Of a stretch of DNA of 34,300 nucleotides, positions 1 to 34,300 are shown in pieces. The stretch comes from Sphingobium sp. TKS (GTDB lineage Bacteria > Pseudomonadota > Alphaproteobacteria > Sphingomonadales > Sphingomonadaceae): positions 1 to 34,300 of the forward strand of contig NZ_CP005090.1 of assembly GCF_001563265.1 (NCBI RefSeq), given 5' to 3'. The notes under the pieces are model-generated. The model was not told the origin of the DNA and searched no databases. It saw only the letters and a program-made list of their open reading frames with translations. The position numbers and the translations under genes are program-made. Position 1 is the first letter of the stretch; each line of letters opens with the position of its first letter.

Positions 1-1113
1 ATGACGATAGACCCCTCCCCTTCCCTGTTTGACGCGCCGATCGCCGCGCCGGTCTCGGCCGTGGACGGCGACGATCGCACGCCGCTGCTGCCGGTGCGCC
101 ATCCCAACCAGGACTTGTTCATCTGCGACGTGCTGGACGCCATCCCCAAGGATGACATGGCCTCAATGGAGCATCCGGTGTTTTCGCTCTCGACCAAGCC
201 CGACAACCGGACGCGGCGCTACGAGCATAACGGCAACGTCATCGAGATTATCCCCTCGGGCAAGGGGCTGGCGACGATCCACGACAAGGACATATTGATC
301 TACTGCATTTCGCAGCTCGTCGCGAAGATGAACCAGGGCGAGCAACCTAGCCGCACGGTGCGCCTGCAAGCCTATGACATGCTCGTCGCCACCAACCGGC
401 AAACCAGCGGCGAAGGCTATCGACTGATGGCCGACGCCCTCACCCGCCTGCGCGGGACCACGGTGCGGACCAATATTCAAACGGGCGGTGTCGAAGAAAC
501 GCGGATTTTCGGCCTGATCGAAGAGGCCAAGATCACGCGCAAGACGTTCGATGGCCGGATGCTTGATCTCGAAATCACCCTGTCGGATTGGGTCTATCGC
601 TCGGTCATCAGCAAGAACGTCCTGACGCTCCACCGCGACTATTTCCGGCTCCGCAAGCCGTTCGAGCGGCGCATGTATGAACTGGCGCGCAAGCATTGCG
701 GCGTGAAGGACGAATGGAAGATCGGCCTAGAGTTGCTACAGAAGAAATGCGGCTCGAACAGCCCGCTCCGAGTGTTCCGGGCCTTGGTCAAGAAGGTCTG
801 CGAGCATGACGCCGATCACGGCCATTTCCCCGACTATGCGGTGACGATGGATGATGACGTGATCTTGTTCCGCAACCGCTCGGGCCTCAAATCCAAGCCC
901 GATCCGGTCGCCAGCGCCGGCGACGATGCGCCCTATATCGACCCGGAAACCATGCACGACGCCAAGACGGCCGCGCCAGGCTATGACGTGTATGCGCTCT
1001 ATGACGAATGGGTGTCGTGGTGGCACGACATGGGCAAGCCCGAACTCAAAAGCCCTGCCGGGGCCTTCCTCGGCTTCTGCAAGAAACGGCACGAACGCAA
1101 ACCACTACGCTGA
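1..1113 (+). CDS. repA: Plasmid replication initiator RepA (RPA family)
   Basis: A 370-residue protein of the RPA-type replication initiators common on alphaproteobacterial plasmids. The conserved segment around residues 36-75 (QDLFICDVLDA, DMASMEHPVFSLSTKPD) and the following basic core (residues about 100-240, with LRKPFERRMYELARKHCG) are typical. It should bind the iterons at 34114-34300 and open the origin. The ATG is the first base of the window and lies inside the seventh iteron once the ends are joined; the frame is open back only to a TGA in iteron six (34268-34270). No clear ribosome-binding site precedes the ATG, so the start is supported by the open frame rather than by an SD. Binding of RepA to this iteron would cover its own start, which suggests autoregulation (inference). 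Confidence 0.9.
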   Translation: MTIDPSPSLFDAPIAAPVSAVDGDDRTPLLPVRHPNQDLFICDVLDAIPKDDMASMEHPVFSLSTKPDNRTRRYEHNGNVIEIIPSGKGLATIHDKDILIYCISQLVAKMNQGEQPSRTVRLQAYDMLVATNRQTSGEGYRLMADALTRLRGTTVRTNIQTGGVEETRIFGLIEEAKITRKTFDGRMLDLEITLSDWVYRSVISKNVLTLHRDYFRLRKPFERRMYELARKHCGVKDEWKIGLELLQKKCGSNSPLRVFRALVKKVCEHDADHGHFPDYAVTMDDDVILFRNRSGLKSKPDPVASAGDDAPYIDPETMHDAKTAAPGYDVYALYDEWVSWWHDMGKPELKSPAGAFLGFCKKRHERKPLR

Positions 1114-1138
1114 TCCCCTGCTCTATGCGGGCAAGCGG

Positions 1139-1187
1139 CCATGTTTACTTACCCGCATGTTTGCATGTGGACATGCTCACTTGCCTA
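1139..1187. repeat. CATGT-repeat cluster A (candidate parS/operator)
   Basis: This interval, between the convergent ends of repA and the small RHH gene, carries several overlapping copies of CATGT or its complement. The 16-mer GCATGTTTGCATGTGG at 1155-1170 recurs exactly at 2162-2177 in front of parA. Related repeats lie at 1512-1550. The pattern suits binding sites of a ribbon-helix-helix centromere-binding protein. Confidence 0.6.
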
Positions 1188-1491
1188 CAGGGCTTTCCCC
1201 CATCTTGCGAAGCCAGTCGTTGAACGCCTCGGCCATCGCGTCCTGTAGGCTCATGCCGTGCTTGCGGGCGGTCATGTGCATGGCGAAGGACATTTCCGGG
1301 CTGAAATAGCCCGTCATGGCCTTCTTGCCCTGACGGCTCGGCGCAACCGGGTTGCTGCTCGATCCGCTGCCGGAGCCTGCGCCAGTGCCACGGGCGATCG
1401 GCGCGGCCGCCCTCCCCTCCGGCTCGACCATCGCCGGCGCTGGCGCTGCATCGCGATCCCGCAATGCGAGCAATGATCCCTTCCGGCTCAT
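1177..1491 (-). CDS. Small ribbon-helix-helix-like partition partner (ParB/ParG-like)
   Basis: A 104-residue protein. The N-terminal half (residues 1-55) is low-complexity, rich in Ala, Gly, Ser and Pro. The C-terminal part, from about residue 57 (KKAMTGYFSPEMSFAMHM) to residue 97, looks like a ribbon-helix-helix DNA-binding fold: a short strand followed by two helices. Its ATG overlaps the stop of the upstream parA by four bases (ATGA), so the two are translationally coupled. A short RHH protein coded directly after a ParA ATPase is normally the centromere-binding partner and autorepressor. The CATGT repeats around and inside the operon are its likely targets. The family assignment rests on the fold pattern and context, not on a recognised ortholog. 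Confidence 0.7.
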   Translation of the reverse strand: MSRKGSLLALRDRDAAPAPAMVEPEGRAAAPIARGTGAGSGSGSSSNPVAPSRQGKKAMTGYFSPEMSFAMHMTARKHGMSLQDAMAEAFNDWLRKMGESPVGK

Positions 1492-2141
1492 GCGTTGGCC
1501 CTCCGCTTCCTAGATGCTTGCATGTTTACATGCTCGCATGTCCACTTGTAAAGCTGGCGCACCTCATCGGCCGCCTTGCCGCTCGGCTCGATCTCCATCG
1601 CCGTCTTGCCCTCGGCCGCCGCGTGGCGAAAGGCGGCGCGATCCGCGATATGGTGGGGGCAGGCGTCAAGCCCATAATCCTGCACGAGCTGCGCGGCTTC
1701 GTCATACATGCGCGGCGCGGTCGGGCTTCCCGCCGTGAAGATCACGAAAGCAGGCTTGCCGCGCATCTTCACAAGGCTGGCGGTCGTCTTGATCGCCGCC
1801 AAATCGAACGCGCTGGGGCGGCAAGGGATCAACACTAGGTCGGCCGCCTCGACGGCGGCGCTGGCGGCGCTGTCGGCGTGGGGCGGGGTGTCGATTACGA
1901 TGAACGCCGCGCCCTGGCCCGTCGCCTGCTCGATCTTGGCGGCAAGGCGAGGGGGCGCGCTGTCGATCACGACCGGGGGCGCATCCTGTCGCCATGCCGC
2001 CCACTGGCTCGCCGTCGCCTGCGGGTCGACGTCGATCACAAGGGCGGTATGCCCGGAATCCTCGGCGGCGGCGGCCAGGTGCAAGGCGAGGGTGGTTTTC
2101 CCCGCGCCGCCCTTCTGGCTGATGATCGCGATTGTTGGCAT
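1488..2141 (-). CDS. parA: ParA-family partition ATPase
   Basis: A 217-residue ATPase of the short ParA type (no N-terminal HTH). The deviant Walker A motif KGGAGKTT lies at residues 10-17, VIDVDPQATASQW follows, and FIVIDTPPHADS is the Walker B/switch region. It drives plasmid segregation with the downstream RHH protein. The ATG at 2139-2141 is preferred because AAGGAT precedes it by about seven bases and because MPTIAIISQKGG matches the family N-terminus; an in-frame upstream start at 2165 would add eight residues of repeat-coded sequence. CATGT repeats occur upstream (2139-2185) and also inside the 3' end of the gene. Confidence 0.92.
   Translation of the reverse strand: MPTIAIISQKGGAGKTTLALHLAAAAEDSGHTALVIDVDPQATASQWAAWRQDAPPVVIDSAPPRLAAKIEQATGQGAAFIVIDTPPHADSAASAAVEAADLVLIPCRPSAFDLAAIKTTASLVKMRGKPAFVIFTAGSPTAPRMYDEAAQLVQDYGLDACPHHIADRAAFRHAAAEGKTAMEIEPSGKAADEVRQLYKWTCEHVNMQASRKRRANA
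1512..1550. repeat. CATGT-repeat cluster B inside the 3' end of parA
   Basis: The run TTGCATGTTTACATGCTCGC and its neighbours contain three CATG-centred repeat units. They fall within the codons for the last 20 or so residues of ParA. The similarity to clusters A and C suggests that the coding sequence doubles as part of the centromere. Confidence 0.5.
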
Positions 2142-2185
2142 GTGAATATCCTTACATGATCGCATGTTTGCATGTGGTCATACTG
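2139..2185. promoter_or_regulatory. CATGT-repeat cluster C, candidate parA operator/centromere
   Basis: This cluster lies directly upstream of and overlapping the parA start. It holds the 16-mer GCATGTTTGCATGTGG (2162-2177) shared exactly with cluster A, plus flanking ACATG and GGTCAT half units. Its position suits autoregulation of the par operon. Confidence 0.55.
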
Positions 2186-2198
2186 GCTTGCTCCGGTT

Positions 2199-2254
2199 GC
2201 GTCAACGAAACCCCGAACTGGCGCGCAGCGTCAATGAAACCCCGAATTGCGGGG
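2199..2254. repeat. 22-bp direct repeat pair and terminator-like hairpin
   Basis: Two 22-bp copies (2199-2220 and 2228-2249) share the core GTCAAYGAAACCCCGAA and differ at two positions. The second copy overlaps the stem-loop CCCCG-AATTG-CGGGG (2240-2254). Read on the minus strand this hairpin is followed by TTTCATT, so it may terminate the sprT-like gene that ends at 2268. Its role as repeat or terminator is not settled by sequence. Confidence 0.4.
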
Positions 2255-2267
2255 AGGGGAGGGCGGT

Positions 2268-2906
2268 CTAGCCGTCGTCGCCGCCCTCATCCTCGCTGCC
2301 GTCGTCCAGCGGCTCATGCTCCATGCGGCCGTGATCCTCGATCGGGCAAAGCGGCGCTCCGGCCAGCTCAAGCCATTTGCGCGCGGTCCTCACGGTATAG
2401 CCGCACGTCGCGCACTCGCATTTGAGCATCCGGGTTTTCTGCTTCTTCGGCGCGGTCGACTCCCCATCGGTGTCGAGACGGGCATGGGGGAGGGGGCCAA
2501 CGGCGTCCAAGATCGGCGCGACGGCCGCAAGAAACGCCTCGCCGGGGGTGGTGGCGCGCATCGGCCCGACGAGCCCCAGCCCCAGCGCGATCCGTTTAAA
2601 CGCTTTCCCATGCCCTGCCGGGATGCCGACGGCGGCATGGACCAGCTCATGCGCGAGGATGGCCGCGATCTGCGCCGGCATGGCGTCAGGCGCGTGCGCG
2701 AGGTCGGGCCGGATGAAGATTTCAAAATGCCCGTCCGCGCTCAGCCGGTTATCCCAGCACTCGCCGATCGCCTTGCCCTTCCGGCCCGAGCTGGTGAAGC
2801 CGATCGCCACGCGGATACGCGCGGGCAGGGGAGCGTCCAACGCCGCGAACAAGGGGGCCATGCCCGCCGCCACCCGATTGAGCCAGCTTTCCCGGTTGTC
2901 CTGTTC
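2268..2906 (-). pseudogene. SprT-like zinc metalloprotease gene, separated from its start codon by a transposon
   Basis: The frame encodes a SprT-like protein. HELVH (restored residues 87-91) with a further His in PAGHGKAF forms the gluzincin zinc site, and a C-terminal CECATCGY...CPIEDHG segment looks like a zinc ribbon. The Tn3-family element at 2907-7015 lies immediately after the original start: the ATG is at 7021-7023 and is followed by one copy of the TGTTC target duplication. Rejoining gives ATG GAA CAG GAC AAC, a 213-residue protein with a GAAGGGAG ribosome-binding site. In the present arrangement the frame runs into the transposon (to 3113), so a chimeric product started inside tnpR sequence is possible, and tnpA/tnpR transcription reads toward it. 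SprT-like genes of unknown role recur on sphingomonad plasmids. Confidence 0.85.
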
Positions 2907-2973
2907 GGCCCAGTCGGCCCGAAGCTGCGATTTTGGCCAGGTTGAAGAACGAACACTGAACGCTTGATTGATT

Positions 2974-3846
2974 CTACCAGGACCGTTGCTGACCACCGAC
3001 CTCGTAGATATCGGCTTCCATGGAGCAATTGTAGCTCTCTGCGATGTTGAACATCTCGGAGAGGAGGCTTTGGATTTCCTCATCAAGGGAAATGCCATCC
3101 GGATCGGGGTCATAGGCGACGGTCAGTTTGTAATCACAATTGCCGTTTTTTACCATGGCGTAGTCGCGTTCCAGCATCGCCTCAATCCGCTCCCGAGCGG
3201 GTTTTCTACCTCTTCCACGCTTGTTGAAGTTCTCGATAATCAGATGCAGGGCGATGCTGGCAGTGGGCGGCTTTTCCGGCAGTTTGGTCTGTGACGGAAT
3301 AATGTCGAGCGCCCGATAGACGGTCATTCGTGAGACCTTCAGGTCGCGGGCAACGCGGGCCTTGCTGGCGCCGGCGGCAAGGCGACGGCGGATTTCATCG
3401 TCATCGACGTTCTTCTTCCGGCCTTTGTAAACGCCTTCGGCGCGCGCCGCTTCGATCCCGGCGCGCTGACGATCCTTGATGAACTTCAGCTCCATATCGG
3501 CGACCATGCCGAGTATGGTGATGACCATTCGCCCCATGTCGCCCGCCGTCGTCACCTCTGGCTCAAGGATGCGCAGCGAAGCTCCCTTTTCATCAAGCTC
3601 ATGCACCAGGTTCAGGACATCGCGCGTGGAGCGGCCGAGCCGGTCGAGCCGCAGCACGACCAGCTCGTCGCCGGTGTGCATAAACTGCATGATCGTTTCC
3701 AGTTCCGTGCGCCCGCTCCGCGAGGCCCCCGATCCGGTCTCGGAACGGATAATTTCGCAACCTGCATTCTTGAGGCGGCCAATCTGGATATCCAGATCCT
3801 GGTCCGTGGTGCTGACGCGGGCATATCCGATACGAGCCAAGTGCAA
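2974..3846 (-). CDS. tnpR: Serine resolvase TnpR with C-terminal extension
   Basis: A 290-residue serine recombinase that resolves Tn3 cointegrates. The catalytic segment IGYARVSTTDQ contains the nucleophilic Ser near residue 13, and LVVLRLDRLGRSTRD is the conserved arginine region. A helix-turn-helix follows at about residues 150-185 (ASKARVARDLKVSRMTVYRAL). About 100 further residues (190-290) go beyond the usual 185-200-residue resolvase and have no domain that I recognise. The start is a TTG at 3846 because an in-frame TGA lies just upstream; a second TTG two codons in is also possible. No SD is obvious. The gene lies downstream of tnpA in the same direction, with the likely res site between them. 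Confidence 0.85.
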   Translation of the reverse strand: MHLARIGYARVSTTDQDLDIQIGRLKNAGCEIIRSETGSGASRSGRTELETIMQFMHTGDELVVLRLDRLGRSTRDVLNLVHELDEKGASLRILEPEVTTAGDMGRMVITILGMVADMELKFIKDRQRAGIEAARAEGVYKGRKKNVDDDEIRRRLAAGASKARVARDLKVSRMTVYRALDIIPSQTKLPEKPPTASIALHLIIENFNKRGRGRKPARERIEAMLERDYAMVKNGNCDYKLTVAYDPDPDGISLDEEIQSLLSEMFNIAESYNCSMEADIYEVGGQQRSW

Positions 3847-3982
3847 AATCCGTCACATTAGGGTGGCTCTTGCAGTGTATCGTCACATTGAGCGCAAACC
3901 CACCCTTTTGTGACAGACGAATGGTGTCACTCGGCCCTATCACTCTGGGGTGTACCCAAATGTTATAGGCCGATCAGCCGCC
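3847..3982. other. Candidate res site and tnpR promoter region
   Basis: This 136-bp gap between tnpA and tnpR contains the direct repeat CGTCACATT (3851-3859 and 3881-3889) and the inverted pair GTGACA / TGTCAC (3910-3915 and 3925-3930). Tn3-family res sites are built from paired resolvase-binding repeats next to tnpR, so this is the natural location. The exact subsites cannot be fixed by eye. Confidence 0.55.
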
Positions 3983-6895
3983 TCACGCTGCAAGCCGTCC
4001 AAAATCAATCCGGTCGTTCAGGTCGAGGTCGAAGCGGCCATAAGGGTTCACATGACTGTAGATCAACGGCGTGAGACCACGATAATCTTCCGGCGTCATC
4101 CGCCCCGCCCACTTCGGCTCAACCAGTACGGTCTGAAGCATGCGGGTGTTCACATACACCAGCGACGCTTGCAGGAGGTGTAGCGCCAGAACGGAGATTT
4201 CCTGCTCATGGATGCGGTTGGTGGCGATCTCGCCGCCCTTGCCGAAGAACACGAAACCATTAGCGCCGTTCCAGTTCTCAACCACATTCAGCCCTTCGTG
4301 GATCTCGCGGCGGAATGCCTCCTGACGCAAATACCGGCATAGGAAGATTGTTTTGACCGCGCGGCCGAGTTCACTCAGCGCCTTGTAGGTCGGGTGCATC
4401 ACTTCGGCTCTGGCAAACCGGAGCAGGATCGCTTCCGGATCGGCGGTGCGCGATTGCATGGCAGCGGCATATTTGACCATTTCGTCATATTGTTGCTCGA
4501 TCTCGTCCCAGTCGATCGGGCTGGAGAGGATCGGCAGTAAATTGGAAAGCCGCGTGCGCATGCCGGCTTGGGGAAGGGCCAGTTTCTGGCGTGCCACTGC
4601 TTTCAGCCGCGGGGCAAGCTCAAATCCAAGGAGTCGGCAGAACGCAAAGCCGACTGCGCTCTGGCCGTGGCTATCGACGTACTGGCGCTGGATTTCCATG
4701 TCGGTGCAATGGCGTAGCACGCCTTCGATCATGGAGGCGACCTCCGAGGAAGAGCACCGCTTGAGCTGGGAATAAACGCAGGTCGCGCGCTTCTCCACAT
4801 GCCAGTAGATCATGACGCCACGGCCGCCATAGCGGGCGTGCCATTCCGTCATCAGGTTGCGGTCCCACGCGCCGAACTTCGTTGAATCGGACGCGCATGC
4901 CGTGCCCGCATCTCCCCATACTGCGGCATTGCGGATTGCCAGTGTCGCGTTTGCTACCCGCGCGCACGCCTCCCTCAGCGCTGGCGCGTGGATGAAACGG
5001 CGATGGACATGCAGCAATTCCTCGTAACTGACATCGGGTGTTGCGCCAGCGACCCGCTTGAGCCCGGCGTTCGTGCCCAAGCCATAGAGACACAGCAAAA
5101 GACGCTGAGCCAAGGCTGCTTTCGACAGGGTAACCCGCGAGGCCGACGTTTCGAAAGCATCCATCAATCCCGTGTCCAGAGCAGCCTCTTTCAACACGTC
5201 CAGCAGTCCGGTCATCGGCCAGCGCTGACCGATCTCGCTTTTGATCGAAGCGAGACCCTTCGGTTCGGGCAAGGGCTTGAACGGTGTAATCGATATCCGG
5301 TTGTCGCCGCGCCACAGGAGCCGGACCTTGTCGTTTTGTGGAATATTGGCATTGAGGAGCAACAGTTCCCGTTCAAGCTCCTCCCGGATCGAGGCGCAAA
5401 ACGCCTGCGCATCTGGCGTCAGGCTGAGGCCGGAATAGTACGCATCTCGCCTGATCTCGAAGTCCTTGGGAAGATCGTCATCGGGATTGCGATAGCGATC
5501 CGCCCCGACCACCCAGATTTCTTTGGAGCGGATGCGGTCGCGCAGTTGCGTCAGGACGCAAAGCTCATAGCTGATCCGGTTTACCCGCCCATCGTCATCA
5601 ATGACGGAACTGCGCCATCGCGCTGGAATCACCTCATCGATCGGAACATCCTGCAATGGCACGAAGCGGCATCCGCCATCCACCTTGCTCCTGATCCAGT
5701 CGAGGGCCGCCAGGACCGGCCGCCACACCGCGTTGTTCGACCGGAACTCAAGTACGGAAAGCAGGCTTGGCAGCATGCGCCGGTAATGATTGGCCCAGGA
5801 ACCACGCATCACCTTGTAGATGCGCCGGTCCAGAGCGCCCTTCGCATGGCTCTCCTTGACGATCGCCGCCAGCTTGGCCTTACCGGCGATCGGGAAAATG
5901 ACATCGCAGATGCGCCCCGATGGTTCATTGATCGAGGCGCTGGCGATCTCGACCAGCAGGCGCTCCTTTCCATAGACCCGCTCGATGTCTTTCGCGATAT
6001 CGCCCACCACCTTGCGTTTCGAGCGCGTTCCGATCTTGTGAACGGTTTCGATCAGCAGGTCGATCATCGCGTCAGTGAGTTGCGCCTCCCGCGACATTAG
6101 ATAAATCGCATAAAGGCCGAGCTGTCGCGCCGGCGCATGCCGGCGCATCTCCGAGGCCTTTTCACCGGCAACGCGGCGAACAATCTGATCGACCCATGGC
6201 TTGCCCGTAGCCGTCAGGAGATCATGGGGAAGATCAAGTCTCTGGATAAAGGCGAGTTTCTCGGTCACGTCGAGAATGTTGTCGAGCGTTGCCTGTCCGG
6301 CGTCACCCTTCATCCTGTTGAATCCGGTCGAGCTGTCCGGATCGGCAAGCGAGGCTTCCAATAACGCCACCGCATCTGACGAAAGCCGATCACTGGCTCC
6401 GATCAGCCAGGTGTCCAGATAATCTTGCCGTTGTGAGCGAACGACACGTTCAAGCTCCTTGCGCGACGGCCCATAAATACGCCGGTCCCGGCACCACAGG
6501 AAAACATGCTCAAGCATGGCATTGATCGACTGGCCGCCCGGGCACAGCTCGCCAGCAATCCATTCCGTCAATTGCGCGCGATCCACCCGCTTCATGCGGT
6601 GATATCCAAGATGGATCAGGATCTCCGCACAATGCCGTCGTGCTGTCCGACTGGAAAAGTCATAACCGGCTATCTCGCCAGCCTCGACACCGAGTTGCTC
6701 GGCCAGATACGAGAGGCCATCGGTAGGGATTGAGCCGGGATCGATCGCGAAAAACCCCAGGGAAGCGAAGAATTTCAGCTGCGCGGCGAGGCCAAGGCGC
6801 GTCAGGGCCGGCTTCGAATTTACAAAATCAATATCGGCAAAGCTCAGGCTCCATCGTCCGATCAAATCCCCGCCCGGAATACTCCGATCCATCAA
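3983..6895 (-). CDS. tnpA: Tn3-family transposase TnpA
   Basis: A 970-residue DDE transposase, the normal length for the family. The N-terminal region ([16 protein letters not shown]) is the DUF4158-like DNA-binding part. The catalytic residues are about D670 ([12 protein letters not shown]), D741 (QYVDSHGQS) and E873 ([19 protein letters not shown]). It carries out replicative transposition of the 2907-7015 element. It starts 120 bp inside the right inverted repeat. No frameshift or internal stop is present, so the transposon may still be active. The protein belongs to the broad Tn3 group; I cannot place it in a named subgroup. Confidence 0.95.
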
Positions 6896-7020
6896 CCCAC
6901 TCCCTATGATGGAGCGAACTGTCCTCTTCTATGATTTCCATCGTCAATACCGAATGCCACGTTCCCAAAACGTTCTCCGACTTGGCCAAAATCGCAGCTT
7001 GGGGCCGACTGGGCCTGTTC

Positions 7021-7040
7021 CATACCTTCTACTCCCTTCA
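7021..7040 (-). promoter_or_regulatory. Orphaned start codon and ribosome-binding site of the sprT-like gene
   Basis: On the minus strand GAAGGGAGTAGAAGGT is followed by ATG (7023-7021) and then GAACA, the transposon target duplication. This is the original translation start of the gene whose body now lies at 2268-2906. Confidence 0.8.
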
Positions 7041-7041
7041 A

Positions 7042-7363
7042 ATCGCCCTGCGGGGCGATGGCTGCGGCCATCGCTCCCGAGTTCGCGCGGAGCAGCCGGC
7101 GAGAGAGGGGGGCAGCGGGAATCTGCGGGAGTGGTGCGGGCGGGCGCTTCGCGCCAACCCGGTCCCGCTGATTGCCGTTGCTGGGGAGAGGCGGCCGGGA
7201 CCGCCTTTCCCCATGCGAACGAACATCATGCCGGCGCACGCCGGCACCATGCCCGAGATCCGCTTGCGATCTCGGCCCCGCCATGTGGGTCGTCACCTTC
7301 GGCCAAGACCGCTTGCGGGCTTGGGGAGCGAAGCGAGTAGAGCCACGGTGCCGCGCAGCGGCA
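7042..7363. repeat. Array of GC-rich hairpins in a gene-free stretch
   Basis: The interval between the orphaned sprT start and relB holds no convincing gene but at least eight stem-loops: 7042-7059 (ATCGCCC arms, TGCG loop), 7055-7074 (GCGATGGC arms, TGCG loop, sharing bases with the first), 7143-7155 (GGCGC-TTC-GCGCC), 7183-7212 (12-bp stem with one wobble), 7229-7246 (TGCCGGCG arms), 7254-7274 (CGAGATC arms), 7303-7324 (10-bp arms with one mismatch) and 7349-7363 (TGCCGC arms, GCA loop). All arms were checked base by base. Function unknown; they resemble the small palindromic repeats found between genes of sphingomonad plasmids. Confidence 0.75.
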
Positions 7364-7395
7364 GGCGCAGTCTCCTCGCCTAGATTGAAATTGTT

Positions 7396-7407
7396 GCTCA
7401 AATGAGC
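7396..7407. promoter_or_regulatory. Candidate operator of the relB-yafQ operon
   Basis: The palindrome GCTCA-AA-TGAGC lies about 30 bp upstream of the relB start. RelB-type antitoxins repress their own promoters through short palindromes of this kind, so it is a reasonable operator candidate. No clear -35/-10 pair was identified. Confidence 0.4.
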
Positions 7408-7437
7408 TACATCGTTCGTCTGACTAGGGAGATTCCA

Positions 7438-7719
7438 ATGGCTGCTACCGCGTTCGTGCGTGCGCGCATCGACGAAACATTGAAGGATGAAGCCGCCGCC
7501 GTCCTAGCCGAGCTGGGGCTGACGGTTTCCGATGTGGTCCGCATGACGCTTACGCGGGTCGCCAAGGACCATGCCTTGCCGTTCGAGCTGAAGGTGCCCA
7601 ACGCCGAGACGCGCGCCGCGATCGAATCGTCCCGCGCGACCATGAAGGCGCGTCGTGCGCGCTTCACCGATCCCAAGGAACTGTTCGATGCCCTCGACCA
7701 AGAAGCCCGCCAGCAGTAA
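7438..7719 (+). CDS. relB: RelB/DinJ-family antitoxin
   Basis: A 93-residue protein. The N-terminus (AATAFVRARIDETLKDEAAAVLAELGLTVSDVVRMTL, quoted in parts: FVRARIDETLKDEA and GLTVSDVVRMTL) is the RelB/DinJ ribbon-helix-helix that dimerises and binds DNA; the C-terminal half (about residues 50-93) should wrap the toxin. The ATG at 7438 is chosen because AGGGA lies seven bases upstream and the family begins here; an upstream in-frame ATG at 7402 overlaps the putative operator. Its 3' end overlaps the start of the toxin gene by 32 bases, the usual arrangement for a coupled toxin-antitoxin pair. On a plasmid the pair would stabilise inheritance. Confidence 0.85.
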   Translation: MAATAFVRARIDETLKDEAAAVLAELGLTVSDVVRMTLTRVAKDHALPFELKVPNAETRAAIESSRATMKARRARFTDPKELFDALDQEARQQ

Positions 7720-8008
7720 GCGGGCTTCGTTCCCAAGAGAGGCATCCTACGAAAAGCGGTTCGTCAAGGATTGGGAGCGGCTGTCGCGCAGCGGCCGCTA
7801 CAACATGAACCAGCTCAAGGAAGCGATGATGCTGCTCATCGCCAACGATGCGCCGCTTGGCCCGGAATGGCTGGACCACGCCCTCAAGGGCGATTGGAGC
7901 GATCATCGCGAGTGCCATATCGGCGGCGATTTCCTGCTGATCTACACGATTGAGGGCAATCTGGTGAACTTCGTGCGCGCGGGAACCCATTCGGAACTGT
8001 TCGAGTAA
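7688..8008 (+). CDS. YafQ-like mRNA interferase toxin (RelE superfamily)
   Basis: A 106-residue toxin expected to cut mRNA on the ribosome. The YafQ-type signature is present: WLDHALKGDW, SDHRECHIGGDFLLIY and RAGTHSELF near the C-terminus, which supply the His and Asp residues used by YafQ for catalysis. The ATG at 7688 lies inside the end of relB; the next in-frame ATG is at 7806, within the toxin fold, so 7688 is the better start. The first 20 residues (MPSTKKPASSKRASFPREAS) are basic and not part of the usual fold. The gene appears intact, so the module is probably functional. Confidence 0.85.
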   Translation: MPSTKKPASSKRASFPREASYEKRFVKDWERLSRSGRYNMNQLKEAMMLLIANDAPLGPEWLDHALKGDWSDHRECHIGGDFLLIYTIEGNLVNFVRAGTHSELFE

Positions 8009-8043
8009 TCGGCTCGACGGCCGAACGTTTGGAAGGCAGGGCA

Positions 8044-8463
8044 ATGAACGCCGACGACATGAAGGTCGAAACCTTCGCCTGCGTCTTTGACGCAATCGCC
8101 GACACGCCGGAGGAGGCGACGGAGTTGAGGACGCGCGCGGACCTGATGCGGGGCATCACCGCGCGGGTGAAGTCGTGGGACGTGCCGCTGGGCGAGGCCG
8201 CCAAGCGGCTCGGGCTGACGCCGCCCCGCCTCAACGACCTCCTGCGCGGGAAGTTTAACAGATTCTCGCTGGATGACCTGATGACCGCCGCGACGGCGGC
8301 GGGCATCGCGCCGCCGGCACCGCGCAAAAGCTCGTGGGATGACCTGCGCGGGATAGTGAAGGGCAACGGCGCGCGGTTCACGATCGAGGAAATCAACGAC
8401 GCCATCGCCGAAGCCGGCGCAGCAGCCGGCATGGCCGGGATGAACGACCATGACGGGGACTGA
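8044..8463 (+). CDS. XRE-family regulator / antitoxin (HTH_37-like)
   Basis: A 139-residue protein. Residues about 20-95 form a Cro/C1-type helix-turn-helix of the kind found in HigA-like antitoxins (PLGEAAKRLGLTPPRLNDLLRGKFNRFSLDDLMTAATAAG). The start at 8044 has GGAAGG about eight bases upstream. It follows the YafQ-like toxin by 35 bp and probably belongs to the same transcription unit. A C-terminal segment (RFTIEEINDAIAEAGAAAGM) may contact a partner. No HigB-like toxin is coded beside it, so it is either an extra regulator of the relB-toxin operon or an orphan antitoxin. Confidence 0.7.
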   Translation: MNADDMKVETFACVFDAIADTPEEATELRTRADLMRGITARVKSWDVPLGEAAKRLGLTPPRLNDLLRGKFNRFSLDDLMTAATAAGIAPPAPRKSSWDDLRGIVKGNGARFTIEEINDAIAEAGAAAGMAGMNDHDGD

Positions 8464-8676
8464 TCGAAACGGCGAAATCCTTTATCCACCGATGGAGGCG
8501 GCCGAAATCCGGCGGTGCGCCAGGAGAGCGGTTTGAGCCAGGCCGGGTTTGCGCGCTTGCTGTGGGCGCACAAGCGCACGGTCCAGCGCTGGGAGGCCGG
8601 CACGATGCGGCCGACTGGCGCGGCGCTCGCCTTGCTGACGCTGGTGAAGCGGCGCGGCATCCAGATTCTCACCTAG
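8450..8676 (+). pseudogene. Second XRE-type regulator, frameshifted
   Basis: Reading from ATG 8450 gives MTGTDRNGEILYPPMEAAEIRR, then the frame fails near 8513. From there the neighbouring frame continues as VRQESGLSQAGFARLLWAHK and KRTVQRWEAGTMRPTGAALA to a TAG at 8674-8676. Together they form a single NadS/HigA-like helix-turn-helix protein, so one base appears to be missing in the run CCGGCGGTG. A product could still start at GTG 8515 (53 residues), but no suitable SD is present. The 5' end overlaps the preceding XRE gene by 14 bases. It could be a true mutation, a sequencing error, or a very short regulator. Confidence 0.6.
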
Positions 8677-8689
8677 AAGGATTGATAGA

Positions 8690-8827
8690 TGTAGGCGATT
8701 GCAAAGATACTGGCCTCTGCTCGCAAACAGCGCGGATTTCTGCTCAGATTTGCTGACAGCAGGTGGGCCATGCTGCTCACGCTATGCGACAATGTGCTCG
8801 CCATCATCCGCGCCTGCTCGCAAACGG
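8690..8827. repeat. Left terminal inverted repeat of the tni transposon
   Basis: It pairs with 14185-14322 at roughly 83% by eye over 138 bp without gaps. The innermost 57 bp or so differ at only two positions. CTGCTCGCAAAC occurs twice within the repeat and is probably a transposase-binding site. Confidence 0.85.
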
Positions 8828-8915
8828 AGAAGGCCTGTTCTCGCTTTCTGCCAATAGCGAGGAGTGCCGGTGAGCGGTCTGGCAGCGATCGTTCCCGCCG
8901 GGTTTGCCGTAAGCA

Positions 8916-9485
8916 TCAGCGCTCCCACTTCCTCAGGCTAGCAACGGATTGATCGTATAATGCCTGGAGCGAGCCGACCTGATTGTCTCGGAAGTGAATC
9001 GTCAGCACGAGATTGTCATACGGCAGATTGGCCGTGCAGAGCCCCGGCCGCGAGCCTCCGCCCATGGCGGAGCAACTCGCCAGCGATGGAGGACGCTTCT
9101 GACCTGCTTCGGCTGGCAACTGGTATGTCCAGAAAACACCATCACTTACCTTGCGCAGTGTTCGGCCGCGCCATGAAAGCGGGCGACTTGCGCAGACAGT
9201 CGAGTTGACAAGCGCCTCTGTTCCCGCTGCGCGGGCACACATCCGCTTCTTGCTTGCCACGCCCACCAAGTTTCGCTCCGGCAAGCTTGCGCTCGGATTT
9301 AGGTAGAACGAGAACCCGTCGCTGGGATCGAGCGCTGGTAGAAAGAACGGCTTATCATTGTCGGATATGTCGTTGGCTCTCGGGATGTCGAAGACTCGTC
9401 CCTCCAACCTCCTCTCGGCCGAGGCCGAGCACGCGCTGAGCAAGCTGACGATCGATAAAGAAGCTGCGGTAAGATGCCTGTTCAT
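8916..9485 (-). CDS. Hypothetical lipoprotein, transposon cargo
   Basis: A 189-residue protein that I do not recognise. It starts with a short basic N-terminus and a hydrophobic stretch ending in LLSAC, a good lipobox with Cys near residue 19, so it should be a membrane-anchored periplasmic lipoprotein. The rest has four further Cys residues (CARA, CASRP, LASCSAM, GLCTAN), possibly disulphide-bonded. It lies between the left inverted repeat and tniB in the same direction as the tni genes, in the position often occupied by passenger genes. Confidence 0.65.
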   Translation of the reverse strand: MNRHLTAASLSIVSLLSACSASAERRLEGRVFDIPRANDISDNDKPFFLPALDPSDGFSFYLNPSASLPERNLVGVASKKRMCARAAGTEALVNSTVCASRPLSWRGRTLRKVSDGVFWTYQLPAEAGQKRPPSLASCSAMGGGSRPGLCTANLPYDNLVLTIHFRDNQVGSLQALYDQSVASLRKWER

Positions 9486-9585
9486 GCCGGCAGGCTATGA
9501 GAGAAGCGCAACGTCCACAATCGGTGGCACAGACGACATGCGTTGCGTCCGCGTGCGGGAGATACCAAGGCGAGGACAGCCAGTA

Positions 9586-10563
9586 TCATATCGGCACACC
9601 GGCTTCGCGGAGCCGCTCGGTCAGGTCGCGGGTGTGTTCGGCGTCCAGCGTTCCGGCGAGGAACGCGCGTATGTCGGACGGCCGGGTGTTGAGCTGGCTG
9701 GCGAGCGCGCCCGCATCGTAACCGTTGCGCGTCAGCGTGGGTTCGAGGTCGTCAATCGCCCGCGACAGCACCTGCTCGACGATCTCGGCCGTGACGGGCT
9801 TGGCAGCGAAGCGGAAGCCCTGCTCGAAGGCGAGTGTCAGGTGCATCTCGATCTGGAGCGGGGTGCGCAGGCGCTCGGCGATGAGGTCGATCGCGTCCTC
9901 GTTCATCAAGTCGGCAACCTTGACCCCCTCGGCCGCACAGGCGCCGAGCAGCCAGGCAACATAGTCGCGGCGTTCGGCGCCGATGCCCTCATAGTCGAAG
10001 GTGGTCGTGCGGTAGCCGATCTCTTCCATTTGCGGGCGGCGCAGGTCGTTGCGTAGCCGAGGATGGCCGACCAGAAGGACCGACAGCAGCACGCCGGCAT
10101 CAGCCACCACCTCCATCAACCGCTTGAGGCCGGTCAGCGTCTTGTGGTGCAGGTCATGCGCCTCGTCGACCACCAGTACGACCGGGCGCTTGCCCTTGCG
10201 CATGATGTCGCGCAGGTCGCGCTCGCGGCGCTCGGCCTGCTTGGGAATCTTCACCTGGGCACGGTCACCGGGCGAGAGATCGTAGAACAGCGCCTCGATC
10301 AGCGAGGGCAACGAGGTGCGGCGCTTGTCGACCGCAAGCGACTTGGCGACGGCGACCTTGCCCGCCCGGGCCAGCTCGTCCTCGATGCGGCGCAGCAGGT
10401 GCGTCTTGCCCGATCCGACCAGGCCGGAGACGACGATCAACCTGCCGGTCTGCACGGCCGCACAGACCTCGCGCACGAGGTTGCGCTGATGCTCTGTCTC
10501 GAAGTTGCCGACGCCTTGGAACGGGCGGGCGAGCCCGTAGCTGGATTGAACGTCGGCGAGCAT
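9586..10563 (-). CDS. tniB: TniB/ExeA-like AAA+ ATPase of the transposon
   Basis: A 325-residue AAA+ ATPase. Walker A is GLVGSGKT (residues 47-54) and Walker B is VVLVVDEAHD (residues 128-137). A helical C-terminal part follows. In Tn402/Tn552-type elements the TniB protein acts like MuB: it binds target DNA and activates the TniA transposase. Its ATG shares a single base with the tniA stop (TGATG), so the two are translationally coupled. The length is close to that of other TniB/ExeA-like proteins. Confidence 0.88.
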   Translation of the reverse strand: MLADVQSSYGLARPFQGVGNFETEHQRNLVREVCAAVQTGRLIVVSGLVGSGKTHLLRRIEDELARAGKVAVAKSLAVDKRRTSLPSLIEALFYDLSPGDRAQVKIPKQAERRERDLRDIMRKGKRPVVLVVDEAHDLHHKTLTGLKRLMEVVADAGVLLSVLLVGHPRLRNDLRRPQMEEIGYRTTTFDYEGIGAERRDYVAWLLGACAAEGVKVADLMNEDAIDLIAERLRTPLQIEMHLTLAFEQGFRFAAKPVTAEIVEQVLSRAIDDLEPTLTRNGYDAGALASQLNTRPSDIRAFLAGTLDAEHTRDLTERLREAGVPI

Positions 10564-12215
10564 CAGCTTGTCCCCCGTCTTGACTGGAACCGCTCTCGGA
10601 TGCGGTCAGCGATGATGGTCTTGTCGAGCGTTTCGCCCAGCAGCGCGTCGATGAAGGCGCGGTCTGCCTCAGGCAGCGAGCCGAGCGGTCGCCGGAGCTG
10701 GTCGACGATGGCGTGGCGCGCCGCGAGCCCGGTCGGGTATGCCGTCTCGACCGCCGGCTCCGGAAAAGGTGTTTGCCGCACCGCGAGCCCTGCGGTGGAG
10801 GGCGGCAGCGACGGCAGCGGCCGGTCGCCGCCCGTCACGGTCGCGCGGGGCAGCCCCAGCTGGTCAGCGAGCCGGACCACCTTGTCGAGCCGCTCCTCGG
10901 CGCGGCTCTTCTGATACTTGCGATAGCGGTAGAGCGGCACGGCGCCGCGCGACGGCTCGTAAGGGCCATGCCGCTTGCCGTCATGCTCCACGAAGAGCTG
11001 CTGGTCGAACAGCCCCCAGAGCAGCGTCACCGTCTCGCCGGCGAGCTCGGGCTCGACCTCGTAGGAAGCGCCCTCAACCGAGACGGTCGCGTCGCCCGCA
11101 ACGGTGCGCCGCTCGGGCTCACGAGCGAAGGCGCAGAACCGCTCCCATGAACACATGGCCCGCACGCCATCGCCGGGCAGGTGCCGCAGCCAGTGCTCGA
11201 TCCGCGCGTGTGGCTCGGAACGATGGTCGCCGTTGTTGTAGGTGACCAGCGCACGCCGCATCCACAGATTGGCTTCCGCCTCGTCCTTGGGTTTGTGGAA
11301 GTGGTACAACGTCTCGTGCACCTCCTTCACCGTGCGGAACGGCCGCTCGACCTTGCCCTTGGCGCGGGCCGCGGTGTGCCGGTCGTCGGCCTTCGGCGGC
11401 AGATGGGTGAGGACGCGCACGCCGAGGCTGCCCATCACCGACTGGAACACGCGCGACCGGCTGACCGGGCCGTTGTCCATGTAGATCGTGACCGGCAGGC
11501 CCTGGAACGGCAGTTCGGGCTCAGGCTTGGCGGCGAAGGCGTTGAATAGAAAGCGCAGCGCGGACTCGGCATCCTCGCCATAGACGCTGCGATATTCCTG
11601 GTAGACCACGCCCGAGCAGTCATCGACGGCCGAGAACAGCATCAGCGTGGGTTTGCCGCGACCCTGCTCGATCCAGAGCGGCGCCTCGACCTGCTTGAGG
11701 TCGGACGGGCTCATGTCGAAGTGCCACAGCTCGTTGGATCGCCGCGCCTGAAAACGAACGGCTGCGTGGGGGCGGGTCACGCGGGCATAGTCCAGCCCTG
11801 ATGAGCGGAGCAGCCGGTCGATGGTCGCCCGCTTCAGCAGGCCGGGTGCTACCTTGACCAGGCCCTCCGGCGTCTCGACGCCATCGGTTTCCAGGAACTC
11901 GATGGCGCGGGCGGTCGAAACGTGCCGGCCCTTCTTGTTGGTGGTCCTGATCTTCAGTGCGGCGACGATCTCGGCGTAGCGCTCCATCTCGGCCTGCGGG
12001 GCAACCCGCGTCGCACCATGGTCGGACCGGCGCACCGACTTGGGGCGGTTCAGCTCGCGCAACGCCCGGTAAAGGGTCCAGATGGAGATGCCATAGGCCT
12101 CGGCCGCACGGGCGATGATCTCGGTGCGACCGGGGTCGCGTGGGGGCAACAGCGACAACCGTCGGCGAAGATCGATCAGCGCCTCTCCAGGCGGTCGCTT
12201 CGCCCGGTCAGCCAT
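10563..12215 (-). CDS. tniA: TniA DDE transposase
   Basis: A 550-residue Mu-type DDE integrase. An N-terminal HTH region (residues about 30-60, YGISIWTLYRALREL) precedes the catalytic core: D167 in WHFDMS, D247 in YMDNGP and E290 in KGKVERPF. A Mu-transposase-like C-terminal beta-barrel region (about residues 370-440) follows. It should cut and join the transposon ends at the CTGCTCGCAAAC-containing repeats. ATG 12215 is chosen because the family begins around MADRAKRPPGEALIDLRRRL and because it overlaps the tniR stop by eight bases; an in-frame upstream start at 12266 would lie wholly inside tniR. Confidence 0.9.
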   Translation of the reverse strand: MADRAKRPPGEALIDLRRRLSLLPPRDPGRTEIIARAAEAYGISIWTLYRALRELNRPKSVRRSDHGATRVAPQAEMERYAEIVAALKIRTTNKKGRHVSTARAIEFLETDGVETPEGLVKVAPGLLKRATIDRLLRSSGLDYARVTRPHAAVRFQARRSNELWHFDMSPSDLKQVEAPLWIEQGRGKPTLMLFSAVDDCSGVVYQEYRSVYGEDAESALRFLFNAFAAKPEPELPFQGLPVTIYMDNGPVSRSRVFQSVMGSLGVRVLTHLPPKADDRHTAARAKGKVERPFRTVKEVHETLYHFHKPKDEAEANLWMRRALVTYNNGDHRSEPHARIEHWLRHLPGDGVRAMCSWERFCAFAREPERRTVAGDATVSVEGASYEVEPELAGETVTLLWGLFDQQLFVEHDGKRHGPYEPSRGAVPLYRYRKYQKSRAEERLDKVVRLADQLGLPRATVTGGDRPLPSLPPSTAGLAVRQTPFPEPAVETAYPTGLAARHAIVDQLRRPLGSLPEADRAFIDALLGETLDKTIIADRIRERFQSRRGTS

Positions 12216-12804
12216 GGGCTGTTGCAGCCTCCTTGATCGATGCACCGCTGCCGCGCTTGCCTGCATAGCGATAGAGGGTCGCGACCGACACGCCCATGCG
12301 CTTGGCGATGTCGCGCACCGGCAACGTGCCCTCCTTCATCATCGCCCGTGCCGCGGCGACGTCGCTCGGGCGCATTGCCGATGGGCGGCCACCCTTGCGA
12401 CCCTGCCGGCGCGCCTCCACTAGCCCCGCGGTAGTTCGCTCGCGGATCAGGGCACGCTCGAACTGCGCGATGGCGCCGAACACGTGAAAGGTGAGCATGC
12501 CACCCGGCGTTGTCGTGTCGATGCTCTCGGTCAGCGACACCAGCCCGATCTTCTCGCGCTCCAGATCCTCGGCCGTGGCGATCAACTTCTTGAGCGAGCG
12601 GGCGAGGCGGTCGAGCTTCCAAACAACCAGCGTGTCGCCTGCGCGCAGCACGTCTTCCAGAATGCGCGCCAGTTCGGGCCGGTCATCGCGCGCGCCCGAC
12701 GCCTTTTCGGTGAACACCCGCTCGCAGCCGGCCCGCCGCAGCGCATCGAGCTGGAGCTCGGGGTTCTGGTCGCTGGTGCTGACCCTGGCATAGCCGACCC
12801 GCAT
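12208..12804 (-). CDS. tniR: Serine resolvase TniR
   Basis: A 198-residue serine recombinase of normal length. MRVGYARVSTSDQ holds the catalytic Ser at residue 10, LVVWKLDRLARS is the conserved arginine region, and the C-terminal DNA-binding HTH is LPVRDIAKRMGVSVATLYRY. It would resolve cointegrates formed by tniA/tniB. It lies first in the operon, overlapping tniA, whereas Tn5053-type elements place the resolvase after tniQ. It is unrelated in sequence detail to the Tn3 resolvase at 2974-3846. Confidence 0.9.
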   Translation of the reverse strand: MRVGYARVSTSDQNPELQLDALRRAGCERVFTEKASGARDDRPELARILEDVLRAGDTLVVWKLDRLARSLKKLIATAEDLEREKIGLVSLTESIDTTTPGGMLTFHVFGAIAQFERALIRERTTAGLVEARRQGRKGGRPSAMRPSDVAAARAMMKEGTLPVRDIAKRMGVSVATLYRYAGKRGSGASIKEAATAHG

Positions 12805-12969
12805 GAGCGTCTGATCTTCTCCAAACTCGTGCGGGGCATACCGTTTTGCGACGCGGGTTTCCAGAACAGTTTTGACAAAGTGCGGCCCGCAGATTTACGT
12901 TGCCGGCCCAGCAAGGCGATCGGCTCGTCAGAAACGGTCGTTTTGCAGAACCGCTGAGGAGCCGGGTTC
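12805..12969. promoter_or_regulatory. Divergent intergenic region, candidate res site of the tni transposon
   Basis: This 165-bp gap separates tniR from the plus-strand cargo gene. CGTTTTGC occurs at 12842-12849 and again at 12939-12946, and related GTTTTG/CAGAAC segments lie between. Resolvase target sites usually lie immediately upstream of the resolvase gene, so a res site here is plausible. Promoters for both directions must also be here, but none is clear. Confidence 0.4.
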
Positions 12970-13662
12970 ATGCAGGTGCTCGATACGGTTGGCTGGGTCG
13001 GTGATGGCGACGACACCGACTTCTTCCTCGCAATCGAGCGCACCTTCGATCTGCGCCTGCGCTCGAACCTGCCTTGGACAACGTTCGGCGAGGTGCGTGA
13101 CCATGTCGTCGCGCATGTCGCAGCCTACAGCGGGGGCGGCACGACATGCGCCACGCAGATGACGTTCTACAGGCTTCGACGCGCGCTCGGGCTTGGCCGG
13201 CACGTCGGGCCGGATGCGCCGTTGGCGCCGCTGATCGGTGGGAAGCTGCGCCAAGCGTTCAGCGACCTGGAAGCCGATACCGACCTCAAGATGCCGGCGA
13301 CGCGAGCCGGATGGCTTGGGATTGTCAGTGGTCTCTGCTTCGCTGTCGCGGTCGCGATCCTCGCCTTCACGACGCTGGCACCTCCCCTTCGCATCTTCGC
13401 TGCTGGAGCGAGCGCCTACGCGGGGCTATGGTTACGGCACCTCGACCGCCGGCGATTACCTCGGAGGTGCGACACTATCGGCGATCTCGCCCGACTGGTC
13501 ACGGAGCAGAACCGTGGCAGGCTTGCCCGCGACGGCGCGCGCCTCACCGCCCCCGAGATTTGGCGGATCATCCAGCAACTGGCCGCCGAGGAGAGCGGGA
13601 TCGACCCCGATCTGATTGGGTCGGAAACGACCTTCTTCCGAGCCAAAGTGCGAGCAGCCTGA
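12970..13662 (+). CDS. Hypothetical membrane protein, transposon cargo
   Basis: A 230-residue protein that I do not recognise. Residues 1-100 and 165-230 are soluble and look like two related helical modules. FDLRLRSNLPWTTFGEVRDHVV and CDTIGDLARLVTEQN share a T(x)G(D/E)(V/L)xxxV pattern reminiscent of acyl-carrier-like small domains. Between them, about residues 112-155, lie two hydrophobic helices (WLGIVSGLCFAVAVAILAF, then IFAAGASAYAGLWL). The phosphopantetheine-type DSL serine motif is not seen, so the resemblance is weak. The start at ATG 12970 is preceded by GAGGAG. It reads away from tniR and is followed 28 bp later by another membrane protein gene. Confidence 0.6.
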   Translation: MQVLDTVGWVGDGDDTDFFLAIERTFDLRLRSNLPWTTFGEVRDHVVAHVAAYSGGGTTCATQMTFYRLRRALGLGRHVGPDAPLAPLIGGKLRQAFSDLEADTDLKMPATRAGWLGIVSGLCFAVAVAILAFTTLAPPLRIFAAGASAYAGLWLRHLDRRRLPRRCDTIGDLARLVTEQNRGRLARDGARLTAPEIWRIIQQLAAEESGIDPDLIGSETTFFRAKVRAA

Positions 13663-13690
13663 TCAATGGCTTACTGGATTGCATAGATTG

Positions 13691-14143
13691 ATGCCGAGAC
13701 ACGGGACATTGCGTGGCGTCGGACTGACGGCTTTGGGTGCCGTTGTCGTCGCAGGCTCTTTCGTCGCTCTCGGATTGCGACCGGATGGGATCGCCAGCTA
13801 CTATCGCGATACGCTGACTCCGGCAGGGTTTGCCATTTGGTTCTGCGGCTTCGTAGCCGCCACACTCGCTCCACCCGCCATAGCTGTACTCTGCTGGTTT
13901 GGCGCCATGCGGTTCCGCTACGGGTGGCTTCTCCACATCCTGCTTGTTCCTGCCACCTACGCCGCTGTGCGAGGATCAATCGCGCTCATGCTCGCGGTAG
14001 CAAGTGAGCCGGACAGCGATGGCCCAACGAGATGGGCTACCGATCCAGCAGTGATGCTGATGGTGGTTTGCCCCATCGTGTACTTTCTGATCTTGGGTTC
14101 CACAAAGCTGCGTGAGCATCGCGCATCAGCAAATGACTGCTAA
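13691..14143 (+). CDS. Hypothetical four-helix membrane protein, transposon cargo
   Basis: A 150-residue protein of unknown function. It has about four membrane segments: LTALGAVVVAGSFVALGL, FAIWFCGFVAATLAPPAIA, LLHILLVPATYAAVRGSI and VMLMVVCPIVYFLILG. The start is set at ATG 13691, since upstream in-frame sequence overlaps the previous gene. It ends 41 bp before the right inverted repeat and is probably co-transcribed with the preceding cargo gene. I see no motif that suggests a function. Confidence 0.6.
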   Translation: MPRHGTLRGVGLTALGAVVVAGSFVALGLRPDGIASYYRDTLTPAGFAIWFCGFVAATLAPPAIAVLCWFGAMRFRYGWLLHILLVPATYAAVRGSIALMLAVASEPDSDGPTRWATDPAVMLMVVCPIVYFLILGSTKLREHRASANDC

Positions 14144-14184
14144 TCTCGACTTTGTAGTTGGCAGATACCATGAGCGGCCCTTTG

Positions 14185-14322
14185 CCGTTTGCGAGCAGAC
14201 GCGGATGATGGCGAGCACATTGTCGGATAGCGTGAGCAGCATAGTCGGCTCGTTGTCAGGTAATCTGGGCAGGAAAAGGCGCTGTTTGCGAGCAGAAGCT
14301 GCTACGGTTGCAAGCGCCTACA
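14185..14322. repeat. Right terminal inverted repeat of the tni transposon
   Basis: It is the inverted partner of 8690-8827 and ends CGCCTACA. It contains two copies of GTTTGCGAGCAG, the complement of the putative transposase-binding motif of the left end. Confidence 0.85.
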
Positions 14323-14326
14323 TCTA

Positions 14327-14884
14327 AGCGCGCCGGCCTTCACCATCGGCAAGAGGCACGTGTTCCAGGATGGCGACACGGTGTGGAGCAATGTCTCTCA
14401 TCCTAACGACTTCATCTCGGACATCATGAACAACATGTTCAACTCGCATGGCAAGCGCTTCGACGCATGGACGGACGTTCAGTGGACAGCGCCCGGGTCG
14501 ATGTCGCTGCTCAGCTATTATGCCGAGCCTGGCACGCCAAAGGAGGACGGGCATATGCACACGTCCATCCACGTGATGACGCCGGAGTCACCGGACACCA
14601 CACATTATTTCTGGGCTTTCGGGCGCGACATCCATCCGGACAATGAGGAGTTCTCCGCAAAATTGCGCGCCGGCATCGAATATGCGTTCGAGGAAGAGGA
14701 CAAGCCGATGATCGCTCTCCAACAGGCGCAAGTCGGCGATCGGGACATCATGTCCATGCGGCCTGTGCTCCTGGCTGGCGATGCTGGCGCGGTGCGCGCT
14801 CGTCGCATGCTGCGTAAACTTATCGCGCAGGAGCAATCCAACGGCGAAGAGGCGAGCGATCAGAAGCAGTCAGTGGACGCTTAG
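14327..14884 (+). pseudogene. Rieske-type aromatic oxygenase, C-terminal fragment
   Basis: The frame is open from the transposon boundary (SAPAFTIGKRHVFQDGD) and encodes about 185 residues resembling the C-terminal catalytic part of vanillate-demethylase-type ring-hydroxylating oxygenases: HTSIHVMTPESPDTTHYFWAF is characteristic (quoted here as two pieces, HTSIHVMTPESPD and TTHYFWAF). The Rieske [2Fe-2S] domain and the mononuclear iron ligands are missing, removed at the right end of the tni transposon. A GTG at 14360 could start translation, but the product would be inactive. The intact gene was probably part of the aromatic-catabolism locus that continues to the right. Confidence 0.75.
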
Positions 14885-15075
14885 GATTCAGTCCGCCTGT
14901 TTCCTGGCTGACTGTCGCTTCTGTCGTAAGTCTAGCGAGATCCAGTCTGCACGTGAGTTGAAAGTCAGGTGTGATGACTTCTTGCATTAACGCTGTTTGA
15001 AAGCGCGCAAGTGCCACTGGCTGCCAAAGCAGCCAGCCAGCTTGCGAAAAATAAAGAGGGAGGGAGAGGTACAAT

Positions 15076-17631
15076 ATGAAAAACCGCATCAAAATTGGGC
15101 TGATGCTCGGCACGGCTGGTGCGCTCGGCTGGACCCCGGCATACGCGCAGGCCCCCGCTGAGGCACAGATTGCTCCGGCGCTGCCTCAAGCCGTGGCGCC
15201 TGCTCAGGCGGAAAGCACAGACCCCGCGTCCAATGTCGGCATCGGGGACATCGTGGTCACGGCGCAGCGCCGCGCGGAGAATGTCCAACAGGTCCCGATT
15301 GCCGTTGCAGCTTTTTCCGGTGCGGCCCTGCAGGAAAAAGGCGTCGACAATGTTTCGCAGCTCGCGAACCTCACCCCCGGCGTGCAGCTATCGTCCACGT
15401 CGCAGATTTTCAGTTCGCCATCGATGTTGTCCGGATTCATCCGCGGCATCGGCCAGGACGACTTCGCACTCAACTTCGACCCGGGCGTCGGCACCTATGT
15501 CGATGGTGTCTACCTCGCGCGTACCGCCGGGTCGAATGTCGATCTTCTCGACGTGGAACGCATCGAGATCCTGAAGGGCCCTCAGGGTACGCTGTTCGGA
15601 CGCAACACCATCGGTGGCGCGATCAGCGTCGTCACCCGCAAACCGACAGACGATTTCAGCGTGATGGGTCAGGTCTCGGGCGGTCGCTTCAACCGAATCG
15701 ATGTCGGTGGCGTCATCAACATCCCGATCGTCGAGGGCAAGCTCAAGAGCAGCATTGCCTTCTCGTCGAAGAACCGGAACGCTTGGCAGAAACGGATCCC
15801 GTTCCCTGGAGCTGCAGGCTTTGCTTCGGATCCTTCAGAAGCCTTCCAGCAGATCGATTATACCTCGCGGACCGCAGCAGGCGGCATCAGCGAACAGGGC
15901 GTTCGCGGTAAATTGCTATGGAACGCGACCAATGCGATCGATGTGACGCTGGAGGGCGACTATCTCAACTCGGAAACGAGCGCTTCGCCAAGCACTCTTC
16001 TCGGTACACGGTCAACTGTGTTGTCACCGGCCGGAACGCCAGTCGATGCGGACGGAAACGGCGTCCCGGACTCCACTTTGGCCGGCCTCTATAATACCTG
16101 CATCAGCCTTCCGGAGTCAGTGCTCGGCGCGATTGGTCTCGGCGGCGCCTGTGGCCCGCGTGCGGGCGGCCTCCCGGCTATCGCCGGCGCGAACGCGGAC
16201 GCCGATCCCACCAATAGTCGGCTTCCGATCGATAACCGCTTCGTTACCGGTAGCCTCAACCGTGGTTACGGCACGGGTATCAATTTTACCAACACGCGCA
16301 ATTTCGGATTCACAGGGACCGTCGATATCGACTTGGGTGGACCTGCCTTGAAGTCGATCACCGCCTATCGCAATCTCGACACCCGTTTCGGACAGGATCT
16401 CGACAACTCACCGGTCGTGGGGTTCGAGGGCTCATTCCGGGTGAAGCAGCATCAGTTCAGCGAAGAGCTGCAGCTTTCGGGCAAGGCGTTCAATGACAAA
16501 CTCGATTATCTCGTCGGCGCGTATTATTTCTCAGAAGGTGGTAGGGAATCGGAGGATGTCGCATTTCCCGGCGGTCTGTTGCAGATCGTCGGAAACTATC
16601 GGTTCAACACCAAGTCCTACGCGCTCTTCACGCACCTCAACTACCGTGTGAACGATCTCATCGGGATCACGCTGGGCGGACGTTATACCAAGGAAGATAA
16701 GACGCTCGTTGGAAGCCAGCGGGACCTCAATATGCTTCTCACCAAACTCGGTACTCCGGCATTTCTGTTCCCGGATCCGACAGACCTGTCGCAATTCTAC
16801 CCGACAGGGGAGCAGAAGCTCTCGTTCAGCAATGTTTCGCCGCGCGTCGGCATCGAACTCCATCCGACCGAGCGGATAATGCTGTACGGATCATTCTCGA
16901 AGGGGTTCAAGTCGGGCGGCTGGACGACCCGCGTCGCCGCTCCGGTCCCGCCGGATCCGACCAAGCCTGCGGACAAGCAGGCGCCGAGCTTCAATCCGGA
17001 GAAAGCCGACACGTTCGAGATCGGCTTCAAGTCGCAGCTTTTCGATCGAATGCTGCAAGTCAATGCTGCGGCATTCTACACGGACTACAAGGGCATCCAG
17101 ATCCAGATCCAGCGCGGCATCGGTGCCTCCTTCGAGAACGCCGGCAACGCCAGAATCAAGGGTTTCGAGGTCGAGACGATCTTCGCGCCGAGCCGCGTCT
17201 TCCGCGTGAGCGCGTCGGCGGGATACATTGACGCTTACTATCGGAGGATCAACGATCCGTCGGGCACGATCACGCTGGCGAGCCGGCTGCCGCGTGTCCC
17301 GAAGTGGACCGCGACGCTATCTCCCGAGTTCAACGTTTTCCTGGCCAATGAAGGTCGGGTCACACTGCGGGCGGATTATTCCTACAAGTCCACCATGGCG
17401 GCGGATGCGGAAAACACGCCCGAGTTGTTCAGTGGGAATGTCAGCCTCGTCAATGCCTCGCTCACGTACAGCGCGCCCGGCGACGACTGGTCTCTCGCAA
17501 TTGGCGGGAACAATGTTTTCAACAAACGCTACATCGCAAATGGCGTCAATCAGCTCAATGGAGCTGGCCTGCTGAGCGCGGTGCCGAACAGGCCGTCTGA
17601 ATATTATGCGACTTTGAGGTTTAAATTCTGA
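15076..17631 (+). CDS. TonB-dependent outer-membrane receptor
   Basis: An 851-residue receptor. A signal peptide (MKNRIKIGLMLGTAGALG, cleaved after AYAQA near residue 26) is followed by the plug domain starting at DIVVTAQRRAENVQQVPIAV and including VERIEILKGPQGTLFGRNTI. A beta-barrel makes up the remainder and ends in YYATLRFKF, with the terminal Phe needed for outer-membrane assembly. GAGGGAGAGG lies ten bases upstream of the ATG. Sphingomonads carry many such receptors for plant compounds, aromatics and siderophores. The substrate here is unknown; its position between the oxygenase fragment and linR suggests uptake of an aromatic compound, but this is inference. Confidence 0.9.
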   Translation: MKNRIKIGLMLGTAGALGWTPAYAQAPAEAQIAPALPQAVAPAQAESTDPASNVGIGDIVVTAQRRAENVQQVPIAVAAFSGAALQEKGVDNVSQLANLTPGVQLSSTSQIFSSPSMLSGFIRGIGQDDFALNFDPGVGTYVDGVYLARTAGSNVDLLDVERIEILKGPQGTLFGRNTIGGAISVVTRKPTDDFSVMGQVSGGRFNRIDVGGVINIPIVEGKLKSSIAFSSKNRNAWQKRIPFPGAAGFASDPSEAFQQIDYTSRTAAGGISEQGVRGKLLWNATNAIDVTLEGDYLNSETSASPSTLLGTRSTVLSPAGTPVDADGNGVPDSTLAGLYNTCISLPESVLGAIGLGGACGPRAGGLPAIAGANADADPTNSRLPIDNRFVTGSLNRGYGTGINFTNTRNFGFTGTVDIDLGGPALKSITAYRNLDTRFGQDLDNSPVVGFEGSFRVKQHQFSEELQLSGKAFNDKLDYLVGAYYFSEGGRESEDVAFPGGLLQIVGNYRFNTKSYALFTHLNYRVNDLIGITLGGRYTKEDKTLVGSQRDLNMLLTKLGTPAFLFPDPTDLSQFYPTGEQKLSFSNVSPRVGIELHPTERIMLYGSFSKGFKSGGWTTRVAAPVPPDPTKPADKQAPSFNPEKADTFEIGFKSQLFDRMLQVNAAAFYTDYKGIQIQIQRGIGASFENAGNARIKGFEVETIFAPSRVFRVSASAGYIDAYYRRINDPSGTITLASRLPRVPKWTATLSPEFNVFLANEGRVTLRADYSYKSTMAADAENTPELFSGNVSLVNASLTYSAPGDDWSLAIGGNNVFNKRYIANGVNQLNGAGLLSAVPNRPSEYYATLRFKF

Positions 17632-17673
17632 TCGACCCGGACTGATCCCACTCCGGATGCTCCTATCTGTCCG

Positions 17674-17705
17674 GCCCGGGTTTAACCTAGGCCGGGCTTT
17701 CTTTG
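17674..17705 (+). terminator. Rho-independent terminator after the TonB receptor
   Basis: The stem GCCCGG / CCGGGC (17674-17679, 17692-17697) is followed by TTTCTTT. It lies 43 bp after the receptor stop and just before the convergent end of linR. Confidence 0.65.
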
Positions 17706-17725
17706 CTAGGTCGATGGCAGCTTTC

Positions 17726-18637
17726 TCACATCCGCGCGGACAGCACCTTGTGCAGGAGCTGTCGCAACCAGCGGTGAGGCGGGTCGTCTTGGTTCCTCGC
17801 ATGCCAATATTGCCTGACCTCAAATGCTTCCATAAGAATTGGCGGCCGCACGGCCCGGAGTCCGTAGACCTCGGCGAGCCGACCAATCACGCGAGCCGGA
17901 GCGGTAAGAATAAGGTCCGACTCGAAGCAAGCTGCCAACGCCACGAGAAAGCTGCTCGCGACGATCCTGATCCGATCGGGATGGATCTTGTCGAGGAGAG
18001 CGCGTTCGACGGCACGATGGGCATGGGCCATACCCTTGGTGCTGACCACGATATGATCTGCGGCCATGAAGTCATCGGTCTCACCGGACTTGATGAACGG
18101 ATGACCTTCCTTTCCGAAGCACAGATATTCCTCCTGGTAGAGCCGTTGCGTCTTGATGCCGGCAACAAGGCTCGGATAGGCGCCGACGGCGATATCGACA
18201 TGCCCGGTCTCGAGCGCGCTCACCATTTCATCGCCGCTCAGCGTGAGTGCGCGGTAGCTGGTGTGTGGTGCCTCGAACCGCGCCGCCGAATGCAACGCCG
18301 TCAAAACGACAAGATGGGCGATGTCCGATCCGGCAATGATGAATTCGCGCTTGAGACGGTCAGGTGAGAATGTCTGCCCGCCTTCAGCCAGGTCGCGACG
18401 CAGTTCCAGCAGTTGCTGAACAACCCCGGCGATCGCCTCGGCACGTGGTGTCGGCTCCATGCCGTCGCGCGCCCGGACGAGAAGCGGGTCGCCCAATGCT
18501 TTGCGCAGGCGCGCCAGCCCATGGCTGGCGGTGGGCTGCGGTAGGTCGAGTTCTCGTGCAGCGGCGCTGACGCTGTGCCGCTTTAACAGCGCATCCAAAA
18601 GCACCAAGTGCCGAAAATCCAGGTCATCTATATTCAC
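17726..18637 (-). CDS. linR: LysR-type regulator LinR
   Basis: A 303-residue LysR-type transcription factor. The N-terminal HTH (LDALLKRHSVSAAARELDLPQPTASHGLARL, residues about 10-40, here given as RHSVSAAARELDLPQ and TASHGLARL) is followed by a ligand-binding domain. The sequence, length, and divergent position next to linE match LinR, which activates linE and linD in response to hydroquinones. The GTG at 18637 (VNIDDLDFRHL) gives the known length; a TTG at 18694 would add 19 residues overlapping the promoter region. The palindrome ACAAT-N4-ATTGT covers this GTG. The assignment is from recognition of the family and locus, not from a database search. Confidence 0.88.
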   Translation of the reverse strand: MNIDDLDFRHLVLLDALLKRHSVSAAARELDLPQPTASHGLARLRKALGDPLLVRARDGMEPTPRAEAIAGVVQQLLELRRDLAEGGQTFSPDRLKREFIIAGSDIAHLVVLTALHSAARFEAPHTSYRALTLSGDEMVSALETGHVDIAVGAYPSLVAGIKTQRLYQEEYLCFGKEGHPFIKSGETDDFMAADHIVVSTKGMAHAHRAVERALLDKIHPDRIRIVASSFLVALAACFESDLILTAPARVIGRLAEVYGLRAVRPPILMEAFEVRQYWHARNQDDPPHRWLRQLLHKVLSARM

Positions 18638-18649
18638 AATCTGAATTGT
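18636..18649. promoter_or_regulatory. Candidate LinR binding site
   Basis: ACAAT-CTGA-ATTGT is a perfect interrupted palindrome of the T-N11-A type bound by LysR regulators. It overlaps the linR start codon and lies about 120 bp upstream of linE. A further CAATTGTCAAATAC element occurs at 18665-18678. Binding would both activate linE and repress linR. Confidence 0.5.
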
Positions 18650-18768
18650 ATCTATGAAGGTCCGCCAATTGTCAAATACTCCCTGATCCCTCAAACAGGC
18701 TGCAGCAGCGATCGTTGTGCAGGTTTGAAGAGACGATCCGCAATCGCAGAAAATAGTGGAGAGCGATC

Positions 18769-19734
18769 ATGATGCAACTGCCCGAACGCGTCGAAGGACT
18801 TCATCACATCACCGTCGCGACCGGATCCGCGCAAGGCGACGTGGATCTTCTCGTCAAGACGCTGGGACAGCGGCTCGTCAAGAAGACGATGTTCTACGAC
18901 GGCGCACGGCCGGTCTATCATCTGTATTTCGGCAATGAGCTTGGCGAACCGGGCACGCTGTACACCACTTTCCCCGTTCGCCAGGCTGGCTACACCGGAA
19001 AGCGTGGTGCAGGGCAGATATCGGCGGTTTCCTATAACGCACCCGTCGGTACGCTTTCCTGGTGGCAGGAGCATCTCATAAAGCGCGCTGTGACCGTCTC
19101 GGAAGTGCGTGAGCGGTTCGGGCAGAAATATCTGTCGTTCGAGCACCCCGACTGCGGTGTCGGCTTCGAAATCATCGAGCAGGACACGGACGGCCAGTTC
19201 GAGCCCTGGGACTCTCCCTATGTGCCCAAGGAGGTCGCGCTGCGGGGCTTTCACAGCTGGACGGCCACCCTAAATCGCAATGAGGAGATGGACTCCTTCA
19301 TGCGCAATGCCTGGAACCTGAAGCCCCAGGGACGCGACGGCAATTACCAGCGCTACGCTTTCGGCAATGGCGGTGCGGCCAAGGTGCTAGACGTCTATAT
19401 CGATGAGGACGAAAGGCCCGGCACCTGGGCGCTTGGCGAAGGCCAAGTTCATCACGCCGCGTTTGAAGTCGCCGACCTCGACGTGCAGGCCGCGCTCAAA
19501 TTTGACGTGGAAGGCCTCGGCTACACCGATTTCTCAGATCGCAAGCACCGCGGCTACTTCGAATCGATCTACGTTCGTACGCCGGGCGGCGTGTTGTTCG
19601 AAGCCTCGGTCACGCTTGGTTTCACCCATGACGAGAGCCCCGAGAAGCTCGGCAGCGAGGTCAAGGTCGCGCCGCAGCTCGAAGGTGTAAAGGACGAGCT
19701 CCTCCGGACGATGAACGATCCGATCGTCATTTGA
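18769..19734 (+). CDS. linE: (Chloro)hydroquinone 1,2-dioxygenase LinE
   Basis: A 321-residue ring-cleaving dioxygenase of the PcpA/LinE type (two VOC-fold halves). Iron ligands predicted by comparison with PcpA are H13 (LHHITVATG), H229 (QVHHAAFEV) and E278 (GVLFEAS); all are present. LinE opens chlorohydroquinone to an acyl chloride that hydrolyses to maleylacetate, and hydroquinone to hydroxymuconic semialdehyde, in the lower lindane pathway. The length and sequence fit LinE. ATG 18769 is followed by a second ATG; GGAGAG is six bases upstream. It is the first gene of a five-gene plus-strand run ending with linD. Confidence 0.92.
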   Translation: MMQLPERVEGLHHITVATGSAQGDVDLLVKTLGQRLVKKTMFYDGARPVYHLYFGNELGEPGTLYTTFPVRQAGYTGKRGAGQISAVSYNAPVGTLSWWQEHLIKRAVTVSEVRERFGQKYLSFEHPDCGVGFEIIEQDTDGQFEPWDSPYVPKEVALRGFHSWTATLNRNEEMDSFMRNAWNLKPQGRDGNYQRYAFGNGGAAKVLDVYIDEDERPGTWALGEGQVHHAAFEVADLDVQAALKFDVEGLGYTDFSDRKHRGYFESIYVRTPGGVLFEASVTLGFTHDESPEKLGSEVKVAPQLEGVKDELLRTMNDPIVI

Positions 19735-19759
19735 TCGCAAGGATGACTCCGCAGGCTGG

Positions 19760-20569
19760 GTGAAGAGAATGTGGCGACATCGGGCAGTCAATAGCCGAAA
19801 TGGTGCGCGGATCGGTGTTCATACCACTGGCTTGCCGAGCGGTGAGCCGATCCTGCTCCTTTCTTCCCTGCTGGCCGACTGGCGGTCCTGGAATGACGTG
19901 GCCGGTCGTTTACCTTCAGGGGTATATGCGATCACGATGGACCTGCGGGGTCATGGAACGAGTTCGCCGAGTGCCGGCGACTACAGTCTAGCCGAACTGG
20001 CGGCCGACGTGCTTAATGTAATGGATAACCTCGCGTTTGCAAGAGTTCATCTTGTTGGCACGTCGGTCGGGTCGATGGTCGCGCAATATCTTGGCGCCAC
20101 GGCGGGACACCGGCTTATCTCGCTGACACTCGTGGCAGCAGGTTCTCTCGTTCCAGAGCCAGCTTGGCCGATCTGGGACAAGCGGGTGGCCGCAGTGCGC
20201 AGCGGCGGGCTCATTACGCAGGTGCCGATCGTGTATCCGGCATGGTTTTCCGGAGCGGTCGACCAAGGTCTGCTGGATCTTGCTGAGTCGATGATCTTGG
20301 CCACGACAGTTGCCGGATTCACCGGCGCTGTCGCAGCGATCAAGGGCCATGACGCGAGAAGCCTTCTTCCGCAGGTCGAAACGCCAACGCTCGTCATAGC
20401 CGGTGCGAACGATGCCGCCGTGCCACCGGAGGCGGTCCGCGCGACCGCCGCTCTCATTCCAGGTGCCGCATTCGAAGTTGTGACGGGTGCCGCGCACCAG
20501 GTCGCGATGCAGCATCCTGTCGCCTTTGCGGACCGGCTATGCCGCCATATTGCTGGAGCGCCGCGATGA
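19760..20569 (+). CDS. Alpha/beta hydrolase in the lin operon (PcaD-like)
   Basis: A 269-residue alpha/beta-hydrolase. The nucleophile elbow is GTSVG with Ser102; the acid is probably the Asp in IAGANDAAVP and the base the His in GAAHQVAMQHP. Overall it resembles enol-lactonases and ring-fission-product hydrolases. Translation may start at GTG 19760 or ATG 19769; neither has a strong SD. It lies 25 bp after linE and overlaps the next gene by four bases (ATGA), so it belongs to the linE transcript. A role in hydrolysing a LinE ring-fission product is a reasonable guess but unproven. Confidence 0.75.
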   Translation: MKRMWRHRAVNSRNGARIGVHTTGLPSGEPILLLSSLLADWRSWNDVAGRLPSGVYAITMDLRGHGTSSPSAGDYSLAELAADVLNVMDNLAFARVHLVGTSVGSMVAQYLGATAGHRLISLTLVAAGSLVPEPAWPIWDKRVAAVRSGGLITQVPIVYPAWFSGAVDQGLLDLAESMILATTVAGFTGAVAAIKGHDARSLLPQVETPTLVIAGANDAAVPPEAVRATAALIPGAAFEVVTGAAHQVAMQHPVAFADRLCRHIAGAPR

Positions 20570-21282
20570 CGTTTTCCCCTGAAGGACCCTATGGGACAAT
20601 CGTGACCGGCCCGCCTGTCGAACAGGCAAATGCTGCGATCATTCTTCTGCACGGCCGTGGCCAGCGTGCGCAAGCGATGCTGGAACTTGCGAGACAGCTC
20701 GATCTGCCCTCTGTCGCCTGGCTTGCCCTGCAAGCGCCCGCCGGGGCGTGGTACTCGCCCAAATATGACGGGTTCGATCCAGACGGCGACAGGTCTGTGG
20801 CTGACGCCTGCACCGCCTTGGCTGAGATCTCCTCGCGGCTGGAAGCAGCCTGGGTCGCGCTAGACCGTCAGGGCATAGTCGGCTTCAGCCAGGGTGCCTG
20901 CCTCGCCAGTCACTTCATGTGGTGCGGCGCTGCGAAAATGGGGTTCCTGGGCTCGCTGACCGGAAGCCTCCCGGGTTTTGAGCTCCCAACCGCGCCAGTT
21001 GAGCCTCGGTTTACCGGTCTCAAGGCGATATTCACAGGTGGTCTGAACGACGATTGGGTCAAGGCAGAGCATGTGCGGGAGACAGCTGAGCGCTTTAGAC
21101 TCTCTGGTGCTGATGTCGGCGAGTATATTCAACCGATCAAGGACCATGGAATTGGGGCGGACGAGATCGCGTTGTTGCGAGACACCCTGATCGCACGCTT
21201 CGAGCTGAACCCGCCGGTCCCTACGCGCGGGCCGCGACATCAGCCGCTCGTGCCGCAAAGCACGCCAAGTCTGACGGATTGA
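20566..21282 (+). CDS. Phospholipase/carboxylesterase-family hydrolase (MhqD-like)
   Basis: A 238-residue alpha/beta-hydrolase of the short esterase type. LLHGRGQ forms the oxyanion region (residues 28-34), GFSQGA the nucleophile elbow (Ser108), and the His is in KDHGIGADE near residue 189. It resembles MhqD of Bacillus, which is co-regulated with quinone-detoxifying dioxygenases. ATG 20566 overlaps the previous stop; upstream in-frame sequence lies inside that gene. The last 25 residues are Pro-rich. In this operon it may act on hydroquinone-derived esters or adducts (inference). Confidence 0.75.
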   Translation: MTFSPEGPYGTIVTGPPVEQANAAIILLHGRGQRAQAMLELARQLDLPSVAWLALQAPAGAWYSPKYDGFDPDGDRSVADACTALAEISSRLEAAWVALDRQGIVGFSQGACLASHFMWCGAAKMGFLGSLTGSLPGFELPTAPVEPRFTGLKAIFTGGLNDDWVKAEHVRETAERFRLSGADVGEYIQPIKDHGIGADEIALLRDTLIARFELNPPVPTRGPRHQPLVPQSTPSLTD

Positions 21283-21289
21283 ACGTCCC

Positions 21290-21922
21290 ATGCTGTTCTC
21301 CGTCATAACCACCATCTCGCCTGAAAAGCTGGCAGAGCGCACAGCAGCCATACCGGCACACCGCGCCTATCTTGCGTCGCACACCGCAAGCATTTTGGCA
21401 GTGGGGACCACCTTCGCCGAAGGCGGCGATTTGGTCGGATCGACATATCTCGTTGATGTCGACGATTGGAACGCAGCCCGGGCCTTCATCGCCGAAGACC
21501 CCATGACCGTGTCCGGGGCACGTCAAAGCATCGACATTCTTGAATGGCGGATGGGCGGGTTCGATCGGCGATACCCCTGGCAAGGGGCGAACGTCGAGAG
21601 ACAAGACGCAGCGCATCAAAGTCTGAATAAGGAAGGGGTGAGCGCTGCGCCCCAACCTTCGCTCCGCACACGCCATCTCAGAGTGTTGCTGCTGATCACC
21701 ACGCTCGCGCCGCTAGTGGCCCTCGTCAACATTCTCTTGGGCGACACCATTGCCCATCTTCCCGTTTTGCTGCGCTCCTTCTTGGTCGTGGGGCTTGTCG
21801 TGCCCGCCGCGACCTATGTTGCACTGCCGCTGCTTACCGGCCTTGCGCGCTGCGTGGGGCAGGAGCGCCGGGAAAGTTCACCAGCCATCCGGCCGCCGGC
21901 GGAACACACTCATTCTACATGA
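21290..21922 (+). CDS. YciI-like domain fused to a two-helix membrane segment
   Basis: A 210-residue protein. Residues 1-95 have the YciI / dimeric alpha-beta-barrel pattern (AHRAYLASHTASILAVG, GSTYLVDVDDWNAARAFIAEDP). A linker is followed by two hydrophobic helices (about residues 130-185, LRVLLLITTLAPLVALVNIL and FLVVGLVVPAATYVALPLL) and a polar tail. TftG, which removes chlorine from chlorohydroxyhydroquinone, belongs to the YciI superfamily, so a dehydrochlorination or isomerisation role in this chloroaromatic operon is conceivable. The membrane anchor is unusual for YciI proteins. It begins seven bases after the previous stop and lies 59 bp before linD. Confidence 0.65.
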   Translation: MLFSVITTISPEKLAERTAAIPAHRAYLASHTASILAVGTTFAEGGDLVGSTYLVDVDDWNAARAFIAEDPMTVSGARQSIDILEWRMGGFDRRYPWQGANVERQDAAHQSLNKEGVSAAPQPSLRTRHLRVLLLITTLAPLVALVNILLGDTIAHLPVLLRSFLVVGLVVPAATYVALPLLTGLARCVGQERRESSPAIRPPAEHTHST

Positions 21923-21981
21923 CGATTTAGCCCGCAAAAATCCCCGAACGTCTCAGTTCCAGGCAAAAGGATCATAAAAAT

Positions 21982-23022
21982 ATGAGCGCTGATACAGAAA
22001 CCCTGGCGAGGAAAGTCCGTGAAGAGGTTATCAAGCCTGAGCAATCGACTCTGATTAGCCCGGATCGACAGTCACCGAGCCTCCTTCGCCGCGAAGCGAC
22101 GGTCGAACCGCGGTTCGAACTGTTCCACTTCGTGTTCTCAGTCTGCTCGCAAAAGGTGCGCGGCACCCTAATGGAGAAGGGCGTGACCTTCGGCTCCAAC
22201 GAGTTGACGATCCTTCCCCCGCAGAATGAGAATTATTGTCCGCAATATGTCCGGCTGCGGTTGCGATCGGAAGCCGCAGCCAAGCACCGTCCTGTCAGCT
22301 CGTTCACTGGGCAGTCGTCTGTTGATTCCGAAGGGTTCGACCCGCTCGTCGTACCGACCCTCGTCGACCATGAGACCGGCCGGATCCTCGCCGATTCCAA
22401 GGCAATCTGCCTCTACCTCTGCGACGCCTTGTCCGGCGGTACCGATCTTCTGCCCGCCGACATACGGGAGGCTGTGCTCAAGCAGGTCCAGCTCGCTGAC
22501 ACGACGCCCCATGTAGCCCTGCTCTACGGCGCCGATCCGGACGGTGATCGTCGGCCCGAAAGCATGCAGGCGGTCATGCCCGGCATCCACGCACACAAGA
22601 TCGACGCCGTGCGCCGCAATATCCCGCTCGCGGACGGCGACCCGCTTCTCCTCGAAGCCTACCAACACAAGATTGTGAAGGAGGAAGCCGCCGCCTCGTT
22701 CGTCATCAACGAGCCGCAAATGCGGACCGCCATCTCGAAGGCGGAGCAGCTGGTTACCGATCTCGATCGCGACCTCGGGGCGTCCACCGGACCTTGGCTG
22801 TTCGGCGACCGCTTCACGCTCGCCGACCTGTTCTGGGCCGTCAGTCTCTACCGCTTCCTCTGGCTCGGCTATTCGGGTTTCTGGAAAGACGGTGCAGGCA
22901 AGCCCCGTGTCGAGGCCTATGCCAATCGGCTCTTCGCGCGGCCCTCCGTCAAGGATGCGATCATCCAGTGGCCCGGCCATCCGCCGAGCGAGAATGTCAT
23001 CCATCTCCTGAGCAACGCCTAA
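21982..23022 (+). CDS. linD: 2,5-dichlorohydroquinone reductive dechlorinase LinD
   Basis: A 346-residue glutathione-S-transferase-type reductive dehalogenase. The thioredoxin-like N-terminal domain begins near residue 45 with FELFHFVFSVCSQKVRG; Cys55 in SVCSQKV corresponds to the catalytic Cys of PcpC. The all-helical C-terminal domain contains GPWLFGDRFTLADLFWAVSL. LinD removes two chlorines from 2,5-dichlorohydroquinone with glutathione, giving chlorohydroquinone and hydroquinone for LinE. The length fits LinD, including its 45-residue N-terminal extension. AAAAGGA lies about ten bases upstream of the ATG. Confidence 0.92.
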   Translation: MSADTETLARKVREEVIKPEQSTLISPDRQSPSLLRREATVEPRFELFHFVFSVCSQKVRGTLMEKGVTFGSNELTILPPQNENYCPQYVRLRLRSEAAAKHRPVSSFTGQSSVDSEGFDPLVVPTLVDHETGRILADSKAICLYLCDALSGGTDLLPADIREAVLKQVQLADTTPHVALLYGADPDGDRRPESMQAVMPGIHAHKIDAVRRNIPLADGDPLLLEAYQHKIVKEEAAASFVINEPQMRTAISKAEQLVTDLDRDLGASTGPWLFGDRFTLADLFWAVSLYRFLWLGYSGFWKDGAGKPRVEAYANRLFARPSVKDAIIQWPGHPPSENVIHLLSNA

Positions 23023-23173
23023 AGGCAACCACCGCGCCGTCCGCAAGCGACGCGGTCCATGCCCTGAACGCGTCGTCCGGCAGGGCCGAGACCATTCAAC
23101 AGCGCTCGAATCCAGGACGAGCATGGATTTCTTATATGGATCAAACACTTCTCGAAGTACGCGTAACAAAAAA
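23023..23173. other. Short spacer between linD and the IS6100 remnant
   Basis: No gene is seen. A weak inverted repeat ACCGCG / CGCGGT (about 23031-23056) lies just after linD and could help end transcription, but no T-run follows. Confidence 0.3.
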
Positions 23174-23364
23174 GGCTCTGTTGCAAAGATTGGCGGCAGT
23201 CAGAGGTAGGCTGTCGCTCTGCGCCGATCAGGCGGCTGCTGCGAAATGGTGGTTGAGCATGCCCATGGCCTCCGTCAGCGCCGAGGGCCCAATGCCAAAA
23301 GCTCTCTCCACAAGGCGCACCTCGCCCCTGATGCCGGGCTGCAGGCACCAGGGGCGAGCCTGTC
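23174..23364 (-). mobile_element. Truncated IS6100 copy in inverted orientation
   Basis: These 191 bp are the exact reverse complement of 24054-24244, the 3' end of the complete IS6100, and begin with the terminal repeat GGCTCTGTTGCAAAG. The fragment codes only the last part of the transposase on the minus strand. Its broken end is joined directly to the left end of the complete element. Confidence 0.9.
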
Positions 23365-24244
23365 GGCTCTGTTGCAAAAATCGTGAAGCTTGAGCATGCT
23401 TGGCGGAGATTGGACGGACGGAACGATGACGGATTTCAAGTGGCGCCATTTCCAGGGTGATGTGATCCTGTGGGCGGTGCGCTGGTATTGTCGCTATCCG
23501 ATCAGCTATCGCGACCTTGAGGAAATGCTGGCGGAACGCGGCATTTCGGTCGACCATACGACGATCTATCGCTGGGTCCAGTGCTACGCCCCGGAGATGG
23601 AGAAGCGGCTGCGCTGGTTCTGGCGGCGTGGCTTTGATCCGAGCTGGCGCCTGGATGAAACCTACGTCAAGGTGCGGGGCAAGTGGACCTACCTGTACCG
23701 GGCAGTCGACAAGCGGGGCGACACGATCGATTTCTACCTGTCGCCGACCCGCAGCGCCAAGGCAGCGAAGCGGTTCCTGGGCAAGGCCCTGCGAGGCCTG
23801 AAGCACTGGGAAAAGCCTGCCACGCTCAATACCGACAAAGCGCCGAGCTATGGTGCAGCGATCACCGAATTGAAGCGCGAAGGAAAGCTGGACCGGGAGA
23901 CGGCCCACCGGCAGGTGAAGTATCTCAATAACGTGATCGAGGCCGATCACGGAAAGCTCAAGATACTGATCAAGCCGGTGCGCGGTTTCAAATCGATCCC
24001 CACGGCCTATGCCACGATCAAGGGATTCGAAGTCATGCGAGCCCTGCGCAAAGGACAGGCTCGCCCCTGGTGCCTGCAGCCCGGCATCAGGGGCGAGGTG
24101 CGCCTTGTGGAGAGAGCTTTTGGCATTGGGCCCTCGGCGCTGACGGAGGCCATGGGCATGCTCAACCACCATTTCGCAGCAGCCGCCTGATCGGCGCAGA
24201 GCGACAGCCTACCTCTGACTGCCGCCAATCTTTGCAACAGAGCC
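23365..24244 (+). mobile_element. IS6100 (IS6 family), complete
   Basis: The element is exactly 880 bp, the known length of IS6100, with terminal GGCTCTGTTGCAAA and TTTGCAACAGAGCC. The 8-bp flanks (AGCCTGTC left, CTTGCGCC right) do not match, so no target duplication is left. IS6100 is strongly linked to lin genes in HCH-degrading sphingomonads, where it mediates replicon fusion and deletion. Confidence 0.95.
23426..24190 (+). CDS. tnpA6100: IS6100 transposase
   Basis: A 254-residue IS6-family DDE transposase. The catalytic residues lie in RLDETYVKVRGKW (first Asp), LNTDKAPSYG (second Asp) and VIEADHGKLK (Glu). The N-terminal ISYRDLEEMLAERGISVDHT (zinc-less HTH region) is typical. The start at ATG 23426 (MTDFKWRHFQGD) is the usual one; an in-frame upstream start at 23390 would add 12 residues. 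The gene is intact, so the element should be active in cointegrate formation and adjacent deletions. Confidence 0.95.
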   Translation: MTDFKWRHFQGDVILWAVRWYCRYPISYRDLEEMLAERGISVDHTTIYRWVQCYAPEMEKRLRWFWRRGFDPSWRLDETYVKVRGKWTYLYRAVDKRGDTIDFYLSPTRSAKAAKRFLGKALRGLKHWEKPATLNTDKAPSYGAAITELKREGKLDRETAHRQVKYLNNVIEADHGKLKILIKPVRGFKSIPTAYATIKGFEVMRALRKGQARPWCLQPGIRGEVRLVERAFGIGPSALTEAMGMLNHHFAAAA

Positions 24245-24256
24245 CTTGCGCCCATT

Positions 24257-25066
24257 GTGAAGACCGCTACGCATGAGGCCGAAAATCGCTCGAATCCGAA
24301 TGCACCGATTCTTCCACCGCCACCTACCGACAGAAAAGCCGGCAACGCCTTTGTGGACAATCTCGACCTGTATGAACCCATCTATGCCGTTTACGGGCCA
24401 GGCACCGACAGCGAAGCTCGCATTCAACTGAGCTTCAAATATCGCCTGTTCGGAGCCTCGGCGAACAGCCAGACGTCTTCCAATTGGCGAGACGGGCTGT
24501 ACCTCGCCTACACCCAGAGAATGTTCTGGGACCTTGAAAGCAAATCCTCCCCGTTCCGCAACATCGATTTCCAGCCCGAACTTATCTACATCACACCGAC
24601 AGTTGGCCTTACCGGCGACATCGCCATGACCGTGCAGGCGGGTATTCGTCATGAGTCCAACGGGCGGGACGGTCCCCAGTCGCGCAGCATCAACAGCATC
24701 TACATCGCTCCAATGGCAACCCTTCCGATCGCCGGCGATTACAGGCTAACATTCGCCCCCAGGCTTTCCCTGTATGTCGGTAACAAATCCGACAATCCGG
24801 ATATCGTCCATTATCGCGGACATGCCGGATTGTTCATGGAGGTCGGAGAGGATAATGGACTGCGCCTCTCCACCTCCACCCGTTTCAACTTCGGTTCGGG
24901 CAAAGGGGCTGTCAATGCCGACCTGTCCTATCCGTTGCCCCGTCTCCTCGGCGGTGGTCCCGATCTCTATCTCTTCGCCCAGTCCTTCTACGGCTATGGT
25001 GAAAATCTGCTCGATTATAACCGGCGCACCCGCCGGTTACGTATAGGCGTTGCTCTCGTGCGATAA
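24257..25066 (+). pseudogene. pldA: Outer-membrane phospholipase A, 5'-truncated by IS6100
   Basis: The frame encodes about 269 residues matching the barrel of outer-membrane phospholipase A: YEPIYAVYGPGTDSEARIQL, LYLAYTQRMFWDLESKSSPF, and the active-site segment IRHESNGRDGPQSRSINSIY, where the His and Ser of the HxSNG motif are present. No signal peptide is coded; the reading frame runs directly out of the right end of IS6100. A GTG at 24257 could start translation but the product would stay in the cytoplasm. The missing 5' end was probably lost in an IS6100-mediated deletion. Confidence 0.75.
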
Positions 25067-25113
25067 TCTTGAGGCGACGCCACAGTCTTTCTCTCGCAGA
25101 GTTCATGCCGGTA

Positions 25114-25851
25114 TCACCTTCCGCCATCGGGCCTGACCTCGATCGTGCAGCGCACCGGCTTTTTCGCCTTGTCAGCCTGCTCGCGGCATTTCTGCACCGC
25201 CTCGCGGTTGCCATCGACGAGCGGCGAGGCCGCGACGATCAACGCCCAGCTCTCGGGCGCGGCGGTCTGCATCAACCGTTGCCCCGCATCCCACATCGTC
25301 GGTTCGCCAAGCGCGTGCATCGCCCGCCGCTCGGGCCAGTGCCAACTCGCCGGCATCATCCGCGCGACCGGGCCGGCGAGCGCCGCATAGAGCAGCATCC
25401 CCAGCGCCGCGCCCCCCAGCCCGGTCCCGATCAGCCAGCGGTTTTGCACATCGCCGCGCCGTGCGGATGCGAGCCGGTTGCCGACCTCGCGCGCGGCCTG
25501 GTCCAGTCCTGTCCGGGCTTCGGCGATCAGCCGTTGATCCTCGCGACGGGCATGGAGCGCCGCCGATACGATCTCGCCCGCCATGTTGTGAGGCGTCATC
25601 GACAGGAGAGGACTTTTGGCGATGGGGTCGATCTGCTGCACCAGCACCCCCAGCACCTTTTCGGTGCGGGCCAGCGTCGGCTCGTAATCGGGTATCTCGA
25701 TGGACTCGCGCGTAGCAGCCAGCCCCGCGATCGCGGCGCGCAGCAACCCGACCTCGCCATGCACCGACGCCAACCGATCCTCGACCCGCGCGAACGCCAG
25801 CGCCGGATCGTCACCAGCATCGGGTTCGCGATATTCATCCTCGTCCATCAT
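25114..25851 (-). CDS. DUF6118-type membrane protein of the mobilization region
   Basis: A 245-residue protein of the DUF6118 type often found beside traA on sphingomonad plasmids. Residues 1-130 are charged and helical, with a probable coiled coil (FARVEDRLASVHGEVGLLRAAIAGL). A single membrane segment lies near residues 142-163 (WLIGTGLGGAALGMLLYAAL). A periplasmic part with one Cys pair (QKCREQ, VRCTIEV) follows. Its start lies seven bases after the traA stop, with GGGAGAGG upstream, so it is co-transcribed with the relaxase. Function unknown; linkage suggests a role in transfer or in regulating it. Confidence 0.7.
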   Translation of the reverse strand: MMDEDEYREPDAGDDPALAFARVEDRLASVHGEVGLLRAAIAGLAATRESIEIPDYEPTLARTEKVLGVLVQQIDPIAKSPLLSMTPHNMAGEIVSAALHARREDQRLIAEARTGLDQAAREVGNRLASARRGDVQNRWLIGTGLGGAALGMLLYAALAGPVARMMPASWHWPERRAMHALGEPTMWDAGQRLMQTAAPESWALIVAASPLVDGNREAVQKCREQADKAKKPVRCTIEVRPDGGR

Positions 25852-25858
25852 CCTCTCC

Positions 25859-28800
25859 CTATCGGCTCAATCCGCGATCGTGACTGATCCCCAACCCCCG
25901 CGACAGCTCGCGCCCAAGCTCGCGGCCCGGACTCATTCCGATCTCAAGCCCCAGCTCGCGGGTGCGACCGCGCAGGATCGATTCCACCTGGGGATCGCGC
26001 TCAAGGCTTTTCGCCATGCCCGCCATCTCCTGCCCGAGCGTCTTGCGGCCCGCCATGTCGCCGGCGCGATAAAGCCGGTCGCGATCCTGGGAGAGCTGTT
26101 GCCAGCGTTCCACGAACCGATCGGCGCGCAAGTTCGGATCGGCCCGCACGCGCGCCTCTTGGCGTATCGCCTCGATCATCGGGCCGCTGCGCCCCGCCGC
26201 CGCCTCGCGCAGCAAGCCGGAATCGCGCTTCATCGCCTCGGCCATATCGTCCGAAGCTCGCGGCCGGAGCGTGTCGAGCGCCTGAACCGCGCGCTCGAGC
26301 GCGACCTTCTGATGTTCCAGCACCGGCCCGCCCGACGCCCGCGCCTGCAACACCGCCTCCGCCGAACGCGAGGCCCGCTCGACCGCGCGCCGGAAATCGC
26401 GATCCTGGCCCTGCTCGGCCCGCGCGGGCAATTCCTTCGCCGGCTCCGGCGTCGGCGTGCGCTGGGGCAGTTTCAGCCCGTCAAACATGCCCCGCTTGGG
26501 AGCCGGCTTTTCCTTCGCACCCTGTGCTGGCTCGGCCGCCTTCACCGGCGCGGCCGACAGCTTCAAGCCGTCGAACATACCGCGCCGCGACTGACGCTCG
26601 GCCGCGGCCTTCGCCTCGCCGGCACCGCGGTCGCCGCCAATATCGGGCGTGCGGGAATCCTCGCCCATCTGGCGTGAAGTTCCCGCGCGGGGCGCGAGGA
26701 TCTCCACGCCCTTCCGCTCGGGTGCATCCGCAACGCGGATCTCACCCGACAGCCCGCGCCGATCGGCGAAGGATTGCGCCTCGGCATCGCGATCCCGATA
26801 CATCGGATAGTCGGACGCCATATCCTTCGCCCGCTCGCGCGACAGCGTGCGGACAAGCCGGCGATCGTCGGCGAAGTCATCGCGGCCGTAATGGAGCTGC
26901 ACCCCGTCGCGATGCCGGGACAGCGCCACATAGGCCGAATGGCGGTCCATGCCGGGGGTCGCCAGCACATGCGCCCGATCGACCGTCACGCCCTGCGATT
27001 TGTGGATGGTCGCCGCATAGCCATGATCGACATGGGCATAATCTTTCAGGTCGAACGCGACTTGACGGCCATCGTCCAACTTCACCGCCATGCTGTCGGG
27101 CGACACGCGCTCGACCTTGCCCAGCGTGCCGTTCTTCACCCCAAGGCCGCGATCGTTCTTGAGGAACATGATGCGGTCGCCGGTCGCGAACTCCCGCGCG
27201 CCCCGCTCGGCCGACACGCGCACGTCCTGGCCCAGCTCGCCGGCGTCGCGCAGCCGATCGCGCGCAGCCAGGTTCAGGTCGCGCACCTCGGCATTGGTAT
27301 GGGTGAGGATGATCCGCGTCTTGTCGGGATCGGCGATGCGAGCGCGATCCCAGCCCTCCACAAGGCTTTCCCGCGCAGCCTCGCGCGTCTCGGCCGCGTG
27401 GACCATGCCATGCTCGGCATAGGCATGGATCGCCTCGCCGGTGCGGCCTGTTGCGAGCGCCCGCGTGGCGTCTTTCTGCCAGTCCTCATGCTGCCGGCGA
27501 ACATCGCTGATCTCGGCCGCGCCGTAGCGCTCGGCCAGCGATCGGAACGCAGCGCCAGCCTCGATCGCCTGCAACTGCTCGGCGTCGCCGACAAGGATCA
27601 CCTTGGCCCCTGCCCGTTCGGCCTCGGACAGCACCCGCTCCATCTGGCGCGTGCCGATCATGCCGGCCTCGTCAATCACCAGCACGTCGCGCGGACCTAG
27701 CAGCTCGCGGCCCTGCTCCCACTGATATTCCATGCTGGCGATCGTGCGCGAGGCGATACCGGAACCGCCCTCAAGCCCCTCGGCCGCGATCCCCGACAAG
27801 GCCGCACCGCGCACCTGATAGCCCGCCCGCTCCCATTCGTCGCGCGCAACGCCCAGCATGGTCGATTTGCCGGTGCCGGCATAGCCGACGACAATTGCCA
27901 AGTCGTTCTTGCCGGTGATATGCGCGAGCGCGTCCTTCTGCTGGCTTCCCAGCGCAAGGCCAACCCTCTCGGCGGTGTCTCGCCCCCCCATTTTAGACGC
28001 CGCCGGGAGACCATGCCCGGCCCGATCCGCTAGGCCGTAGCCGGCGCGCTCCAACCGCTGCTCGGTGTCGATCATCTCGCGCGACGTGAACCGGTCCTCG
28101 CCGCGTCCGTCCTTCCCCAGCGCTACCAGCTCGGGCGAGGTCCGCACCGCGCTCATCACCTGATCGAACTGGTCCTTGCCGTCGCTATGCCGGAACGCGA
28201 ACTGCGCCAGGTCGCGCCGCGTGAACGTCGCCTGTTGGCGCGTGATCGCGTCGAGCGCGATTTGCGGATTGGCGATGATCTTCTCGCCATTCTCCCGCGC
28301 GATCCGGGCATGGTCCTCGACCCGCTCGGCCTCAAGCCCCTGTTCGGGCATACGCGACGCCGCCGGCCCGATCTTGTGCTGCGGCTCAAGCTCGATCCCC
28401 TGCGCCTCATAGCTGCGATGATCTATGCGCGCGTCTATATCCAGTTCGGCGAGGCGCTCGTTCACATGATCGGCCCACGCCTCGCGCCACTCCTGCAACA
28501 GCGCCGTGCTGTTCCACTCGCGCACCTTCTGGCCGAAGCCCTCCAGCCCTACCTCGCGCATCGACAGCATGACATGCGCGTGTGGCTTGGATTGCCCGTC
28601 CTTTCCCAAGTCCCAATGCACGTTCATGTCCGCGACCATGCCGCGCTCGACAAACTGCTTTTCGACAAAATCGCGGGCGAGCCGGATGCCCTCTTTCTGG
28701 TCCAGCTCGCGCGGAATCGAGAACTCGACTTCGCGGGCGAGCTGCGCGTCCTTGCGTTTCTCGCCCGCCTCGACCTCGTTCCATAGGGTCGCGCGATCGT

Positions 28801-28990
28801 TTAAACGCTCCGGTGTACCTTCGGGTAACATGATTTCCGAATGGACGACGCCGGCCTTGTTCGAGAAATCATGGTCGCGTCCTAGCCGGTCGTCGTGCAG
28901 CCGTTCCGCCGCACGATAGGCCGCGCTGGCAACGGCGCTCGATCCGTTGGCGCGACTGATGACCTTGGCCGAGAAATGGTAGATCGCCAT
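25859..28990 (-). CDS. traA: Conjugative relaxase/helicase TraA (MOBQ type)
   Basis: A 1,043-residue relaxase. The N-terminal MobA/MobL domain has the probable nicking Tyr25 (ASAAYRAAERL) and the metal site H125, H137 and H139 (NVHWD, PHAHVML). A RecD-type helicase follows, with Walker A VGYAGTGKST (about residue 375) and Walker B VLVIDEAGMIG. The C-terminal 300 residues include two copies of a GMFDGLKL motif. It nicks oriT and unwinds the transferred strand. ATG 28990 (MAIYHFSAKVISRANG) is the family start; an in-frame GTG at 29047 lies within the putative oriT. Domain order matches the Ti-plasmid TraA. Confidence 0.92.
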   Translation of the reverse strand: MAIYHFSAKVISRANGSSAVASAAYRAAERLHDDRLGRDHDFSNKAGVVHSEIMLPEGTPERLNDRATLWNEVEAGEKRKDAQLAREVEFSIPRELDQKEGIRLARDFVEKQFVERGMVADMNVHWDLGKDGQSKPHAHVMLSMREVGLEGFGQKVREWNSTALLQEWREAWADHVNERLAELDIDARIDHRSYEAQGIELEPQHKIGPAASRMPEQGLEAERVEDHARIARENGEKIIANPQIALDAITRQQATFTRRDLAQFAFRHSDGKDQFDQVMSAVRTSPELVALGKDGRGEDRFTSREMIDTEQRLERAGYGLADRAGHGLPAASKMGGRDTAERVGLALGSQQKDALAHITGKNDLAIVVGYAGTGKSTMLGVARDEWERAGYQVRGAALSGIAAEGLEGGSGIASRTIASMEYQWEQGRELLGPRDVLVIDEAGMIGTRQMERVLSEAERAGAKVILVGDAEQLQAIEAGAAFRSLAERYGAAEISDVRRQHEDWQKDATRALATGRTGEAIHAYAEHGMVHAAETREAARESLVEGWDRARIADPDKTRIILTHTNAEVRDLNLAARDRLRDAGELGQDVRVSAERGAREFATGDRIMFLKNDRGLGVKNGTLGKVERVSPDSMAVKLDDGRQVAFDLKDYAHVDHGYAATIHKSQGVTVDRAHVLATPGMDRHSAYVALSRHRDGVQLHYGRDDFADDRRLVRTLSRERAKDMASDYPMYRDRDAEAQSFADRRGLSGEIRVADAPERKGVEILAPRAGTSRQMGEDSRTPDIGGDRGAGEAKAAAERQSRRGMFDGLKLSAAPVKAAEPAQGAKEKPAPKRGMFDGLKLPQRTPTPEPAKELPARAEQGQDRDFRRAVERASRSAEAVLQARASGGPVLEHQKVALERAVQALDTLRPRASDDMAEAMKRDSGLLREAAAGRSGPMIEAIRQEARVRADPNLRADRFVERWQQLSQDRDRLYRAGDMAGRKTLGQEMAGMAKSLERDPQVESILRGRTRELGLEIGMSPGRELGRELSRGLGISHDRGLSR

Positions 28991-29019
28991 GACGGCCGCT
29001 ATACTGCCTTTCTTAGCGC

Positions 29020-29048
29020 ACGTCGGCAACGACGTATAAGCGCGCACT
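29020..29048 (+). other. oriT: Candidate origin of transfer (oriT nic region)
   Basis: An inverted repeat ACGTCG-GCAA-CGACGT (29020-29035) is followed by ATAAGCGCGCACT (29036-29048). This resembles the Ti-type nic core CGACGTATAATTGCGCCCT and the RSF1010 core TAAGTGCGCCCT, as recalled from the MOBQ family. The location, between divergent traA and traC-like genes, is also the same as on Ti plasmids. The nick would fall near 29042. Confidence 0.65.
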
Positions 29049-29164
29049 CACACTCTCTGCCGTTCGCATGATTGACTTTGCCGCATTTTTTATCCGGAGC
29101 TGCTGTCCTGTCACCGCGACCGTGCTACGCTGCCACTCCCGATCATGGGCGCGAGGGAGAGAAT

Positions 29165-29470
29165 ATGCGTAAGGTCCGCGACTATGACGCCGAGTTGAAG
29201 GCGCTGGGCGACAAGGCCCGCGCCCTCAAGGCGAAGAAGGTCCAGCAGCTAGGCGAGCTGGTCACATCCACCGGGGCCGATGCGCTCGATCTCGATGTGC
29301 TGGCCGGGGTGCTGCTCGCCGCCGTCGAATCTGCCAGCGCCGACGAAAAGGAGGCGTGGCGCGCGAAGGGGTCCGCCTTCTTTCAAGGACGCGGCCGAAA
29401 GGCTGGCCGAAGCACTGGCGGCAACGCGGGAGGCGGAAGCAAAACTGGCGCAGGCGAGACGCAGGGTTGA
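29165..29470 (+). CDS. traC: Conjugal transfer protein, TraC-like
   Basis: A 101-residue protein. The N-terminus MRKVRDYDAELKALGDKARA is typical of the small transfer proteins coded next to oriT on rhizobial and sphingomonad plasmids (annotated TraC or TraD). Residues 1-35 should form a coiled coil; the tail is Gly-rich (GRSTGGNAGGGSKTGAG). The start at ATG 29165 has GAGGGAGAG directly upstream; an in-frame ATG at 29072 would overlap the region near oriT. It is thought to assist the relaxase at oriT. Confidence 0.75.
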   Translation: MRKVRDYDAELKALGDKARALKAKKVQQLGELVTSTGADALDLDVLAGVLLAAVESASADEKEAWRAKGSAFFQGRGRKAGRSTGGNAGGGSKTGAGETQG

Positions 29471-29726
29471 AGCCGCACAGCGCCGCACCGATACGAGGGA
29501 ATGGGCCGTGGCTCGCCGCGAACGCACCCGCCACCTCATAGAGCTGGGCGGCCTGGTCCAGAAAGCCGGCTTGGTCGAGCTGGCCGACGACGATCGCGCC
29601 ACCCTCTACGGCGCGCTGCTCGAACTGGCCGCCAAGGCGCGCGAGGACCGCGACCGGCTCATGCTCTGGAAGCGGCGCGGCAAGCGCGCGTTCGACGCGG
29701 AAGCGGAAGGGAGAGACGCACCATGA
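29280..29726 (+). CDS. traD: Conjugal transfer protein, TraD-like
   Basis: The C-terminal part, from about residue 76, carries the TraD pattern ERTRHLIELGGLVQKAGLVE ... LMLWKRRGKRAFDAEAEG. Before it lies an Ala/Glu/Arg-rich coiled coil (KDAAERLAEALAATREAEAK). The start is uncertain: ATG 29280 and 29295 lie deep inside the TraC-like gene in another frame, and the next standard start, GTG 29508, would cut off the coiled coil. A true start near 29370, possibly non-ATG, or coupling with the upstream gene is likely. The stop overlaps the next ATG (ATGA). Confidence 0.65.
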   Translation: MRSISMCWPGCCSPPSNLPAPTKRRRGARRGPPSFKDAAERLAEALAATREAEAKLAQARRRVEAAQRRTDTREWAVARRERTRHLIELGGLVQKAGLVELADDDRATLYGALLELAAKAREDRDRLMLWKRRGKRAFDAEAEGRDAP

Positions 29727-30004
29727 ACAGGCTCGATGTCGAAGCGATCCGCGCCCAGGTCCGCGCGCTCGATTTCACGCGCGGCACCCCGGCCGAAGTC
29801 GCGCTATGGCGCGAGGACGATGCCGACGCACGCGCCAATCTCGCGATCGAAGGCATGGACCTCGACTTGGCTGAACACGCCCTGTTCGACATGCTCCGCG
29901 AGGAATCCGTGCCCCCTCCCCTCGCCACCGCGATCGTCCTCAAGCTCCTCGATCATCCCGACGCCGACCCGACGCTGGCGATCTCGCCGGCGACGATCGG
30001 ATGA
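29723..30004 (+). CDS. Small VbhA-antitoxin-like protein 1
   Basis: A 93-residue acidic protein. The segment ADARANLAIEGMDLDLAEHA resembles the inhibitory helix of VbhA-type antitoxins, whose motif is (S/T)xxxE(G/N); here the Glu-Gly is kept but the Ser/Thr is Asn. It overlaps traD at its start and the nucleotidyltransferase gene at its stop, both by ATGA, so the three are translationally coupled. No Fic-domain partner is present. Resemblance is by motif only; it might instead regulate the nucleotidyltransferase-HEPN protein that follows. Confidence 0.5.
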   Translation: MNRLDVEAIRAQVRALDFTRGTPAEVALWREDDADARANLAIEGMDLDLAEHALFDMLREESVPPPLATAIVLKLLDHPDADPTLAISPATIG

Positions 30005-30936
30005 CGATGCGGACCGGCCTCGACCATCTGCCCGCCGTCAAGCGCCGCGAGCTGGAACGGGTCGCCCGCGTCCTGTTCGATGAATTTGAGGATGCCGTCA
30101 AAACCAAGCTCTCGGACAAGCGCAAGGGCGGCCGCATCCTCAAGCTGATCCTGTTCGGCTCCTACGCACGCGGCGATTGGGTCGAGGATCGCGCCAGCGG
30201 TTACATTTCCGATTATGACCTGCTCGTCGTCGTCAACGCCGACACCTTCACCGATCTGCAAACATGGTGGGCGGTCGCCGACGATCATCTGGTGCGCGAG
30301 CTGACCGTCACCAGGCACCTCGCCACACCCGTCAATTTCATCGTGCATTCGCTGATGGACGTGAACGACCAGCTCGCGCGCGGCCGTCCCTTCTTCGCCG
30401 ACATAGCCCGCGACGGCATCGCCCTCTACGAAGCGCCAGGGCAAGCCCTCGCCGTGCCGCGCCAGCTCGACGCGCAGGAACGCCACGCCGAAGCCCTGCG
30501 CCATCGCGACCACTGGTTCCCGCTCGCCGCGCACGCGCTCAAGCTCGCCCGGGACAGCATTGCCGATGGCGTGCCGCGCGATGCCGCGTTCATGCTCCAC
30601 CAGGCCGTCGAGCGGGTCTATAACGCCGTGCTGCTCGTCCTGACGCTCTACGCGCCCAAATCGCACCGTCTCGGCATCCTGCGCTCGCTCGCCGAAAATC
30701 TCGATCCCCGGCTGATCGAAGCCTGGCCGCGCGATACCCGCGCCGCCCGCCGCCATTTCGCGCAGTTGCAGCGCGCCTATGTCGAGGCCCGCTATTCCCA
30801 TGCCTATGAAATCACCGCCGACGAACTGGCCTGGCTCGTTGACCGCGTGAAGCATCTCCACACGATCGCCGGCGCGATCTGCGCCGAACACCTCGCCGGC
30901 GACGACACCCCCGAGAAAAGCCCCGCCGATGAATGA
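30001..30936 (+). CDS. Nucleotidyltransferase-HEPN fusion protein
   Basis: A 311-residue protein. Residues 45-80 contain the polymerase-beta-type nucleotidyltransferase motif: GSYARGDW (53-60) and SDYDLLVVV with D71 and D73. Residues about 160-300 form a HEPN-like helical domain (AFMLHQAVERVYNAVLLVL, then EARYSHAYEITADEL with the RxxH-like pattern). Fused or paired MNT-HEPN proteins are often toxin-antitoxin or stress modules in which the transferase modifies the HEPN RNase. Its ATG overlaps the preceding stop, and its own 3' end overlaps the next small gene by eight bases. Finding it inside a transfer operon is unusual. Confidence 0.7.
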   Translation: MTMRTGLDHLPAVKRRELERVARVLFDEFEDAVKTKLSDKRKGGRILKLILFGSYARGDWVEDRASGYISDYDLLVVVNADTFTDLQTWWAVADDHLVRELTVTRHLATPVNFIVHSLMDVNDQLARGRPFFADIARDGIALYEAPGQALAVPRQLDAQERHAEALRHRDHWFPLAAHALKLARDSIADGVPRDAAFMLHQAVERVYNAVLLVLTLYAPKSHRLGILRSLAENLDPRLIEAWPRDTRAARRHFAQLQRAYVEARYSHAYEITADELAWLVDRVKHLHTIAGAICAEHLAGDDTPEKSPADE

Positions 30937-31201
30937 GCATCCCATATCGGACGACGAACGCGCCCGACGCCAGAAGGCGATCGATTTCGCGCGGACCAAT
31001 ATCGAGCTGTCGGGCTTCGCTCTCTCGCCGGGAATGGCGGCGCTGGGCGTCCGGTTCGTCGCCGGCGAACTCTCCGAAAGCGAATACATCGCCGCCGCGC
31101 TCGCTCATGCCAACAGCCTGCCCGCAAGCGCGCCGGCGCAGGACTATTTCGCCAGCCTCGCAGAACTCGAAGCCGCATGGGAGGCCCGCGATCGGCCGTG
31201 A
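30929..31201 (+). CDS. Small VbhA-antitoxin-like protein 2
   Basis: A 90-residue protein with the VbhA-family layout: RRQKAIDFARTNIELSGFAL, then a helix and FVAGELSESEYIAAAL. At the position of the inhibitory motif it has N-x-x-x-S-G in place of (S/T)xxxE(G/N), so both hallmark residues have changed and it could not block a Fic enzyme in the known way. It starts inside the end of the nucleotidyltransferase-HEPN gene and ends 42 bp before traG. It may have a role in that module or in transfer. Confidence 0.6.
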   Translation: MNEHPISDDERARRQKAIDFARTNIELSGFALSPGMAALGVRFVAGELSESEYIAAALAHANSLPASAPAQDYFASLAELEAAWEARDRP

Positions 31202-31243
31202 TCCGCGCCGGATATTGGGAAATGACGATGGGAGGGAGTCCTG

Positions 31244-32923
31244 ATGATGGAATGGTTCCGCCAGCTCGGCCGCGCGATCCGTAACCTTGCGCGCATCGCG
31301 CGGACCAACCCGATATGGGCGATCACCGCCCTTGTGGTCAGCCCGGTCGCCCTCATCCGCCATCTGTTCGGCGTCCTGGTGCTGTTCCTCATCACCGCCC
31401 TGGTGCTGGGGCTTGGGGTGCCGCTCATCCTCGGCAAGCTGCTCGGCCTGCCCCGCGATTCCAATATCTACCAGATCGTGATGATGCTGACGGGCCTGGT
31501 CATCTTCCTCGTCACGCTGCGCGCCCTCTTCCAACCGCTGATCCTGCGTTATGGCGGTCCTGCCGGCGACGACACGCACGGCTCGGCCCGTTTCGCCACC
31601 GATCGCGAGACAAAGCCCCTCGCCCAAAATGGCGACGGCCTGCTGATCGGTCGTGATCGCAAGTCGGGCAAGCTGCTGCGCTACGCCGGCCCCTCCCATC
31701 TGCTGACGATCGCGCCGACGCGCACCGGCAAGGGCGTGGGGACCATCATTCCCAATCTGCTCGACTATCCCGGTTCGGTCATCTGCATCGACCCCAAGGG
31801 CGAGAACGCCCGCATCACCGCCCGCCATCGCGCCAGGTTCGGCCCGGTCCATGTCCTCGATCCCTTCGGGGTGACGGGCATCGCCTCGGCCGCGTTCAAC
31901 CCGCTCGATCGCCTCGACCCTGCCGGCCTCGATCTCGCCGACGACGCGATGACTCTGGCCGATGCGCTGGTCTATGACGCTCCCGGCGAAGCCGGCGAGG
32001 CGCATTGGAACGAGGAAGCCAAGGCGCTGATCGCCGGCATCCTCCTGTGGGTGGCCTGTGACCCGCAAGCGCAAGGCCAGGATCGCACGCTGGAAGCCCT
32101 GCGCGACTGCCTCACCTTCGCCCCTGATAATTTCCAGCGGATGCTGCGGGAAATGTCGCGCAGCACGCAGGCGCGGGGCCTGATCGCGCGTGCCGCCAAC
32201 CGCCACCTGGGCAAGTCCGACCGCGAGGCAGCCGGCGTGCTGTCGGCCGCGCAGCGCCATACCCATTTTCTCGATTCCCCGCGCATGTCGGCCGTGCTGG
32301 GCCGCTCGGATTTCACCTTCGCCGATGTGAAGGCGCAGCCCACAACCGTTTATCTGGTGCTGCCGCCCGATCGGCTCGCCACCTATGCCCGCTGGCTGCG
32401 CCTGATGCTGGCGCAAGGGCTGACCGATCTGGCGCGCGCACCCGCCTCCCCTGCCCGCCCCGTCCTGTTCCTGCTCGATGAATTTGCCGCGCTCGGCCGC
32501 CTCGAACCTGTCGAGCGCGCTATGGGCCTGATGGCCGGTTACGGCATCCAGCTCTGGCCGATCTTGCAGGACGTTCACCAGCTCCGCGCGCTCTACGAGC
32601 GCCGCGCCGGCACCTTCCTGTCCAACGCCGGCGTCTTGCAGATATTCGGGGTCAACGATCACGACAGCGCCAAGCTCGTCTCCGATCTGCTCGGCCAGGA
32701 GACGGTCGTGTTCGAGACCATGAGCCGCGCGATCGACGCGGAGGAAACCGGCATATCGTTCGGGTCGCAGCATGTCGCGCGGCCCCTACTCACGCCCGAT
32801 GAGGTCCGCACCATGCCGGCCAATCTGGAATTGTTGTTCCTCGCGGGGCAACGCCCGATCGTCGCGACCAAGCTCGCTTACTATGCCGATCGCGAGTTCG
32901 CCGGGAGATTCGACAAACCGTGA
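31244..32923 (+). CDS. traG: Type IV coupling protein TraG (VirD4 family)
   Basis: A 559-residue coupling protein. The N-terminus has membrane segments at about residues 24-66 and 76-95; Walker A is APTRTGKG (157-164) and Walker B is VLFLLDEFAALG (about 405-416). It docks the relaxase-DNA complex onto a type IV secretion channel. GGAGGGAG lies ten bases upstream of the ATG, which is followed by a second ATG. No virB/trb channel genes occur on the plasmid, so it must work with a secretion system coded elsewhere. Confidence 0.92.
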   Translation: MMEWFRQLGRAIRNLARIARTNPIWAITALVVSPVALIRHLFGVLVLFLITALVLGLGVPLILGKLLGLPRDSNIYQIVMMLTGLVIFLVTLRALFQPLILRYGGPAGDDTHGSARFATDRETKPLAQNGDGLLIGRDRKSGKLLRYAGPSHLLTIAPTRTGKGVGTIIPNLLDYPGSVICIDPKGENARITARHRARFGPVHVLDPFGVTGIASAAFNPLDRLDPAGLDLADDAMTLADALVYDAPGEAGEAHWNEEAKALIAGILLWVACDPQAQGQDRTLEALRDCLTFAPDNFQRMLREMSRSTQARGLIARAANRHLGKSDREAAGVLSAAQRHTHFLDSPRMSAVLGRSDFTFADVKAQPTTVYLVLPPDRLATYARWLRLMLAQGLTDLARAPASPARPVLFLLDEFAALGRLEPVERAMGLMAGYGIQLWPILQDVHQLRALYERRAGTFLSNAGVLQIFGVNDHDSAKLVSDLLGQETVVFETMSRAIDAEETGISFGSQHVARPLLTPDEVRTMPANLELLFLAGQRPIVATKLAYYADREFAGRFDKP

Positions 32924-32999
32924 ACCGGACTATCGAGCAAGGGGATAGGCCGATTGTTGTATAGTGTCAGAACCGCCGCCAAGGGCGGAAGGATAGGAT

Positions 33000-33431
33000 A
33001 TGGATCAGCGCGTCATTGATCTTTGGGACCGGCTCATGGCCTATGGAGAGAGCGGTTCCGCCCCTCTCCCCGCGATCCGCGATGAAGTGTTGGAGCTGCA
33101 CGCGGCGATTACCGATGAGGAAAGCCGGCTTGGCCTCATGCGGATATTCAATCTCGTTTGCGACCTGGTGGCCGTGCATCTCCAAGAGACGAACGGCAAT
33201 GTTGAAGCCTTCGCCCAACACCGCCAGGGCCAGATATGGATGTTCCTGCGCGCGGAATGCCTTGTCGATGGCGTGCTGGACCGGGACCGGCTGCGGTATG
33301 TGACCGGGCGCGAGGTGCAGGCCGGTCGCATGACGGAGGATGATCCGCTGCGCCGCTACGCATTGGGCGATGACTCCGCCTTTGATGGGCTTATGGCAGC
33401 GCCGCCGCCACAGAAGCGGACGCGCCATTAG
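33000..33431 (+). CDS. Hypothetical protein
   Basis: A 143-residue, mostly helical, soluble protein that I do not recognise. Nothing suggests a signal peptide, membrane segment or DNA-binding motif. AAGGATAGG directly upstream of ATG 33000 is a plausible ribosome-binding site, and a stem-loop follows the stop by about 22 bp. It stands 76 bp after traG and could be expressed with it or alone. Position between the transfer and origin regions is its only context. Confidence 0.65.
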   Translation: MDQRVIDLWDRLMAYGESGSAPLPAIRDEVLELHAAITDEESRLGLMRIFNLVCDLVAVHLQETNGNVEAFAQHRQGQIWMFLRAECLVDGVLDRDRLRYVTGREVQAGRMTEDDPLRRYALGDDSAFDGLMAAPPPQKRTRH

Positions 33432-33452
33432 GACCGGCTCAAATTCTACGCG

Positions 33453-33481
33453 CTAGATCCTCTGACCCCGCGAGGATCTAG
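33453..33481 (+). terminator. Stem-loop after the hypothetical gene
   Basis: The 10-bp perfect arms CTAGATCCTC and GAGGATCTAG are separated by nine bases. The following CTTTCC is only weakly T-rich, so it could be a terminator or another palindrome. Confidence 0.5.
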
Positions 33482-33743
33482 CTTTCCAAAAAATCAGCCG
33501 CCTGGGAAGCCCGTAGAGCGCCATGCCGGCCGAACCCTCCCCGACCTTGCCGAACGTCTGAAATGAGGCCCAGCGGCCCGGAAATCGCGCCTGTGGCGAC
33601 ATTTCCGCCTGCCCTGCCCTCTCGGATTGATCGCTGTCCTATCCGCCTGGCTTTTCTGGAAAGCCAATTGCGACGGTGCTGCTGGCGCTGTGGCTGCGAT
33701 GGAGGCGCAGCGTTTAAACGATCCCCTTTCTAACAAAAAGCGT

Positions 33744-33839
33744 GCCGGCGAAGCCGGCTCATCATGGGGATGCCGGGTGGGAGGATCGCTAAAGCGATCC
33801 GGGGCGGCCGAAGGCCGCGAGCCGGCGGGGCGAAGCCCC
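33744..33839. repeat. Cluster of hairpins, mostly with GAA loops
   Basis: Four perfect stem-loops follow each other: GCCGGC-GAA-GCCGGC (33744-33758), GGATCGCT-AA-AGCGATCC (33783-33800), GCGGCC-GAA-GGCCGC (33804-33818) and GGGGC-GAA-GCCCC (33827-33839). Two contain GCGAAGC, known as an unusually stable DNA mini-hairpin. The last is followed by GTTTTTCTTCTTT (33850-33862) and may also stop transcription. Confidence 0.75.
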
Positions 33840-33904
33840 AAGAGGCGGTGTTTTTCTTCTTTCTGATTGTGCCTGAAGCGCGGCGCTGGTGAGTCGCGCT
33901 GCCG

Positions 33905-33925
33905 TTGTCCCGATTTTCGGGACAA
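33905..33925. repeat. Nine-bp-stem hairpin near the origin
   Basis: TTGTCCCGA-TTT-TCGGGACAA is a perfect inverted repeat. GCTGTCCGATC follows with partial similarity. It may be an operator or a structural element of the origin. Confidence 0.55.
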
Positions 33926-33999
33926 GCTGTCCGATCTGGCGGGACGCTGGTGGGTGAAACCACGATGATCCAGCCTCTCGTCATAATCTTCCGCTGAAG

Positions 34000-34008
34000 T
34001 TATCCACA
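34000..34008 (+). other. DnaA box
   Basis: TTATCCACA matches the DnaA consensus exactly. It lies 106 bp before the first iteron and next to an AT-rich stretch, the usual layout of an iteron-controlled origin. Confidence 0.7.
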
Positions 34009-34113
34009 GGTCAGCCTAGTGTTAAAATATGGGTTTAGTGATGTGTTACGGAAATTCGGCCTGCCCGGAAAGGCGCAGAAATCCTCGCTTTTTTGGCAGA
34101 AATTTGCCGCGCG

Positions 34114-34300
34114 GTGAATCCGCTCTGACGAAAAAGCGAATCCAGAGTGACGAAAAGGCGAATCCACTATGACGATAGCGCCAGGCCTTCCCTGCCGCGC
34201 TCAAGCGTAATCGAAATGACGATAGCGCGGCGGTGAATCTGAAATGACGATAATCCGCTTGCGTATGTGAAATGACGATAGTAGCCCTAGCGTTAGTGAA
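34114..34300 (+). repeat. oriV: oriV iterons (22-bp repeats)
   Basis: Seven 22-bp units share the core TGACGA(T/A)A. Units 1-3 are exactly tandem (34114-34135, 34136-34157, 34158-34179). Units 4-6 are spaced (34205-34226, 34233-34254, 34261-34282) and share GAAATGACGATA. Unit 7 begins at 34290 and is completed by bases 1-11. These are the expected binding sites for the RPA-type initiator. Confidence 0.88.

Follow-up and report, generated by a model that had tools for sequence, protein, structure and literature searches.

A probable orphan FicA-type antitoxin recurs in the transfer operon of sphingomonad plasmids

Class I Fic modules are arranged with the antitoxin gene before the toxin gene, in the order ficA-ficT, and in EcFicA the inhibition motif stands at the end of the first helix and reaches into the active site of Fic (PMC5033356). 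A conjugative T4SS exports the Fic toxin VbhT, whose plasmid, pVbh, carries four orphan antitoxins for which an anti-addiction role has been proposed (PMC5675462, Harms and others 2017). In the leading region, across oriT from the relaxase, anti-defence genes and orphan antitoxins are enriched, and its anti-defence families can be transcribed from the single strand as it enters (PMC11541004). The type VII system HepT/MntA consists of separate toxin and antitoxin genes and is marked by the motif RX4HXY in HEPN and by GSX10DXD. Within the titles and abstract openings searched, in literature mostly outside subscription journals, we found no description of an orphan Fic antitoxin in a traD-traG operon.

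The window analysed here is one whole contig of 34,300 bases (C8 of genome G000) carrying a conjugative plasmid. Its relaxase gene, traA (25859..29047, minus strand), is an ORF of the Ti-type MOBQ kind whose homologues are annotated as Ti-type conjugative transfer relaxase TraA, and it is transcribed divergently from a plus-strand series of transfer genes. This series opens with two copies of traD, the first TraC/TraD-like (29165..29470; Pfam TraD, 60.8 bits on the longer ORF) and the second at 29508..29726 (79.9 bits, likewise on the longer ORF), and reaches traG, the type IV coupling protein gene (31247..32923; Pfam T4SS-DNA_transf, 280.8 bits); the starts of both traD copies and of traG were taken from the pISP3 annotation. 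A preliminary description of the locus had placed three overlapping genes between traD and traG, and their coordinates stand: gene A (29723..30004), an MNT-HEPN fusion (30001..30936) and gene B (30929..31201), all on the plus strand. Overlaps of 4 bp join the second traD to A and A to MNT-HEPN, MNT-HEPN and B overlap by 8 bp, and traG is next. The order is identical on pISP3 of Sphingomonas sp. MM-1, where the three are annotated as hypothetical, HEPN domain-containing and antitoxin VbhA family, and by tblastn all three occur at ≥99% identity in one set of six plasmids. The substitution pattern supports all three as real genes, with dN/dS of 0.22-0.71 for A (10 pairs), 0.12-0.38 for MNT-HEPN (15 pairs) and 0.42 for B (one pair). 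Our favoured reading, which we hold to be fairly probable, is that sphingomonad MOBQ/MPF_T plasmids recurrently carry an orphan FicA-type antitoxin within their transfer operon, where it would give Fic immunity in trans, and that its neighbors in the slot are optional passengers.

The motif of A reads N39-LAI-E43-G44. Compared with the class I Fic antitoxin pattern [S/T]xxxE[G/N], the strict form fails; Glu and Gly are kept and N stands for S/T, as had been proposed. A Pfam search with gene A returned no match, PF18495 included, and a Fic-linked relative of A scored 13.2 bits against PF18495, under the cut-off. Among the 120 homologues listed of 324 found, which were gathered by a word search independent of the motif, N and E are each kept in 118/120. 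In the locus rows, where the motif counts are biased because one of the two patterns used in the genome-contig scan (79 loci) contains the motif, N and E are kept in 68/68 tra rows, though no Fic gene adjoins them, while Fic-linked rows keep N in 14/14 and E in 13/14. The persistence of N across homologues, tra rows and Fic-linked rows argues that this residue is the norm of the lineage and not a sign of decay, and since all 14 Fic-linked rows share it, the strict pattern fails for the whole sampled lineage. N in place of S/T may nevertheless affect Fic inhibition, and this, like the lack of a PF18495 match, counts against the favoured reading. In a profile comparison, N39, E43 and G44 fall weakly in register with the S, E and G of VbhA (p 0.0046, probability 7.5%). 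The AlphaFold2 model of A is confident (mean pLDDT 89) and helical, with a helix at 23-42 that terminates at the motif and two more helices after it. In this model the motif of A closes a long helix on its C-terminal side, as that of EcFicA does.

Scanning genome contigs for A yielded 79 loci, whose settings were assigned by our own classification. A lies 3' of a same-strand traD ORF in 62/79, with a TraG match within the stretch in 53/62 of these; it stands directly 5' of a Fic gene in 12/79, beside a mobQ-type relaxase in 3/79 and elsewhere in 2/79. The 12 Fic-linked loci share the ficA-ficT order of class I modules, and together with L002 and L026 from the window's own genome they make up the 14 A-Fic rows. 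The one Fic protein tested against solved structures, that next to A in L105, has VbhT as its best match (E about 1e-30). On the strength of relatives placed immediately 5' of Fic genes, and of the VbhT match of one such Fic, A is most likely a FicA/VbhA-type antitoxin, an orphan captured by the transfer operon. It resembles the FicTA/VbhTA systems in the position of its relatives 5' of fic, in the retained Glu and Gly and in the predicted helix-end motif; it differs in having no adjacent fic, in carrying N for S/T, in falling outside PF18495 and in its usual place behind traD.

Further settings and remnants of A were also seen. On other plasmids or contigs, relatives in L003, L100, L102 and L104 adjoin mobQ-type relaxases with no Fic match in reach, a third orphan setting. 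Twelve of the A-linked Fic genes were read for the Fic motif (L099 and L110 left out), and HPFREGNGR is found in 11; the exception is the copy on contig C4 of the window's genome, which reads HPFRAGNAR and whose antitoxin carries T for Glu. In that copy (L026 5405-7025, minus strand) an A paralogue with the motif NLAITG, its Glu lost, lies 5' of a Fic gene with the decayed motif HPFRAGNARTLR, and judging from these motifs toxin and A-type antitoxin seem to have decayed together. On contig C5 (L025 5760-6200, minus strand), and also in L091 and L092, A matches over its first 63 residues only and then continues, in another frame, across the end of traG; these three loci appear to share a deletion that removed the last part of A and most of traG.

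A tree of 65 A proteins, built from an alignment of few columns, requires the tra label to change three times. Its main tra clade holds 45 rows (43 tra and 2 other; support 99/94), and the pair L107/L108 sits apart from it, inside a Fic-linked clade. The simplest reading of this topology is that A may have entered the transfer operon by two captures from Fic-linked ancestors; one gain with two losses, or an ancestral tra setting to which Fic was added later, are alternatives that we do not favor. Within the tra rows the gene is fitted closely into its surroundings, abutting or overlapping traD within 20 bp in 42/68 and traG in 43/68; no traG was found 3' of A in 14/68.

In the gap between traA and traD, at 29020..29048 on the plus strand, lies an oriT-like core in which a 6-bp hairpin (ACGTCG-GCAA-CGACGT) is followed by the TAAG-type nick sequence TATAAGCGCG/CACT, the slash marking the predicted nick after 29044 on the plus strand. 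With both strands searched, the hairpin and nick sequence occur once in the window. Among 88 loci with a TraA start region, the pair reads away from traA in 72/88 and toward it in 0/88, and by our rule is absent from 16/88. The hairpin stems differ among lineages, with compensating changes on both sides. Four plasmids (L009, L137, L140 and L142) show TAAGTGCGCCCT. For the polarity of transfer we assume the RSF1010 rule, by which the plus strand, cut after 29044, is led into the recipient by its 5' end. From the position of the oriT-like site and this polarity, the slot lies opposite the relaxase relative to oriT and probably enters the recipient first. The starts of A, MNT-HEPN and B are 679, 957 and 1,885 bases from the predicted nick, and the sense strand of all three is the predicted transferred strand, so that they would be unreadable from the incoming single strand.

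The window slot thus agrees with the leading-region establishment genes in its side of oriT, opposite the relaxase, and its genes differ from them in being, by this prediction, untranscribable from the incoming single strand (PMC11541004), a point against the favoured reading. A is likewise comparable to the orphan antitoxins of pVbh (PMC5675462) and of the leading region (PMC11541004), which are also toxin-less, on conjugative plasmids and near oriT opposite the relaxase; unlike them, A recurs within a traD-traG operon and has its sense strand on the predicted transferred strand. The earlier suggestion that the locus protects the incoming plasmid would fit an orphan antitoxin placed 0.7 kb from oriT, opposite the relaxase.

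In the mechanism that we propose, A would bind VbhT-like Fic AMP-transferases encoded by other replicons, with Glu43 inserted into the Fic active site, where it would pair in a salt bridge with the Fic motif's second Arg. Donor and new transconjugant would in this way become immune to Fic toxins, which would amount to immunity in trans or anti-addiction. As the gene overlaps traD and lies ahead of traG, this immunity would presumably be produced upon plasmid transfer. A Fic-domain search of the whole genome found Fic at 7 places and none on the window's contig, which bears out the earlier statement that the locus has no Fic toxin. Contig C7 of the same genome does carry an intact Fic of this kind, which shares 40% identity with that of L105. 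This C7 Fic is preceded by an antitoxin-like ORF of its own, with the motif NCKIEG, and A may not fit the C7 toxin, since this ORF has no detectable similarity to A (the search found only itself). Among 397 related genomes, A occurs in 14, this Fic type in 9 and both in 5; as 4/5 of the co-occurrences are linked A-Fic pairs, same-cell targets in trans are shown in few genomes.

The export of VbhT through a conjugative T4SS, reported in PMC5675462, allows another use for A, as a chaperone or handler of a VbhT-like Fic substrate of the T4SS and not as an immunity factor. Its place next to traG would then reflect the delivery of substrates by the coupling protein, and the close spacing of A and traG in 43 of the tra rows is in keeping with this. 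We nevertheless consider such a role quite unlikely, for the window's contig has no Fic gene to supply the substrate, and in four Fic proteins of this group (L105, L002, L026 and L027) no Pfam domain besides Fic was found at E 0.1, leaving no export domain recognised.

The MNT-HEPN protein is a single ORF of 311 aa that holds both domains, with Pfam scores of 46.2 bits for HEPN and 25.3 bits for NTP_transf_2, and the fusion named in the preliminary description is thereby borne out. The proposed analogy to toxin-antitoxin systems fares less well. GS and DxD are conserved, with a gap of 16 residues in place of the 10 of HepT/MntA, and both domains are in one chain where HepT and MntA are encoded separately. 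At the HEPN position of RX4HXY the sequence reads R264-Y-S-x-x-Y269, with Y at 269 in 116/120 close sequences (4 gaps) and 26/28 distant ones, and the RNase motif of HepT/MntA is absent at this expected place. The toxin side of the analogy has no support from sequence, since the RNase motif is missing where its arginine is expected. The AlphaFold2 model (pLDDT 91) and its structural matches show a two-domain architecture resembling that of single-chain nucleotidyltransferases with a HEPN-like C-domain, namely AadA, ANT(4), KNTase and Hailong HalB. A HepT/MntA pair is unlikely on both grounds, the missing RNase motif and the single-chain architecture.

TraA, TraD or TraG lies ≤3.5 kb from MNT-HEPN in 20/21 rows at ≥59% identity and in 7/28 rows below it, counts that are descriptive because the 49 rows were picked by similarity, include near copies, one contig fetched twice and overlapping stretches, and in L030-L033 have flanks of just about 1.5 kb. 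Where a TraA ORF of ≥250 aa is in reach, MNT-HEPN is on the oriT side of TraA in 21/21 loci, oriented toward oriT in 4/21. The arrangement is traD-A-MNT-HEPN-traG in the window, and traG followed by MNT-HEPN on pAgK84, pAt3 and Asticcacaulis and Roseateles plasmids. On a tree of 39 MNT-HEPN proteins the tra label needs 9 changes. Copies at 84-88% identity in the traD-traG slot of L118, L119, L120 and L151 look broken or truncated, and the gene may be lost often. The window's genome also carries, on contig C1 (2247729-2249614), two tandem chromosomal MNT-HEPN genes 38-40% identical to that of the window, one of them with R264-x5-H; no transfer genes were found within the short stretch read around this pair.

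Gene B scores 22.2 bits against Pfam PF18495 (VbhA), below the cut-off of 25.9, and PF18495 is given in the database entries of 9/21 B homologues listed. It aligns without gaps with VbhA proteins that are linked to Fic in Lichenicola and in genome G028 and read SVRxEG where B reads NIELSG (N24-IEL-S28-G29). These alignments, with the Fic-linked relatives of A, uphold the earlier view that A and B belong with Fic antitoxins, and both hallmark residues of B are changed as had been noted, S/T to N and E to S, with the G kept. Ser replaces the inhibitory Glu in 16/16 B sequences and also in a relative on pSHV2. B is rare, with a match at E 0.001 in 4/397 family genomes, the window's own included. 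By its sequence B is a VbhA descendant in which the inhibitory Glu is lost, and it would be unable to block Fic by this residue. It may still bind Fic, and any role that we assign to B is one that we infer.

The preliminary description had gone further and joined the three genes into a three-part module, in which MNT-HEPN, as a toxin or modifying enzyme restrained by A and B, acts on transfer or on recipients. The gene overlaps do suggest co-translation, and the trio is held at ≥99% in the six plasmids mentioned above. Linkage may also reach further: relatives of MNT-HEPN and B at 73-84% identity lie on contigs of equal size (P0012/P0245, 79,000 bases; P0011/P0250, 13,717 bases), as do relatives of A and B (P0126/P0244, both on 2,275-base contigs), and these matching sizes suggest that linkage persists in a few diverged plasmids. 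Even HEPN proteins lacking the RNase motif were moreover scored toxic in a genome-scale screen, according to PMC3710099. The conservation survey, however, shows the genes to be largely unlinked, and the module was not borne out. Among the 62 tra loci holding A, MNT-HEPN is present in 4 (L034, L039, L040 and L041) and B in 1 (L034); MNT-HEPN was not seen in the other 58/62, of which the stretches L044, L047 and L093 end <100 bases past A. Each gene is found in tra regions without the others: in the parts read of rhizobial, Asticcacaulis and Roseateles plasmids MNT-HEPN adjoins tra genes and neither A nor B is present, and the pSHV2 slot, bounded by traD and by a traG whose reading is split over several frames, holds a B relative without A or MNT-HEPN. 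With A and B related to Fic antitoxins, and with the RNase motif missing at R264, a three-part module appears quite unlikely.

The varied contents of the slot could instead mean that it is a tolerant insertion site, whose occupants A, MNT-HEPN and B ride along by co-transcription and have no function in transfer. Different plasmids do hold different genes there: SIMPL is found in 12 loci, and an AAA gene, short genes of unknown kind and several unrelated ORFs also occur. For A this seems unlikely: the gene is recurrent, dN/dS is below 1 in 10/10 pairs, the motif is almost invariant and, on the simplest reading of the tree, A reached the slot twice independently. The best reading is that MNT-HEPN and B are passengers of the slot, MNT-HEPN having a history of its own beside oriT, and that A, as a Fic antitoxin, is the recurrent part. 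A wider reading that we offer tentatively, as a possibility, is a conjugation operon with dedicated Fic immunity: the orphan antitoxin would have become a regular member of the relaxosome/coupling-protein operon and would cover each transfer against the Fic toxins of recipients, of rival plasmids or sent through a T4SS, and MNT-HEPN, which recurs on this side of oriT in alphaproteobacterial MOBQ plasmids, would be another establishment factor, nucleotidylating a component of the host or of a defence system.

That one Fic antitoxin lineage recurs in the transfer operon of many plasmids, with its inhibitory residue kept and no toxin beside it, allows the anti-addiction idea to be tested with two simple partners, A and the Fic toxins of sphingomonads. 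The recurrence of MNT-HEPN beside oriT marks it as a candidate plasmid establishment enzyme unexplained by the HepT/MntA model.

Two further genes near traG were observed repeatedly. The SIMPL-domain (DUF541) gene of the traD-traG slot lies at 5933-6649 in L004 and recurs in 11 more loci. In the window, 3' of traG, positions 33000-33431 encode a 143-aa protein with no match in Pfam or NCBIfam; L004, L023 and L119 are among the relatives that have a match to it beyond traG.
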